A stretch of 64,000 bases of DNA, taken from Bacteroidales bacterium. Its GTDB lineage: Bacteria > Bacteroidota > Bacteroidia > Bacteroidales > VadinHA17. How positions within the stretch are numbered: position 1 is the stretch's first letter; each line of letters begins with the position of its first letter. Location: the NCBI GenBank assembly GCA_003141895.1, contig PLNT01000011.1, forward strand, positions 109,112 through 173,111, in the 5' to 3' direction. The notes under the pieces are model-generated. The model saw only the letters and a list, made by a program, of their open reading frames with translations. It ran no database searches and was not told the DNA's origin. Made by a program: the position numbers and the translations under genes. Positions 1-64,000 of the stretch are shown here, in pieces.

Positions 1-47
1 ATCCATCTTTATATAATTGAAATATTAATAAATTAATAGCCGTTTTT

Positions 48-78
48 ACCCCCCTTTAGGGTGGAAGGGGGGCAAAGC
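48..78. repeat. REP-like G/C-run palindrome upstream of radA
   Basis: A run of C, a short spacer (ttta), and a run of G followed by ggaagggggg form an imperfect palindrome. The same pattern occurs at about 23490 and elsewhere in the window. The upstream part of the ORF-track radA frame (from GTG 61) lies inside it, which argues against that start. Confidence 0.7.
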
Positions 79-96
79 ACAATGGGGGTTAAAATT

Positions 97-1458
97 ATGG
101 CCAAGTCCAAAACAATATTTGTATGCCAGAACTGCGGAGTTGAATCTGCAAAGTGGATCGGACGATGTCCTTCATGTAAAGAATGGAATACCTATCATGA
201 AGAAATAATTGCTCCTGCATCTTCGAGGGAATCGTCATTCATTATGAACCAGGAAAAAAGGAAGCCTGAACTCCTCGATAGTATCAAGGCTGATGAGTAC
301 GGCCGTCAAAAGACAGGCATATCGGAACTCGACCGTATCCTTGGCGGGGGCATTGTTGGTGGTTCGCTTATTCTTCTTGGGGGAGAACCAGGTGTAGGCA
401 AATCAACCCTGGCTCTCCAACTGGCCCTGGCACTGAAAGGGAAAAATATACTGTATGTGTCAGGAGAAGAAAGTGAAGAACAAATAAGTCTCAGGGCACG
501 AAGGATGAAAAACACAAATCCATTATGTTATATTCTCAGTGAAACTGATCTTGAAAGTATTCTCACGCATGCTGAAAATATAAAACCGGGATTAATAATA
601 ATTGACTCAATCCAGACTATAAACAATTCACTGTTGGAATCTTCTGCCGGTTCAGTAACACAGGTCAGAGAATGCGCTGCCCAGCTTCTGAAATACTCAA
701 AGATTACAGGGATACCTGTTTTCCTGATCGGTCATATTACAAAGGATGGAACACTTGCAGGTCCAAAAGTTCTTGAGCACATAGTAGATGTGGTTCTCTA
801 CTTTGAAGGTGATAACAATTATGTCTACAGGATTCTCCGTTCAGTAAAAAACAGGTTCGGATCAACATCTGAGCTGGGTATTTTTGAAATGGTCGAAACC
901 GGATTGAGAGAGGTTGATAATCCTTCTGAAATGTTTATCAATCAGCACGATGAAGCTCTGAGTGGAATCTCGATTGCTGCAACTGTCGATGGACTGAGGC
1001 CCTTTCTTATAGAGACCCAGGCTTTAGTCAGCAGCGCCGTTTATGGAACGCCGCAAAGAAGCTCAACCGGGTTTGATATAAGAAGACTTAATATGTTGCT
1101 TGCGGTTCTTGAAAAAAGAGCTGGTTTTAAATTAGGTGTTAAAGATGTATTCCTGAATATAGCAGGAGGCATCAAGGTAAATGATCCGGCGATAGATATG
1201 GCGATAATGAGTTCTGTGCTTTCGTCAAATCTTGATATACCGATAGGACGTGAAACCTGTTTTGCAGGAGAAGCTGGACTTTCGGGAGAAATAAGACCTG
1301 TCTCCCGGATTGAACAAAGAATAAGGGAAGCTTCAAAAATGGGTTTCAACAAAATATATATATCCAAATATCACAGGAATATCTCCCTCAAGGATCTTAG
1401 CATAGAAGTTATACAGGTAGGGAAGATAGAGAATCTGATAAGGGGGCTGTTTAGCTAG
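97..1458 (+). CDS. radA: DNA repair protein RadA
   Basis: RadA is a RecA-like ATPase that helps process recombination intermediates by promoting branch migration. The 453-residue protein has the full family layout. An N-terminal zinc finger shows CQNC at residues 10-13 and CPSC at 24-27. A P-loop GGEPGVGKST lies near residues 95-104. The RadA-specific KNRFG motif is near residue 250. A C-terminal Lon-protease-like domain follows. The track starts at GTG 61, but residues 1-12 of that frame come from an intergenic palindrome; ATG 97 gives the usual N-terminus MAKSKTIFVCQNCG and a length close to the E. coli protein (460). The gene stands alone, followed by a repeat-filled gap and a convergent gene. 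Identification is secure. Confidence 0.95.
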   Translation: MAKSKTIFVCQNCGVESAKWIGRCPSCKEWNTYHEEIIAPASSRESSFIMNQEKRKPELLDSIKADEYGRQKTGISELDRILGGGIVGGSLILLGGEPGVGKSTLALQLALALKGKNILYVSGEESEEQISLRARRMKNTNPLCYILSETDLESILTHAENIKPGLIIIDSIQTINNSLLESSAGSVTQVRECAAQLLKYSKITGIPVFLIGHITKDGTLAGPKVLEHIVDVVLYFEGDNNYVYRILRSVKNRFGSTSELGIFEMVETGLREVDNPSEMFINQHDEALSGISIAATVDGLRPFLIETQALVSSAVYGTPQRSSTGFDIRRLNMLLAVLEKRAGFKLGVKDVFLNIAGGIKVNDPAIDMAIMSSVLSSNLDIPIGRETCFAGEAGLSGEIRPVSRIEQRIREASKMGFNKIYISKYHRNISLKDLSIEVIQVGKIENLIRGLFS

Positions 1459-1478
1459 TATGTTTATGGGATTATAAG

Positions 1479-1700
1479 ATTGCTTCGTCGCGTTGCTCCT
1501 CGCAATGACCCGTCGTTCTATAATGTTCCTGTCTTGATACCAAAACAAATTTAAATAGTTTGGTCCGTCATTGCGAGAAACGAAGTGACGAAGCAATCCC
1601 CCAATGACCCGTTGTTTTATAATGTACTGTCCTGATCCCAAAGTAAATTTAAATGGTTTGGTCCGTCATTGCAGGAACGAAGTGACGAAGCAATCCCCGT
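1479..1700. repeat. Intergenic repeat cluster: GATTGCTTCGTCG motif and 99-bp direct repeat
   Basis: An inverted copy of the GATTGCTTCGTCG...GCAATGACC motif (1479-1510) is followed by two copies of an about 99-bp direct repeat. The copies begin at aatgaccc 1504 and 1603, and each ends in a forward-oriented motif (GTCATTGCGAG...GAAGCAATC). A further single copy lies at 7674-7706. The region between radA and the convergent PBP gene holds nothing else recognisable. Confidence 0.85.
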
Positions 1701-1732
1701 TGCACCTTTACGTCATTATACCTTTACGCCTT

Positions 1733-4081
1733 TTAGTATCTTGTTCTTCTCGAATTATCGCTCCGTGAACTATTCTTCTTAACCTTATTACAGTCGAGTT
1801 CCATGTTAAAATTCGACGGGACTTCAAATTCATCGGTTTGCATGCTGCTGAATTGTGGATCAGCATATACTTTTGTGAGAAAGTGGCCCATTATCGGAAG
1901 TGCCATATTTGCTCCCGATCCTTCTCCCAATGCTTCAAAATGAATAGCCTGATCTTCCCAACCGCTCCAGACTCCGCCCACAAGGTGAGGAGTTACAGCC
2001 ATAAACCATCCGTTGGAATGATTCTGGGTAGTCCCGGTTTTTCCGCCAATCTGATTCATAAGATTAAAATCCCTTCTTAGCTTGTTCCCGGTTCCGTGAA
2101 GTACTACTCCCTGCAGAAGATTAATCATGAGATAAGCCTGGTTTTCACTTAACACCTCTTCTATTTTGGGAGTAAATTTCGATATCGTATTCCCATTTTT
2201 GTCCTCAATACGGGTGACATACATTGGCCTGGTATAAACACCTTTATTGGCAAATGTTCCATAAGCACCAACCATTTCTTCAAGTTTTATATCTGATGTA
2301 CCAAGAAATATTGACGGTACCGGATCAATAAAACTTCTGACTCCCATCTTGTGCATAAGATCGGTTACTGCAGTTGGTTTAAACTGCTTCATTAACCATG
2401 CAGAAACATAATTTTCAGATTCAGCCAGTCCCCATGCCAGAGTAACCATTCTCCCATGGAAATTCTTTGGTCCGGTACTCCTTGGTGACCAGGCAACAGA
2501 ATCACCGGGAATATCAAAATACTGCGGAATATCAGGAACCTCCAGACATGGTGAATATCCGTTTTGCATCGCAACAGTATAAAGAAAAGGTTTAATTGTA
2601 CTTCCGATCTGTTTCCTCTGCTGTGTTACTGCATCATACTTAAAATACCTGAAATCGGGGCCTCCGACATAAGCTTTAACATATCCATTAACAGGTTCTT
2701 CGACCATAAATGCCGAGCGAATGAAATATTTAAAATATCTGATGGAATCAAGAGGCGTCATTATAGTATCCCTGTCTCCCTTCCATGAAAAGACTCTCAT
2801 ATTGACTTTTGTATTAAATGCCTGCATGATTGAGTCGTCGGAATAGCCTCTTGCCCTCATAATATAATATCTGTCACTCTGATGGAGAGACGCCATGATG
2901 AGATCATCAGTTTCCTTTTTGTTCAGATCATCAGAAAAGGGAGGGTTCTTGAATCCTTTTGCGCGATGGTTGAATTCCGGTTGAACCACTTTTGAAAGAT
3001 GTTCAGCCAATGACTCTTCCGCATATTTTTGCATACGCGAATTAATAGTAGTATATATTTTCAGGCCGTCACGGTAAATATCATAATTTGTGCCATCAGG
3101 TTTTTTATTTTTGTTACACCAACCATAGAGTGGATCATTATTCCATTCCCATAATGCATCTTCATAAGAATCAGGATTAGCATATTTTGACCTGTCAGGT
3201 TCTGGCTTTCTCATCCTGGTTGTCAGATACTGCCTGAGATAGGTGGCCATACCAGTGTTATGATCTTCCAGCTTGAAGTCGACCACAATCGGCAGTTTCA
3301 TTACAGAATCTGCAACTGCGGAACTAATATATCCATAATGTGCCATCTGGGATATTACCACATTTCTCCTCTGCAGCATCATATTATAATTTCTTACAGG
3401 GTTATACTTTGTTGATGCTTTTAGCATTCCAACCAGGACAGCTGCCTGCTGTAGATTCAATGAATCGGGAGTAGTATTGAAATAAACCTTTGCTGCCGAC
3501 CTTATTCCGATAGCATTATAGCTAAAGTCGAATTTATTGAGATACATAGTAATTATCTCTTCCTTGGTGTAACTCCTCTCCAGTTTTACAGCGGTTTGCC
3601 ACTCCTTAAATTTGGAAACACCCAGCTTAATTTTTCTCATGAGATTGGAATTTCTTGCAGTATCTCTCGGATAAAGCTGCTTTGCAAGCTGTTGTGTGAT
3701 AGTACTGCCGCCCCCTGTTCCCTGACCAAGAAGTATCGTTTTGACAACTGCCCGTCCAAGACCGCGTATATCAATACCCGAATGCCTGTAATACCTGCTA
3801 TCTTCTGTCGATATGAGTGCAGCTGTAAGATATGGCGACAAATCTTTATATACGGTCCAGGTCCGGTTCTCAATGCTTATTTTACCTAGGAGTACTCCGT
3901 CTTCAGAGATAACCTGCGCGGCAAGATAATATTCCGGATTTTCGAGTTCATCGAAAGTTGGCATCCTGCCAAGCTTCTCTTTTGATATTAGTATAAATAA
4001 TAAAATGACAAATACGAATGGAAAAGTGAACAAAGCCCAGAACCAGATAAGGTATTTTTTGTTGTTTGAATTGCCTTTCAT
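1733..4081 (-). CDS. Penicillin-binding protein 1A (bifunctional transglycosylase/transpeptidase)
   Basis: A class A PBP that polymerises lipid II into glycan strands and cross-links the peptides at the outer face of the inner membrane. The 782-residue protein has a short cytoplasmic tail and a membrane anchor at about residues 10-33. The GT51 domain shows the catalytic EDSRYYRHSG (Glu93) and GGSTITQQLAKQL (about 124-136). The transpeptidase domain has the active-site motif STIK (Ser494-Lys497), SEN near 550 and KTGT near 685. All catalytic motifs are intact, so both activities are expected. It is transcribed divergently from topA; a perfect TAnnTTTG -7 element lies 20 bases upstream of the ATG. 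The family assignment is secure; which of the mrcA/ponA-type names applies is a matter of convention. Confidence 0.93.
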   Translation of the reverse strand: MKGNSNNKKYLIWFWALFTFPFVFVILLFILISKEKLGRMPTFDELENPEYYLAAQVISEDGVLLGKISIENRTWTVYKDLSPYLTAALISTEDSRYYRHSGIDIRGLGRAVVKTILLGQGTGGGSTITQQLAKQLYPRDTARNSNLMRKIKLGVSKFKEWQTAVKLERSYTKEEIITMYLNKFDFSYNAIGIRSAAKVYFNTTPDSLNLQQAAVLVGMLKASTKYNPVRNYNMMLQRRNVVISQMAHYGYISSAVADSVMKLPIVVDFKLEDHNTGMATYLRQYLTTRMRKPEPDRSKYANPDSYEDALWEWNNDPLYGWCNKNKKPDGTNYDIYRDGLKIYTTINSRMQKYAEESLAEHLSKVVQPEFNHRAKGFKNPPFSDDLNKKETDDLIMASLHQSDRYYIMRARGYSDDSIMQAFNTKVNMRVFSWKGDRDTIMTPLDSIRYFKYFIRSAFMVEEPVNGYVKAYVGGPDFRYFKYDAVTQQRKQIGSTIKPFLYTVAMQNGYSPCLEVPDIPQYFDIPGDSVAWSPRSTGPKNFHGRMVTLAWGLAESENYVSAWLMKQFKPTAVTDLMHKMGVRSFIDPVPSIFLGTSDIKLEEMVGAYGTFANKGVYTRPMYVTRIEDKNGNTISKFTPKIEEVLSENQAYLMINLLQGVVLHGTGNKLRRDFNLMNQIGGKTGTTQNHSNGWFMAVTPHLVGGVWSGWEDQAIHFEALGEGSGANMALPIMGHFLTKVYADPQFSSMQTDEFEVPSNFNMELDCNKVKKNSSRSDNSRRTRY

Positions 4082-4100
4082 TTACTCAGAGTGTTTGGTC

Positions 4101-4108
4101 CAAAAATA
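4101..4108 (-). promoter_or_regulatory. Predicted -7 element of the PBP1A gene
   Basis: TATTTTTG on the - strand fits the Bacteroidota -7 consensus TAnnTTTG. It lies 20 bases upstream of the start codon, which gives a short 5' leader. Confidence 0.55.
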
Positions 4109-4137
4109 GTAAATAATAAAGAATCTTAACGGTTTAT

Positions 4138-4169
4138 TTTGAAGTTTGGTACCTAATTGACTTACTTTG
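4138..4169 (+). promoter_or_regulatory. Predicted topA promoter (-33/-7)
   Basis: TTTG (4138-4141), a 20-base spacer and TTACTTTG (4162-4169, one mismatch to TAnnTTTG) resemble the Bacteroidota housekeeping promoter. It lies about 30 bases upstream of the topA ATG. Confidence 0.45.
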
Positions 4170-4201
4170 TCGTCTGATAAAAAGAATAAATATCTGCTGT
4201 A

Positions 4202-6502
4202 ATGATCGAAAATCTTGTAATTGTTGAGTCGCCTGCAAAAGCGAAGACCATTGAGAAGTTCCTGGGAAAAGATTTCCGTGTAATGTCAAGTTTCGGACAC
4301 ATAAGGGACCTGGCTAAAAAGAATCTTGGTATTGATATTAAAAACAACTTCACTCCTGATTATGAGATTCCAAAGGAAAAAGCCAAAGTTGTAAGCGAAT
4401 TACGCAAAGCGGCCTCGGATTCGAAGAATATCTGGATAGCCTCCGACGAGGACCGGGAAGGTGAAGCAATTGCATGGCACCTTGCCAGTGTTTTGAAACT
4501 TGATCTTCTAACTACAAAAAGAATTGTATTTCATGAAATAACAAAAGAAGCTATTTCAAATGCAATTGAAAATCCACGGAAGGTTGATATGAATCTTGTC
4601 AATTCTCAGCAGGCACGACGTATTCTCGACCGGCTTGTGGGATTTGAAATATCACCGGTACTCTGGAAGAAGGTACAGCCTTCGCTCTCTGCAGGAAGAG
4701 TTCAGTCAGTAGCCGTTCGTTTAATTGTTGAAAGAGAAAGAGAGATAATCTCCTTTGAGTCAGAATCTTCTTTCAGGGTAACCGCTGTTTTCAGAATTAG
4801 TAGCGAAGAGAATGCTATTCTCAGGGCAGAAGCTTCCAAAAGATTCCATGATGAAAAAGAAGCTCTTGCATTTCTTGAGCAGTGCAATATTTCAAAATAT
4901 ACTATTGGCAATATCAGTATTAAACCGGGCACCCGTTCACCGGCTCCGCCTTTTACAACTTCAACACTCCAGCAGGAAGCTTACAGAAAATTGGGTTTTT
5001 CTGTAGCCCAGACAATGGCTGTTGCACAAAAGCTCTATGAGGCCGGTAAGATAACCTATATGAGAACAGACTCCACAAATCTTTCAAACCTGGCCCTGGT
5101 CAAGGCACGTGAAATGATTACTTCGGAGTTCGGCGAAAATTACTCCAAGACCCGTCAGTTTAAAACTAAATCAAAAGGGGCCCAGGAGGCACACGAGGCC
5201 ATTCGTCCTGCATATCTCGATAATCCAACAACAGCAGGCAGCCAGAATGAAAAAAGACTTTATGAACTTATCTGGAAGCGAACCGTCGCTTCACAGATGG
5301 CAGATGCCAGAATAGAAAAAACATCTATTTCAATAAATATGAATAATTCTCCGGTCACATTCCAGGCAAACGGAGAAGTTATTAAGTTTGACGGGTTCCT
5401 AAGGGTTTATTCCGAATCATCAGACCAGGAAAACACCGACGAAGACAGGTATGTTATCCCGCCAGTGACACAAGGAATGCCACTTTCATACGATAACATT
5501 ACAGCAACTCAGAAATATACAACTCCTCCTCCAAGGTATACCGAGGCGAGCCTTGTCAAAAAACTTGAGGAACTGGGAATTGGCAGACCTTCCACCTATG
5601 CTCCAACTATTTCAACTATTCAGAATCGGGGTTATGTTTCCCGCGAAGACAGGCCAGGAGAAAAAAGGGAACTAAAAATTATTACACTTCTTGACGGTAA
5701 ATTTGCAAATTCAACTAAAACCGAAGTTACAGGTAAAGAAAAATCTAAACTTTTTCCCCAGGATATAGGAATGATTGTTAATGATTTTCTTCTTGAGAAT
5801 TTTTCTGAAATAGTCGATTATCATTTCACTGCAGAAGTCGAGGAGCAATTCGATGAGATCGCTCTTGGCAATCTTAAATGGACCGGTATGATAGAACAAT
5901 TCTATTCCCCGTTTCATAAAACAGTTACAAATACTCTTGAGAAGAAAGAAAGAAAAACCGGGACAAGACTGCTAGGGAATCACCCTGAAACGGGTGAACC
6001 CATCACAGTCAGAATGGGGCGCTTTGGTCCGGTTGCGCAGATCGGTGATTCAGGAAATGAAGAAAAGCCAAGATTTGCAAGTCTCTCAAAGAACCAGCTG
6101 CTTGAAACGATCACACTTGAAGAAGCGCTCAACCTGTTCCGCCTTCCTCGTTCCCTCGGAGAGTATGATGGAGGTGAAATGGTGGTAGGAATCGGTAAAT
6201 TCGGTCCTTATATAAGATTCAAAAGCAAATTTTTCTCCTTAAAAAAAGGGGTGGATGATCCCTATACTGTGACATATGACAGAGCCATTGAAATAATACT
6301 TGAAAAGACAGAAAGCGATAAAAAGAAAGTTCTGAAGGATTTTGGAGATATTATGCTCCTGAACGGCAGATATGGACCCTATCTTGTAAAAGACAAGCAG
6401 AATTACCGGTTACCCAAAGGTACCGATGTTGAAAAACTTACTAAAGAGGATTGCGAAAAAATTATTGGCAGCAGTGATAAACCAAAAAGAGCTTCTAAAT
6501 AA
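4202..6502 (+). CDS. topA: DNA topoisomerase I
   Basis: Type IA topoisomerase that relaxes negative supercoils by passing one strand through a transient break. The 766-residue protein opens with VESPAKAKTIEKFLG, the start of the Toprim domain. The metal-binding acidic motif DEDREGEAIAWH lies at about residues 82-93. The catalytic tyrosine is in YMRTDST (Tyr286). The C-terminus has no Cys4 zinc fingers. It carries glycine-rich repeats of the GRFGPV / GKFGPYI / GRYGPYL type, as in Bacteroidota and chlamydial enzymes. The stop is followed after three bases by the next gene, so the two are probably co-transcribed. Confidence 0.96.
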   Translation: MIENLVIVESPAKAKTIEKFLGKDFRVMSSFGHIRDLAKKNLGIDIKNNFTPDYEIPKEKAKVVSELRKAASDSKNIWIASDEDREGEAIAWHLASVLKLDLLTTKRIVFHEITKEAISNAIENPRKVDMNLVNSQQARRILDRLVGFEISPVLWKKVQPSLSAGRVQSVAVRLIVEREREIISFESESSFRVTAVFRISSEENAILRAEASKRFHDEKEALAFLEQCNISKYTIGNISIKPGTRSPAPPFTTSTLQQEAYRKLGFSVAQTMAVAQKLYEAGKITYMRTDSTNLSNLALVKAREMITSEFGENYSKTRQFKTKSKGAQEAHEAIRPAYLDNPTTAGSQNEKRLYELIWKRTVASQMADARIEKTSISINMNNSPVTFQANGEVIKFDGFLRVYSESSDQENTDEDRYVIPPVTQGMPLSYDNITATQKYTTPPPRYTEASLVKKLEELGIGRPSTYAPTISTIQNRGYVSREDRPGEKRELKIITLLDGKFANSTKTEVTGKEKSKLFPQDIGMIVNDFLLENFSEIVDYHFTAEVEEQFDEIALGNLKWTGMIEQFYSPFHKTVTNTLEKKERKTGTRLLGNHPETGEPITVRMGRFGPVAQIGDSGNEEKPRFASLSKNQLLETITLEEALNLFRLPRSLGEYDGGEMVVGIGKFGPYIRFKSKFFSLKKGVDDPYTVTYDRAIEIILEKTESDKKKVLKDFGDIMLLNGRYGPYLVKDKQNYRLPKGTDVEKLTKEDCEKIIGSSDKPKRASK

Positions 6503-6505
6503 ACT

Positions 6506-7672
6506 ATGGTAGACCTGAATGATTATTTTAATCCTGTAAGCATCGAAGGACCTGATTTCAAGTATTTGACAGGACAGGCGGGCTTTCCCCACAATATTTC
6601 TATACATACCGAGAACCATCCTCTTAAGGATATCAGTAAATTTAAAATTGCGCTGTTTGGTGTTCCGGAAGGAAGAAACTCTCCTAATGCAGGTTCATTG
6701 AAAGGTCCGGATATGATCAGGGAACAATTATACTGCCTTGCCAAAATCCCTGGCAAATCTAAAATAATCGATCTCGGCAATATGAAGCAGGGCAGCACAT
6801 TTAACGATACCATTGCAGGATTAACGGATATTTTATCCATTTTAATAACAGAGAACCTGTTTCCTGTAATTATCGGAGGAACCAGTGCCCTTATCCCTGC
6901 TGTTGACAGAGCACTTTCTCAATTTATCAAAAGATATACTTTAATTGCTGTGGACCCGCGGATAGATTTCAGTAGCGAAAGGAAAGAACCTGATTCTTTC
7001 AATTATTTAAATGCTATCCTCAGCAATCACAAGAGTACCTTTTCACATTATATTAATATAGGTTATCAGACTTATCTTAATGATCAGCAAATAATAAACA
7101 GGTTTCTCAAACGACAGTCGGAGCTAATCAGGATCGGTGATGTCAGGCAGGCTATTTACCTTACAGAACCTCTTTTCAGGGATTCTGACGTGGCAATATT
7201 TGATATTTCCGCGGTCAGACAATCTGATGCCCCCGGAACTATCAGTACTTCCCCGAATGGTTTTTATGGAGAGGAGATCTGTCTTCTCGCCAGGTACGCG
7301 GGGATATCTGATAAACTGAAAGTATTTGGATTGTTTGATGTTAATCCGGAATATGATATCCGCAATCAGACTACCGGGTTGGCTGCCCAGATCCTCTGGT
7401 TCTTCCTTGAAGGTTTTTCTCAGAAGCAATACGAGACTCCCGTATTAAATATCAGTAATTCAGGACGATTCATTAAATATCATGTAAGGATCACCGATCT
7501 GGAAGATGATCTTATATTTGTAAAAAGTAACCTTACCGACAGATGGTGGATCGAACTTCCAGCTGAGAAAGATCAGAATCTCTATGTGGCATGTTCGCAT
7601 GAAGATTACCTCAAGGCTAACCGCAACGAAGTCCCCGAAAGGTGGGTTCAGGCTGTGGAAAGACTGAAATAA
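6506..7672 (+). CDS. Ureohydrolase (arginase/formimidoylglutamase) family protein with degenerate metal site
   Basis: A 388-residue protein with the arginase-like order of motifs, but several metal ligands look replaced. Family members use a binuclear Mn site built from GGDHS, DAHxD and SxDxD. Here the equivalents read GGTSA (124-128), DPRID (150-154) and FDISA (232-236), so both motif histidines and one aspartate of the last motif are missing. The downstream APG is kept. Related proteins in Bacteroidota are usually annotated as formimidoylglutamase. From the sequence alone catalysis on a ureido or guanidino substrate is doubtful, and a non-catalytic role is possible. The gene begins three bases after topA and probably shares its transcript. 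Confidence 0.7.
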   Translation: MVDLNDYFNPVSIEGPDFKYLTGQAGFPHNISIHTENHPLKDISKFKIALFGVPEGRNSPNAGSLKGPDMIREQLYCLAKIPGKSKIIDLGNMKQGSTFNDTIAGLTDILSILITENLFPVIIGGTSALIPAVDRALSQFIKRYTLIAVDPRIDFSSERKEPDSFNYLNAILSNHKSTFSHYINIGYQTYLNDQQIINRFLKRQSELIRIGDVRQAIYLTEPLFRDSDVAIFDISAVRQSDAPGTISTSPNGFYGEEICLLARYAGISDKLKVFGLFDVNPEYDIRNQTTGLAAQILWFFLEGFSQKQYETPVLNISNSGRFIKYHVRITDLEDDLIFVKSNLTDRWWIELPAEKDQNLYVACSHEDYLKANRNEVPERWVQAVERLK

Positions 7673-7673
7673 G

Positions 7674-7706
7674 CAGATTGCTTCGTCGCAAGCTCCTCGC
7701 AATGAC
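7674..7706. repeat. GATTGCTTCGTCG intergenic repeat, single copy
   Basis: Same motif as the copies at 1479-1700 (agattgcttcgtcgc...cctcgcaatgacc). It begins directly after the stop codon of the upstream gene. Confidence 0.8.
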
Positions 7707-7805
7707 CTTCATATTTAGATGGCATTATTTAGTAAAACTTTTCGGAAACAAATTCCTAAACCTTTCGTTTAACTGTGGTAAACCTAAAACTTAAATAAAT
7801 ACCGG

Positions 7806-7813
7806 TAAATTTG
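7806..7813 (+). promoter_or_regulatory. Predicted -7 element for the porP/gld operon
   Basis: TAAATTTG fits TAnnTTTG. Transcription would start near 7820, leaving a leader of about 60 bases before the preferred ATG at 7881. No clear -33 TTTG was seen. Confidence 0.45.
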
Positions 7814-7880
7814 TAAAGCAATCAGATTTTTATTTATTTTACTTGTTCAATCAATGGACATCGCATCTTTAAATAAAGAG

Positions 7881-8825
7881 ATGAAAAAACTAATTACTGC
7901 ATTTCTCTTTTTAGTATTGTTAGTACACCCGGTTTTTTCTCAGCAAGATCCTTTGTCGAGTCAATACATGTTCAACATTCTGACCTATAATCCCGGCGTG
8001 GCGGGAACCTCAGGAATGATCTGTGCCACAGCTCTTAATCGTCAGCAATGGGTAGGATTTAAAGGTGCTCCTTCAACTACCCTTTTCAATATCAGTGCTC
8101 CTGTTTCTCTCTTCGGCATAAAAAGCGGAGTTGGATTGGTTGTTGAAAGTGATAACATAGGTTTTGATAAAAATATAAACCTCACGGGAGCTTACTCTTA
8201 CATAATGGATCTTGCATCAGGGAAACTTGGAATCGGATTAAATCTTGGAATGTTTAGTATGGCACTTTCTCCTGACTGGCAAATACCATCCGGCGATGCG
8301 CATACTCCGGTTTCAGGAGATCCGTTAATTCCTGAAAGCAAAGAGAGTCATGTCACTTTTGATGCCGGACTAGGTTTCTTCTACAAGACGGACAAATATT
8401 ATGGTTCCCTTTCAGTTACTCATATAAATCAACCGAAACTAAACTTCAGCAAAGGCTCTCCATATATCAGCAGGCATTATTATCTAACAGGCGGATATAC
8501 ATTGCAATTACCTAATCCGTCGCTTGAATTAATGCCGTCTGCTTTTGTGTACAGCGATGGAAAGGCTTTCCAGTATGCAATAACTTCTTTGATCAGATAC
8601 AATAAAAAAGTATGGGGGGGCGTTTCTTACAGAGCCGGCGATGCCTTTATCGGAATTGTAGGGCTACAGCTATTTAATGGAATCAGGCTTGGTTATTCGT
8701 ATGATTTTACAATTTCCGATGTACGAACGAACAGCAGTGGCTCGTATGAATTTGTGGTTAATTATTGCTTCGACCTGAACCTGGGCAAAAGCCCGATGAA
8801 ATATAAAAGTATCAGATTTTTATGA
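7881..8825 (+). CDS. PorP/SprF family type IX secretion outer membrane protein
   Basis: An outer membrane beta-barrel of the PorP/SprF family. SprF-type members help export or anchor type IX substrates that carry type B C-terminal domains. The N-terminus is a signal peptide ending at ...HPVFSQ, followed by the family hallmark QDPLSSQYMFNILTYNPG. The rest is rich in alternating beta-strand sequence, with a YSYDFTIS motif near the end. The track starts at ATG 7854, but ATG 7881 gives a normal signal peptide (MKKLITAFLFLVLL) and is preferred; it yields 314 residues. The gene stands 47 bases upstream of gldK, the usual arrangement in gliding or T9SS loci. Confidence 0.9.
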   Translation: MKKLITAFLFLVLLVHPVFSQQDPLSSQYMFNILTYNPGVAGTSGMICATALNRQQWVGFKGAPSTTLFNISAPVSLFGIKSGVGLVVESDNIGFDKNINLTGAYSYIMDLASGKLGIGLNLGMFSMALSPDWQIPSGDAHTPVSGDPLIPESKESHVTFDAGLGFFYKTDKYYGSLSVTHINQPKLNFSKGSPYISRHYYLTGGYTLQLPNPSLELMPSAFVYSDGKAFQYAITSLIRYNKKVWGGVSYRAGDAFIGIVGLQLFNGIRLGYSYDFTISDVRTNSSGSYEFVVNYCFDLNLGKSPMKYKSIRFL

Positions 8826-8872
8826 TTATTAAAAAAAATTAACTTACTTGCAATACAAAATTCTATAGTATT

Positions 8873-10216
8873 ATGAAAAAGGTAACCCTATCTGCTCTAA
8901 TATTGATAGTCCTGTTAACTGGTTGTCACTCTTCAAATAACGGAGAATTAACTGGCGTTCAAGGGCGGAAAAAGTTCTTTGAGCCGGAACCCTTTGAAAT
9001 GGCCTTTATTCCTGCCGGGAATTTTATGATGGGACCAAGTGATCAGGATGCCGTATGGGCAATGAACAGCATCTCCAAGTCCGTTACTGTTGATGCTTTC
9101 TGGATGGATCAGACCGAAATAACAAATAATAAATATCGTCAATTTGTATACTATGTACGTGATTCTATTCTAAGAACAAAATTAGGAAATGCCAGTATCA
9201 CTGACAGACAGTATTTTATGGTAGATAAGGATGGTAATGCCATTGAACCAAACGTTATTAACTGGGAAGAAAAAATAGATCCTGAAGAAGAAACTACCAA
9301 AGCCACAATCGAAGAAATGTATTACCCTCCTGAAGAGAGATTCAACGGGAAAAAACAGGTCGATGTAAGAAAACTTAATTATTCATATTTCTGGGTTGAT
9401 TTACAGCAGGCTGCAAAGTCGACTTACAAATATGACTATGCAAATAGTACGGGTAAATATGAAGGTAAGGTTACAAATAATGATGGTACCCGGACAGATG
9501 TTAAAGATCGTTCTTCGTTCATTAAACACAATATCATAAACGTATATCCTGACACTCTTTGCTGGATCCGTGATTTTACCTATTCATTCAACGACCCTCA
9601 GGCATCACTCTATTTCTGGCATCCTTCATTCGACGATTATCCTGTTGTCGGAGTATCCTGGGTCCAGGCTACTGCATTCAGTATCTGGAGAACAAACAAT
9701 ATGAATACCGCTCTGAGAAAAGACGGTGTTGCAGATGTTCATGAATACAGGCTTCCACTCGAAACCGAATGGGAATATGCCGCAAGAGGAGGTCTCGATC
9801 TTTCAATGTACCCATGGGGCGGGCCATACACACGTAATTATAAAGGATGCTTCCTTGCTAACTTCAAACCACTTCGTGGTAACTATATCGATGATGGAAA
9901 CGTATATGCAGGTAAAGTTGGCTCATATGAACCAAATGAATATGGACTATATGATATGGCAGGAAACGTTGCTGAATGGACCTGCTGTGCATACTCACCT
10001 TCAGCCTACATATTCCAGCATGATCTTCAGCCAAACTATGAATATAATGCTACTCCGCAGGATCCGCCTATTATGAAAAGAAAGGTTATCCGTGGCGGAT
10101 CATGGAAGGATATAGCCTATTTCCTGCAAACCAGTGCAAGAGATTATGAATATCAGGACTCTACTAAATCATATGTCGGTTTCCGTAATGTAAGATCTTA
10201 TATTGGTGTAAATTAA
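8873..10216 (+). CDS. gldK: Gliding motility / T9SS lipoprotein GldK (PorK)
   Basis: GldK/PorK is an outer membrane lipoprotein that forms, with GldN/PorN, the periplasmic ring of the type IX secretion system. The 447-residue protein has a lipoprotein signal with lipobox LLTGC (Cys18). The rest is a formylglycine-generating-enzyme-like (sulfatase-modifying factor) fold, with GVSWVQATAFSIWR, LPLETEWEYAARGG, YDMAGNVAEW and RGGSW. The family uses this fold structurally and is not known to make formylglycine. It is the first gene of gldKLMN, spaced 33 bases from gldL, and the operon order supports the assignment. Confidence 0.95.
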   Translation: MKKVTLSALILIVLLTGCHSSNNGELTGVQGRKKFFEPEPFEMAFIPAGNFMMGPSDQDAVWAMNSISKSVTVDAFWMDQTEITNNKYRQFVYYVRDSILRTKLGNASITDRQYFMVDKDGNAIEPNVINWEEKIDPEEETTKATIEEMYYPPEERFNGKKQVDVRKLNYSYFWVDLQQAAKSTYKYDYANSTGKYEGKVTNNDGTRTDVKDRSSFIKHNIINVYPDTLCWIRDFTYSFNDPQASLYFWHPSFDDYPVVGVSWVQATAFSIWRTNNMNTALRKDGVADVHEYRLPLETEWEYAARGGLDLSMYPWGGPYTRNYKGCFLANFKPLRGNYIDDGNVYAGKVGSYEPNEYGLYDMAGNVAEWTCCAYSPSAYIFQHDLQPNYEYNATPQDPPIMKRKVIRGGSWKDIAYFLQTSARDYEYQDSTKSYVGFRNVRSYIGVN

Positions 10217-10249
10217 ATAATTAGAACTAACCCTAAATAATCTCGTAAA

Positions 10250-11131
10250 ATGAGCCTAGCAGAATTAGTACAAAGCAGCGGGTGGAAAAACTTCATCGCC
10301 AAACTATATGGATTAGGTGCTTCCGTCGTTATTATTGGTGCACTGTTTAAAATACAGCACTGGCCATTGGCTGGAACCATGCTTACCATTGGTCTTCTGA
10401 CAGAAGCCATTATCTTTTTCTTTTCAGCATTTGAACCGCTGCATGAAGAAGTAGACTGGTCTCTGGTTTATCCTGAACTTGCAGGTATTCCGGAAGATGA
10501 AACACCGGAACTTGCGTCTCATGGTGGAAAATACCATGGCGGAGGAGTATCAGGCGGTATCGGCGGAGGAGCAGGATCAGTAGCTCTCGCTAAATTTGAT
10601 GAAATGCTTGAAAAAGCAGAAATCACTCCTGATCTGTTCCAAAAACTTGGAGTAGGAATGAAAAAACTCAGCGAAACAACTGCTAACATGAATTCAATGG
10701 GTGATGTTACTGCAGCTTCGTCTAAATATGTTAGTACGATTAACACTGCTAATGATTCACTCGGAAAACTTTCAGATTCCTACCAGTCAACCGCCAAATT
10801 AGTTAATGATTCAGGTTCTGTCTATAAAACAATGGCTGATCAATTATCAGTAATTGAAGTTGGCGGAAAATCATACCAGCAACAATTGGAATCGCTTAAC
10901 AAAAATCTTTCCGCTCTGAATACAGTATATGAACTACAGCGTAAAGGTGCAGATGACCATCTGAAAGAATCTGATACACTTTACAAAGGAATACAAGGGT
11001 TAATGAAAGACCTTACAGAGTCAGCCGGTGATACTAAAAAGTACCGCGAACAGATAACAAAGCTCAACGATAATCTTTCGGCATTGAACAATGTCTATGG
11101 AAATATGCTGGCAGCTATGAACGTTAAATAA
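10250..11131 (+). CDS. gldL: Gliding motility / T9SS inner membrane motor protein GldL
   Basis: GldL forms, with GldM, the proton-driven rotary motor that powers type IX secretion and gliding. The 293-residue protein has two N-terminal transmembrane helices (about residues 20-36 and 40-60). They contain the family sequence FKIQHWPLAGTML and two membrane or membrane-edge glutamates, Glu52 and Glu62. These have the same ten-residue spacing as the functional glutamates of Flavobacterium GldL. A glycine-rich linker (GGGVSGGIGGGAG) leads to a long coiled-coil-like cytoplasmic tail with repeated LSALN segments. It lies between gldK and gldM with short gaps. Confidence 0.96.
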   Translation: MSLAELVQSSGWKNFIAKLYGLGASVVIIGALFKIQHWPLAGTMLTIGLLTEAIIFFFSAFEPLHEEVDWSLVYPELAGIPEDETPELASHGGKYHGGGVSGGIGGGAGSVALAKFDEMLEKAEITPDLFQKLGVGMKKLSETTANMNSMGDVTAASSKYVSTINTANDSLGKLSDSYQSTAKLVNDSGSVYKTMADQLSVIEVGGKSYQQQLESLNKNLSALNTVYELQRKGADDHLKESDTLYKGIQGLMKDLTESAGDTKKYREQITKLNDNLSALNNVYGNMLAAMNVK

Positions 11132-11166
11132 CGTGGCTTTTTTTTCTAACTAAACCTACTAACCCA

Positions 11167-12765
11167 ATGGCTCACGAAAAGCTATCTCCACGGCAAAAGA
11201 TGATCGGTATGATGTACCTGGTACTTACCGCCATGCTTGCACTCAACGTATCAAAGGAGGCTGTGGAAGCATTCAAAAAAGTTGATAAGGGTCTTACTCA
11301 GACTATCGCAAACTACACCATTAAAAACGATGTCATTTATAAAGAATTCGACAGGGCCGCTGCAGAAAATGCTGCTAAGGCTGGAAAATATAAAACAGCC
11401 GCTTACCAGGTAAAAGAACGTGCTGATGAAGCATTTAACTTTATCCAGGGACTAAAGATCGAGATAATCAAGAAAGCTGAAAAAGACCCTGAAACTCCTG
11501 CAGTTAAAGGAAATGAAGTCATAATTGAAGAAGTAAAAAGGATTGATGACACCAATGTCCCATCTGAAATTCTTATCGGAGCAAACGAAAATGGAAAAGC
11601 TAATGACCTTAAAGCTCTGTTGAGCGAATATCGTCAGTTCCTTATTGGTCTTCTTGATGGTAAAAACCCGACTACTGAAGCAAACCTGAAATCCAGTCTT
11701 AATACTGATGACCAGAAAAATGCGGATGGTGAGAAAGAACGGTGGGAGAATTTTAACTTCCAGACATTACCACTTGTAGCAGTTATCTGTATTATGTCTG
11801 AAATGCAGTTGAATGTCAGAAATGCTGAAACAGAAGTACTTAATTACCTGTATTCTCAGATTGATGCATCATCTTTCAAATTCAATAAACTTAAAGCTAT
11901 CGTTATTCCAACTTCAAATTACGTAACTTTAGGAAGTGATTATGAGGCAAAAGTTTTTATTTCAGCTACCGATACAACTCAGATACCTCAGATAAACGTT
12001 GGTGGCTCATTGCTTCCGCTTGATGAGACGGGAAAAGGGATATATAAAGTCCATGCTTCTTCACTGGGTACTAAAAAATGGGGAGGTATCATCGCCCTGA
12101 AAGCACCTGATGGAACAGTTAAAAACTACGACTTTGATGAGCAATATGTTGTTGGCGAACCAAATGTTATTGTGTCACCAACTGCTATGAATGTTATGTA
12201 TATGGGTATTCCTAACCCTATCGACGTATCTGTACCTAGTGTAAGTCCTGATAAAATTCATATTAAAGTTGTAAATGGAACTTTTACTACAGAAAAAGTT
12301 AAAAACTCCAAACAGGAGTATTTTAAAGGAGCCTGGGCTGTTAAACCAAATGCTGTCGGACAGGATGTGCAGGTTATTGTTTCTGCAGATATAAATGGCA
12401 AACCTGTTCAATTTGCTCCTTATCCATTCAGGGTTAAATCTATACCTCCGCCTGTTGCAATTTTTGCAAATAAAAGCACCGGGAGCGTTCCAAGAGCTAC
12501 TGCTGCTGCACAACAGGGAGTCTTTGCAATTTTACCCGATTTCGATTTTGATCTTCAGTACCTGGTTACAGGTTTCACAGTTCTCTATTCTGATAAAGGA
12601 TCAGATTTTGAAGAAACAAGTACAAATAGTAATCTCACAACTAAACAGAAAGATCTTATCGGAAGGCTTACAAGAGGTAAAAATTTAATTATAAAAGATA
12701 TTAAAGCGTTAGGACCTGATGGCAAAACAAAAGAACTTCAGCCAATAATTTTAAAGATTGATTAA
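11167..12765 (+). CDS. gldM: Gliding motility / T9SS motor shaft protein GldM
   Basis: GldM spans the inner membrane and reaches through the periplasm to the GldK/N ring, transmitting the motor's rotation. The 532-residue protein starts MAHEKLSPRQKMIGMMYLVL, with Arg9 just ahead of the single transmembrane helix (about 12-35); this arginine is the conserved partner of the GldL glutamate. The remainder is a helical D1 region followed by beta-rich domains, with a typical VVGEPNVIVSPTAMNVMYMG segment mid-protein. Length and order match the family. Confidence 0.96.
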   Translation: MAHEKLSPRQKMIGMMYLVLTAMLALNVSKEAVEAFKKVDKGLTQTIANYTIKNDVIYKEFDRAAAENAAKAGKYKTAAYQVKERADEAFNFIQGLKIEIIKKAEKDPETPAVKGNEVIIEEVKRIDDTNVPSEILIGANENGKANDLKALLSEYRQFLIGLLDGKNPTTEANLKSSLNTDDQKNADGEKERWENFNFQTLPLVAVICIMSEMQLNVRNAETEVLNYLYSQIDASSFKFNKLKAIVIPTSNYVTLGSDYEAKVFISATDTTQIPQINVGGSLLPLDETGKGIYKVHASSLGTKKWGGIIALKAPDGTVKNYDFDEQYVVGEPNVIVSPTAMNVMYMGIPNPIDVSVPSVSPDKIHIKVVNGTFTTEKVKNSKQEYFKGAWAVKPNAVGQDVQVIVSADINGKPVQFAPYPFRVKSIPPPVAIFANKSTGSVPRATAAAQQGVFAILPDFDFDLQYLVTGFTVLYSDKGSDFEETSTNSNLTTKQKDLIGRLTRGKNLIIKDIKALGPDGKTKELQPIILKID

Positions 12766-12786
12766 TATCAAAAATATATAACCGTC

Positions 12787-13611
12787 ATGATTAGAAAAAT
12801 CCTTTTTGGAATTATAGCCCTATCCCTTTCCGGTATAATAAATGCCCAGAGTTTCGGGGATATATACCAGAAATCTATAAAGGATGCAAAAAAGATAGAA
12901 TACCCCTATCTGCGCGAAGCCGATGTTGTATGGGCAAAATACTATTATCGTATGGTAGATTTAAGGGAAAAAGTCAATCAGCCTTTATATTATCCAACTG
13001 AGGCTACATTCGACGGCAGGAAGAGTTTCATAAATATCCTGCTTGAGGAGATCAAAGCAGGCAGACTTACAGCTTATGATCCTCTTCGAACTACTGTTGC
13101 TACTACCTACAGCGATATAGAAGTCAAGATGGGAGCTATCACCAAAACCGAATCAATAACAATTAATGCCGCAGGTGGAACAAGAGATACTACAATAAAG
13201 CAGGATGCAAAACCTGAAGAGGTTAAACAACTTCTTTTATATGAAGAGTGGTATTTTGATAAGAAACTTTCTGCACTTGAAGTGAGAATAATCGCTATTG
13301 AACCTTATTACATGGCATTTGATGAACAGGCCGGAAGAGTATTGAAAAAGCCTCTATTCTGGATTAAATATGATGATGTTAGAGATGTACTGGCAAAACA
13401 GGAAGTTTATATGACTAATAATGATGCTCAGAGAATTTCATTTGATGATCTGTTTATGCAGCGAAGATTTAATGGTGTAATTTACGGAGAATCCAACGTA
13501 TATAATGACAGGACGATCAACCAGTATGAAATAGGAAAAGCTACTCTCTTTGAAGCCGAACGTATTAAAACCGAGTTATTCGACTTTGAACACGACCTTT
13601 GGGAGTATTAA
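12787..13611 (+). CDS. gldN: Gliding motility / T9SS ring protein GldN (PorN)
   Basis: GldN is a periplasmic partner of the lipoprotein GldK in the T9SS ring. The 274-residue protein has a signal peptide ending near ...SGIINAQS. Family-typical segments include [12 protein letters not shown]-like text ([15 protein letters not shown]), [16 protein letters not shown] and [19 protein letters not shown]. It is the last gene of gldKLMN and is followed 17 bases later by a strong intrinsic terminator. Confidence 0.95.
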
Positions 13612-13627
13612 AATATATTCAGGTAAT

Positions 13628-13660
13628 AAAGAGGCTGTCAGAATCTGGCAGCCTCTTTTT
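13628..13660 (+). terminator. Intrinsic terminator of the gldKLMN operon
   Basis: AAGAGGCTGTCAG pairs with CTGGCAGCCTCTT (one G-U wobble) around a three-base loop, followed by a T-run. It sits 17 bases after the gldN stop. Confidence 0.9.
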
Positions 13661-13699
13661 ATTTGGGGATCCCTCGCTGACAAAGGGGAGGACGCGATT

Positions 13700-14785
13700 C
13701 TATAGATATTTTTCTTTAGTCGAGTTTTTTACATCCTCAAGGTACTGCTTTATATTCTGCTCTTCCTCCTTTTTAACAATCAGAAGAACATTATCCGAAT
13801 CAACAACAATGTAATCCTTGAGACCCTGTATAACAGCTATTTTACCAGGTGCTATATTAAACAGGTTACCATGATTCCCATACGAAAACACATCTCCACT
13901 TATTACTGAATTCTTGTTTCTATCAACTGCAGAATGCTCGTATAGCGAACTCCATGTTCCAAGATCAGACCATCCTATATCGGTACCCATGACGTATACA
14001 TTATCTGCCTTTTCCATGATTCCATAGTCAATTGAGATATTTCTGCATTCAGCGTAGGTTTTTCCGATAAAACTCTTTTCCTGTTTGGTCCCGAATAATT
14101 CACGGCCTTCGTCAAATACATTGTACATGTCTGGCATATGCTTCTCAATTGCATTAAGTATGGCCTTAATATTCCATATAAAAATTCCGGAGTTCCAGTA
14201 AAAATCGCCGCTTTCAAGAAAGACTTTTGCCAGATCAATGTCGGGCTTCTCAGTGAAAGTTTTAACCTTCAGCAGATTATTAAACCCTTTAACTGGCTTT
14301 TTCTGATCAGCCTGTATATAGCCATACCCGGTTTCTGGTCTGTCGGGTTTAATACCGAGCGTGATCAGAGCATCATTCTTTTCAGCAAAATCGTAACAGC
14401 GTTGAATAACCTCGCTGAATACTTCTTCTTTCACAATCAGATGATCGGCAGGTGTAACAGTAATTAAAGCGTCAGGGTTCTCTTTCAGAATTCTGAACGT
14501 CCCATAAGCCAGACATGGTGCAGTATTCCTGCGGAATGGTTCAATGAGAACACGTGAGGGATCAATTTTTAATTGTTCAATCACGAGATTCTTATGATCG
14601 GCATTTGTAACTACAAAAATATTTTCTTCAGGACAACTTTTTTTAAATCGCCTGTATGTCTGCTGAATCAATGTTTCTCCTATTCCCACAATATCAAGAA
14701 ATTGTTTAGGTTTCTCACGGCGGCTCAGAGGCCAAAAACGGCTTCCAACTCCACCCGCCATTATAATAACATACCTATTATCCAT
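13700..14785 (-). CDS. manC: Mannose-1-phosphate guanylyltransferase
   Basis: Makes GDP-mannose from mannose-1-phosphate and GTP, feeding surface polysaccharide synthesis. The 361-residue protein has the nucleotidyltransferase signature IIMAGGVGSRFWPLSRREKPKQFL at its start, TPADHLI mid-domain, TFTEKPD and the GTDIGWSDLGTW motif near residue 270. It is the short single-domain type without the C-terminal phosphomannose isomerase domain of longer AlgA-like proteins. A perfect -7 element lies 30 bases upstream. It is convergent with gldN across the terminator and has no obvious partner gene here. Confidence 0.92.
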   Translation of the reverse strand: MDNRYVIIMAGGVGSRFWPLSRREKPKQFLDIVGIGETLIQQTYRRFKKSCPEENIFVVTNADHKNLVIEQLKIDPSRVLIEPFRRNTAPCLAYGTFRILKENPDALITVTPADHLIVKEEVFSEVIQRCYDFAEKNDALITLGIKPDRPETGYGYIQADQKKPVKGFNNLLKVKTFTEKPDIDLAKVFLESGDFYWNSGIFIWNIKAILNAIEKHMPDMYNVFDEGRELFGTKQEKSFIGKTYAECRNISIDYGIMEKADNVYVMGTDIGWSDLGTWSSLYEHSAVDRNKNSVISGDVFSYGNHGNLFNIAPGKIAVIQGLKDYIVVDSDNVLLIVKKEEEQNIKQYLEDVKNSTKEKYL

Positions 14786-14814
14786 AAGAAATATTTATTA
14801 TAGCATTTAAAATG

Positions 14815-14822
14815 CAAATATA
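14815..14822 (-). promoter_or_regulatory. Predicted -7 element of manC
   Basis: TATATTTG on the - strand, 29 bases upstream of the manC start codon. Confidence 0.5.
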
Positions 14823-14881
14823 TAATTTATTATGCAGACAGGATTCAAAAACCTTATTAACGAAATTACAGGAAATATTAG

Positions 14882-14889
14882 TAATTTTG
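14882..14889 (+). promoter_or_regulatory. Predicted -7 element of mlaE-mlaF
   Basis: TAATTTTG lies 19 bases upstream of the mlaE-like ATG and fits TAnnTTTG. Confidence 0.5.
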
Positions 14890-14908
14890 ATTCGCTAAAT
14901 ATTAAATA

Positions 14909-15652
14909 ATGATCAAGTTCCTTACACAATTCGGGCGTTACTTCCTGCTCCTGAAAAAGGTATTTTCCAAACCCGAAAAACCATCCATTTACTATAAACA
15001 GACAGTCCGCGAGCTTATATTTCTGGGAGTAAATTCAATAGGGATTATCGCTATAATCTCTTTCTTTATGGGTGCGGTCATAACACTTCAGACTGCATAT
15101 AATACGGAAAATCCGATTTATCCCAAGTATCTTATCGGCCTTGGCTGCCGCGATTCAATGATCCTTGAGTTTTCGTCCACTATTGCCGCTCTCATACTCG
15201 CGGGTAAAGTCGGTTCAAGTATCGCATCTGAAATTGGAACGATGAGAGTTACAGAGCAAATAGACGCCCTTGAGATCATGGGAGTCAATTCTGCCTCATT
15301 CCTTATACTCCCTAAAATGATTGCAACACTGCTCTTTAATCCTTTTCTTACTATAATTGCTATAATCGTCGGTATTTTCGGAGGGTGGATAGCAGGAACA
15401 TTCTCAGGAGTTTTGACATCAGAGAATTTTATTTATGGAATTCAATACGAATTCATCCCCTATTATATTGTATACTCATTGATAAAAACGGTATTTTTTG
15501 CCTTTATAATAACCAGTGTCTCTTCTTTTCAGGGATATTTCGTAGAAGGTGGTTCACTTGAGGTCGGCAGGGCAAGCACAAAAGCCGTTGTCTACAGCAG
15601 TGTATTAATATTACTCTTCAATGTTATTTTGACTCAACTTCTCCTCTCATGA
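14909..15652 (+). CDS. mlaE: MlaE-family ABC transporter permease
   Basis: The inner-membrane permease of an Mla-type phospholipid transport complex, which maintains outer membrane lipid asymmetry. The 247-residue protein is hydrophobic with about five or six membrane segments. It carries the family core FFMGAVITLQTAY, SSTIAALILAGKVGSSIASEIGTMRVTEQIDALEIMG and GSLEVGRASTKAVV. The downstream ATPase gene overlaps by four bases (ATGA), indicating translational coupling. No mlaD-type substrate-binding gene is next to the pair. Confidence 0.92.
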   Translation: MIKFLTQFGRYFLLLKKVFSKPEKPSIYYKQTVRELIFLGVNSIGIIAIISFFMGAVITLQTAYNTENPIYPKYLIGLGCRDSMILEFSSTIAALILAGKVGSSIASEIGTMRVTEQIDALEIMGVNSASFLILPKMIATLLFNPFLTIIAIIVGIFGGWIAGTFSGVLTSENFIYGIQYEFIPYYIVYSLIKTVFFAFIITSVSSFQGYFVEGGSLEVGRASTKAVVYSSVLILLFNVILTQLLLS

Positions 15653-16401
15653 TAAAAGTTGTAAACCTGTGTAAATCTTTCAATGGTAAGACTGTTCTGG
15701 ATAACATTTCGGTGACATTTGAACCAGGTAAAACAAACCTTATTATTGGCAGAAGTGGGTCGGGCAAAACAGTACTTTTAAAATCAATAGTAGGCCTTCA
15801 TGAAATCGATAGCGGAGAAGTCTGGTACGAGAACACACTATTTAACAAACTGGATTTTGCGGGAAAGAAAAAAATAAGATCAGAGATGGGCATGCTGTTT
15901 CAGGGAAGTGCTCTCTTTGATTCACTGACTGTTGAGCAGAATGTCAGATTTCCACTTGACATGTTTACAGACAACAGCTCGGAAGAGAAAATTGAACGAG
16001 TAAATTTTTGTCTCAACAGAGTCGACATTAAAAATTCTAACAATTTATTCCCCTCTGAACTATCTGGTGGAATGAAGAAAAGAGTGGCAATTGCACGTGC
16101 AATCTCCCTGAATCCGAAATATTTGTTTTGCGATGAACCAAATTCCGGACTCGATCCTATAACCGCTATTCTTATTGATGCACTGATCAAGGAGCTTACT
16201 GTAGAATATTCAATGACTACTATTGTAAATACTCACGATATGAATTCCGTTATGGAAATCGGAGAAAAAATAGTATTTATAAGTGAGGGGGTTAAATGCT
16301 GGGAAGGTAATAAAAATGATATACTCAATTCTGATTGCAATACCCTTAATGATTTTGTTTTTGCAAATTCACTTGCAAAAAAGCTCAGGGCGACTAAATA
16401 A
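15649..16401 (+). CDS. mlaF: MlaF-family ABC transporter ATP-binding protein
   Basis: ATPase partner of the MlaE-like permease. The 250-residue protein has Walker A GRSGSGKTVLL (about residue 34), a Q-loop MLFQGSALFDSL, the signature LSGGMKKRVAIARAI, Walker B LFCDEPNSGLDP and an H-loop NTHDMNS. SGGMKKR is typical of the MlaF branch. The start overlaps the mlaE stop. It ends directly against the convergent DUF4834 gene, with no bases between the two stop codons. Confidence 0.93.
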   Translation: MIKVVNLCKSFNGKTVLDNISVTFEPGKTNLIIGRSGSGKTVLLKSIVGLHEIDSGEVWYENTLFNKLDFAGKKKIRSEMGMLFQGSALFDSLTVEQNVRFPLDMFTDNSSEEKIERVNFCLNRVDIKNSNNLFPSELSGGMKKRVAIARAISLNPKYLFCDEPNSGLDPITAILIDALIKELTVEYSMTTIVNTHDMNSVMEIGEKIVFISEGVKCWEGNKNDILNSDCNTLNDFVFANSLAKKLRATK

Positions 16402-16602
16402 TTACACAGATTTATCTTTTTTAATCTCCTCGTAATCAATGTACTCGCCTATTTTTTTTGAAACTTTTTTAGAGGGTACTTTATCTTTCCCCCCCTGCTG
16501 GCGTATATCTGCCGAAGGCTGATCTTCTTTGCCAAACCTTACAAAAGATCTGACAATCAGATACCCGATAATGCATATTAAAAAATATCGAATCAGAATC
16601 AT
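16402..16602 (-). CDS. DUF4834 family small membrane protein
   Basis: A 66-residue protein with one N-terminal hydrophobic segment (MILIRYFLICIIGYLIVRSFV) and a charged tail ending in GEYIDYEEIKKDKS. That tail resembles the GEYVDYEE ending that I associate with the Bacteroidota family DUF4834. Function is unknown. It converges exactly with mlaF and has a MITE-like element directly upstream. Confidence 0.7.
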   Translation of the reverse strand: MILIRYFLICIIGYLIVRSFVRFGKEDQPSADIRQQGGKDKVPSKKVSKKIGEYIDYEEIKKDKSV

Positions 16603-16617
16603 ACTGATATTTCTTTG

Positions 16618-16823
16618 TGAAATTTCGAAGTCACACTTTTAGTAACAAATTCAGCCTTTTTTTGTTATGGTTACCCCCTTTCATTTTCCCCCAAGGGGGA
16701 AAAGTTTAGCTACACCTTCCCCCTTGGGGGAAGTCCCGATGGCTATCGGGAGGGAAGGGGGTCTTAGACTGTAAAAAATCTATATCATTAAAACTAATGT
16801 AACTATAATTTTGAAGAATTTCA
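16618..16823. mobile_element. MITE-like element, copy 1 (degenerate left end)
   Basis: The core has the nested palindromes tttcccccaagggggaaa, cttcccccttgggggaag and cccgatggctatcggg. It matches the copy at 45624-45781 base for base over long stretches. The right end (tgtaactataattttgaag...) matches the right terminal repeat of the 55-kb copy. The left end is poorly preserved, so the left coordinate is approximate. Confidence 0.6.
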
Positions 16824-16836
16824 GGAGCATGGTTGT

Positions 16837-18309
16837 CTATTCAACTAAAATCATTGGTTTGTCTTTTTTCTCTTTTAGCTTATTCCCAAATACAAGATTC
16901 ATCCCTAGTCGCATATTAAAAGTATTCCAGTTTGCAGGCAGTACAACAGTACTGTTTTTGTTTTTTAACTTATCCCACATTACCGGAATCCTGTCACTCA
17001 CAAAATAAAACTGAGCGACTCCTGCACGGAAAGCCAGAGCTGCTCCAAGATTGTCATACTGGTGATTCGCAGCTGTATATCCGATACTGGCAGACAATGC
17101 ATTGCTCAGATTTATATTCGCCGATAGTGTAATTGCTTCACGTAACTGCTTTGATATTATCCTGCTGTATGACAAAAAACCTAAGGAGAACTTGCTTGTA
17201 ATATTGTAACTTCCGCCTAATGAAATACCAAATGGCAGAAATGTTGTAAAGGCTGTCTTTGATTTGGTAAGAACGAATGCATTTTTAAGTGAATCGATCA
17301 TATTCTGACTTATCTCATCAATAGTTTTAGTTCCATTGAAGAAATCGACCAAATCCAGACCATCAAAAGTAAACTGATTATCTGTACTTAACCTTGTAAC
17401 ATCTTTTTTCCACCTTATAAATCCCAGGTCAGTGATAGCGGCCGAAAGAACTATCTTGTCAGTAAGGTCATATGTTGCACCAATGTCAAGACCAAGTCCA
17501 TTGTTCCCCTTCCCTGAAATAAAATCGCGTACTCCGCTAGATGTTTTAAAACGACTGTCATCAAAAACAACACTATCTATATTGTGTTTTGAATCCATAT
17601 AAACATTTACCGGACCGCTTACATTAATATCGAGGTTAGCGTCTAAGACATGTGAATAATCATTATTTACAATGATCCCTAAGGATGTGTTATTTATTGA
17701 AGCCGATGCTATTCCGAATAGTAATTTCCCTTTTATTCCGACTCTGAGCCTGTCAGTAATATTTCGTGAATAGCCCAGTCCGAATTCACGATAATATTTC
17801 ATATCGGTCCGTAATGAAGAAAGATCGATCTTGCTTCCTGCAAATACTTCATTACCTTTAAGTGCCAGTTTAAAAAGATCTCCGGGCAAAACAATATTCC
17901 CATCGAATCTGTCATTTATATCAAGAAACACATAACCATCTTTACCAACTGAAAAACCGATTCCCAGGAGCTGAATGGTTAATTCAGATTCCATGAAATT
18001 CCTGTTCTTTATTTTAGCCAGAAATTTATCAACGTTATAATTGGGATTAAGAAAGGATATTATGGAGTCTTTTGGCTGGCCCTTTATGAAAACATCTGAG
18101 AAGTTTACAAAATTATTATTAGTATTAAGATCGATGCCCGATAATACAGGTAAGCCAATATAAACTGAATTAGATGGCCTCAGAGCAGGATTCATCAGAT
18201 GATTCTGTGGAAGATTCATATAGTACATTAACTGGCTGTTCTGAGCCGATGCACCGGTAATATTTATTACCAGGATTAATGTGAGTATATATTTTATTTT
18301 CCCGATCAT
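16837..18309 (-). CDS. DUF5723 family outer membrane beta-barrel protein
   Basis: A 490-residue predicted outer membrane protein of unknown function. It has a signal peptide ending ...ITGASAQ, then NSQLMYYMNLPQNHLMNPALRPSN, a motif I associate with DUF5723. Many short amphipathic strands follow, such as GLGYSRNITDRLRVGIKGKLLFG. PorV/FadL-like barrel topology is inferred from the strand pattern only. It is the last gene of a three-gene - strand unit, 18 bases after the lipoprotein gene. Confidence 0.75.
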   Translation of the reverse strand: MIGKIKYILTLILVINITGASAQNSQLMYYMNLPQNHLMNPALRPSNSVYIGLPVLSGIDLNTNNNFVNFSDVFIKGQPKDSIISFLNPNYNVDKFLAKIKNRNFMESELTIQLLGIGFSVGKDGYVFLDINDRFDGNIVLPGDLFKLALKGNEVFAGSKIDLSSLRTDMKYYREFGLGYSRNITDRLRVGIKGKLLFGIASASINNTSLGIIVNNDYSHVLDANLDINVSGPVNVYMDSKHNIDSVVFDDSRFKTSSGVRDFISGKGNNGLGLDIGATYDLTDKIVLSAAITDLGFIRWKKDVTRLSTDNQFTFDGLDLVDFFNGTKTIDEISQNMIDSLKNAFVLTKSKTAFTTFLPFGISLGGSYNITSKFSLGFLSYSRIISKQLREAITLSANINLSNALSASIGYTAANHQYDNLGAALAFRAGVAQFYFVSDRIPVMWDKLKNKNSTVVLPANWNTFNMRLGMNLVFGNKLKEKKDKPMILVE

Positions 18310-18327
18310 ATACTAATTTAAAATTTT

Positions 18328-19485
18328 TTAATTCAGTTTTATATCTGGCTTCACTACCAGGGCTGCACTGAAATCAAAAGTGTAATCCGAGTAAATCTTA
18401 ACACTCTGAGATCCATTTCCTGTAGTATTGAGAGTTAACCAGAAAATGATCTTGTCTGCTTTGGAAACTGAACCAAAGAAATCTTTAGTAAACTCTATAG
18501 TCGTAGTTGAATTTGTTGTCCCAGTTACTTTCCCATTATTGTCAACAGGTGCTGGTTTCAAAATAGCGCCCGAATTCACCGTGTCTCTTATAAGTCCTGT
18601 AGATGAATCTAAAAGGCTCATTTTGAGTGATGCTCCGACAGGAAACCCATTCTCAGCAGTTATAATAAACTGGAGTGATTGAAAATCCTCCGGTTTAATG
18701 GGATTATTACTATTTGCATCTTCTTTCAGGAAATTATCCACTGTATCGCTCAGCTGAAGATTAGTCATAGTCAACTCCATTGGTATTTCAATATCGAGAG
18801 ATCCGATGAGACGGAAAGGTGCGGTAGCATATTCAGCCTGATTGTTTTTTGCTGAGAAAGAAACTGTAGCAGTACCTGAGTAATTGACAATCTCAGGAGG
18901 AAGAGAAAGAAGCTGTGGCAAATTGGAGTTTGTTTTATCAATTATAAATGATGATGAGATCTCTTGTTGTGATGGAAGGTTAGGTTTTTCTATTAAAAAT
19001 GGCGCAAGATTCAGATTGGCACTCTCATTCTTTCCTTTGCCGACAAAATTAAAATCCAATTTGACCGAATCAGGAAAAGAGTTTGTATAGCTAAATTTGA
19101 TGCTGGGATTCAATATCTTGAAATTTCCGTTAATGTGACTTGTAATGTCACCTAAATTAAGGTCTATTTTACCTGGTGGTATTACTGCCGTTTCCTGAAT
19201 GACAATTCCCTTCACAAAATCTGACAATTTTAAATCTATCACAGAGTTTTTGGTAAAAACAAGTAAAAGAAGTTTATTCTGGTCGAATAAAATTGTATCA
19301 TTGGGTTTAACAATGTCTTTCAACGAAAAACTTCCTTTCACAGCAGAAATAGCCATATCAGGAGAAAGATGAGTTTGCTTTGATAGCATACTCATGTTGT
19401 AAGTATCTTTTATACAACCTGTAATTGAAAGAAGCATGATCATTAAGAAAAACAGGAAAGCTCTCTTTGTCATAATCATTCTCAT
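18328..19485 (-). CDS. Uncharacterised lipoprotein
   Basis: A 385-residue protein not recognised as a known family. The N-terminus is a lipoprotein signal with lipobox LSITGC, followed by a beta-rich sequence. Recurrent features are LKDIVKPNDTILFDQ near residue 60 and a region describing gradient-like strands (SGTATVSFSAKNNQAEYATAPFRLIGSLDIEIPMELTM). The start codon overlaps the stop of the upstream gene by four bases, so translation is coupled. With the flanking genes it probably forms an envelope-associated unit. An alternative start at the internal MTKRAF is possible. Confidence 0.75.
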   Translation of the reverse strand: MRMIMTKRAFLFFLMIMLLSITGCIKDTYNMSMLSKQTHLSPDMAISAVKGSFSLKDIVKPNDTILFDQNKLLLLVFTKNSVIDLKLSDFVKGIVIQETAVIPPGKIDLNLGDITSHINGNFKILNPSIKFSYTNSFPDSVKLDFNFVGKGKNESANLNLAPFLIEKPNLPSQQEISSSFIIDKTNSNLPQLLSLPPEIVNYSGTATVSFSAKNNQAEYATAPFRLIGSLDIEIPMELTMTNLQLSDTVDNFLKEDANSNNPIKPEDFQSLQFIITAENGFPVGASLKMSLLDSSTGLIRDTVNSGAILKPAPVDNNGKVTGTTNSTTTIEFTKDFFGSVSKADKIIFWLTLNTTGNGSQSVKIYSDYTFDFSAALVVKPDIKLN

Positions 19486-22160
19486 TTAACTTCGGTGTCT
19501 AATTTATAATTATACAGGAATCTGTCAGTGCCTCCCACAATAAGATGCCAGCCGCTTTTATCAGACAGTTTCCCGATAGAAAACATTGATGCACCTCTTA
19601 AAGGAAATCCTGTCATGGTTTTGCCATTCTTACTGATTAAATAAATCAGGTTCTTCGTCACATCGAAAACTCCTATTTTTCTATCTGTAGATGAAAAGAT
19701 AAAACTTATAGGTCCGCCCAGGTTGTCAGAACCAAATTCTCTTTTAAAAATTTCCTCTCTGTTAATATTATAAAGATACAATATCCCCTGATCAATAAAA
19801 ATATATTCGTTTAGGCCATCTCCATCTATGTCTAAAATATCGAATGAATGGTTGCTTGAAAATTTCTTAATCGCGAATTTTGTGACACTTCCATCGAAAT
19901 GGATATATTGAATAGTTCCATCGGGAGAAGTGCATACCACGGATGGATCTGAAGAACTGGTCAGTCGCATTGCAGAACCAACAGCTTTAATGACAGGTTC
20001 TTTAAGGTTTATTCTTTTATTCCCTGCCCTGTCGAGAAAATAGATGCTGTTTTCATCAGCTGCCACAATGTAATCTTTCCCTGAAACTCTGAAATAATTA
20101 ATTTCTGTTTTTACAATGCCGGTTGTTTTGAAAGGGGTCCAGCCTTTTACAGCATTCCCCATTTTATCATAGGAATAGATTTGCCTGTCTTCGCCCGCTA
20201 CAAACAACCTGTAATTAAGATTATTATCATAATCATATATAACCATAGGGTTTGAAGCCGGAGACCTTAATCTGACCGGATATCTTTCAACATAATTACC
20301 ATTTCTGTCAACCAGATGAATATATCCCTTACCTGAAAACAATAACTGATACTTCCCGTTCCGGTAATAATCTATCATATAAATGTTACTAATGATTCTC
20401 TCATTGAGTGGCACTTTCCATAACACTCGTCCTGCAGCATTTATCAGATAGATATTATTCTTCATATCCTGGATGAAAATCTCCTTTGCTCCTGTAGTAT
20501 GATTAGTGAAAAAGAATGGTTTTATACTGGCTATGGTATCTAACAGGGTTTCCCATTCCGTGGTGGATTCCTCCCTGGCTTGTTCCTTATACTTTATTGA
20601 GAGACTATTATACAGCATCCCGTTGCTTGATGCAAATTTATATCCGGCTGCCTGAATTTTGTTAAGGGAGCTTTTATTCGACCTTAATGCATTAATGATG
20701 TCTCCATTCAGAAATCCTTCCAGGTAATCCGTAATACGCGAGGGAATACAAAAGAAATAATATCCGGCACGGCTGGGGAGAGTATTTTCAAAATCCCGGT
20801 ATGTAAGGTCATTTGCAAGAGTTTTATTTAGAAGATTATCGTATAATAACCTTGAAACGGTCGGATATGAGTTTCCTGCAATCAGAAACTTATCATAAAA
20901 TGTAAAGTAAGTTTCATTGAATCCGGGTGCGAATCCTGGAAGAAAAACTCTTATTAAACCCTTAAAAGATGTTTTATATACAGGAATCCTTACCTGTTCA
21001 TCGGGCTGAAAATAAAGAATTTCTTTTTTGGCACCCGGCTGGTCCAGAAAAAGCTGTTCAGCCTCGACACGGTTTGATAGTTCGTAAATGATCATGGTAT
21101 TGTCTTCGACAGGACTCCCCTTGATATTGATTATTGCTCTGGTTATCTCTTCACCAATAAAAGGTTTGATTTTTAAGGCGAGGTCATAAGCCTCCTGCGA
21201 CATAGAAGTATCCGAAACTGAATGAAGATTAAGCGATGGAGGGATAAGCGTTTCAAAAAGCACTGTCGCCGACGGGAGAATTTTATAAGTATGAAAATCG
21301 CGTGAAGGCAGAGATTTGTATTTGTACAGTAATTCTGAGGAATCGGTACTCTCCGTATAACCGCTGAGAACAAGCCCGTCTTCACTTATATATATATCTC
21401 CTCCAGCAGTCCCGGCGAGCTTAGCGATCTTTTCAACCAATTCTTTACTCTGCTTATTTAAAATAGGTTTGAGAACGTCAGGCAGATTAGGGAACGAAAT
21501 AAATATTTTGTCAACATTTTTCCCCGACGCCAGCAGCACGTGAGAAAACCCTGGTAATTTTCTGATATCAGTCTCTTTATTGATCTGAGTAGAAGCATTT
21601 TCAACCAATTCCTTTGAGCTGCTGCTTATCAACAAACCCGAAACAAGCGAAACATACGCAGTGTCCTTCAGATTTGCTGCATGAAAAGGTATAGCAATAA
21701 CCGGATTGCCGTTTATCCTGATTTGTGTCAGATCATTAATTCCCAGTGAGTTAAACATCTCTTTAACATGCCTTAATTTTACATCCCCCGATACTGGCAT
21801 GGAGATGACCGGAAATATTATTCCGTTCCTGTCGGTGTGAAATGATATGATCGTGGCTCCGTCAATAAACAATTCTTTAAAATTCTGTTTATTCAACAGA
21901 TCAGCGAGATATTTCAGATCGTGGTTTATTGTGCCAAGCTCATTTATTTTGCCGGCTTCGCCAAATAAACCTCTTCCTGTTGTCAGGGAATTGAGTAGGC
22001 TTTTTATATCAAGTGTCTCTATTACTATGCATGCATCGGGAGTTACTGTTTTGTAAGGATCCGTAGTCAGATTCTTACTGTCCTTCCACAGGAAATACCC
22101 CATTATCGCAAGAGCTGATATCAGGACTATTATCGAAATAATTGCAATCCTTTTTCCCAC
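19482..22160 (-). CDS. Uncharacterised membrane-anchored protein with C-terminal propeller-like repeats
   Basis: An 892-residue protein with an N-terminal membrane anchor (IISIIVLISALAIMGYFLW) and a long extracytoplasmic part. The first 550 or so residues resemble DUF3352-like proteins in style, with repeated strand-helix units, but I cannot assign a family. Residues from about 555 on contain repeats of the type IYLINAAGRVLWKVPL, IHLVDRNGNYVERYPV, IYSYDKMGNAVKGWTPF and IYFLDRAGNKRIN. These look like blades of a PQQ/VCBS-type beta-propeller. It heads the three-gene unit with the lipoprotein and DUF5723 genes and has its own predicted promoter. Function unknown. Confidence 0.75.
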   Translation of the reverse strand: MGKRIAIISIIVLISALAIMGYFLWKDSKNLTTDPYKTVTPDACIVIETLDIKSLLNSLTTGRGLFGEAGKINELGTINHDLKYLADLLNKQNFKELFIDGATIISFHTDRNGIIFPVISMPVSGDVKLRHVKEMFNSLGINDLTQIRINGNPVIAIPFHAANLKDTAYVSLVSGLLISSSSKELVENASTQINKETDIRKLPGFSHVLLASGKNVDKIFISFPNLPDVLKPILNKQSKELVEKIAKLAGTAGGDIYISEDGLVLSGYTESTDSSELLYKYKSLPSRDFHTYKILPSATVLFETLIPPSLNLHSVSDTSMSQEAYDLALKIKPFIGEEITRAIINIKGSPVEDNTMIIYELSNRVEAEQLFLDQPGAKKEILYFQPDEQVRIPVYKTSFKGLIRVFLPGFAPGFNETYFTFYDKFLIAGNSYPTVSRLLYDNLLNKTLANDLTYRDFENTLPSRAGYYFFCIPSRITDYLEGFLNGDIINALRSNKSSLNKIQAAGYKFASSNGMLYNSLSIKYKEQAREESTTEWETLLDTIASIKPFFFTNHTTGAKEIFIQDMKNNIYLINAAGRVLWKVPLNERIISNIYMIDYYRNGKYQLLFSGKGYIHLVDRNGNYVERYPVRLRSPASNPMVIYDYDNNLNYRLFVAGEDRQIYSYDKMGNAVKGWTPFKTTGIVKTEINYFRVSGKDYIVAADENSIYFLDRAGNKRINLKEPVIKAVGSAMRLTSSSDPSVVCTSPDGTIQYIHFDGSVTKFAIKKFSSNHSFDILDIDGDGLNEYIFIDQGILYLYNINREEIFKREFGSDNLGGPISFIFSSTDRKIGVFDVTKNLIYLISKNGKTMTGFPLRGASMFSIGKLSDKSGWHLIVGGTDRFLYNYKLDTEVK

Positions 22161-22183
22161 TAAAAAGTATATAATGTACTACT

Positions 22184-22191
22184 CAAATTTA
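22184..22191 (-). promoter_or_regulatory. Predicted -7 element of the three-gene envelope unit
   Basis: TAAATTTG on the - strand, 23 bases upstream of the 892-residue protein's start codon. Confidence 0.5.
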
Positions 22192-22314
22192 GCAAATAAA
22201 TGTATATGGCTGTTTTGGATCAGCAATTAACAGAATCCGGTAAAATTCCTTTGTAATCTGGTTCACTTGGCACGCAATTTGAGCTATATTTATTACACAG
22301 ACAATCTCAATCAT

Positions 22315-22363
22315 ATCCCTGAGAGTTCAGGGCAGCCAGGTGAAAAGCCTGGCTTTCTTTTTT
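22315..22363 (+). terminator. Orphan + strand intrinsic terminator with tandem hairpins
   Basis: A perfect hairpin CCCTGA-GAGT-TCAGGG (22317-22332) is followed by AGCCAGG...CCTGGCT and the run tttctttttt. The T-run orients it for + strand transcription, yet both flanking genes are on the - strand. This suggests an unannotated + strand transcript ending just before the trpS stop codon. Confidence 0.6.
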
Positions 22364-22366
22364 CAA

Positions 22367-23356
22367 TCAGAATGGCCGGTATCCGATTATCTCTCTCACC
22401 TCCCTCACCGTTTTTGAAGCACTTGCCCTGGCCTTTTCCGCGCCATCTGAAACAACCTTTGCCAGATATTTATTATCAGATAAAATGTCTGTGATCCTCA
22501 GCCGGATAGGTTCGGTAAATTTTATGATATCTTCTGCAAGCTGCTTTTTCATATCACCATAGCGAATGTCGCATGAAACATATTTATCAGCGAAGTATTT
22601 AACTGTTGTTTGATCCGAAACAACATTCATGATAGTAAAAAGATTCTTCACAGGTTCTGAGATTTCCTGACCAGGAGTTGTGGGACCGGTATCCGTAACC
22701 GCGCGCATTACTTTTTTCTTTATTTCCTGTGGTGTATCAGAAAGGAATACGCCGTTTCCTTCACTTTTTCCCATCTTCCCCGATCCATCGAGACCAGGTA
22801 TTTTCACAAGCTGTTGACCAAAGTTATATGCATCAGGTTCGGGAAAATAGTTAACTTCATACATTTGGTTAAATCTTCTGGCAAATCTTCTGGTCATTTC
22901 AAGATGCTGCTCCTGGTCTTTCCCAACCGGTACCTTATTTGCTTTATGAATTATGATATCTGCCGCCATGAGCACTGGATAAGTCAGCAAAGCAGCATTA
23001 ATATTGTCAGGTTGTTTTCTGATCTTTTCCTTGAAAGAGGCCGTTCTTTCCAGTTCCCCTACATAAGCATTCATATTGAGCAAAAGGTAAAGTTCTGAAA
23101 CCTCCGGAACATCACTCTGTATAAAAACCGTTGCCTTCTCCGGATCGATGCCACATGCGAGATATTCCGCCAGTACCTGCTTGATATTACCATGAAGGTC
23201 GTCAGGCTTTGGATGGGTCGTAAGTGCGTGATAATCTGCAATAAAAAAATAACAATTATTTTCCGTTTGCATTTTAAGAAAGTTCTTTATTGCACCGAAA
23301 TAATTGCCAAGATGCAGATTTCCAGTTGACCTGATGCCACTTACGACTATGTCCAT
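22367..23356 (-). CDS. trpS: Tryptophanyl-tRNA synthetase
   Basis: Charges tRNA-Trp with tryptophan. The 329-residue class I synthetase has the HIGH-equivalent GNLHLGNYFGAI near the N-terminus and the KMSKS-equivalent GKMGKSEGN near residue 195. Other conserved text includes YFFIADYHALTTH and PVLMAADI. Length matches bacterial TrpS. A perfect -7 element lies upstream, and no T-box or trp leader is visible. Confidence 0.96.
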   Translation of the reverse strand: MDIVVSGIRSTGNLHLGNYFGAIKNFLKMQTENNCYFFIADYHALTTHPKPDDLHGNIKQVLAEYLACGIDPEKATVFIQSDVPEVSELYLLLNMNAYVGELERTASFKEKIRKQPDNINAALLTYPVLMAADIIIHKANKVPVGKDQEQHLEMTRRFARRFNQMYEVNYFPEPDAYNFGQQLVKIPGLDGSGKMGKSEGNGVFLSDTPQEIKKKVMRAVTDTGPTTPGQEISEPVKNLFTIMNVVSDQTTVKYFADKYVSCDIRYGDMKKQLAEDIIKFTEPIRLRITDILSDNKYLAKVVSDGAEKARASASKTVREVREIIGYRPF

Positions 23357-23382
23357 TATTGTATTTTAATAAGAATTCAGCG

Positions 23383-23390
23383 CAAATCTA
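23383..23390 (-). promoter_or_regulatory. Predicted -7 element of trpS
   Basis: TAGATTTG on the - strand, 26 bases upstream of the trpS start. Confidence 0.5.
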
Positions 23391-23418
23391 GTAAAAAAGG
23401 CTCAAAGTCGCAATTTCG

Positions 23419-23516
23419 ACCCCCCAACCCCCCTAAAGGGGGGCTAATTCAGTAATATTAAAAAACAAGAATAAAAACAAGATTTACCCCCCTTCAGGGG
23501 GGAAGGGGGGCAAACT
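23419..23516. repeat. REP-like palindromes between trpS and rbfA
   Basis: Two G/C-run palindromes: ccccccaacccccctaaa followed by a G-run (about 23419-23444), and acccccctt-cag-gggggaagggggg (about 23486-23513). They are separated by an AT-rich spacer. Confidence 0.75.
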
Positions 23517-23529
23517 CTATAAAAAATTG

Positions 23530-23537
23530 TACCTTTG
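23530..23537 (+). promoter_or_regulatory. Predicted -7 element of the rbfA operon
   Basis: TACCTTTG fits TAnnTTTG. The track start at 23535 would lie inside it, which supports ATG 23559 as the rbfA start. Confidence 0.55.
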
Positions 23538-23558
23538 CAGACTAAAATAAAACTGGCC

Positions 23559-23897
23559 ATGGAATCGACTAGACAGAAAAAAGTATCACGATTAATTCAG
23601 AAAGAACTGGCCGATATCTTTCTGAAAAGGGGAAATGAATTTGCACACGGGAAACTGGTTTCAATCACCAGAGTTCGGGTCAGCCCAGACCTGTCATTTG
23701 CAAAAGTTTATATAAGTATTTTCCCTGCGACTAACCAGGACGATATCCTGAAGTCAATAGAAGAACACAGCTCAAAGATCAGATTTGATCTTGGCCGTAA
23801 AGTCAGGACCCAATTACGGATAGTTCCTGATATAGCCTTCCATATAGATGACAGCCTTGATTATATCGACAAAATTGACAAATTGCTGAAATCCTGA
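23559..23897 (+). CDS. rbfA: Ribosome-binding factor A
   Basis: A small KH-like protein that helps mature the 30S subunit and process the 16S rRNA 5' end. Family text is clear: RQKKVSRLIQKELADIF, ITRVRVSPDLSFAKVYISIFP and LRIVPDIAFHIDDSLDY. From ATG 23559 it is 112 residues; the track's eight extra residues overlap the predicted promoter and are probably not translated. It opens a + operon running to about 29.9 kb. Confidence 0.93.
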   Translation: MESTRQKKVSRLIQKELADIFLKRGNEFAHGKLVSITRVRVSPDLSFAKVYISIFPATNQDDILKSIEEHSSKIRFDLGRKVRTQLRIVPDIAFHIDDSLDYIDKIDKLLKS

Positions 23898-23902
23898 TAT
23901 GT

Positions 23903-24721
23903 ATGCAGTACGAACCAATTAAGAGGACACTCGGCAGGTTTTTTGCACGATCGCCGGTATTGAGAAAAACTCTATATTTTCTTCTTGATATCCTCCTTTT
24001 AAGGACATGGCATGTTAAAAAGGCCTTACGAAAAATAGCCGCTCAATTTCCGGGTGAGGCTCTGATACTCGATGCCGGTTCGGGATTTGGACAAAATACC
24101 TGGCGTATGAGCCGTATGAACAGCCGTTGGAATATTAAGGCGTATGATATAAATAAGGAACAGGTTGACGATTGCAACATTTTCTGCGGGAAGACAGGGT
24201 TATCTAAAAGAGTTTCTTTTTACACCTGTAATCTGACTGCCCTGAATGATATAAATTGTTTTGATATCATTCTCTCAGTCGATGTCATGGAACATATTGA
24301 AGAAGATGTACTTGTTTTCCAGAATTTCTATAAATCGTTGAAAAACAATGGCATACTTCTGATATCCACGCCTTCTGATAAAGGGGGATCCGATGTTCAT
24401 AACGATCATGAACATTCTTTCATAGACGAACATGTGAGAGACGGATATAGTATCAAAAATATATCCGACAAGCTTTTCCTGGCAGGTTTCAAATCTATCG
24501 AAGCAGGATATACATATGGGAAACCTGGAAATATATCCTGGAGGTTATCTATGAAATACCCAGTTAAGATGCTGAACATCTCTTATTTCTTTTTCCTGAT
24601 CCTTCCATTTTATTACCTGGTATTTTTCCCTGTTTCTTTAGTCCTTAACCTTTGTGATCTCAGTATTTCACATAAAACCGGTACCGGATTACTGGTAACC
24701 GCAAGAAAGCTGGAAAAGTGA
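23903..24721 (+). CDS. Class I SAM-dependent methyltransferase
   Basis: A 272-residue protein with the Rossmann-type motif I LILDAGSGFGQNTW near residue 50. Further on are AYDINKEQVDDC and the motif IV-like FDIILSVDVMEHI. The C-terminal part has a hydrophobic stretch (YFFFLILPFYYLVFFPVSLVLNL) that could bind or cross the membrane. The substrate is unknown; DVMEHI-type sequences are common in Methyltransf_11/23 proteins acting on lipids, quinones or sugars. It starts five bases after rbfA and overlaps the next gene by four. Confidence 0.85.
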   Translation: MQYEPIKRTLGRFFARSPVLRKTLYFLLDILLLRTWHVKKALRKIAAQFPGEALILDAGSGFGQNTWRMSRMNSRWNIKAYDINKEQVDDCNIFCGKTGLSKRVSFYTCNLTALNDINCFDIILSVDVMEHIEEDVLVFQNFYKSLKNNGILLISTPSDKGGSDVHNDHEHSFIDEHVRDGYSIKNISDKLFLAGFKSIEAGYTYGKPGNISWRLSMKYPVKMLNISYFFFLILPFYYLVFFPVSLVLNLCDLSISHKTGTGLLVTARKLEK

Positions 24722-25941
24722 AGCTATCGTATTACATAGCAAAAAGATACCTTTTCGCAAAAAAATCGCGAAATGCGATTAATATTATTTCAGCCGTTTC
24801 TGTTGCCGGAGTTGCCGTTGGTACGATGGCACTGATAATTATTCTTTCAGTATTTAACGGTCTGGAAACAATGGTAAGCGGTATCTTCAATACCTTTGAT
24901 CCGGATATAAAGATATCAGCTTCTGAAGGTAAAACATTCATCCCTGATACATCACGGCTGAAACTTTTGGCAAAAGTCGATGGATTATGCTGTTACTCTC
25001 TTACCATTGAAGATAATGCCTTGTTGAAATATGGTTCCCGTGAATACATTGCTACGATTAAAGGGATCGATGATAACTACACAATGGTATCCTCCATAGA
25101 TAGCTCAATGTGGGAGGGAGAATTTAAGCTTAAAAATAATAATGGCCGTCCTTATGCTGTTCCCGGAATAGGAGTTGCTCAATATCTTGGAATTAGAGTC
25201 AATTTTATCACACCTCTTGAAATAATATTCCCCAGAAAGACAGGAAGTACAAGCCTGAGCGCCGAAAACTCATTGAATCGTAAATTTATTTTCCCCTCGG
25301 GCATTTTTGAAGTTGAAAAAGACTACGATTCAAAATATGTTTATATACCTCTCGATTTTGCCCGGGAACTTACCGAGACTGAAAAGGCTGTCTCAACAAT
25401 TGAAATCAAGTTTCAGAAAAATGCTGATCCTGATGCTGTACAAAAGGCAATAAAGAAAATTTATGGTAAGGGTTATTCAGTCCAGAACCGGAATGAACAA
25501 CAGGCTATTTTTTATAAGGTAATGCGGTCCGAAAGGCTTGCTATTTTCTTTATTCTCACGCTGATACTTATCATTGCTTCATTTAATATAATTGGCTCTC
25601 TTACAATGCTCATTATAGAGAAGGAACGTGATATTGAAATACTCAAGAGCCTCGGAGCAGATAACAATCTAATCCGCAATATTTTTATATTTGAAGGATG
25701 GCTCATTTCGATTATAGGAGCCCTGGCTGGAGTTATTCTGGGATTTGTTGTGTGTTGGTTACAGCAAACTTACGGACTTGTAAAGCTTCAAAGTCAGTCT
25801 CTTATTATGAATTCATACCCGGTTGTATTAAAGTTGATAGATTTTATTATTGTACCGGGAACTGTTCTGTTAATTGGATACTGGGCAGCCTGGTATCCGG
25901 TAAGGTTTCTGACAAAGAAATATCTGAATAAAGATACATAG
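24718..25941 (+). CDS. LolC/LolE-like ABC transporter permease (FtsX family)
   Basis: A 407-residue permease of the lipoprotein-release type. The N-terminus YYIAKRYLFAKKSRNAINIIS is diagnostic of the LolC/E family, followed by TM1 and a large periplasmic domain. Three C-terminal helices (about 270-395) surround IEKERDIEILKSLGADNNLIRNIFIFEG, an FtsX-domain coupling segment. The start is GTG, overlapping the methyltransferase stop (GTGA), which suggests coupling. No LolD-type ATPase lies in this operon. Confidence 0.88.
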   Translation: MKLSYYIAKRYLFAKKSRNAINIISAVSVAGVAVGTMALIIILSVFNGLETMVSGIFNTFDPDIKISASEGKTFIPDTSRLKLLAKVDGLCCYSLTIEDNALLKYGSREYIATIKGIDDNYTMVSSIDSSMWEGEFKLKNNNGRPYAVPGIGVAQYLGIRVNFITPLEIIFPRKTGSTSLSAENSLNRKFIFPSGIFEVEKDYDSKYVYIPLDFARELTETEKAVSTIEIKFQKNADPDAVQKAIKKIYGKGYSVQNRNEQQAIFYKVMRSERLAIFFILTLILIIASFNIIGSLTMLIIEKERDIEILKSLGADNNLIRNIFIFEGWLISIIGALAGVILGFVVCWLQQTYGLVKLQSQSLIMNSYPVVLKLIDFIIVPGTVLLIGYWAAWYPVRFLTKKYLNKDT

Positions 25942-25985
25942 CATGCATCCAGGGATATATTAAAATACACTTTAAAAATCTCTTA

Positions 25986-26777
25986 ATGAAGAGAATCTTT
26001 AATAATTCAACATCGGGAATTGCTTTTGCGGGGCTATTTCTTATTTCATTATTAATTGGGTCATGCAACACCCAAAAAATTAAAATTGATAAGAAAAATC
26101 TGATCCCGGAAAAAGAACTTGTTCCATTACTTGTCGATATCTATATGGCAGATGGTCTTCTGTCCAATGCGAAGATCAACGTGCGGTTTTCTTCGCTTGA
26201 CTCGATTGCGACTTACTACCAGGTAATTGAAAAACATGGTTTTACAAAAGAGATGATGGACAAAACAATGCAATATTATTTTGTTAAGGATGCCAAGAAA
26301 CTAAACAAAATATATGATCAGGTACTCGGGATCTTAAGTGAAATGGAGGTTCGGGTTCAGAAGGATTATCGTTCAGAACAAATACATATTTCGAACCTTT
26401 GGCCCGGGAAGGATTTTTATGCCATGCCTTCAATAACCGGAAATGATTCCGCTAAGTTTGATCTTCCTGCAGCCAAGCCAGGAACCTATACCCTATCCTT
26501 TACTTCCATTTTATACCCTGATGATCAAACCGTAAATCCGCGAGCAAGTATATATTTGGTTGCACGTGATAGTTTAGAAACCGGAAAAAGGGAATATTTT
26601 AAATCGGTTGAGTACCTGAAAGATGGCAGGCCTCACACGTATAATATGGTAATGAGTGTCCCACATGATAAGACTCGTTTAAGAGGGTACCTTTTTGATT
26701 TTCATAATCTTAATGGAATGAGGAGTCATTTTAAGATAGAAAATATCGTGCTTACGTTAAGTCAGGTTGCATTATGA
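25986..26777 (+). CDS. DUF4296 domain lipoprotein
   Basis: A 263-residue predicted lipoprotein with lipobox LLIGSC. The DUF4296 region follows: LIPEKELVPLLVDIYMADGLL and HGFTKEMMDKTMQYYFVKDAKKLNKIYDQVLGIL. The C-terminal part is beta-rich. Function is unknown; the family is largely restricted to Bacteroidota. It sits between the LolC/E-like permease and the amidohydrolase and overlaps the latter by four bases. Confidence 0.88.
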   Translation: MKRIFNNSTSGIAFAGLFLISLLIGSCNTQKIKIDKKNLIPEKELVPLLVDIYMADGLLSNAKINVRFSSLDSIATYYQVIEKHGFTKEMMDKTMQYYFVKDAKKLNKIYDQVLGILSEMEVRVQKDYRSEQIHISNLWPGKDFYAMPSITGNDSAKFDLPAAKPGTYTLSFTSILYPDDQTVNPRASIYLVARDSLETGKREYFKSVEYLKDGRPHTYNMVMSVPHDKTRLRGYLFDFHNLNGMRSHFKIENIVLTLSQVAL

Positions 26778-27946
26778 AACGTTTCTCGGCTCAGTACATT
26801 ATTACCAACTCAGGGCCGCTCCTTAAAAGATCTGTAGTAACTACTGAAGACGATGGAACAATAATCAGCATTGAAAATAAGCAAGGGGAACTGAGCGAAG
26901 AGCATTCAACTGAGTTTTATAATGGCATAATAATCCCCGGATTCGTCAATTGTCATTGTCATCTCGAACTTTCACACATGAAAGACTCTATTCCAAAAGG
27001 TTCGGGTCTTGGCAGGTTCATCGAACATATCAGAAATTCAGGAGACGACAAAAAAAGATTTTCTACTTCCGCAGCTTCTGCTGATAATCATATGTTTAAA
27101 GAAGGTATAGTTTTATGTGCAGATATCTGTAATACATCAGATACATTTAAACTAAAGAAAGAAAGCAGCATCTCCTATGTTAACCTTCTTGAAGTTTTTG
27201 GCCTGGATCCCGATAAAGCCGGAAGTCGGATGGATGAAGTAAGCACTCTTGCTGAAACGGCTAAATTAATGGAACTTACGTTTTCATTTGTGCCCCATTC
27301 GGCATATTCCATGTCGCTGACATTGCTCAGACTTCTTAAAAGTAAAAGTTCCATGAACAAGGTGACATCTATCCATTTTATGGAAACAGAGGGAGAAGAA
27401 ATTTTTCTTAAGCAAAATAGAGGTCCCCTGATGTCGTCATATAAAAGATCAGGTTTAGTTCCATCAAGACTGGAGACAGCTAAAAATCATGTAGATGTGA
27501 TTTTGGAAGAAATAACCAGATCAGGAAATCTCATTCTTGTCCATAATACTTTTACCGATAAAAATACGATCAGAGCAGTCCGGCAGAGAAAGAACCTGTT
27601 CTGGTGTATCTGCACCAACTCAAATATTTACATTGAAAATAAAATCCCTCCATTAAATCTGCTTATTGATGAAGACGTCGAAATTGTGATTGGGACTGAT
27701 AGCTTAGCCTCCAATACAAGTCTGAGTATACTTGAAGAACTCAAGACAATTCAGTTTAATTTTCCTCTGATCCCTATTGAGGATCTTATTTTGTGGGCTA
27801 CGATGAATGGGGCTAAAGCTCTTGGTGAAGACAACCGTTTTGGATCAATTGAACCCGGTAAAAAACCTGGACTGCTGGTCTTACAGAATGTTGATCTGCA
27901 AAACATGAAGTTGCTGCCAGAGAGCTATGTGACAAGACTGATCTAA
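26774..27946 (+). CDS. Amidohydrolase-superfamily deaminase-like protein
   Basis: A 390-residue metal-dependent hydrolase of the ATZ/TRZ, guanine-deaminase or aminodeoxyfutalosine-deaminase type. Metal-site motifs are present: NCHCHLELSH (HxH near residue 60), FVPHSAYSMS, SIHFMETEGEEI, LVHNTF and IGTDSLASN with the conserved Asp near residue 310. The reaction is probably hydrolytic deamination or dechlorination of a heterocycle. The menaquinone (futalosine) branch is one possibility, but the window has no other mqn genes. Its start overlaps the DUF4296 stop (ATGA). Confidence 0.82.
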   Translation: MKRFSAQYIITNSGPLLKRSVVTTEDDGTIISIENKQGELSEEHSTEFYNGIIIPGFVNCHCHLELSHMKDSIPKGSGLGRFIEHIRNSGDDKKRFSTSAASADNHMFKEGIVLCADICNTSDTFKLKKESSISYVNLLEVFGLDPDKAGSRMDEVSTLAETAKLMELTFSFVPHSAYSMSLTLLRLLKSKSSMNKVTSIHFMETEGEEIFLKQNRGPLMSSYKRSGLVPSRLETAKNHVDVILEEITRSGNLILVHNTFTDKNTIRAVRQRKNLFWCICTNSNIYIENKIPPLNLLIDEDVEIVIGTDSLASNTSLSILEELKTIQFNFPLIPIEDLILWATMNGAKALGEDNRFGSIEPGKKPGLLVLQNVDLQNMKLLPESYVTRLI

Positions 27947-27957
27947 GAACCAAAAAT

Positions 27958-28740
27958 ATGTCTACATTTCTTTTTGATGAAATAATATTCGGTCCGGTTA
28001 AAAGCCGCAGGTTAGGTGTTTCTCTGGGAATAAATTTATTGCCAACCAGGAAAAAGATCTGCAATTTCAATTGCATTTATTGTGAATGCGGCTGGACACA
28101 GAACATTAATAAGGCTTTAAGCCGTCTGCCTGACCGGAAGGAGGTATTTAACGCCCTTGATCTTAAACTTTCAGAATTAAAAAAGGAAGGTCAGGATCCT
28201 GATGTTATTACATATGCAGGTAATGGTGAACCAACGCTGCATCCTGAATTTCCCGGAATAATAGATGACAGTATATTTTTAAGAGACAAGTACTTTCAAA
28301 AAACGAAAATTGCGGTATTATCAAACTCAACAACAATTTCTGATCCGTTAATCAAAGAAGCTCTTTTAAAAGTTGATATGAATATCCTTAAACTTGACTC
28401 CGCCTTTGACTCCACAATAAAAAAACATAATCAGCCTCGCCTGAAAATTAAAGCTGAAGATATAATAGATAATCTTATCAGTTTCAATGGAAAAGTTATA
28501 GTTCAGACAATGTTTCTTCGAGGTACTTACAATGGGAAAAAGATTGATAACACCACTCCGGAAGAAATAAATGCCTGGCTTAACGCGATTGGCAGAATAA
28601 AACCTTCTGAAGTTATGATCTATACAATTTCGAGGGATATCCCTCAAGGTGCGAGTCTGAGAAAGGTATCTGTCCCTGAGTTAAATGAAATAGCTGAAAA
28701 GGTAGAATCAATGGGAATCAGAACGCAAGTTTCAGGCTAA
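27958..28740 (+). CDS. Radical SAM protein
   Basis: A 260-residue protein with the radical SAM cluster motif CNFNCIYC (CxxxCxxC, near residue 38) preceded by the FGPVKSRRLGVSLGINLLP segment. That segment is typical of the COG0731-like group (wyosine-related or unknown role). Other expected features are TYAGNGEPTLHPEFPG and KLDSAF. The substrate is unknown. It lies 11 bases after the amidohydrolase gene. Confidence 0.86.
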   Translation: MSTFLFDEIIFGPVKSRRLGVSLGINLLPTRKKICNFNCIYCECGWTQNINKALSRLPDRKEVFNALDLKLSELKKEGQDPDVITYAGNGEPTLHPEFPGIIDDSIFLRDKYFQKTKIAVLSNSTTISDPLIKEALLKVDMNILKLDSAFDSTIKKHNQPRLKIKAEDIIDNLISFNGKVIVQTMFLRGTYNGKKIDNTTPEEINAWLNAIGRIKPSEVMIYTISRDIPQGASLRKVSVPELNEIAEKVESMGIRTQVSG

Positions 28741-28742
28741 AC

Positions 28743-29870
28743 TTGAATAAAAACTATAATATACTTATCTGCCCGCTTGAATGGGGATTAGGTCATGCCG
28801 CCCGGATGATACCTATTGCAAGAAAGCTCAGGGAGATGAATTATAACGTGATAATTGCTTCCGGAGATGACCATTTAGCTCTGTTCCGGAATGAATTGAC
28901 CGGATTATCATACATTAATTTCAAGGGATTCAACCCCGGCTATTCGAGACACCTGCCGCAATATCTTTATCTTCTGTTTAAAATTCCCGGACTCATCTAT
29001 CACATAATTACGGAACATAGCAGATTAAAAAGGATTATTGCTGAATACCAAATTGATCTGGTGATCAGTGATAACCGCTTTGGATTATGGAACAAGAATA
29101 TTACATCGGTGTATGTAACACATATGCCGTTGATCCCATTGCCAAAGCCTCTGAAATTTCTGGAACCGGTTGGAGTGTATTTACATAGAAAAATTATAGA
29201 AAAATATACCTTTTGCCTTATCCCTGACATGCCCGGCGACATAAATCTGACTGGCAGGTTATCGCACGGTTTAAAACTTCCGGATAATGTCAGATATGTT
29301 GGAATTTTATCAAGATTTATCGATACGGAACAGGCATTTAGGGATCCTCTGAAACTCCGTCATAATACGGTTATTCTTTCCGGACCCGAACCCCAGAGGG
29401 AAATCCTTAAACAAAAGCTTATAAAAGCACTTAAAGACAAAGAACCAATGACTCTGATGCTCGAAGGAAAACCATCAAAACGGGGAGAGATTGAAAGAAA
29501 CGGGAACATCGCTTTTTATAATCATCTTCCTGCGTCGGAGATGAAGGAAATTATTAAAGACAGTGATTACATTATCAGCAGATCGGGATATACTACTATT
29601 ATGGAGCTTGTCAGTCTGAAGTGCACTGCTCTTATCATCCCAACGCCTGGTCAGACTGAACAGGAGTATCTTGCAGAATATCTTGCAGAAAAGGGATGGT
29701 TCACTACTATATCGCAGAATAAAATACAAGAAGGAATTTCTCTTATTCCGGGCAAAGTGATATGGGAGGATGAAATTAACAGTCAAAGCAGTTTACTGCT
29801 CGCTGAAGTATTAAGGGAATTTTTAGATAAGAATCATAAACAGGGTCAATCCAAAAAAACCGGTCAATAA
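28743..29870 (+). CDS. Glycosyltransferase, family 28/MurG-like fold
   Basis: A 375-residue GT-B protein. The N-terminal motif ICPLEWGLGHAARMIPIARKL resembles glycosyltransferases with a GxGHxxR loop. The C-terminal donor site has YIISRSGYTTIMELVSLKCTALIIPTPGQTEQEYLAEYL. The acceptor is not known. The start codon is TTG, two bases after the radical SAM stop, so it is probably co-translated. Its last 48 bases overlap the 3' end of the oppositely oriented PAP2-like gene. Confidence 0.85.
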   Translation: MNKNYNILICPLEWGLGHAARMIPIARKLREMNYNVIIASGDDHLALFRNELTGLSYINFKGFNPGYSRHLPQYLYLLFKIPGLIYHIITEHSRLKRIIAEYQIDLVISDNRFGLWNKNITSVYVTHMPLIPLPKPLKFLEPVGVYLHRKIIEKYTFCLIPDMPGDINLTGRLSHGLKLPDNVRYVGILSRFIDTEQAFRDPLKLRHNTVILSGPEPQREILKQKLIKALKDKEPMTLMLEGKPSKRGEIERNGNIAFYNHLPASEMKEIIKDSDYIISRSGYTTIMELVSLKCTALIIPTPGQTEQEYLAEYLAEKGWFTTISQNKIQEGISLIPGKVIWEDEINSQSSLLLAEVLREFLDKNHKQGQSKKTGQ

Positions 29871-30455
29871 TCCGACCCAGACCTGCTGAGGATTATGCAT
29901 ATTAAGTTTCAATCTTGAAGATAATGTTAATCCGGCTGCAATAAAGGCAGCAATCAGATACCATTGAAGAGGAGTTAACATTTTAACTGACAGGATCAAC
30001 ACAAGTGCAATCAATGCCCCGGAACCCACAGAATGAAGTGATATCTTCCACCGGAAGTTGATTATAGTAACAATCAGCGAAAGAATCGCTATAGAAAAAA
30101 TAAAGGATTTCAAAAAAACAGGAATCGGGAACCTGAATATTATATATGAAGTTGTGCCATATAAGACTGTAGAGATTATCAGCGGAATATTCCTTTCTTT
30201 CCTTTCAATAATAGAGTATGAACTTATGATGTGTTGGTGGATAAAGAAAGGCAACAGAGAAATAGGAAGTAAAACATTATTTACCAGTATTATAAGAAAT
30301 AATAATTTCATTATATTAAAAGGGAGATATCCTAATAAAGTCGGTGCGGCAAAGATGATTATCATCCCATACAGAGGCATAAGTAAAGGATGAAAAATGG
30401 TCGCAATTATTTTTGCAAGCCTGTTGAAAAGGTCTTTTGGTTCATCAGATGTCAT
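29823..30455 (-). CDS. Multi-spanning membrane protein related to PAP2 phosphatases, degenerate
   Basis: A 210-residue protein with about six membrane segments. The C-terminal SRLKLNMHNPQQVWVG aligns with the third PAP2 motif (SRxxxxxHxxxD), but the last Asp is Gln. The ERKERNIP and SLHSVGSGAL segments stand where motifs one and two should be, and the PSGH core is missing. Phosphatase activity is therefore doubtful. It follows rpoN on the - strand, an arrangement I associate with Bacteroidota, and its 3' end overlaps the glycosyltransferase gene. Confidence 0.72.
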   Translation of the reverse strand: MTSDEPKDLFNRLAKIIATIFHPLLMPLYGMIIIFAAPTLLGYLPFNIMKLLFLIILVNNVLLPISLLPFFIHQHIISSYSIIERKERNIPLIISTVLYGTTSYIIFRFPIPVFLKSFIFSIAILSLIVTIINFRWKISLHSVGSGALIALVLILSVKMLTPLQWYLIAAFIAAGLTLSSRLKLNMHNPQQVWVGLLTGFFGLTLFMILI

Positions 30456-30580
30456 TCGGTAATAATGATTTTATTGTAATAACAATTTAAACTGAAAGTA
30501 TCCTATAAAATTAATATTTAACAACAGAGTGCAATTTCCTGCAAACTCTGTGGTTAAACGAAAAGGGTCAGGTACCTTCA

Positions 30581-32038
30581 TTATATTTCTTTCCTCAGTC
30601 TGGCAACAGGAATATTCAATTGTTCCCGGTATTTTGCTACAGTCCGTCGTGCTATCTGGTATCCTTTTTCCTGAAGTATATCAGTAAGGCTCTCGTCTGT
30701 CAGTGGTCTGCGTTTTTGTTCATTTTCTATACAATCCCTCAATATCCTTTTTATCTCTCTTGTTGAGACTTCTTCTCCGCTGTCGGTCTGAAGCCCTTCG
30801 GAAAAGAAAAACTTCAATGGAAATATCCCAAAATGTGTCTGTACAAATTTACTGTTTGCTACCCTTGATACTGTTGAAATGTCAAGGCCTGTCATTTCTG
30901 CAACATCCTTCAGGATCATTGGTTTTAATTTTGTTTCATCGCCATCGATAAAATACTCCTGCTGGTATTCAAGAATAGCGTTCATGGTAAGGAGGAGGGT
31001 ATTTTGACGCTGTTTGATGGCATCAATAAACCATTTGGCTGAATCAATTTTCTGTTTTACAAAAAGAACTGCGTCTTTCATCTCCTTTTTCTGGCTTTTA
31101 TCCTTGCTGTAAGAATGCAGCATTTCGCTGTATGCAGAACTCAGTCTCAGTTCAGGAAGATTTTTCGAATTCAGATGCAGGTCAAAACCGTCTTCAGTAA
31201 GCTCAAGAATAAAGTCGGGGATAATAGGTTGAGAGGTTTTGCTGAATGGGTCGCTGTAAACACCGCCGGGTTTTGGATTAAGATGCAATATTTCTTCAAT
31301 AGCCGCTTTGAGTTCATTTTCAGTTATGCCCAGACGTAAGATTATTTTATCATAATGCCTTTTAGTGAACTCTTCAAAATGCAAGTCAAGTATTGTGTAA
31401 GCAAGCTTTAGTGCGGGCTCGGATTTGTCACGCTTTTCCAGCTGGAGTAGCAAACATTCCCTGAGTGTTCTGGCTCCTACCCCTGCTGGTTCAAGATCCT
31501 GAATTATTTTCAGTACTTCCTCAAGCTCCTCTTCTGTAGTTTCGACATTCTGAAGAAATGCAAGATCATCTACTATATTAACTAACTCTCTTCTCAGATA
31601 CCCATCCTCATCTATGTTCCCGAGGATATATTCTCCAAGAATTTTCTGTTTTTCAGTCAGATCCCTGAGGCTTAGCTGTGATTCGAGATGTTCCTGGAAT
31701 GATGCGCCTACAGAAAAAGGTATTTCATTTCTTTTATCTTCATCCTTGCTATAGTTTTTAGCCTGCAGGCGATAATCAGGTATATCATCTTCTTCTATAT
31801 AATCATCAATAGTAAATTCCTCCTGATCCTTATCTTTTTCATCTAACTGATCCTCTTCTTCTGTTTCCGAAGGAATATCTTCTTCTTCGGATCCTTCTTC
31901 GAGAGCCGGATTCTCTTCGAGTTCTTTTTTAATACGTTGTTCGATCTGCAAAGTAGGAACTTCCAGCAGCTTGATCATCTGAATCTGCTGTGGTGAAAGT
32001 TTCTGAAGCAATTTCTGCTGTAACCTTTGCTTTAACAT
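30581..32038 (-). CDS. rpoN: RNA polymerase sigma-54 factor
   Basis: The alternative sigma factor that needs AAA+ activators and recognises -24/-12 promoters. The 485-residue protein has the glutamine-rich region I (LQQKLLQKLSPQQIQMIKLLEVP), a long acidic region II (about 55-110, EEDIPSETEEEDQ), the core-binding region and a C-terminal RpoN box ARRTVAKYREQL. It starts 27 bases after asnS and is probably co-transcribed with it. Confidence 0.96.
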   Translation of the reverse strand: MLKQRLQQKLLQKLSPQQIQMIKLLEVPTLQIEQRIKKELEENPALEEGSEEEDIPSETEEEDQLDEKDKDQEEFTIDDYIEEDDIPDYRLQAKNYSKDEDKRNEIPFSVGASFQEHLESQLSLRDLTEKQKILGEYILGNIDEDGYLRRELVNIVDDLAFLQNVETTEEELEEVLKIIQDLEPAGVGARTLRECLLLQLEKRDKSEPALKLAYTILDLHFEEFTKRHYDKIILRLGITENELKAAIEEILHLNPKPGGVYSDPFSKTSQPIIPDFILELTEDGFDLHLNSKNLPELRLSSAYSEMLHSYSKDKSQKKEMKDAVLFVKQKIDSAKWFIDAIKQRQNTLLLTMNAILEYQQEYFIDGDETKLKPMILKDVAEMTGLDISTVSRVANSKFVQTHFGIFPLKFFFSEGLQTDSGEEVSTREIKRILRDCIENEQKRRPLTDESLTDILQEKGYQIARRTVAKYREQLNIPVARLRKEI

Positions 32039-32065
32039 TGTATCATCTGAATTTTTCCGAAGTGA

Positions 32066-33457
32066 TTAAAACTCAGCATTTTTAGGCGTACGCGGAAATG
32101 GAATCACATCCCGAATATTTAACATTCCTGTTACAAATAATATTAATCTCTCAAATCCAAGACCAAAACCGCTATGTGGAGCTGTACCGAATTTTCTTGT
32201 TTCAAGGTACCACCACAGATCTTTTTCAGGTATTTTCAAATCCCTGATACGGCCAAGAAGCTTCTCATAGTTTTCTTCTCTCTGTGAACCTCCGATTATC
32301 TCACCGATACCAGGGAACAAAACATCCATCGCCCTGACAGTTTTCCCATCGCTGTTCTGTTTCATGTAAAATGCCTTAATAGACATCGGATAATCGGTAA
32401 GTATTACAGGGCGTTTAAAATGTTCTTCCACAAGATATCTTTCATGTTCTGACTGAAGATCTGTACCCCAGCTAACCGGGTAATCCCATTTTTTCCCTGA
32501 AGAAGTAAGTATCGGAACTGCTTCAGTATATGTTATTCTCACAAATTCATTTTCCAGAACAAATTTTAGTCTTTCAAGAAGAGCTTTATCGATCATATTA
32601 TTCAGAAACTCAAGATCTTCGCTGCAATTATCAAGCGCATATCTGATCAGATACTTAACAAACTCTTCAGCCAGATCCATATTATCAGCAAGATCGTAGA
32701 ATGCCATCTCCGGTTCGATCATCCAGAATTCTGCAAGATGTCGTGGTGTGTTTGAGTTTTCTGCCCTGAAAGTTGGTCCAAAGGTGTAAATATCCCCCAA
32801 AGCAAGAGCTCCCAGTTCTCCTTCGAGCTGTCCTGAAACAGTAAGATTGGTTGATTTTCCAAAAAAATCACCTGAATAATCAATTGAATTGTCAGGATTA
32901 CGCGGCACATTAGAAAGGTCCATTGTTGTTACATGGAACATTTCACCGGCTCCTTCAGCATCGCTTCCCGTGATTATTGGTGTATGAAGATAGAAGAATC
33001 CCTTATCGTTAAAATATTTATGAATGGCAAATGCCATAGCGTGACGGATCCTGAGTACAGCACTGAAAGTATTTGTCCTTGGACGCAAATAGGCAATCTC
33101 TCGCAGGAATTCCATTGAATGTCCTTTCTTTTGGAGAGGATAAGTTTCAGCATCGCTTTTGCCATATAGTTCTATAGAGGCTGCATTGATCTCAATTTGC
33201 TGGCCCTGCCCTTGTGACTCAAGCAATTTACCCATAACACCAATACATGCTCCTGTTGAAATTTCCTTCAGGAGGTTTTCATCAAATAAGGCAACCTCCA
33301 CAACTATCTGTATATTGTTTATTGTCGATCCGTCATTCAAAGCAATAAAAAGAATATTTTTATTTCCTCTCTTCGTTCTTACCCAACCTTTTACAAGTAC
33401 ATCCGATCCCAAAACAGGGTTGCCTAACAGGGTTTTTACCTTAATTCTTTTCGTCAT
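32066..33457 (-). CDS. asnS: Asparaginyl-tRNA synthetase
   Basis: Class IIb synthetase charging tRNA-Asn. The 463-residue protein has an OB-fold anticodon domain ([23 protein letters not shown]), class II motif 2 ([21 protein letters not shown]) and motif 3 ([17 protein letters not shown]). The AEFWMIEPE text separates it from aspartyl enzymes. A perfect -7 element lies 30 bases upstream. Confidence 0.96.
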
Positions 33458-33486
33458 GAGTATTTATTTATAAAAAAAACAGAGTA

Positions 33487-33494
33487 CAAAAATA
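33487..33494 (-). promoter_or_regulatory. Predicted -7 element of asnS-rpoN
   Basis: TATTTTTG on the - strand, 29 bases upstream of the asnS start. Confidence 0.5.
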
Positions 33495-33578
33495 ATAAAA
33501 TGTTAAGCGCTAATGAAGAATAGACCGGCATTATTTTACTTCAATCCCCATCTCGCTCTTTTTTTGTGACTTAAAAAA

Positions 33579-33652
33579 GGTCAGTTTCTTGTTTTTATGG
33601 CACTATTTTTGAGCAATTAAGCCCTCTTATCTGTTAAACTGACCGGAAGAGG
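33579..33652. repeat. Inverted repeats in the asnS/usp intergenic region
   Basis: GGTCAGTTT (33579-33587) and AAACTGACC (33636-33644) are perfect inverted copies 48 bases apart. An overlapping pair CCTCTT/AAGAGG closes at 33652. No T-run marks it as a terminator in either direction. Nothing coding is visible in this 389-base gap. Confidence 0.5.
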
Positions 33653-33704
33653 TAATATTTATCCCCGATTGCAGTTTTGAATAATGATGATCATGGGGAT
33701 TAAA

Positions 33705-33773
33705 AGCACAGGGCTCAGTGCTCAGGGCTCAGAGAAAACTTGACTCTGTGCACTGTGCCCCGTGCTCTGTGCT
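33705..33773. repeat. Low-complexity inverted repeat (GCTCAG/CTGTGC)
   Basis: Two arms of about 30 bases, agcacagggctcagtgctca... and ...cactgtgccccgtgctctg..., are imperfect inverted copies around a short AT loop. Each arm is itself built from short direct repeats of the ctcagtg/ctgtgc type. Confidence 0.65.
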
Positions 33774-33787
33774 AATTTTGATAAGGG

Positions 33788-33818
33788 TTTGAAATGTGGT
33801 AAAATCTCAATAACTTTG
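33788..33818 (+). promoter_or_regulatory. Predicted promoter of the universal stress protein gene
   Basis: TTTG (33788-33791), exactly 19 bases, then TAACTTTG (33811-33818) matches the Bacteroidota -33/-7 consensus. The start codon is 28 bases downstream. This is the best-formed promoter in the window. Confidence 0.75.
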
Positions 33819-33846
33819 AATATAAAATTGTAAACACTTATGAGCT

Positions 33847-34698
33847 ATGGAAGAGGATAAAAAACTTATAGTTGTACCATGGGATTTCTCTCATGTAGCC
33901 GATCACGCCCTGGCACATGCTGTCAAAATCGGTCGAATGGTAAGCAATGATATATGCCTTCTTCATATTGTTGACAATAGCATTACCCCTAAAGCCCATC
34001 TGGAAAAAGTCAATCATTTAAAAAAACTGATTGAAGAGAATGTAAAGAAATACAATATCCCGATCTCTTATCATATCTCAAAAGGAAGCATATTTTCAGC
34101 AATTGCAGAATATGTAAATGAAGTTAATGCCAGCCTGGTTGTTATGGGTACACATGGTATGAAAGGGATGCAAAAGCTTACAGGCAGCTGGGCTCTTAAA
34201 GTAATAGTAAAATCCAAGGTTCCTTTCATCGTGGTGCAGGACCCTCCGGCCGATCAGGACAGGTATCATAATATTGTCTTCCCTGTAGATTTCAGAGGTG
34301 AAAATAAGGAGAAGATAAAAATGGCCATTTTTATGGGGAAATATTTCGATTCAAAAATTCATATGGTGGTATCTGTTAGTACGGATAAAAACATACAGAA
34401 AAAGACAAAAATCAATTTGAATTTTGCAATCAAATATCTGATACAAAATAATATTGATTATGAGATACACGATATGCCAAAAGGGAACATCTCTCAGCAG
34501 ACAATTGATTTTGCTCAAAAAATAAATGCCGACCTGATTCTGATTGTAACGACCAAGAATATTACTTTTGCCGACTATGTTGTTGGTGCATCCGAACAAT
34601 ATATTATCGCCAACAGTTCCAGGATACCAGTCTGCTGTGTAAACCCGATGACATCCTTTGCTAATGTCGGACAATTTATGGGTGGGTGGGGATCATGA
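33847..34698 (+). CDS. Universal stress protein, two Usp domains
   Basis: A 283-residue cytoplasmic protein with tandem UspA folds. The first domain has the ATP-binding pattern VMGTHGMKGMQKLTGSWALKVI (G-x2-G-x9-G-S/T). The second keeps the fold but its corresponding loop (VTTKNITFADYVVGASEQYI) lacks the first glycines, so it probably does not bind ATP. Such two-domain proteins are usually stress- or growth-arrest-related. It has its own canonical promoter and stands upstream of the gldA-like gene. Confidence 0.88.
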   Translation: MEEDKKLIVVPWDFSHVADHALAHAVKIGRMVSNDICLLHIVDNSITPKAHLEKVNHLKKLIEENVKKYNIPISYHISKGSIFSAIAEYVNEVNASLVVMGTHGMKGMQKLTGSWALKVIVKSKVPFIVVQDPPADQDRYHNIVFPVDFRGENKEKIKMAIFMGKYFDSKIHMVVSVSTDKNIQKKTKINLNFAIKYLIQNNIDYEIHDMPKGNISQQTIDFAQKINADLILIVTTKNITFADYVVGASEQYIIANSSRIPVCCVNPMTSFANVGQFMGGWGS

Positions 34699-34726
34699 TA
34701 AAATCACTGCACTATCTCAGCATCCG

Positions 34727-34734
34727 TAAATTTG
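34727..34734 (+). promoter_or_regulatory. Predicted -7 element of the gldA-like gene
   Basis: TAAATTTG lies 16 bases upstream of the ATG and fits TAnnTTTG. Confidence 0.5.
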
Positions 34735-34750
34735 AAAACAACTGAGGCTT

Positions 34751-35665
34751 ATGTCAATTGTAGTTCAGGGTGTTACAATGCTTTATGGAAGTCAGAAAGC
34801 ACTCGATAATGTCTCTTTCGAAGTCAAAACCGGTGAAATAGTCGGATTTCTCGGACCAAATGGTGCGGGTAAATCAACGATGATGAAAATAATTGCCGGT
34901 TTTATACCTGCATCATCAGGCAGAGTAGATGTGAATGGGGTCGCCGTTGATTCAGATAATAACGATGTCAAAAAACAAATTGGTTATCTGCCTGAGAACA
35001 ATCCTCTCTACCCCGAAATGTACATAAGGGAATATCTTGGATTTGTGGCTTCAATTTACAGAAGCAGCATACCCCGAAAAAAGCAAATCGATAATATAAT
35101 TGAACTAACGGGATTATCTTCTGAACAAAACAAAAAGATCAGTTCACTTTCTAAAGGTTTCAGACAGAGAGTCGGACTTGCTCAGGCTCTGATTCATAAT
35201 CCCGCAGTACTCATTCTCGACGAAGCCACAACAGGGCTTGATCCCAATCAGATTGTGGAAATCCGGAATCTTATCAAAGAAGCCGGGAAGGAGAAAACTG
35301 TAATGCTTTCAACTCATATTATGCAGGAAGTTGAAGCAATATGCGAAAGGGTAATAATAATTGATAAGGGAATAATTGTTGCTGATGAAGAGAAAAGCAA
35401 AATATATTCCATAATTAAACGCCCTAAACAGCTGATCGAAGTCGAATTCGACAAAGACACAACTGAGTTATCACTTTCCGGTATTTCAAATGTAAGTGGT
35501 GTAAAAAATATCAGGGCCAATCTATGGGCCATTGAAGCAGAAGGGGACGACGATATACGGCCTTCGATATTCAACTTTGCTGTAAAAAACAGTCTTACAG
35601 TACTGTCGCTGCAAAAACAGGAAAGTAACCTCGAAGAAGTTTTCAGACATCTGACAAATGGATAG
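34751..35665 (+). CDS. gldA: ABC transporter ATP-binding protein, GldA-like
   Basis: A 304-residue ATPase of the ABC-2 export type. It has Walker A GFLGPNGAGKSTMMK (about residues 34-47), the Q-loop IGYLPENNPLYPEM, signature LSKGFRQRVGLAQAL and Walker B VLILDEATTGLDP. The overall text is close to GldA of gliding Bacteroidota, where it pairs with the GldF/GldG membrane proteins. Those partners are not adjacent here, so the GldA name is a family-level inference. A downstream accessory domain of about 80 residues is typical of the ABC-2 group. Confidence 0.8.
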   Translation: MSIVVQGVTMLYGSQKALDNVSFEVKTGEIVGFLGPNGAGKSTMMKIIAGFIPASSGRVDVNGVAVDSDNNDVKKQIGYLPENNPLYPEMYIREYLGFVASIYRSSIPRKKQIDNIIELTGLSSEQNKKISSLSKGFRQRVGLAQALIHNPAVLILDEATTGLDPNQIVEIRNLIKEAGKEKTVMLSTHIMQEVEAICERVIIIDKGIIVADEEKSKIYSIIKRPKQLIEVEFDKDTTELSLSGISNVSGVKNIRANLWAIEAEGDDDIRPSIFNFAVKNSLTVLSLQKQESNLEEVFRHLTNG

Positions 35666-35680
35666 GATTTATCGGAAGAT

Positions 35681-35815
35681 GATGGAACCCCTCTGTCGCT
35701 TTGCGACATCTCCCCTAAAGGGGCGATAATACTCGTCAGTTTAGTAAGATTTCACTTATATCCAGAATTTTCTCCCCCTGAAAAGGGGGAGTGCCCGAAG
35801 GGCAAGGGGGTCCAA
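35681..35815. repeat. REP-like palindromes between gldA and metK
   Basis: Two palindromic units: acccctctgtcgctttgcga...tcccctaaaggggcg (about 35689-35727) and ctccccctgaaaagggggag with tgcccgaagggcaagggggt (about 35772-35810). The rest of the 5' gap up to metK is covered by the promoter and riboswitch entries. Confidence 0.7.
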
Positions 35816-35867
35816 GCTATTAACTGATTTTTTTATCCTAAAATTTTCATATCCCCTTTTTTTTTTG

Positions 35868-35875
35868 TTTCTTTG
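35868..35875 (+). promoter_or_regulatory. Predicted -7 element of metK
   Basis: TTTCTTTG has one mismatch to TAnnTTTG. Transcription would start near 35882, just ahead of the SAM-II-like element. Confidence 0.4.
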
Positions 35876-35888
35876 CACCTTATTGAAC

Positions 35889-35945
35889 AAGTGGAAAGAT
35901 TTGAGCTGATTGCAACCACAGGAAAAAAATGCTAAACCACGTACG
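35889..35945 (+). promoter_or_regulatory. SAM-II-like riboswitch upstream of metK
   Basis: The order GTGG-aaa-GATTTGA...GATTGCAA-CCAC...GCTAAA reproduces the conserved SAM-II (metA motif) elements. P1 is GTGG/CCAC, the loop has GATTT and TTGCA, and GCTAAA lies downstream of P1. It sits between the predicted transcription start and the metK ATG (36012). I could not resolve the pseudoknot partner strand. A second CCAC directly after GCTAAA could compete for pairing with GTGG. A SAM synthetase gene behind a SAM sensor makes functional sense (end-product repression). Confidence 0.75.
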
Positions 35946-36011
35946 ATTCCGTTTTTTTCAATCAACCAATCATTCCGCATTTTTAAATTTTATAAATTAA
36001 TATTTATTAAT

Positions 36012-37355
36012 ATGGGATATCTATTTACTTCGGAATCAGTTTCAGAAGGCCACCCCGACAAGGTAGCCGATCAAATTTCAGATTCACTGCTCGACGAATT
36101 TCTTCGTTGGGACCCTGAATCAAAAGTTGCTTGCGAGACCTTTGTAACGACCGGACTGGTAGTATGCGGCGGAGAAGTTCGCACAACAGGTTGGGTTGAT
36201 CATCAGGAGAGCGCAAGAGGTGTAATCCGTAATATCGGATATACTAAAGCTGAATACCGGTTCGACTGTGACTCATGCGGTGTTATATCAACTATCCATG
36301 AACAATCGAGTGATATTAACCAGGGTGTTGTACGTGATAAACCTGAAGAACAGGGAGCAGGTGATCAGGGAATGATGTTCGGCTATGCTTGCCGTGAAAT
36401 GGATAATTATATGCCTCTGACAATTGAGCTTGCTCACAGACTACTCCGGGAGCTGGCAGCGATAAGACATGAGGGGAAACTGATGAAATATCTTCGTCCC
36501 GATTCTAAATCACAGGTTACAGTTGAATATGATGATAACAATAAACCTATAAGAATAGATACGATCGTTATAAGTACACAACATGATGAATTTGTACTTC
36601 CTAAAGATAAATCTCAAAAAGCCGAGCTTGCAGCTGAAAAAGCTATGCAACAAAAGATTGGTGAAGATCTCAAGAAAATTCTCATGCCAAGAGTTAAAAA
36701 GACTCTTCCTGCAAAGATCCAGAAATTGTTTGACAGCGATTATAAGCTTCTTGTTAACCCGACAGGAAAATTTGTAATTGGTGGTCCCCATGGAGATACC
36801 GGACTCACTGGACGTAAAATCATAGTTGATACTTACGGTGGTCATGGTGCACATGGCGGAGGCGCATTTTCAGGTAAAGACTCATCCAAGGTTGACAGAT
36901 CGGCAGCTTATGCCGCACGGCATATCGCGAAAAATCTGGTGGCTGCAGGTGTTTGCGATCAGGCATTAATCCAGGTTGCTTACGCGATTGGCGTTGCCCG
37001 GCCCGTTGGATTTTATGTTAATACATATGGCACTGCTAAGGTAAAAGATAAAAAAGGTGTTGTACTGCACGATGGAGAGATCGCACAGACAATCGAAAAG
37101 CTGTTCGATATGCGTCCATACTCTATAGTTCAGCGCTTTGGTCTAAAAAATCCTGTTTTCCTCCCTACGGCATCTTATGGCCACTTTGGACGTGACAGTT
37201 ATTCAAAAACTGTTGATGTTTATTATGAAGTTCCCGGGAGTAAGCCAAAATCGCTTAACGGGAACGGTAAGAAAGTCTACCAGAAAAAAGTTGAATTCTT
37301 TGCCTGGGAAAAGCTTGATTATGCAGATAAAATAAAGAAGGCGTTTAAGTTATAA
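36012..37355 (+). CDS. metK: S-adenosylmethionine synthetase
   Basis: Makes SAM from methionine and ATP. From ATG 36012 the protein is 447 residues and begins [24 protein letters not shown], the standard N-terminus. Other signatures are [12 protein letters not shown] and [25 protein letters not shown]. The track start at 35910 lies inside the predicted SAM-II riboswitch and adds 34 residues unlike the family. It is slightly longer than E. coli MetK because of an insertion around residues 185-215 ([20 protein letters not shown]), as in related Bacteroidota. Confidence 0.96.
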
Positions 37356-37397
37356 GAAGGGAAATATATTCCCGTTTCATACCCTCAAAGATGACGA

Positions 37398-37523
37398 CCC
37401 CCTGCCGCTACGCTCCCGATAGCTATCGGGATGTCACCCTAAAGGGGACTAATTCTGTGACCTTCTTGAAATTACTGAAAGAGAGAGATTCAGCCCCCCT
37501 TTAGGGGGGTTGGGGGGTCGAAA
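37398..37523. repeat. REP-like palindromes between metK and metF
   Basis: Contains cccgatagctatcggg flanked by accccctgccgctacgc and accctaaaggggac, then a separate agcccccctttaggggggttggggggtc (37494-37519). These lie between convergent genes; a weak hairpin gggaaatatattccc follows the metK stop. Confidence 0.7.
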
Positions 37524-37542
37524 ACGAAGAGAATTCGGGGTC

Positions 37543-38496
37543 TCAGAATGTCGCTTTAACAATCCTGGCGATATTATCTGACCTTCCCAGCGTGTAATAA
37601 TGTATGCCCGGAGCACCCATTTTAAGTAATTCCCTTGACTGACTTACAGCCCACTCAATACCGGCCTCTCTTGCTTCACAGTCATTTTTACATTTCTTCA
37701 CTGCTGTAAACAAATCATTTGGCAGATCAATATGAAACGTCTGAGGAAGAAGCTTTATATCATTCAGGGCTGAGATTGGTTTTATTCCCGGAATTATCGG
37801 AACGGTAATTCCTATCTTTTTGCACTCATCTCTGAATCTGCAGAATTTGTTATTATCAAAAAACATCTGGGTTACAACATAACTGGCTCCGGCATCAACT
37901 TTCTTTTTCAGGTTCTCCATATCTACCTGCCTGTTAGCTGCTTCAAAGTGTTTCTCGGGATAGCCAGCCACTCCTACGCAAAAATTTGTAGGATCAGCAT
38001 TTTCAAGATTATCCTCAAGATATTTGCCTTTATTCATATCAACAATTTGCTGTACAAGCTCATATGTATGGGCATGACCATTTTGATCAGGAACAAACGA
38101 GCGGCTTCCTTTCTGTGGATCACCTCTTAATGCAAGAACATCGTCTATACCAAGAAATCTCATCTCAATAAGTACATTCTCTGTCTCTTCCTTTGAGAAA
38201 CCACCGCACAGCACATGCGGAACAACAAGTATGTTATACTTATATTTGACTGCCGCAGCCAGGGCAAATGTTCCTGGACGAAGTCGTACTACCCTTTTTT
38301 CCAGGAGACCATCGGGTCTTTCTTTTAAAATAGTTTCATTCCTGTGCGACGTAAAGTTTATATACGCAGGCTCATATTCCATAAGCCTGTCAATTGCTGC
38401 ATAAGTTCTCTCAATGCTATGTCCTTTCAGAGGAGGAAGGAGTTCAAATGTAAACAATGGTCCTTTAGCGTTGTTAATCTTGTCTATAACATTCAT
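37543..38496 (-). CDS. metF: 5,10-methylenetetrahydrofolate reductase
   Basis: Reduces methylene-THF to methyl-THF, the methyl donor for methionine synthase. The 317-residue TIM-barrel flavoprotein has the N-terminal FTFELLPPLKG, VLALRGDPQKGSR and YVVTQMFFDN segments. It sits 12 bases downstream of metH, so the donor-making and donor-using enzymes are in one operon. Confidence 0.95.
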   Translation of the reverse strand: MNVIDKINNAKGPLFTFELLPPLKGHSIERTYAAIDRLMEYEPAYINFTSHRNETILKERPDGLLEKRVVRLRPGTFALAAAVKYKYNILVVPHVLCGGFSKEETENVLIEMRFLGIDDVLALRGDPQKGSRSFVPDQNGHAHTYELVQQIVDMNKGKYLEDNLENADPTNFCVGVAGYPEKHFEAANRQVDMENLKKKVDAGASYVVTQMFFDNNKFCRFRDECKKIGITVPIIPGIKPISALNDIKLLPQTFHIDLPNDLFTAVKKCKNDCEAREAGIEWAVSQSRELLKMGAPGIHYYTLGRSDNIARIVKATF

Positions 38497-38508
38497 TTCA
38501 AAGTGATA

Positions 38509-41500
38509 TCATAAATTTGGTGAGAGCCATTTTGCAGCTTCATCTCTTGTAAAATTCTTCCTCTTTGCATAATCGTTCAACTGCCCGGAGTCTATTTTTC
38601 CTAAATTAAAATATGCAGATCCCGGGTGCGAAAAAACATACCCGCTGACAGATGCAGGAGGTATCATTGCAAAATTTTCAGTTAATGCAGCTCCTATTGC
38701 CTTCTCTGCCTCAAGTATATCAAAGATAGCTTGTTTTTCGCTATGATCCGGACAAGCAGGATAGCCTGGAGCAGGTCTTATGCCTTTATACTTTATTTTA
38801 AGAATCTCGTCAATTGTCAGCTTTTCATCTTTTGCATAACCCCAATATTCCTTTCTTATCTTCTCATGGAGCCATTCTGCAGCAGCCTCAGCTAATCGAT
38901 CGCTTAGTATTCTGATCATAATGGTAGCATAATCATCCTCTTTGTATTTGTTGAATTTCCCTTTATCAATATCTGCTGTCACTACAAAGACTCCCATCCA
39001 GTCAGATAAACCATCAGTTCCGGGAGCAACATAATCAGAAAGTGAGAGGTTGGGGACTCCCTTATCTTTTTGCTCCTGGTTCCTCAAAAATCTGAAAACG
39101 GACTTTATCTTTTTCCTGCTTTTATCTGAAAATACTTTGACATCATCTCCCTCAGAAACAGCCGGGTATAAACCAAAAACAGCCTTGGCATTCAGAAGTT
39201 TCTCATCTATTATCTTCTTAAGATACATTTGTCCATCGTCGAACAATTTTTTTGCCTCAACTCCTTTTACAGGATCGCTGAAGATAGCAGGATATTTACC
39301 TGACAATTTCCAGGCAAAGAAAAAATAAGTCCAGTCTATATATTTTGTTAATTCATTAAGATCTATTTCATTGAGAATATGAATTCCGGGTTTCTCCGGC
39401 TCATAAAGTCTGAGAGTCTGCCAGTCAGTCTGAAACTTGTTTTTCCTTGCTTCGGCTAATGATATAAGATTTCTTTCGGCCTTATGAGAACTATGCTCTT
39501 CGCGCATTTTGTTATACTTTGTTTTTATCGACGCGACGTAAGAACTGTTATCCTTCTGTAGCAGAGATGATAATACTCCGGCTGCCTTGGACGCATCTTT
39601 TACATGGATAACACTATTGGAATATGCCGGTGCTATTTTTACTGCAGCATGTATCTCCGATGTTGTTGCCCCACCAATAAGAAGAGGAAGAGAAATTTTT
39701 CTGCGTTCCATTTCTGAAGCTACATGAACCATTTCTTCGAGCGAAGGTGTTATTAAACCGCTCAAACCAATAATATCAGCTTTTTCTTTCAGGGCTGTAT
39801 CAATTATCTTTTCAGCCGGAACCATAACACCAAGATCAATAATCTCATAATTGTTGCACGACAGAACAACACCCACTATATTCTTTCCTATGTCGTGAAC
39901 ATCTCCTTTTACAGTTGCGAGCAAAACTTTACCAGCAATTTTTTTGGCTCCCCCTTCGCTTTCTTTTTCAATATACGGAGCGAGTTTCGAAACTGCCTTT
40001 TTCATCACCCTGGCACTTTTAACTACCTGGGGAAGAAACATTTTACCTGACCCAAAAAGATCTCCTACTTCATTCATCCCTCCCATTAAAGGTCCTTCTA
40101 TAAGCTCAATTGACCTTGCGAAAAGCGGTCTGGCTTCTTCAATATCCTGCTCAATAAATTCATCCAGACCTCTTATCAGAGAGTGCTTAATTCTGTCGAT
40201 AACGGGGAGCTTACGCCAGGCATCTTCCTTTTCTTCTTTCTTGCCTTCATTCTTTATGCCCTCAGCAAATTTCACGAGTCTTTCGGTGGAATCTTTTCTC
40301 CTGTTCAGCACAACATCTTCCACAAGCTGAAGGAGGTCAGGCTTTATTTCAGTATAAACCTGGAGCATACCAGGATTAACGATTCCCATATCCAATCCTG
40401 CCTTAATGGCATAAAAAAGGAACACCGAATGCATTGCTTCACGAACCTTATCCGTACCCCGGAATGAAAATGAAAGATTGCTTATTCCGCCGCTTACCCT
40501 CGAATAGGGAAGGTTTTGTTTAATCCATTCCGTTGTCTTTATATAATCAATTGCATAATTGTTATGCTCTTCAATTCCTGTCGCGATGGCAAGAACATTC
40601 GGATCAAAAATTATATCTTCCGGAGGGAAATTAATTTTATCAATAAGGAGCCGATAGCATCTTTCAGCAACACTTATTCTCTTTGCGTATGTATCAGCTT
40701 GTCCTGTTTCGTCAAACAACATTACAACAGCTGCAGCACCATATTTCCGTAACGTTCTGGCATGGTCCAGAAAAACCTCCTCACCTTCTTTCAGACTGAT
40801 TGAATTTACTATTGATTTGCCCTGTATACATTTCAGAGCTGCCTCGATAGTGTTCCACCTTGAGGAATCTATCATAAGTGGCAGTTTTGAGATGTCTGGT
40901 TCCGCCATGATCAGATTCACAAACTTCACCATTGCTTTTTCTGAATCAAGCATGGCTTCATCCATGCATATGTCAATCACCTGAGCACCACCTTCAACTT
41001 GATTTCTTGCAATAGACAATGCCTCATCATATTTTTCTTCTTTTATAAGTCGTGCAAATTTTATCGATCCGGAGACATTGGTTCGCTCTCCGATATTCAC
41101 AAAATTTGTTTCAGGAGTAATTGTCAGAACTTCAAGACCGCTGAGTCTTGTATATTTTTTTATTTCAGGTTTAATCCGTGGTTTATATTGTTTTGAAACT
41201 TCTGCTATTCTTTTTATATGCTGAGGTGTTGTGCCACAACATCCCCCGATGATATTCACCCAGCCTTCTTTCATAAAATCCTCAGCAATTGAGGCCATAT
41301 ATTCTGCTGACTGATCGTATTCGCCAAACTGATTAGGAAGACCTGCATTTGGATGAGCCGATGTATAAAAACCCGACTTCAGAGATAACTCTTCAACGTA
41401 TGGGCGTAACTGTTCAGCTCCAAGTGCACAATTCAATCCGATGCTAAAGAGAGGAAAATGTGAGACTGATACCATAAAAGCTTCAAGAGTCTGACCGGTT

Positions 41501-42159
41501 AAGGTCCTGCCGCTGGCATCGGTAATTGTTCCCGACACCATAACAGGAAGAGTTATTCCTTTCTCCCCAAACACCGAGTCAATTGCAAAAAGAGCAGCTT
41601 TGCAATTTAAGACATCGAAAACAGTCTCAACAAGCAGAATATCAACACCCCCATCAATGAGGCCGCGAGCCTGTTCAGAATAAGCATAAACAAGTTCATC
41701 AAAAGAAATTGCCCTGGCACCGGGATCGTTTACATCGGATGACATTGATGCTGTCCGGTTTGTTGGTCCAAGGGTTCCGGCGATATAATGTGATTGAGGC
41801 TCAGCTGAATTTTCATACTCAACAATTGCTCTTGATGCCAGACGGGCGGCTTGCAGGTTCAGATTATACACCTGATCCTCCATCCTGTAATCCCACATGG
41901 AGATCCTGTTGGAATTAAAAGTGTTTGTGGTAATTATATCAGCACCGGCTTCAAGGTACTGTTTATGAATATTCCTGATTATCTCTGGTTTTGTTAAGGT
42001 CAAAAGATCATTATTACCTTTTTGTGAATTTGGATGATCCTTAAATTCCTCACCACGGAAATCACTTTCAGGAAGCTTGTGTTTCTGGATCATAGTCCCC
42101 ATTGCTCCATCGAGAATGAGAATCTTTTGTTTAATAATATCTTCTAGTTTTTGTTTCAA
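38509..42159 (-). CDS. metH: Cobalamin-dependent methionine synthase
   Basis: Transfers a methyl group from methyl-THF to homocysteine through cobalamin. The 1216-residue protein has all four modules. The homocysteine domain has the zinc ligands in GLNCALG and GGCCGTTP (about 240 and 310). The pterin domain starts with [11 protein letters not shown] near 355. The B12 cap and B12-binding domain have the cobalt ligand motif [11 protein letters not shown] near 755. The C-terminal reactivation domain ends with [15 protein letters not shown]. The perfect -7 element upstream leaves a leader of about 20 bases, too short for a cobalamin riboswitch. Confidence 0.97.
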
Positions 42160-42187
42160 TTTTCTTCGATATTAATTTAAAAAGTTA

Positions 42188-42195
42188 CAAAGTTA
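42188..42195 (-). promoter_or_regulatory. Predicted -7 element of metH-metF
   Basis: TAACTTTG on the - strand, 28 bases upstream of the metH start codon. Confidence 0.5.
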
Positions 42196-42246
42196 CTTTT
42201 TTCTGATAAACTTTTCACGTTAACGCCTTTATTTAGCCCACAACCC

Positions 42247-42294
42247 TCCATTTGGAGGGCTTTAGAACGTAGACGTTGAATGCAACGTCTCTAC
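42247..42294. repeat. Palindromic repeat between hom and metH
   Basis: ccctccatttggagggcttt forms a hairpin with a short T-run, and is followed by agacgttgaatgcaacgtct, a perfect 8-bp stem with a four-base loop. The second is like the gagacgttgc-type repeats found in many genomes. Confidence 0.65.
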
Positions 42295-42299
42295 TTTCC

Positions 42300-43517
42300 T
42301 CAGTTCTCGTTTTGAATTGATGTGAATTTTCTTCCGGTATTCACTATAAAAACATCCATCTTCCGTAGTTGTTCTCTCATCTCGTAAAGACGTTCAAGGT
42401 TCACCAAACCAATTACATATTTATATTGCCGGCCACTGAAGTACTCTGATACTTCCTCAAAACCAAATAATTCTCTGTCAGCTTCATTGTTATACCGCAG
42501 GTAAACCTCCAGTTTATGATTCCTGGTATATTTAGATACTGTTCCCTGCTGATACTTTTTGTATTCATACCTGTAACCATAAGAATTTGCAGATATATCT
42601 GAAAGGACAGCGCTTCCGGTTGCATGGCCACCCGCTCCTTTGCCGCTGAAAAATTGTTTATCGGCAAAAGCTGCTTCGGTTATTACTCCGTTATATTCAT
42701 TATCGACATTATAAAGATATTTATCGGAAGAAATAAATCGGGGGAGAACAAAGCTGGTTATTGTGTTTTCATTAGTCTTACCCACAAATGGCACCAGCTT
42801 GATCTTAAATCCCTTCTCCTTTGCGTACTGGATATCAAATTTTGAGATTGTATTGATCCCATAATGGAACACCTGCTCCGGTTCAAGGAAGAGCCCGTAA
42901 GCATGACCCGTAATAATGCAAAGCTTGTACTTTGCATCCCAACCTTCAACATCAAGAGTCGGATCTGATTCGGCAAAACCCTTTGCCTGAGCCTCTTTCA
43001 ATGCATCATCGTAGGGCAATCCTTCATTATGCATTTTTGTCAGGATATAATTCGTGGTCCCGTTAAGAATTCCTCGTAAGGAATACAGAAGCTCATTATC
43101 ATAATATTCCTCAAGATTTCTTATGATCGGAATACTGGCTCCTGCGGATGCCTCATAAAGAAGAGATACTTTGCATTCCGATTGAAGTGCAACGAGTTCC
43201 TTAAAATATTTCGCTACCATCATCTTATTGGCTGTTACAACATTTTTTCCTCCCCGCATTGCAGCAGTAACAATATTAAATGCTTCATCGGCATCGTCAA
43301 TTAACTCAACAACAAGGTTAATTGAGGAATCATTCAATATCTCATTCTTATCAAAAGTGAAATTTGACATTGGTATACGCCTCTTTTTTGACGGATCTTT
43401 TACACAAATCTTCACTATGTCGGCCTTGAAGCCTTTACTGCTGTTTAAAACATCGTGCAAGCCCTGGCCCACGCAGCCGTACCCAAATAAACCAATCCTT
43501 AATTTTTCCTGTGTCAT
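42300..43517 (-). CDS. hom: Homoserine dehydrogenase
   Basis: Reduces aspartate semialdehyde to homoserine, the branch point to methionine and threonine. The protein is 405 residues from ATG 43517 and starts MTQEKLRIGLFGYGCVGQGL, an NAD(P)-binding glycine motif at the N-terminus. LYEASAGASIPIIRNLEEY, LRGILNGTTNYILTKM and DPTLDVEGWDAKYKL are catalytic-domain signatures. A C-terminal ACT-like segment (YVIGLVNLERLYEMREQLR) suggests feedback regulation. The track start at 43625 adds 36 residues that come from a repeat region and is rejected. It is a monofunctional enzyme, not fused to aspartokinase. Confidence 0.94.
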   Translation of the reverse strand: MTQEKLRIGLFGYGCVGQGLHDVLNSSKGFKADIVKICVKDPSKKRRIPMSNFTFDKNEILNDSSINLVVELIDDADEAFNIVTAAMRGGKNVVTANKMMVAKYFKELVALQSECKVSLLYEASAGASIPIIRNLEEYYDNELLYSLRGILNGTTNYILTKMHNEGLPYDDALKEAQAKGFAESDPTLDVEGWDAKYKLCIITGHAYGLFLEPEQVFHYGINTISKFDIQYAKEKGFKIKLVPFVGKTNENTITSFVLPRFISSDKYLYNVDNEYNGVITEAAFADKQFFSGKGAGGHATGSAVLSDISANSYGYRYEYKKYQQGTVSKYTRNHKLEVYLRYNNEADRELFGFEEVSEYFSGRQYKYVIGLVNLERLYEMREQLRKMDVFIVNTGRKFTSIQNEN

Positions 43518-43568
43518 AAATAATTTATAAAATATTCTTATCTCCTTAATCTGCGAAAATCTGCGTGA

Positions 43569-43602
43569 TCTGCGGGAATAAGATTCTAATTTTCCCGCAG
43601 AC
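43569..43602. repeat. Inverted repeat TCTGCGGGAA / TTCCCGCAGA
   Basis: A 10-bp perfect stem around a short loop, upstream of hom. It overlaps a direct repeat of the ATCTGCG type (gcgaaaatctgcgtgatctgcggg). Confidence 0.7.
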
Positions 43603-43612
43603 TTGCCTACCG

Positions 43613-43834
43613 TGTAATTCTTCAAAATAAAGGTAACATATTAATTCTTGCTTCGTTAACCTTTAATTTGCATTTGTGTTTCATCAACCTACCCCCTTCC
43701 CTCCCGATAGCTATCGGGCCTTCCCCCACGGGGGAAGGAGCAAAATCATCCTTTCCCCCGTGGGGGAAATAAGAAAGGGGGTTATTTAAGTAGAAAACCA
43801 CTGGTTTCTGTTACCAAAATTCTGAAGTATTACA
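43613..43834. mobile_element. MITE-like element, copy 3
   Basis: A 222-bp element between hom and metY. The terminal inverted repeats of 26 bp begin TGTAATTCTTCA on the left and end GAAGTATTACA on the right, with about 20 of 26 positions matching. The interior holds the palindromes cccgatagctatcggg, cttcccccacgggggaag and tttcccccgtgggggaaa. The flanks read ctaccg on both sides, which could be a 6-bp target duplication. No ORF is present. Confidence 0.75.
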
Positions 43835-43872
43835 CTACCGGCAGGCAGGTTTCGCAGATCTGGTCAGACTTA

Positions 43873-45261
<1,389 letters not shown>

Positions 45262-45275
45262 TTACAAATCAAATT

Positions 45276-45344
45276 TTACCGGCACATGCACATAGGCATG
45301 AGCGGCATGATAAAGTTGTTGTGTGTTAAATGAAAAGAATTCAT
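45276..45344 (-). CDS. Predicted Met/Cys-rich leader peptide of metY (22 aa)
   Basis: An ATG-initiated ORF of 22 codons ending in TAA, between the SAM-I aptamer and metY. The second half reads IMPLMPMCMCR, so five of 22 residues are Met (including the start) and two are Cys. These are the amino acids whose synthesis the downstream enzyme serves. It starts 17 bases after the last P1 base of the aptamer and ends about 100 bases before metY. It is too short for the ORF track. A role as a translated attenuator or coupling peptide is inferred from position and composition; no homologue was searched. Confidence 0.6.
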   Translation of the reverse strand: MNSFHLTHNNFIMPLMPMCMCR

Positions 45345-45360
45345 GTTTTTTCGTGTTAAA

Positions 45361-45475
45361 TTTTTATCATCTCCCGGCTTTCCGGGATTAGGTATTGGCA
45401 CCGTTCTCCTGAATATTCAGGATTGGTTGCCAGGGTTTCTCAGAGCCTAATCTCTCCACCCTTCTTAATAAAAAC
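45361..45475 (-). promoter_or_regulatory. SAM-I riboswitch (S-box) upstream of metY
   Basis: On the - strand the order AAGAAGGGTGGAGAGATTAGG...CTGAGAAACCCTGGCAACC...GGTGCCAATACCTAA matches the S-box core. P1 pairs TTTTTAT with ATAAAAA. The pseudoknot TTAGG/CCTAA and the P4 stem CCCGG...CCGGG are also visible. No classical terminator hairpin with a U-run follows; a leader ORF follows instead, so the expression platform may act at translation. Confidence 0.92.
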
Positions 45476-45513
45476 CAAACACCCTATAGGAAGGATTATT
45501 TGATTTGTGGGGA

Positions 45514-45545
45514 CAAAAATAAAAAAGAATTTCTTAAACTCCAAA
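45514..45545 (-). promoter_or_regulatory. Predicted promoter of the SAM-I/metY transcript
   Basis: On the - strand: TTTG (45542-45545), 20 bases, TATTTTTG (45514-45521). Transcription would start near 45507, about 30 bases ahead of the aptamer. Confidence 0.65.
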
Positions 45546-45623
45546 TAATTTTGAGATTACCCCCTGTTTTTTTGGTTTATATGTCTTTTTTATTGTTTTT
45601 TGTTACAATGAGTCCGATAGCAA

Positions 45624-45781
45624 TGTAATTCTTCATAATTGCTGTAACAAATCTAGCCTTTTCTAAGATATTTACCCCCTTTCAATTTCCCCCAAGGGGG
45701 AAAGGTTTTGCTATGCCTTCCCCCTTGGGGGAAGTCCCGATAGCTATCGGGAGGGAAGGGGGTAATCTGAAAAGAATTACA
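45624..45781. mobile_element. MITE-like element, copy 2 (short form)
   Basis: Left end TGTAATTCTTCATAATT... as in the other copies and right end ...AAGAATTACA, 158 bp in all; the right part is shortened relative to the 222-bp form. The palindromic core is nearly identical to copy 1. It lies between the metY promoter and cysS. The outer flanks atagc / gctat extend the inverted repeat, so no target duplication is claimed. Confidence 0.7.
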
Positions 45782-45834
45782 CAGCTATAGGGACTCTGTG
45801 TAAGTTCTTATTTTTTTTAACACTCATTTTACCG

Positions 45835-45842
45835 TACTTTTG
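45835..45842 (+). promoter_or_regulatory. Predicted -7 element of cysS
   Basis: TACTTTTG lies 20 bases upstream of the cysS ATG and fits TAnnTTTG. Confidence 0.5.
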
Positions 45843-45862
45843 TCATACCAAAAAGTAACATA

Positions 45863-47344
45863 ATGCAGAATAATCTTTTCATCTACAACACGCTTTCAAA
45901 GAAGAAAGAACAATTTAAACCGCTTCATCCTCCATTCGTTGGAATATATGTATGCGGACCTACTGTATACAGCCATGCTCATCTCGGCCATGCCCGCCCT
46001 GCAATCACTTTTGATTTATTATTTCGTTACCTCACACATCTTGAATACAGGGTGCGGTACGTAAGAAATATAACTGATGTCGGCCATCTTGAAAATGAGA
46101 CACTTGGTGAAGGCGAGGACCGGATAGAAAAGAAAGCAAGGCAGGAGCATCTTGAACCAATGGAAGTTGTCCAGAAATATGTGAACACTTATCACAGGAA
46201 CATGGATCAGCTTAACACTCTCTCACCATCAATTGAACCAAGAGCCACCGGACACATAATTGAGCAGATTGAACTTATTAAGATTCTTATCAAAAATGGA
46301 TATGGCTATGAGTCAAATGGCTCAGTGTATTTCGATATCCTGAAATATAATGAGAAATATAAGTATGGCAAACTCTCAGGAAGAGTTCTTGAAGATCTGA
46401 TCAGCAATACCCGCGATACCGAAGGAAAAGACGAAAAACGCAATCCTTTTGACTTTGCTCTGTGGAAAAAAGCGAGTCCTGAGCATGCTATGAGATGGCC
46501 TTCACCATGGAGTGATGGTTTTCCGGGCTGGCATCTTGAATGTTCAGCCATGAGTATTAAATATCTTGGAGAAGTATTTGATATTCATGGGGGAGGAATG
46601 GATCTCCAGTTTCCTCACCATGAGTGTGAGATAGCACAATCTACCGCTGCTCTCGGAAAGGAATCAGTTCGTTACTGGATGCACAATAATATGATTACAA
46701 TTAACGGTCAGAAAATGGCCCGATCACTTGGTAATTTTATAACGCTTGACCAGCTTTTCACTGGCAATCATCCGGTTTTAGAGCAGGCTTATTCTCCCAT
46801 GACTATCAGGTTCTTTATCCTGCAGGCTCATTACCGGAGTACGGTGGATTTTTCAAATGAAGCTCTCCAGGCCGCTGAAAAAGGATTTCTGAAACTTATG
46901 AAAGGTATTGAATCCCTGAAGAAAATTAAACCTTCAGATCAGTCTACATTTGACATCAAAGGGTTTAGAGAAAAGTGCTATGCAGCTCTTGATGATGATC
47001 TTAACAGCCCGGTATTATTATCTCATCTGTTTGATGGAGTGAGATTTATTAATTCGGTACTGGATGGCAGTGAAAAAATCGATGCGTCCGGTCTTGATGC
47101 ATTAAAGGATCTTTTCAACACATTTGTCTTTGACCTTCTTGGATTAAAAGATGAAACTACAGGTGCAGCTGATGACAAGCTGATGGATGAGTTGATGAAA
47201 ATTATTATCGATCTCCGGCAGGAAGCAAAAAATCTCAAACAATTTGAAGTTTCTGATAAAATAAGAAAAGAACTTAATAATATCGGGATAACATTAAAGG
47301 ACACGAAAGATGGGGTTTCTGATTGGGAGAAAAACCCCCTATGA
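45863..47344 (+). CDS. cysS: Cysteinyl-tRNA synthetase
   Basis: Charges tRNA-Cys. The 493-residue class I enzyme has the zinc-binding first motif [18 protein letters not shown] (HLGH), [10 protein letters not shown] with the second zinc Cys, [11 protein letters not shown] and the KMSKS-equivalent KMARSLGN. The last codons (WEKNPL) run into a C/G-run palindrome, so the natural C-terminus has probably been shaped by repeat insertion. Confidence 0.96.
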
Positions 47345-47362
47345 TCCCCCCAAGGGGGGATA
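47341..47362. repeat. C/G palindrome at the cysS stop codon
   Basis: tccccccaaggggggat overlaps the cysS stop codon region. Confidence 0.7.
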
Positions 47363-47424
47363 AAATTCTGGAAATAACGAAAATTGGACTCAAGAAAGAT
47401 ATGTCCAAGATTCACTTCTAAGAA

Positions 47425-47457
47425 TTCCCCTCCTACGGAGGGGTTAGGGGTGGGTTT
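47425..47457 (+). repeat. Left inverted repeat flanking the DUF559 gene
   Basis: ttcccctcctacggagggg followed by ttaggggtgggttt. It is an inverted near-copy of the repeat at 47882-47918. Confidence 0.8.
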
Positions 47458-47513
47458 AAGTAGAACTAGAAACTTTGGAAATGAAAAGTTTTATGATTCT
47501 ATATTAATATAAA

Positions 47514-47933
47514 ATGGAAAAATCAATAAAAAGAAAAGTAATCCCGTATAATCCTGAACTAAAAGAACTTGCAAGAAGGCTTAGAAAAAATATGACTTTA
47601 TCAGAAGTTCTTCTCTGGAATGAATTAAAACAGAAACAGATGCTTGGTTATGATTTTGACAGACAGCGCCCCATAGGTAACTTTATAGTCGATTTTTATT
47701 GTAAAGAGCTCTCTCTGGCAATAGAAATTGATGGTAAGACTCACTTTTATAGATATGATTCTGACGAAGAGAGACAAAAAGCGCTAGAAAAATTAGGGGT
47801 AAAATTCCTGCGATTTGAGGATATTAAAATCAAAAAGGATATGTTAAATATTCTCAGGATTATAGAAGATTGGATTCGTAAAAACCAACCCACCCCTTCC
47901 CCCTCCGTCGGAGGGGAATGCTTAGCAGAATGA
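47514..47933 (+). CDS. DUF559 endonuclease-like protein
   Basis: A 139-residue protein of the DUF559 group, which has a Vsr/very-short-patch-repair-like PD-(D/E)xK fold. The conserved parts are LRKNMTLSEVLLWNELKQ, GYDFDRQRPIGNFIVDFYCKELSLAIEIDGKTHF and GVKFLRFEDIKI. Candidate catalytic residues are the Asp of IVDFYC and the Glu of AIEIDG. DUF559 is known as a nuclease-like fold; no function is established. The last 18 or so codons (NQPTPSPSVGGECLAE) are encoded by the right-hand inverted repeat. The gene is bracketed by inverted palindromes and lies between cysS and ispG. Confidence 0.82.
   Translation: MEKSIKRKVIPYNPELKELARRLRKNMTLSEVLLWNELKQKQMLGYDFDRQRPIGNFIVDFYCKELSLAIEIDGKTHFYRYDSDEERQKALEKLGVKFLRFEDIKIKKDMLNILRIIEDWIRKNQPTPSPSVGGECLAE
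47882..47918 (-). repeat. Right inverted repeat flanking the DUF559 gene
   Basis: Inverted near-copy of 47425-47457: its reverse complement begins ttcccctccgacggaggg and continues into aaggggtgggttggttt. It lies within the 3' end of the DUF559 ORF. Confidence 0.8.
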
Positions 47934-47950
47934 TTTATAAAACAGTTTAA

Positions 47951-49792
47951 ATGGCATTCTATACATCCTCAGTTATTAACATTGGCCCTATCCCTCTCGG
48001 TGGTGACTTTCCCATCCGTATACAGTCAATGACTAACTCCGATACACTCGATACAAAAGCATCTGTTGCCCAGTGTATACGGATTATTGAGGCAGGAGCT
48101 GATTTTGTACGACTAACCGCACAGGGTATAAGGGAGGCAGAGAATCTTGCTGTTATAAAAAAGGAACTTCGCAAATCAGGATATTATACCCCTCTGATAG
48201 CTGATATCCATTTTAATCCCGCCGCTGCAGAAATAGCTGCCCGGCTGGTTGAAAAAGTCCGGATTAATCCGGGCAATTATGCTGATAAAAGGGCATCCTT
48301 TGAAATAAAGGAGTTTACTGATAGAGAATATGAAGAGGAACTTGAGAGAATTCACACTAAACTGTTTCCCCTGATAAATATCTGCCGTGAGAATAAAACT
48401 GTTATACGAATCGGAATAAATCATGGTTCTCTCTCAGACAGGATAATGACCCGGTTTGGCAATACACCTGAGGGAATGGTTTTCTCTGCACTTGAGTTTA
48501 TCAGAGTATTCAGGTCAGAGAACTTCGAAGATCTCGTGCTTTCAATGAAATCGTCTGACACAGCCGTAATGATACAGGCTACCCGGTTACTGGTAAAGAT
48601 GATGCAGAGCGAACACCTGTCCTATCCGTTACATCTTGGTGTTACTGAAGCCGGAGAAGGTGAGGATGGAAGAATCAGATCTGCTGCCGGAATAGGGGCC
48701 CTGCTGGCTGAAGGTATTGGCGATACGATACGGGTTTCTCTTTCAGAAGATCCGGAAAAAGAAATTCCGGTTGCACAGCAGCTTGTTGATTTTTATCCGA
48801 GAGGAATTTCCGCTAAGTCCCCTCCAGAAATGGTTACATTTAAAACTCCATCGGTCAAACCTGAAATTCTAAAGAGTGTAAATGGTCCGCTGGTTATCTC
48901 TGATCTGACATCGTTTCCTGTATCCCGGACAGACATATATGAGCATGCAGGATTTATTTATGATCCGGTTTCTTTGCAACTTCGTAAAACAGACGGTTCT
49001 GCAGATCTGATATTAATTAATAACCGTCCGGATAAAATTCCTGAAAATGTTCCTCTTTTAGTTCCGGAAACAAACTGGAATGAGAAGGAGGATAACAAAA
49101 CTTATCCGGTGTTCTCTCCGGAAACTTTTTCTGAAACTGTTACAAAATCCGGAAAACTAAATATTCTGATAACCGATCCTTCAGTAAATAATGCATATCT
49201 GGAAACTCCAGATACCGATACGACACTTTTAATCTTCAGCTTTGATACTGAAAAATCGCTTTACGAAGCTGATTATTTTCTCAATTCTCTGGAAAAAAAT
49301 AACCTTAGATTTAATGTAATACTCAGTCCTCTGTTTCATGAAAACAATCTTGAAGCACTTCAGATCAAGGCTTCAGCACTTCTTGGCCGCTATGTTCTGG
49401 ATAAAAGGATTGCGGGGATTTGTATAAGAAATACAGGGCAAGTAGAATGCAAAACCGTTACTACTCTTTCATTTTCAATACTTCAGTGCACCGAAACCCG
49501 GATTACAAGAACAATGTATTTGTCCTGCCCTACATGCGGCCGTACAAAATTCAATCTGCAGGAATCGGTCAGAAAAGTAAAAGAAGCGACCGGGCATCTG
49601 AAAGGGCTCAAAATAGCAATAATGGGATGCATCGTAAATGGTCCCGGGGAAATGGCAGGTGCGGATTATGGTTATGTAGGCGCAGCTGCTGGTAAGGTTC
49701 ATATTTATAAGGGAACAATACCGGTCCTGAAGAATGTGCCTGAGGAAGTGGCTGTGAAGGAATTGTTGAAGGTGATTGAAAAGGATTATTAA
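47951..49792 (+). CDS. ispG: 4-Hydroxy-3-methylbut-2-enyl diphosphate synthase (flavodoxin/ferredoxin type), long form
   Basis: Iron-sulfur enzyme of the MEP isoprenoid pathway. The 613-residue protein has the TIM-barrel start VINIGPIPLGGDFPIRIQSMTNSDT and the cluster-binding C-terminal CPTCGRTKFNL and GCIVNGPGEMAGADYGYVG. Between them lies a large insert (about residues 270-500), as in the long IspG of Bacteroidota, Chlamydiae and plants. Starts 17 bases after the DUF559 stop. Confidence 0.95.
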   Translation: MAFYTSSVINIGPIPLGGDFPIRIQSMTNSDTLDTKASVAQCIRIIEAGADFVRLTAQGIREAENLAVIKKELRKSGYYTPLIADIHFNPAAAEIAARLVEKVRINPGNYADKRASFEIKEFTDREYEEELERIHTKLFPLINICRENKTVIRIGINHGSLSDRIMTRFGNTPEGMVFSALEFIRVFRSENFEDLVLSMKSSDTAVMIQATRLLVKMMQSEHLSYPLHLGVTEAGEGEDGRIRSAAGIGALLAEGIGDTIRVSLSEDPEKEIPVAQQLVDFYPRGISAKSPPEMVTFKTPSVKPEILKSVNGPLVISDLTSFPVSRTDIYEHAGFIYDPVSLQLRKTDGSADLILINNRPDKIPENVPLLVPETNWNEKEDNKTYPVFSPETFSETVTKSGKLNILITDPSVNNAYLETPDTDTTLLIFSFDTEKSLYEADYFLNSLEKNNLRFNVILSPLFHENNLEALQIKASALLGRYVLDKRIAGICIRNTGQVECKTVTTLSFSILQCTETRITRTMYLSCPTCGRTKFNLQESVRKVKEATGHLKGLKIAIMGCIVNGPGEMAGADYGYVGAAAGKVHIYKGTIPVLKNVPEEVAVKELLKVIEKDY

Positions 49793-51925
49793 TTATTCAG
49801 CCAACCTGTAATCCAACTGCTTTTTCTGAAGATCTGCCTTCACAACTACAATATTAACCCGGTCGCCAAGAGTATAGACTTTCCCTGTTGATCTTCCTTT
49901 AATACAGTAGTTCTCCTCATCATATTCATAAAAATCATCAGCGAGTTCACGAATATGAATCATACCTTCACACTGATTTTCAACAATTTCCACATATATT
50001 CCCCATTCAGTTACACCCGAGATGACTCCCTCAAATACTTTTCCAGTTTTATCGCTCATATACTCCACCTGCTTGTACTTCACCGATGCTCTTTCTGCCT
50101 CAGCGGCGAGCCTTTCCATTTTAGAAGAGTGGTCACATAGTTTTTCATACTTATCCTTGTTCCCCGGATTTTCCTCTGCCAGGTAAGCAGACAACAGCCG
50201 GTGCACCATCATATCGGGATACCGGCGTATTGGCGAAGTAAAATGTGTGTAATATTTAAAAGATAACCCGTAATGCCCGATATTATCTGTCGAATAAATG
50301 GCTTTGGCCATCGATCTGAGAGCCAGGGTTTCAATAATATTCTGTTCCTTTTTCCCTACCACAGAGTGCAGCAATTTATTCATTGCCTTTGGCAGTGAAG
50401 TCTTATCATCCTCAATAAGTTTGTATCCGAACCGGGTTATAAAATGACTGAAATTACTGATCTTTTCAGGATCAGGTTTATCATGAATCCGGTAAACAAA
50501 AGTTTTTCCTCTGAGCTTCTTCCCGACATATTCTGCTACACGTTTATTGGCAAGCAACATAAACTCCTCGATGAGCTGATTTGCCGTTCCCATCTCACGG
50601 AATTTTATACCAAGCGGTTTCCCTTGTTCATCAAGATCAAATCTCACCTCGACCTTTTCAAAAGCAAAGGCCCCTGTAGCAAATCTTTTGGTTCTGAGCT
50701 GCTGTGCGAGACGATGAAGCAACAATATCTCCTTCTTCATGTCGCCTTCGCCTGTATCAATCACTTGCTGAGCTTCAGTGTATGAGAATCTTTTATCCGA
50801 ATTAATAACAGTTCTTCCAAACCATTCATTAATTACCTCCGACTTATCATTTAATTCAAATACCGCTGAATATGTAAGCTTATCTTCAGCAGGACTCAGT
50901 GAACATATTTGATTTGAGAGACGTTCGGGAAGCATCGGTACAACTCTGTCAACCAGATAAATTGATGTGGCTCTTTGTTTTGCCTCCTCTTCAACCAGAG
51001 TGTCTGTTTTTACATAGTGTGTGACATCAGCAATATGGATCCCTACTTCCCAGTTGCCATTTTCGAGCTGTTTCAGAGAGAGTGCATCATCAAAATCTTT
51101 GGCGTCAGCCGGATCAATAGTGAATGTGGGCACATGGCGGAAATCACGCCTGATTTTTAAATCATTCTCTGTTATTCCATCCGGTATCTTTTCTGCTGCA
51201 GTTTCAACTTCTTCCGTAAAATTATAGGGAAGTTCAAATTCAGCAAGTATTGCATGCATCTCTGTTTCATGAAGACCCGGATAGCCAAGAACATTAATAA
51301 TTTCTGCTACAGGGTTTTTGGATTTCGGATCCCAGTCCACAACTTTTGCCACTGCTTTCTGACCCTGCTTTGCTCCATTAAGCTTAGATGTCGGAATGAA
51401 CAGGTCAAACGGCATGTTCTTATTATCAGGAATAAGAAATGCAAAGTTTGGCATGATCTCAACGGTACCAACAAACGAGGTCCTCCATCTTTCAATTATC
51501 TCAACTACCTCGCCTTCTGGTCGCGATCCTTTTCTCTTTGCATAAAGCCACACCTTAACCTTATCGCCATGCAGGGCAGTCTTCAGGTTTTTAGCTGTTA
51601 CAAATACATCTTCCTCAAGGTCATCAGTTGAGATAAATCCATATCCCATACGGGTCATGTCAACAGTTCCGGTGATATAACCTTTTGTAACTTTTGCCTT
51701 GTATTTACCATGGTCTATTTCCTGAACACTGCCATGTTTGGTAAGCTCCTTTAATATATTTGATATAACCTGTCTGCCGGCATCATCGGTAATATTAAGC
51801 CTTCTGGCTATCTGTTTATAATTAAACCCCTGTTCGGGGCTTTTTGTTAATGTTGCAAGTATTTGTCCTTCAATAGATTCCTTCGAAATGCCGGAATCTC
51901 TTTTGCCAGTACCCTTTTTACTCAT
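49793..51925 (-). CDS. rnr: Ribonuclease R
   Basis: Processive 3'-5' exoribonuclease of the RNB family. From ATG 51925 the protein is 710 residues, starting MSKKGTGKRDSG and followed by an N-terminal HTH, cold-shock domains, the RNB core (TIDPADAKDFDDALSLK with four metal-binding Asp; HYGLSFKYYTHFTSPIRRYPDMMVHR) and a C-terminal S1 domain (GKVFEGVISGVTEWGIYVEI). The track start at 52090 would place translation upstream of the predicted promoter and into the divergent pqqD-like gene; a -7 element at 51938-51945 supports 51925. Confidence 0.96.
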   Translation of the reverse strand: MSKKGTGKRDSGISKESIEGQILATLTKSPEQGFNYKQIARRLNITDDAGRQVISNILKELTKHGSVQEIDHGKYKAKVTKGYITGTVDMTRMGYGFISTDDLEEDVFVTAKNLKTALHGDKVKVWLYAKRKGSRPEGEVVEIIERWRTSFVGTVEIMPNFAFLIPDNKNMPFDLFIPTSKLNGAKQGQKAVAKVVDWDPKSKNPVAEIINVLGYPGLHETEMHAILAEFELPYNFTEEVETAAEKIPDGITENDLKIRRDFRHVPTFTIDPADAKDFDDALSLKQLENGNWEVGIHIADVTHYVKTDTLVEEEAKQRATSIYLVDRVVPMLPERLSNQICSLSPAEDKLTYSAVFELNDKSEVINEWFGRTVINSDKRFSYTEAQQVIDTGEGDMKKEILLLHRLAQQLRTKRFATGAFAFEKVEVRFDLDEQGKPLGIKFREMGTANQLIEEFMLLANKRVAEYVGKKLRGKTFVYRIHDKPDPEKISNFSHFITRFGYKLIEDDKTSLPKAMNKLLHSVVGKKEQNIIETLALRSMAKAIYSTDNIGHYGLSFKYYTHFTSPIRRYPDMMVHRLLSAYLAEENPGNKDKYEKLCDHSSKMERLAAEAERASVKYKQVEYMSDKTGKVFEGVISGVTEWGIYVEIVENQCEGMIHIRELADDFYEYDEENYCIKGRSTGKVYTLGDRVNIVVVKADLQKKQLDYRLAE

Positions 51926-51937
51926 AATTCGTTTTTG

Positions 51938-51945
51938 CAAAGGTA
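51938..51945 (-). promoter_or_regulatory. Predicted -7 element of rnr
   Basis: TACCTTTG on the - strand, 12 bases upstream of the preferred start codon. It implies a very short leader. Confidence 0.55.
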
Positions 51946-51969
51946 CCAAAAATGAACCATTAATTTTAA

Positions 51970-51977
51970 TACATTTG
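51970..51977 (+). promoter_or_regulatory. Predicted -7 element of the PqqD-like gene
   Basis: TACATTTG, 18 bases upstream of ATG 51996. It lies 24 bases from the divergent rnr element. Confidence 0.55.
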
Positions 51978-51995
51978 GCTGATAATCGGATTGTC

Positions 51996-52280
51996 ATGAC
52001 GGGTTTGAAAACAATAGTCTCCCATTCTGCTTCAATAGTTACCCGAAAAACCGGAAATGAGTATGTACTTGTTCCTATTACAAATAACATTGCTGATATG
52101 AACAGTGTTTATACACTTAATGAAACCGGTGCTTTTATTTGGGATCAGATTGACGGAAATAGAACTTTGCAAGAGATTATTTCTACTTTAACGGCTGAAT
52201 ATGAAATTGATTCCTCAAATGCAGAGAAAGATGTTTTTGCTTTTGTTGACAATATGAGTAAGTATCTTATTATACATTAA
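51996..52280 (+). CDS. PqqD family peptide-recognition protein
   Basis: A 94-residue PqqD-type protein (RRE fold), which in RiPP clusters binds precursor peptides and delivers them to modifying enzymes. It has the family's VYTLNETGAFIWDQIDGNRTLQEIISTLTAEYEID and a C-terminal helix ending FVDNMSKYLIIH. The track start at 51888 would overlap rnr; ATG 51996 follows a predicted promoter. About 200 bases of repeats separate it from the kinase-like gene. No precursor gene could be identified. Confidence 0.82.
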   Translation: MTGLKTIVSHSASIVTRKTGNEYVLVPITNNIADMNSVYTLNETGAFIWDQIDGNRTLQEIISTLTAEYEIDSSNAEKDVFAFVDNMSKYLIIH

Positions 52281-52321
52281 TTACGTAATTTTACGTTTGG
52301 GTTTTTGTTGCCACCAATTGT

Positions 52322-52418
52322 GACACCTCTCCCCAACCCCTCCCCCAGGGGGGAGTGGCTTGAAACAACGGTTTTATTCCCCCTTCTCTCCTGGGAGAAG
52401 GGGGTAAGGGGGATGAGG
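52322..52418. repeat. REP-like palindromes between the pqqD-like and kinase-like genes
   Basis: cctctccccaacccctcccccaggggggag and a second cccccttctctcctgggagaagggggtaaggggga. They are separated by about 20 bases. The remaining gap holds no ORF I could support. Confidence 0.7.
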
Positions 52419-52488
52419 TTAAAAAACTGAAGGAAGGATTAAGTAGGTAAAGGTTTAGAGAGTTGAAGAAGAGAGAATTCTTAAGAAA

Positions 52489-53376
52489 ATGAGGAATTAT
52501 AATCTAAAAATAGCGGGGTATAATATCGGGTTTGAATCATCATCGAACGGTCCGGATCTTAAACCATCCGCCAAATTCCTCAAAAACATACACGACAATA
52601 ATGGATCGGATATTCTTATCCGTGTTCACTCTGAATCTTTCAATCTGCCAACGGGTGCAGAAAGAGTTTTTCGTGCGCCATATGTTGAAGAGATAAACGG
52701 TATAAAATTCAATAATGAGACTAACTTCTGGAGTGTCTGGAAATACAAGTCAGAGTTGTATATATGGACGATCTTCCCTCTTTCTTCCACAGAAAAAAAT
52801 GCCGTGCTGAAGTTTTCACTAACCTCAATGGAATGGGATCTCTGGATCTATAGTTCCCAGGATGAAACTGATCCATTGGAATATCCGCTTGATGGACTTA
52901 TCCTTTATTATATCACTGTGATAAACGGAGATATTATGATCCATGCCTCGGGAATTAACAATGCGGGCCACGGCTACATCTTCAGCGGAATATCCGGAAA
53001 AGGTAAATCTACAATGTCCAGACTCTGGGAAAATTCCGGAGCAAGAGTAATCCACGACGACAGGCTTATTTTAAGAAATACTGGAAATGGTTACAGGATG
53101 TACAATACACCTGTTTATAATAATGATGAACCCCGTGAATCAATCCTCAGCAAGATCTTCATTATTGAGCATGGCCCCGAAAATAAACTTATTCCTTTAA
53201 AAGGCGCTAACGCAGTTACCCAGGTGATGGCAAACTGCATTCAACATAACTGGGGACCTGATATTATTGCCAGACTGCTGGGTTCTATTTCGATAATGTG
53301 CGGGGCAATCCCTACTTACAAGCTTATTTTCAAGCCTGACAGAAGTGTAATTGACCTGATTTTAGAAAATGAGTAA
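52489..53376 (+). CDS. HPr-kinase-like (HprK-type) P-loop protein
   Basis: A 295-residue protein with a C-terminal HprK-type kinase fold. The P-loop is GISGKGKST (167-175). It is followed by ARVIHDDRLILR with a DD pair near residue 190 and the YNTPVYNNDEP segment, as in serine kinases associated with RiPP (lasso-type) clusters. The N-terminal 140 residues are less recognisable. Adjacent PqqD-like and ABC genes support a peptide-maturation or export context. The substrate is unknown. It overlaps the ABC gene by eight bases. Confidence 0.8.
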   Translation: MRNYNLKIAGYNIGFESSSNGPDLKPSAKFLKNIHDNNGSDILIRVHSESFNLPTGAERVFRAPYVEEINGIKFNNETNFWSVWKYKSELYIWTIFPLSSTEKNAVLKFSLTSMEWDLWIYSSQDETDPLEYPLDGLILYYITVINGDIMIHASGINNAGHGYIFSGISGKGKSTMSRLWENSGARVIHDDRLILRNTGNGYRMYNTPVYNNDEPRESILSKIFIIEHGPENKLIPLKGANAVTQVMANCIQHNWGPDIIARLLGSISIMCGAIPTYKLIFKPDRSVIDLILENE

Positions 53377-55186
53377 GTTACTGAGCGCAAAGAACGCAAA
53401 GTTAATGAAAGAGAAAATTAACCTGTTTGGAGAATCGTTAAAGCTTGTCTGGAAAAGCGCCCCGGGATGGACATTTACAAATATTGTAATGTCTGTTTTA
53501 AGGAGCGTATTCCCATTATTGCTTATCTGGCTTCTGAAAGAGGTTGTTGATGATGTAACAAGGGCTACCACTTCTCTATCGCAGAATATTAATCTTGTCT
53601 GGCCAATAGCAGCCGTGGCAGTGATATGGTTTCTCGATGAAGCCTCGTCTGACTTTAGTGGTTATGTCAGGAAAAAACAAGCAATGAAGCTCGAGATATA
53701 TATGTATGGGCTGCTGCATTTTAAAGCTATAAGGCTCGACCTGATCAATTTTGAACGTCCCGAATATTTCGATTGTCTTACCCGTGCATCAAGAGAAGCT
53801 CCATGGCGTCCGAACAGCATCCTTAATAATCTTGTATCGATGCTCCGGGGACTGCTTTCACTGTTACTTATGGCAGGACTTATTTTTACGCTTCACTGGA
53901 CACTCGCAGTACTGTTGCTGGTCGCAAATATACCAGGAATATGGCTGCGTCTGCATTATGCTGATATCCTCTATAATTTTCAGAAGCAGCAAACGCCTGA
54001 ATCGAGAAAATCGTCTTATTTTAACTGGCTTCTTACTGGAGACAGACCTTCCAGAGAGCTGAGACTTTTCGGGCTTGGAAATTATTTTATCGACCTGTTT
54101 AAAAAATCGTTCATGAAACAAAAGCAGGAAGAGATCGATATTATTAAAAGAAGGACGTTTATCGAACTAATATCTAATCTTTTCAAAGCGTCAGCCCTGT
54201 TAATTACTCTTTTGTTTATCGCACACCTCACAATAAGCAGGAAACTAACTCTGGGTCAGATGACCATGTTTCTACTTGCATTCAGGCAGGGCATGATTTA
54301 TATTAAAGATCTGTTTGGTTCAATGGCCGGTCTTTATGAAGATAGTCTTTTCATAGATGATACCTTTGAATTTCTGAATCTTAAAGAAAATGTTACAGCT
54401 GCTGAACCGGTTATAAAGACAGGATCCTTAAAGAAAAAAATATCTGTGGAAAATCTATCTTTCACTTATCCCGGAAATAATTTCAGTGCAATCAATAATG
54501 TTTCCTTCGAAATTAAAAAGGGAGAAATCATAGCACTTGTGGGACCTAACGGTGCCGGTAAAAGTACCCTGGTAAGGTTGTTATGCAGGTTTTATGATCC
54601 GGATTCGGGAAATGTAAAATATGACGGGCAGAATATCAGGAATATCGATCCCGAAGAATACAGAAAGCAATTTTCAGTTGTTTTTCAGGATTTTATGCTT
54701 TACAATCTTTCTGCAGGAGAAAATATCCGCATGGGAAATATTGATGAAAAAAATCCTGAAGATAAGATTAGATCATCAGCTAAAACTACAGGTGTACATG
54801 ACCTTATTGACCATTTGCCTAATGGTTATGAAACAATTATCGGAAACCTGTTTGATGACAGTCGTGAACTAAGCTGGGGGGAATGGCAGAAAATCGCTCT
54901 GGCAAGGGCCCTTTTCAGGGATGCTCCGGTTTTGATTCTCGATGAGCCCTCAAGTGCATTGGATGCGGATACTGAGTATGATATTTTCAGCCGTTTCCGT
55001 GAGATTGTAAAGGGTCGTACATCTATACTTATTAGTCACAGGTTTACAAATGTCAGTCTCGCTGACAGGATAATTGTTCTCGATAAGGGATCAATTGCCG
55101 AAACAGGCACTCATGATGAGTTAATGAGAAGACATGGAATCTATTTTACAATGTTTACTAAACAAAGCAGCCGGTTCAACAAGTAG
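53369..55186 (+). CDS. ABC exporter, fused permease-ATPase
   Basis: A 605-residue half-transporter: six-helix domain (residues 30-310) and an ATPase with Walker A GPNGAGKST near residue 390, Q-loop VVFQDFMLYN, Walker B VLILDEPSSALD and an H-loop ISHR. The signature motif reads LSWGEWQKIALARA, with Trp replacing the first Gly of LSGGE/Q. The first 12 residues of the track start are encoded by a repeat (gcgcaaagaacgcaaag); ATG 53405 (MKEKINLF) is an alternative start. Overlap with the kinase-like gene suggests co-translation. Confidence 0.88.
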   Translation: MSKLLSAKNAKLMKEKINLFGESLKLVWKSAPGWTFTNIVMSVLRSVFPLLLIWLLKEVVDDVTRATTSLSQNINLVWPIAAVAVIWFLDEASSDFSGYVRKKQAMKLEIYMYGLLHFKAIRLDLINFERPEYFDCLTRASREAPWRPNSILNNLVSMLRGLLSLLLMAGLIFTLHWTLAVLLLVANIPGIWLRLHYADILYNFQKQQTPESRKSSYFNWLLTGDRPSRELRLFGLGNYFIDLFKKSFMKQKQEEIDIIKRRTFIELISNLFKASALLITLLFIAHLTISRKLTLGQMTMFLLAFRQGMIYIKDLFGSMAGLYEDSLFIDDTFEFLNLKENVTAAEPVIKTGSLKKKISVENLSFTYPGNNFSAINNVSFEIKKGEIIALVGPNGAGKSTLVRLLCRFYDPDSGNVKYDGQNIRNIDPEEYRKQFSVVFQDFMLYNLSAGENIRMGNIDEKNPEDKIRSSAKTTGVHDLIDHLPNGYETIIGNLFDDSRELSWGEWQKIALARALFRDAPVLILDEPSSALDADTEYDIFSRFREIVKGRTSILISHRFTNVSLADRIIVLDKGSIAETGTHDELMRRHGIYFTMFTKQSSRFNK

Positions 55187-55279
55187 GATTGGATTCTCTC
55201 TCTGTGCTTCTGGGTGCGTTGAAAAAGTCCTATTCTTCCACTTTTTTTCTTCTGAACCCTTCCCTTATCACCATAGTAA

Positions 55280-55500
55280 TGTAATTCTTCACAATTCATG
55301 TAACAAATTAATAATATCTTCTTTAACCTATAATCTTCATATGTGTTTTATCTGGGCTACCCCCTTCCCTCCCGATAGCTATCGGGACTTCCCCCACGGG
55401 GGAAGGAGCAAAATTATCCTTTCCCCCGTGGGGGAAATAAGAAAGGGGGTTTTTAAGTATAAAAACTTGTTTTCTGTTACCATAATTCTGAAGTGATACA
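55280..55500. mobile_element. MITE-like element, copy 4
   Basis: A 221-bp element after the ABC gene. Terminal inverted repeats of 26 bp (TGTAATTCTTCACAATT on the left; AATTCTGAAGTGATACA on the right) match at 19 of 26 positions. The palindromic interior is nearly identical to copy 3. The element occupies much of the 520-base gap between the ABC exporter and the small HTH gene. Confidence 0.75.
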
Positions 55501-55628
55501 TAGCTATCAATAGGGGTTCAAAAAACAAAAATTTCCCTTTTGAACAATCTCTGTATAAGTTTTTTAGGATCACTTTCAGGCAGAATAGGCAAAATCTTAG
55601 AATTTCTAAATAATTCCGAAAATATTTA

Positions 55629-55640
55629 CCAAATATTTGG
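55629..55640. promoter_or_regulatory. Perfect palindrome CCAAATATTTGG upstream of the small HTH gene
   Basis: A 12-bp perfect palindrome, 69 bases upstream of the HTH gene's ATG. Its symmetry and position could make it an operator for that protein, but this is an inference. Confidence 0.4.
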
Positions 55641-55708
55641 AAAATTGCCTTCTTTTTGTTTAATTTTATATTGAAAGTCAGGTTCGAAGTAATATTAAAT
55701 CTAAAATA

Positions 55709-55918
55709 ATGAACAAGTTTCAGAGAGATACTCTAAAGTTGAGGTTACTCAAACTTGTGGCGTTAAAAAGCACTGGAGCTCCTGCTGAGCTGGCTTTAAG
55801 ATTTGAGATAAGTGAAAGAAGCATAAAAAGGATGGTAAAAGAGATCCGTGAAGAAGGAACCGAAATCAGGTACAGCCCGACCAGGAGGTCGTATGTGACA
55901 GATGAAGAATATGAATAA
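55709..55918 (+). CDS. Small helix-turn-helix protein
   Basis: A 69-residue protein with an HTH_11/DeoR-like helix-turn-helix: LKLRLLKLVALKSTGAPAELALRFEISERSIKRMVKEIREEG and a C-terminal wing-like IRYSPTRRSYV. It is a plausible small DNA-binding regulator; target unknown. It is separated from both neighbours by repeats and noncoding DNA. Confidence 0.75.
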   Translation: MNKFQRDTLKLRLLKLVALKSTGAPAELALRFEISERSIKRMVKEIREEGTEIRYSPTRRSYVTDEEYE

Positions 55919-56094
55919 ATATGTTGTATAACATATCAATTCTTCATTTTTCTGTCCCTGTCGTTTTTTAAACTTGCATTATATAGTCATTGTCAACGGT
56001 AAATTAATGGGTTTTAATTTAGTAAATATCAGTGTTGCGATGCATGTGAATCAAGGGATTCTGAGGAGATCTGGCTATTGAGCATTATCAAGTT

Positions 56095-56102
56095 TATATT
56101 TG
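56095..56102 (+). promoter_or_regulatory. Predicted -7 element of a small RNA
   Basis: TATATTTG fits TAnnTTTG and is followed about 90 bases later by a terminator. A TTG at 56078-56080 is only 14 bases upstream, so the -33 part is not canonical. Confidence 0.4.
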
Positions 56103-56108
56103 TCCTCG

Positions 56109-56192
56109 CTGCAGTTTTCGTGCATTAGTCTGGTCATCCTGACCGGAACCCTGTCCCCGGGAGATTGCTGACTACTTCCGGGGATTTTTTTA
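56109..56192 (+). ncRNA. Candidate small RNA with terminator
   Basis: A stretch of about 85 bases between the small HTH gene and the giant protein gene. It has a predicted -7 element upstream, a hairpin ggtca-tcc-tgacc, and a terminator: gtccccgg, a 17-base loop, ccggggatttttt. No ORF of note. I compared it with 4.5S/SRP and found no match to the GGAAG loop. The rest of the 545-base gap holds repeats. Confidence 0.45.
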
Positions 56193-56279
56193 ATAGCAGG
56201 TAGCAATTGAAGAAATGTTCAATCTGGTTGAACATATGTGGAGATCTTTGAGGTCAGTGAATAAGTCCCTCCAGTTTTT

Positions 56280-56308
56280 TACCCCCAAACCCCCTAAAGG
56301 GGGCTTAA
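56280..56308. repeat. REP-like palindrome
   Basis: acccccaaaccccctaaagggggctt, another copy of the C-run/taaa/G-run repeat. Confidence 0.65.
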
Positions 56309-56409
56309 AAAAAAGTTGTCAGGGGTGAGGTAGATCAAAAAAAAAGCCCTCCTCTCAACGGGCCTTTTATATGAGCCTATGTTTATTTTGATGAAGAGCA
56401 TGTAAGAAC

Positions 56410-56462
56410 CCTAAGCCCCCCCTGCCTACCGGCAGGCAGGCATATGGGGGGTTGGGGGGTCT
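56410..56462. repeat. REP-like palindrome with gcctaccggcaggc core
   Basis: agccccccctgcctaccgg / caggcaggcatatggggggttggggggt lies between the candidate RNA and the end of the giant gene. It directly abuts its stop codon. Confidence 0.7.
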
Positions 56463-56464
56463 AC

Positions 56465-59400
56465 TTAGTGTAATAGTGTTACATCTCCCACCTTCTTGAA
56501 TGGCATTCCATTAGCGTATTTCCCTTCAACGAACCATACATAAACTCCCTGTGCACAAAGCTTGCTGTGATAGTAACCATTCCATGGTATATTAATATCA
56601 CGGCTTTCAAAGATCAGCAGGCCCAACCTGTTGAAGATCTGAAGCTTATACTCAATTACTTTCTCCCTTATCGGCGGGAAGAAGAACTGATCTAACTCAG
56701 TGCCTCCGGTAGGCAGGTGATCAATACTTATTTCTCCGTCCTTATTCGGGGTGAAGACTGTTGAGAACCTTAATGTACCTGAAGGTTCCACTGTTACTCC
56801 CGGAGCCATTAAATACTTATCACTGCAGACAATATTCACGCCATTGACCATATTATTAAGATAAGCCCACAGAGTAACATCATATACTCCTTCTTCCATA
56901 TACTTATGATATGGTTCTTTTGTCTTTGAAGTGTCTCCGTCACCAAACTCCCAGAGATAAGAGTCTGCACCCTGGGTAAGGTTAAAGAATTTTACTTTTT
57001 CATCATTCACAAAGACAACTGCGGGTGCAAGATCGAAGTTCGCTTTTGGAGATGCATAAGCATTTACAATCTGCGATACATTTGATGTTCCTCCCGGACC
57101 GGTTACTGTCAGCTCAACTTTGAATATACCAGGGGTAAAGTAGGTATAGCCTGGATTTTTTGAAGTTGAACCGCCTCCGTCACCAAAGTCCCATAAGTAT
57201 GTCGTACCGGGTGTACTGGTATTCGCCGAAGTATTGTTGAGATCAATTGTCAGCGGTGTACAACCCGATAAAATCGGATCAAAGGCTGCCACAGGAGGCA
57301 GAGGTGTGACACTTACCTGACGCTCAATACTGTCTGAACAGGTCTCATTGCTGACATTCAGAGTTACATCGTAAGTACCAAGATCTGTATAGGTATGCGA
57401 TGGATCCTGGACGGTTGACGTGCTACCGTCTCCAAACCTCCATAACCATGTCCATGCACCTGCATTAGTTGTATTTGTAAATGCTACAGGATTACCAGAG
57501 TCTTTATAGAACTGGGATACAGGAGATGCTGTAAACTGTGCAACCGGTACCGGCATTACCGTCACATTAACAGACTTCCCTGCCGTACAATTATAGAACG
57601 ATGTCGTTGTAAGCGTAATAGTACGCGATACAGGAGCCGTTGTGGTGTTAGTATATACGTGATTAACTGTATTTGTGAAATAACCGCTAACACCGTCACC
57701 AAAATCCCAGAAGTATTTGCTTGCACCCGGCAAAGAAGTAAATATTACAGGACTGTTACTGCAGATGGTATTTTTATCCGGAGTAAATGCGGCATCAATA
57801 GCCGGATATACTGTCACAATTGAAGTGTAATGATCAGAACATCCACCAGGTGAGTGTACAGTAAGAGTAACATTGTAATAACCTATTGTGGATGGATTTG
57901 TGTTCGTAAAGGTATGACTCGGATTTGCAGCCGCTGTCTCAGCGGGAGAACCATCACCAAAGTCCCATGAGAAGCTTGCAATGCCTGTCATGTCTTTGGT
58001 AAAGGAAACCGTAAGAGGAGTACAACCATCATCAGGAGTTTTGGTGAACAAGGCCGACGGACTGTCAACAATAACTGACATATCCCCATTAGCAGTACAA
58101 CCTTTACTATCTACAACCGCATAATTGAGGCTATAAGTAGCTGCAATTCCTGAATTGAAAGTTGGCGATTGAATAGTATAGCCGCTTAAAGGACCAACTT
58201 CTCCTGTCCAGCGATGTTGTGTATATGGTGCGGTACCTCCGGTAGGATTTCCATTAAGTACTATTGAAACATTCCCGCATGCATTTACCGGAAGAGCACC
58301 GAAACTTACAACAGGGTTAGGATTAACTGTCAGTGTTGCGGCGTTAGTGTGTATTATTGCACAGCTTCCTACAAGACCGAGACGATACTGATTACCATTA
58401 AGTGTAACCGGTGCATTCGTAATTGTAAGCTGATTAGAGGCAGTTCCTGAATAGTTTGCACCATCGGTGATATCGCCCCATGCCCCTCCTGAAAATACCT
58501 GCCACTGAAGCGAAACATAGCCGGTTCCGTTTCCGATGAAGGTGGTGCTTCCATTTTCGCATATTATTTTGGCTGTGGGCTGAAGACCTACAATCGGAGC
58601 ATTAATTACCGTTAACCTTGCAAAACTGCTGTAAACAGGCACTCCGCATATTCCGGAGGCTCTTGCCCTGAATATCCAGCCATTAAAACCTGGAAGTGCG
58701 TTGGTAATTGTAAGTGTCTTTGTTGTTTCACCACTGAAGTTTGCGTCAGGTGTTACCGGTACAAAACCAGCTCCTTTATTAACATCCCATTGCCATGTAA
58801 CAGATGTACCTGCTGCGTCAGCAGACATTGTAATATTACCTCCAAGACAAGCAGAAGCATCTGCAGGATGCAAAGTAAACTCAGGCGCTGTATTAACTGT
58901 AAATATTGCATCTGCGGAGGTAACACTAGTTGAACATCCTGTGACAACAACATGATAAATATATCCATTCATTGTCCGTACAGAGCTGAATATCTGAAGC
59001 GTAGGTGTTGTGGCTCCAAAATAGTATCCGCCGTCAACAACCGGAATGAATCCTGCTCCCTGGTTAACATACCACTGGTAAGAAGGACCAGTCCCTCCGG
59101 CTGTCACGCTAAATGTTGCAGATGTAAATTCACATACTGCAGGTGACGGTGTGAAAGTTGTTACCGAAGGAGCTATGCTTACTATCACAGTTGCTGTACC
59201 ATTAAGATTACCCGAAGGATCGTTGACCTGACATCCGGTTGTTACATCCCTCACTCTTAAGAGTTTATATGTAGTTGTGGCTGCCGGACTGACCGGTATA
59301 GGTGTACCACTCACATAACCCGAAACGGTGAGGCCAGGATAATTCTCAATATCAACATCAAAAGGTCCAGGACCGACAGGCAGTGTCACAACAAGATTTG

Positions 59401-62400
59401 TAGATCCTGCAGGACAAATTGTTGCCCCACCGGTAATTATTGCAACCGGTAATGGATTAACTGTTATCTTGATTGTATTGCTTTCGGCAGTACAAACAAT
59501 TCCATTCAGAATGCTGATGATAACCCTCTTATAATACTTGTCTGATAGCGCTGCACCTGGAGCATATCCAAATGTAGTTGCGCCCGGAATAATATTAAAA
59601 GTGATATTATTATCACTCTGCTGCCACTGGTAAGTTGCCACGCCTGATGCGGTACCATCATCAGTGCTGGTAAGTGCAATAGGAACAGAGCCGTTACAGA
59701 TTGTCTGCGCCGATGCGATTATTCCGCCTGTAACCTGGTTAACAGTTACTTTGACGATATTCGATTCCTTAGTGCATTCAACAGCATTGAGCAGTGATTT
59801 GGTTATCCGCTTATACCACCTGTCTGCCGTCAGAGCTGCTGCATCATAATTAGATGCATTTGCCCCGGCGATATCGGTGAAGATTGCGCCATCGGTGCTC
59901 ACCTGCCATTGGAAGGTAACTGCACCATCACCTGTTCCGTTTGCTATACTGATAAATGTTACAGGGTCGCTTCCACTGCAGATTGTCTGATCTGAGATGA
60001 CCGTGCCACCTGTTACATTATTAACTGTCACTTTCACAATATTTGTCTCTTTTGAACAAGATACTCCGGACAAAGTGGAGGTGACCACCCTCTTATACCA
60101 CGTATCCTGTGAAAGGACTGCTGCACCATAAGTCTCCGCAGTTGCTCCCGGAATATCAGTAAAATTAAGACCATCGGTACTGCTCCTCCATTGATAGGTG
60201 ATCAGTCCGTCACCCGAAGGTGATACACTTGTAAATGCTGCCGGTGCTACTCCTTCACAAACAGTCTGATCAACTGTTATTGATCCTGCAGTAAGGTTAT
60301 TCACCGTTACCTTTATAGTGTTAGTCTCAAGCATACAAGGTACCCCCAATACTGTTGAGGTAACTTTACGTTTGTACCAGGTATCTGCAACAAGCGGCCC
60401 TGAGTTGTAGGTCTCAGATACTGCACCAGGGATATCTGCGAACAGAACACCGTTGGCACTGCTTTGCCACTGGTAAGTAAAGCTGCCGTCGCCTGTTGGT
60501 GTCACACTTGTGAAACCTGACGGAACACTGCTTTCGCATATTGTCTGATCTCCGGTGATAGATCCCGGAATGAAATTATTGACAGTTATCTTGACTATAT
60601 TAGTCTCTTTGACGCACGGAACACCTAGCACAGTCGAGGTGACAACTCGTTTATACCATGTGTCGGCTGCAAGTACTCCGGGGGAATAAGTTTCCAGGGT
60701 AGCACCACCGACATCGGAAAATGCCAAACCGTCGGGACTGCTTTGCCACTGGTAAGTGAATACTCCGTCTCCTGAAGCTGCAACACTTGTGAAAGCTGCG
60801 GGCGCTGTGCCATCGCAGATTGTCTGCGCTGAATTGATCGATCCCGGGTCAAAATTAACAATTGTCACCTTGATTATGGTGCTTGCCTTTGTACATGACA
60901 CACCGAGCGTAGTCGAGGTAACCAGACGCTTGTACCATGTGCCGGCAGTTATTATACCTGCACTATAAGTTTCCGAAGTGGCACCGGTAATGTTGGAAAA
61001 GCCTACTCCATCCAGACTGTTCTGCCACTGGTAAGTAAGTGCACCATCACCTGTCGGAGTGACGCTTGTAAATGCTGCAGGTGTTCCACCATCGCAGATG
61101 GTCTGATCTGTCAGGATTGACCCGGTGGTAAGGTTGTTAACAGTTACCTTTACAATGTTAGTAATCTTAATATAAGGAACGCCGTTAAGTGTTGATGTAA
61201 CTACCCTTCTGTACCAGGTGTCCGCAATCAGTGCAGGAGCAGTATATGTTGCTGAAGTAGCACTTCCGATATTGGTGAATATGCCGCCATCCGGACTATC
61301 CTGCCACTGGTAAGTGAATACTCCATCACCTGTCGGAGGAGCACTTGTAAATGCTGCAGGAACAGTTCCTTCACAAATTGTCTGATCGCTGAATATTGAT
61401 CCCGGATCGAAGTTTATTACTGTGACCTTTATTGTATTAGTCTCTTTTACACAATCCTTCCCGCTTAATGTAGAGGTTACTACCCGTTTATACCAGGTAT
61501 CCTGTGTTAAAGCCGGCGGAGCGTAAGTTTCAAAAGTTCCTCCTGCTATATTTGTGAATGTAAGTCCATCAGTACTCTGTTTCCACTGGTATGTATAAAT
61601 ACCTCCGTCACCTGTAGGTGTCACACTGGTAAATGCAAGAGGTACATCGCCGTCGCTGATTGTCTGATCGGTCAATATTAAGCCTGGAACAAAGTTGTTT
61701 ACTGTGACCTTTATTGCGGCAGAATTTGCTGAACAGACACTCGATCCGAGAGTAGAAATAGCTACCCTTCTGAACCACATATCGGCAATAAGGGCAGGTG
61801 ACGTGTAAATTGCTGATGCAGCACCGACAATATCATTGTAAACTATATTATTCGTACTATTCTGCCACTGGTATGAAACTGAACCACCACCGGTACCTCC
61901 TGCAATATTCGTAAATGTTGCGGGAATATCTCCTTCGCAAGTTGTCTGATCTGATCCGATGGTGCCCGGGGCAACCACGTTAATTGTTACCACTACAGTA
62001 CCATTCATAGGAGTCGTACAGGTAGTTGCGACATTTGTTGCCACCACATGATATGCTTCAGCTGTTTTGTTGGTCCATGTCAGCGCTGAGCCGGTTGTGC
62101 CCGGAAGCGATGCACCATCTGCTCCGAGTGAATTATAGAGCTGGTAGTTAACACCTGTCTGTGAATTCGATAATGTGATTGTCACACCAGGATCGCCGGC
62201 ACAATAAGCTACCGGTGCTGTAACGTTATAAACAGTCGGAAGCGGATTTACTGTAACAATAATAGGAACATGAATAGTTGTACAAAGTGCTCCTGATGTT
62301 TCAACGACAGACATCGATCCTGTGGTTGCCATGTTGAAGGTAACTGAGATCTGATTCTTTGTAGGATCAGTTGAGATAGAAGCACCTGCCGGAACGACCC

Positions 62401-64000
62401 ATGAATAGGTAGACCCAACATTATTTGGTACAGAATAAACCACACCAGCATCTCCCTGGCATACCTGCAATGGTCCTGACACAACCGATCCCGGGATTAT
62501 TGGTGAAACGGTTATCGGAAGATCAACAGGAAGTCCGGCGCATCCGGTAGTTGAAGTAAAAGTCTCAACTACGGATACTTTATCGCCCGGAGCACTCACT
62601 GTAGAAGCATCAACTATAACGAAGTACATTCCGTTTGGTGATTCAATAGTTAAGCATCCTGGTAAGGTCCATGTATAAGTTGAACCCGGTGTATTAGTTA
62701 CCTCATATACTTTATTTGTTGCACCCTGGCACAGCAAAATCGGTCCCGATATAGCTGAAGTTCCAGGAAGAGGGTTGATATTTATGGTTATCGGATTTGA
62801 ATAAGCCACTGCAACACATGAACCATCAGCTGCCTTCCTGACATACTTCGTCGGATTGACAAGAACACCGGGATTATAACTTGAAAGTGTTGCACCCGGA
62901 ATAAGGGTCCAGCTTGCATCACCCGGCACTGCTGTAAGGGTTTCGGTATAATACCAGCTGTAAGTAATTGTTCCGTCGCCGCCTGATGCAAGAACTGCAT
63001 TAGGAATATTGGGAGCATCGGAATTATAACAGATGGAAGTATTACCTGTTAAAGCACCTCCAAGAATAGGGGGACGGACGGTAATCACAACATCCACTGC
63101 GGTACCGAAACAGCTGGGAGCCAGAATTGGCTGTACAGTGTACCTTACGGTCAATGGTCCGGCAGTTGTATTTGTATATTTATCATTTATAAGCCAGTTT
63201 GCGGGAGCTGTTGCATTTGGAATTGCAGCATTTCCAATATCTGTCAATCCAGCTGCTACTACTTTGTTTGATATATTATAATAGGTAGGAACAACGCTTC
63301 CGGGAGCTTCCTTAAGAAGTAATCCTATTGTCTCATTGCTGCATGCAAATTTATTAAGGTTGTCCAAAACAGGTTCAGAACCAATGGTTACTATTACATT
63401 GACAGTTGGACCTGTACAACCAAGTCTTGTTGGAGTAACAATATAAGTTGCTGTTCCCGGCAAACCGGTCGTATTAGTGAAAACATCAGTAATATTTGCA
63501 TTTGAACCCACTCCTCTTGCAGTTCCTCCTGTTACTCCCGCACTTAGTGTCGGAGCCGGCCAGGTAAAAGTTACATTATCACCAGGATTTACGAAATTAT
63601 CCATAAGTATCTGGTAATTAATGGCTATTTCTGAACATGTTGTAGTATTCTGACCCGCAGTAATAGCAGGAAGTTGTTTGACAGTTACTGTTATTGCATT
63701 TGAGTTGATTGATCCGCAACCACTGGCCGAGGTGGTTACCCTCCTGTACATTGTTGTAACCGTAAGGGCTGCCGGTTCTGCGTAGGTCAGTGCTGTCGCT
63801 CCGCCTATCGGGTTATAGGTTGTTCCTCCATCTATGCTCTTCTGCCACTGGTAGGTGAGTCCTGTGCCTCCTGTCGGTGATGCGACATTGGTAAAGGCTG
63901 CCGGGATAGTACTGTAACATATCGACTGGTCACTTCCTATTGTTCCTCCATTGAGCTGTCCATAGACTGTGACTGTTATGTTGTTCGATGTTATATTACC
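56465..64000 (-). CDS. Giant type IX secretion substrate with tandem repeats, PKD domains and type B sorting domain (5'-partial)
   Basis: The frame stays open from 56465 to the window edge, so the protein exceeds 2500 residues and its N-terminus is outside. From N to C: a partial repeat unit, several Ig-like or PKD-like units, nine tandem repeats of about 93 residues (typical text SDQTIC.G..PAAFTS, GDG..TYQWQ.S.DG, DTWYKRVVTSTL), three Ig-like domains (NGYIYHV, NGWIFRA, NGNQYRL), then five PKD-like domains (WDFGDG). The last 95 or so residues match the gliding-motility-associated sorting domain (VFTPNKDGE, LQIFNRLGLLIFES, GVYVWFVEGKYANG). It is probably a secreted or surface adhesin exported by the GldKLMN system. 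The track's start at 63751 is only an internal Met. Confidence 0.88.
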   Translation of the reverse strand, partial: GNITSNNITVTVYGQLNGGTIGSDQSICYSTIPAAFTNVASPTGGTGLTYQWQKSIDGGTTYNPIGGATALTYAEPAALTVTTMYRRVTTSASGCGSINSNAITVTVKQLPAITAGQNTTTCSEIAINYQILMDNFVNPGDNVTFTWPAPTLSAGVTGGTARGVGSNANITDVFTNTTGLPGTATYIVTPTRLGCTGPTVNVIVTIGSEPVLDNLNKFACSNETIGLLLKEAPGSVVPTYYNISNKVVAAGLTDIGNAAIPNATAPANWLINDKYTNTTAGPLTVRYTVQPILAPSCFGTAVDVVITVRPPILGGALTGNTSICYNSDAPNIPNAVLASGGDGTITYSWYYTETLTAVPGDASWTLIPGATLSSYNPGVLVNPTKYVRKAADGSCVAVAYSNPITININPLPGTSAISGPILLCQGATNKVYEVTNTPGSTYTWTLPGCLTIESPNGMYFVIVDASTVSAPGDKVSVVETFTSTTGCAGLPVDLPITVSPIIPGSVVSGPLQVCQGDAGVVYSVPNNVGSTYSWVVPAGASISTDPTKNQISVTFNMATTGSMSVVETSGALCTTIHVPIIVTVNPLPTVYNVTAPVAYCAGDPGVTITLSNSQTGVNYQLYNSLGADGASLPGTTGSALTWTNKTAEAYHVVATNVATTCTTPMNGTVVVTINVVAPGTIGSDQTTCEGDIPATFTNIAGGTGGGSVSYQWQNSTNNIVYNDIVGAASAIYTSPALIADMWFRRVAISTLGSSVCSANSAAIKVTVNNFVPGLILTDQTISDGDVPLAFTSVTPTGDGGIYTYQWKQSTDGLTFTNIAGGTFETYAPPALTQDTWYKRVVTSTLSGKDCVKETNTIKVTVINFDPGSIFSDQTICEGTVPAAFTSAPPTGDGVFTYQWQDSPDGGIFTNIGSATSATYTAPALIADTWYRRVVTSTLNGVPYIKITNIVKVTVNNLTTGSILTDQTICDGGTPAAFTSVTPTGDGALTYQWQNSLDGVGFSNITGATSETYSAGIITAGTWYKRLVTSTTLGVSCTKASTIIKVTIVNFDPGSINSAQTICDGTAPAAFTSVAASGDGVFTYQWQSSPDGLAFSDVGGATLETYSPGVLAADTWYKRVVTSTVLGVPCVKETNIVKITVNNFIPGSITGDQTICESSVPSGFTSVTPTGDGSFTYQWQSSANGVLFADIPGAVSETYNSGPLVADTWYKRKVTSTVLGVPCMLETNTIKVTVNNLTAGSITVDQTVCEGVAPAAFTSVSPSGDGLITYQWRSSTDGLNFTDIPGATAETYGAAVLSQDTWYKRVVTSTLSGVSCSKETNIVKVTVNNVTGGTVISDQTICSGSDPVTFISIANGTGDGAVTFQWQVSTDGAIFTDIAGANASNYDAAALTADRWYKRITKSLLNAVECTKESNIVKVTVNQVTGGIIASAQTICNGSVPIALTSTDDGTASGVATYQWQQSDNNITFNIIPGATTFGYAPGAALSDKYYKRVIISILNGIVCTAESNTIKITVNPLPVAIITGGATICPAGSTNLVVTLPVGPGPFDVDIENYPGLTVSGYVSGTPIPVSPAATTTYKLLRVRDVTTGCQVNDPSGNLNGTATVIVSIAPSVTTFTPSPAVCEFTSATFSVTAGGTGPSYQWYVNQGAGFIPVVDGGYYFGATTPTLQIFSSVRTMNGYIYHVVVTGCSTSVTSADAIFTVNTAPEFTLHPADASACLGGNITMSADAAGTSVTWQWDVNKGAGFVPVTPDANFSGETTKTLTITNALPGFNGWIFRARASGICGVPVYSSFARLTVINAPIVGLQPTAKIICENGSTTFIGNGTGYVSLQWQVFSGGAWGDITDGANYSGTASNQLTITNAPVTLNGNQYRLGLVGSCAIIHTNAATLTVNPNPVVSFGALPVNACGNVSIVLNGNPTGGTAPYTQHRWTGEVGPLSGYTIQSPTFNSGIAATYSLNYAVVDSKGCTANGDMSVIVDSPSALFTKTPDDGCTPLTVSFTKDMTGIASFSWDFGDGSPAETAAANPSHTFTNTNPSTIGYYNVTLTVHSPGGCSDHYTSIVTVYPAIDAAFTPDKNTICSNSPVIFTSLPGASKYFWDFGDGVSGYFTNTVNHVYTNTTTAPVSRTITLTTTSFYNCTAGKSVNVTVMPVPVAQFTASPVSQFYKDSGNPVAFTNTTNAGAWTWLWRFGDGSTSTVQDPSHTYTDLGTYDVTLNVSNETCSDSIERQVSVTPLPPVAAFDPILSGCTPLTIDLNNTSANTSTPGTTYLWDFGDGGGSTSKNPGYTYFTPGIFKVELTVTGPGGTSNVSQIVNAYASPKANFDLAPAVVFVNDEKVKFFNLTQGADSYLWEFGDGDTSKTKEPYHKYMEEGVYDVTLWAYLNNMVNGVNIVCSDKYLMAPGVTVEPSGTLRFSTVFTPNKDGEISIDHLPTGGTELDQFFFPPIREKVIEYKLQIFNRLGLLIFESRDINIPWNGYYHSKLCAQGVYVWFVEGKYANGMPFKKVGDVTLLH
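59455..61975 (-). repeat. Nine tandem repeats of about 280 bp inside the giant gene
   Basis: Each unit runs SDQTIC...TYQWQ...DTWYKRV...VKVTVNN, about 93 codons. Sequence divergence between units is considerable. It is a coding tandem array, not CRISPR. An incomplete copy also appears at the right edge of the window (63752-64000). Confidence 0.85.

Follow-up and report, generated by a model that had tools for sequence, protein, structure and literature searches.

The question raised by this locus is whether a SAM-I riboswitch and a short reading frame rich in methionine and cysteine codons act together on the methionine genes that lie behind them. The locus is part of a 64,000-nt stretch of DNA from a Bacteroidales bacterium, hereafter the window. 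A first-pass annotation of the window had described an S-box aptamer upstream of metY, followed after 17 bases by a 22-codon ORF with the second half IMPLMPMCMCR and an expression platform without U-run terminator, and had proposed that the peptide senses the charging of Met-tRNA or Cys-tRNA. The following features of the locus were considered:

45361..45474 (-): SAM-I (S-box) aptamer with an A/U-only P1 helix; RF00162, 76.2 bits
45345..45360 (-): A-rich spacer of 16 nt, from the 3' strand of P1 to the leader ATG
45276..45344 (-): leader ORF of 22 codons, MNSFHLTHNNFIMPLMPMCMCR*; ATG at 45344, stop at 45276
45276..45308 (-): Met/Cys-rich tail of the leader ORF, ATG CCG CTC ATG CCT ATG TGC ATG TGC CGG TAA
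45199..45240 (-): second hairpin, GGCCGGA...TCCGGT, between the leader ORF and metY
43873..45174 (-): metY, O-acetylhomoserine/O-acetylserine sulfhydrylase, ATG at 45174; TIGR01326, 636 bits, cut-off 495
42300..43520 (-): hom, homoserine dehydrogenase, second gene of the presumed operon; NF004976, 318 bits, cut-off 205
38509..42159 (-): metH, cobalamin-dependent methionine synthase, third gene of the presumed operon; NF007024, 1950 bits, cut-off 1497

Organization of the metY-hom-metH leader

The match to the RF00162 covariance model extended over its full length (1-108) with a score well above the gathering score of 44.4, and this aptamer was the only SAM-I copy in the genome. The aptamer lies 5' of metY, hom and metH and in the same orientation; cysS (at 45863) diverges from this leader. 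The identity of the aptamer and of metY as well as the coordinates of the leader ORF were thus confirmed, and its ATG does begin at the 17th base past the aptamer, 16 nt intervening. This spacer is expected to fall within the 30S footprint of the leader ORF. In agreement with the first-pass annotation, positions 45100-45700 around the SAM-I/metY leader contained no hairpin that resembled a terminator and was followed by a U-run. Scanning the window with Rfam at the gathering score yielded SAM and SAM-II only and no T-box.

The SAM-II riboswitch (35885-35945 (+), 60 bits) was located immediately 5' of metK (about 36013). A single genome therefore uses SAM-II for metK and SAM-I together with a leader peptide for metY-hom-metH. 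No comparable Met/Cys-rich ORF was seen in the SAM-II/metK leader. The region between the metY leader and cysS (45676-45775) contained dense inverted repeats, ccccaagggggaa / ttcccccttgggg and cccgatagctatcggg.

Conservation of the leader ORF within the genus

A leader ORF occupied the same place in roughly two dozen metY loci from the window's GTDB genus. Among the 37 distinct ORF sequences collected from the genus no frameshift was found, and pN/pS was 0.46 in the frame of the ORF, whereas the other two gave 0.85 and 1.18. The stop codon lay further on in 3/37 of these sequences and two codons earlier in 1/37. The expectation of an ORF conserved in related leaders, with retention of its start and stop codons and purifying substitution in frame, was therefore borne out. 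The residues Met16, Pro17, Met18 and Met20 (Met-Pro-Met-x-Met) were invariant in all 37 sequences, whereas codon 19 encoded C, D, R or G and codon 21 mostly C or R. The proposed density of Met and Cys thus held for the methionines; the cysteines are not fixed in the genus, although they are strongly enriched across families (see below).

The tail was also conserved at the level of the RNA. The Pro17 codon was CCT in 37/37 sequences whereas Pro14 used three codons, and CATGCCTATGNNCATG was nearly invariant among the leaders of the genus. The tail was predicted to fold into a hairpin (11 pairs, -13.3 kcal/mol) that extends into the stop codon, and the outer pairs of this hairpin co-varied, with compensating variants in four leaders (L042, L048, L049 and L052). 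The fixed CCT codon and the co-varying hairpin, taken together with the invariant methionines, indicated that the tail is constrained both as a peptide or codon series and as an RNA. Such a dual constraint is what would be expected from the sequence of control codons placed inside an attenuator stem. The fixation of CCT nevertheless shows RNA-level constraint on part of the tail and counts to that extent against the two-input reading.

The second hairpin was kept in the nearest relatives only, and in the window it is not followed by a U-run. Its 5' arm could alternatively pair with the terminal CCGGU of the leader ORF; this possible CCGG pairing switch was likewise restricted to the nearest relatives. 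A search across the whole genus for a common structure downstream of the leader ORF found none, which counts against the two-input reading.

Met/Cys-tailed leader ORFs in other families

SAM-I loci were collected from 198 genomes of the order, from the phylum and from named genomes; outside the window, the names of downstream genes were assigned by sequence motifs. Two types of SAM-I expression platform were found, one with an intrinsic terminator and one with an ATG close behind the aptamer. In 17/21 leaders with aptamers ending GATAAG or GATGAG an intrinsic terminator (a hairpin with a U-run) was present, whereas U-run hairpins occurred in 4/50 ORF-type leaders against a null of 4%. Terminator-type and ORF-type SAM-I leaders are, as judged from their sequences, alternative platforms, and the arrangement with a Met/Cys leader ORF is missing from those of the terminator type. 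In leaders with a mostly A/U P1, the nearby ATG opened either the gene itself or a short ORF. In six cases metH was opened directly after the aptamer at an offset of 12-20 nt, similar to the offset of the leader ORFs, which in 44 Met/Cys leader ORFs from outside the genus was 2-17 nt and mostly 8-14 nt.

The short ORFs from outside the genus comprised 14-47 codons and had no obvious sequence in common between families. Met-rich tails from different families included MRMR, MCMR, MDMRGMRM, MPRMR and MCMCSTG, and the genes downstream of the Met/Cys leaders were metY, metH, aspartokinase, metX and a homocysteine-biosynthesis-like gene. With each family counted once, 21 of the 37 non-terminator SAM-I families of the order, the window's family included, had an ORF with a Met/Cys tail. 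Among the remaining families 6/37 had a short ORF without such a tail and 10/37 had no such short ORF, and both groups count against the two-input reading. In two leaders (L068 and L085), whose ORF has no Met/Cys tail, the stop codon of the ORF overlaps or abuts the start codon of metH, which suggests SAM-gated translational coupling as a third platform. At another locus (L119, G209:C332) the tail was present, the original stop was lost, and neither an aptamer match nor an adjoining met gene was seen; this is apparently a decayed leader copy.

In order to quantify the composition of the tails, the Met and Cys residues among the last ten were counted. The mean was 2.78 in a set of 76 short ORFs, which includes about eight strays of the window's own genus (with TATGCC in place of CATGCC), and 2.56 in the 68 ORFs left after their exclusion. 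Under a first-order Markov null the mean was 0.57 +/- 0.08, and none of 500 replicates reached the value of the 76-ORF set. At least two Met/Cys residues were found in 44 of the 68 tails. Other ORFs of the same leaders had a mean of 0.48. In leaders of TPP riboswitches from the same order the mean was 0.54 and 0/39 short ORFs had at least three Met/Cys residues in the tail, which rules out that any ORF downstream of a riboswitch in these genomes ends in Met and Cys. Within the last 33 nt of the 68 ORFs, 98 ATGs were in frame and 17 out of frame (8 and 9), with a binomial p of about 2e-30 that includes no correction for phylogeny; past the stop codon ATGs were even across the three frames. The ORF tails plus 70 nt showed an excess of structure over shuffled sequences, with a mean z of -1.46 compared with +0.08 inside genes.

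In the Cytophagales, the metY leaders carried poly-Cys tails (e.g., ICMCCCCACCC*); the carriers include Chryseolinea serpens, C. lacunae and Chryseosolibacter indicus. For most of the Cytophagales leaders examined, a GCAACA segment further downstream offers a pairing partner for the Cys codons. The interval from the poly-Cys ORF to metY contained a conserved stem-like element, UAGCGUACGRCC-CUGCC-nnGUGACRGGCA-GGCUA (in L203, L206, L212, L218, L221, L224, L226 and L228), for which no Rfam match was obtained when it was looked for in L221. This element may be the readout of an attenuator or a separate RNA. The predicted GCAACA pairing and the further stem are consistent with an attenuator.

Met/Cys leader ORFs without the aptamer

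Some relatives possess the ORF without the riboswitch. Two loci (L162 and L163) carried MARYFSIRTLSLQRKPMCMCR* in front of metY without a SAM-I match, the sequence available upstream of the former being only 371 nt, and MISHHLNQENLLISIMPMGMVR* preceded metH at a locus (L115) without a SAM-I match by the HMM built in this analysis. In the metY leaders of Ignavibacteria and Kapabacteria (L208 and L213) a MCNNMMQMCMMMCC core was found without SAM-I. The persistence of Met-rich ORFs without SAM-I indicated that the peptide module serves a function independent of the aptamer. By this comparison SAM-I looks like a gate added to the peptide module, and the Ignavibacteria and Kapabacteria leaders hint that the Met/Cys leader may be older than its combination with SAM-I.

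The view of the ORF as a tRNA sensor was thereby strengthened on comparative grounds, as Met/Cys tails recur across families at the same place behind the aptamer, are Cys-rich in the Cytophagales and persist without the aptamer in some relatives.

Proposed mechanism of two-input control

These observations suggest that, in this bacterium and many relatives in the Bacteroidota, a single mRNA probably brings the methionine biosynthesis genes under two signals, SAM and charged Met- or Cys-tRNA. We consider it likely that the leader is a two-input device, in which SAM gates initiation at the leader ORF and stalling at the Met/Cys codons adds tRNA charging as an input. Because the aptamer ends 16 nt before the leader ATG, the SAM-stabilised P1 would sit in the ribosome landing zone and would lower initiation of the leader ORF. 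The accessibility of the leader start computed with ViennaRNA fell from 0.65 to 0.53 with the aptamer forced, a modest change that counts against the two-input reading; the proposed SAM gating thus rests on position. At low SAM the leader ORF would be translated, and scarcity of Met-tRNA would stall the ribosome at the 3' Met/Cys codons, as suggested by codon content and frame. The charged tRNA sensed would be Cys-tRNA in the Cytophagales and perhaps both Met- and Cys-tRNA in the window. Sensing of Met starvation by leader Met codons is, however, less documented than sensing through Trp, His, Leu or Cys codons, and this weakens the two-input reading.

A stalled ribosome would open the hairpin of the ORF tail and alter downstream folding or the access of Rho, switching metY-hom-metH on. 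The absence of an intrinsic terminator makes a classic terminator less likely than either a masked metY start or termination by Rho. At high SAM or with plentiful charged tRNA, metY-hom-metH would not be expressed, so that the predicted logic is NOT SAM AND uncharged tRNA. We also favour, on balance, a wider claim: that an aptamer gating a Met/Cys-codon leader peptide, i.e., a riboswitch and a ribosome-based tRNA sensor in series without an intrinsic terminator, is a widespread architecture in Bacteroidota.

Alternative explanations

The conserved part of the leader could be an RNA element, either the tail hairpin or a CAUG-rich binding site for a protein, with the open frame as a by-product. 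The compensating variants in the hairpin, the invariable CCT codon of Pro17 and the near-invariance of CATGCCTATGNNCATG in the genus agree with such an element. It would not account for 98/115 ATGs lying in the frame of the start codon in ORFs that are unrelated to each other and 14-47 codons long, for a pN/pS clearly below 1 solely in the ORF frame, nor for the poly-Cys tails of the Cytophagales, which follow the same amino-acid logic in a wholly different sequence. The ATG frame counts rule out an RNA motif as the sole explanation of the tail, and we regard an RNA-only element as improbable. That the ORF is an accident of an AT-rich leader or an annotation artefact is scarcely credible: ATG-opened short ORFs are common in leaders, but the Markov null stayed far below the observed tail composition, and the TPP control and the 37 conserved sequences refute this explanation, barring an alignment error.

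Two other explanations accept that the ORF is translated. In one of them SAM controls leader translation, the translating ribosome acts on metY by blocking Rho or by reinitiation, and the Met/Cys codons do not sense tRNA. Riboswitch-controlled uORFs of this sort have been shown in Mycobacterium tuberculosis (PMC11260477, PMC12810186), and the lack of an intrinsic terminator also agrees with this explanation. The convergence of unrelated ORFs on Met and Cys before the stop, which is missing from the TPP leaders, and the retention of Met-rich ORFs in leaders that lack the aptamer would be left unexplained, and we judge this explanation unlikely. In the other, the ribosome would be arrested not through scarcity of charged tRNA but by the nascent peptide itself, once it had bound a ligand such as a metal, a thiol or redox cue, or else SAM or Met within the exit tunnel. 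The invariant Met-Pro-Met-x-Met of the genus would suit such a peptide, and poly-Cys could conceivably bind metals or report redox state. The families share composition but not sequence, so codon sensing fits better than a specific arrest peptide, and the targets are genes of the methionine pathway; a nascent-peptide sensor therefore seems very doubtful.

Comparison with known regulatory systems

A riboswitch and a leader-peptide attenuator are generally regarded as two separate regulators. In the two-input reading of the metY leader, the riboswitch seems to decide whether a sensor of tRNA charging gets translated, which would put methionine synthesis under the control of two inputs at a locus without a T-box match. 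If true, this would account for the Bacteroidota SAM-I leaders without terminator, in which the aptamer gives no obvious clue to the expression platform, and would place a sulfur-amino-acid leader peptide before metY, metH, metX and aspartokinase genes. The design is testable in culture, since strains of Chryseolinea and Pedobacter carry a Met/Cys leader.

Classic attenuators of the trp/his type consist of a translated short leader with control codons in a hairpin near the stop. The window leader resembles them in its short ORF and in the position of the control codons inside the hairpin, but it has no intrinsic terminator and a metabolite aptamer apparently gates initiation of the leader itself. 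Canestrari et al. (2020) reportedly worked on poly-cysteine leader ORFs in Actinobacteria. Actinobacterial poly-Cys leader ORFs lack a terminator hairpin, and Rho has been suggested to act there (PMC1262725). They share with the leaders discussed here a Cys run close to the stop codon of a short ORF and the missing terminator hairpin; they differ in that no preceding riboswitch has been described and that they precede cys operons or cbs, not metY. In the cysS uORFC-8-2 motif of Rhodobacterales, the first stem of what is predicted to be a ribosome-mediated attenuator contains Cys control codons (PMC8632094). Control codons are within an attenuator stem in this case too, but a U-run intrinsic terminator is present and a riboswitch is absent. 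For one Flavobacterium, clues to leader-peptide attenuation of amino-acid operons have been given, with SAM unmentioned (PMC9723704).

In M. tuberculosis, a B12 riboswitch with a uORF (metE, ppe2) and an Mbox with a uORF (pe20) have been described (PMC11260477, PMC12810186). A riboswitch with a translational platform likewise controls a short uORF there, with Rho-dependent termination involved for the Mbox; in the text consulted the uORFs are not described as rich in the amino acid of the pathway or as tRNA sensors, and ligands, phylum and genes are different. The combination of SAM-I with a Met/Cys peptide, which the first-pass annotation had taken to be undescribed, was not found in the literature searched, mostly papers accessible without subscription, although absence from it is no proof.

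The further claim that a leader answering to both SAM and tRNA would be unusual has to be qualified, as tandems of SAM-I and T-box(Met) are known in front of metX and metY, with a predicted NOT A AND B logic in which SAM is low and tRNA(Met) uncharged; nine cases (7 + 2) have been counted (PMC9481103). In both systems SAM-I comes first and would be followed by a sensor of tRNA(Met) charging, the target genes are the same and the logic is comparable. The T-box RNA of the tandem reads the tRNA directly, whereas the window leader has a run of Met/Cys codons in a short ORF and no T-box match. Against the nine cases of the tandem, leader peptides of this kind were found in at least 21 families of one order and in the Cytophagales.
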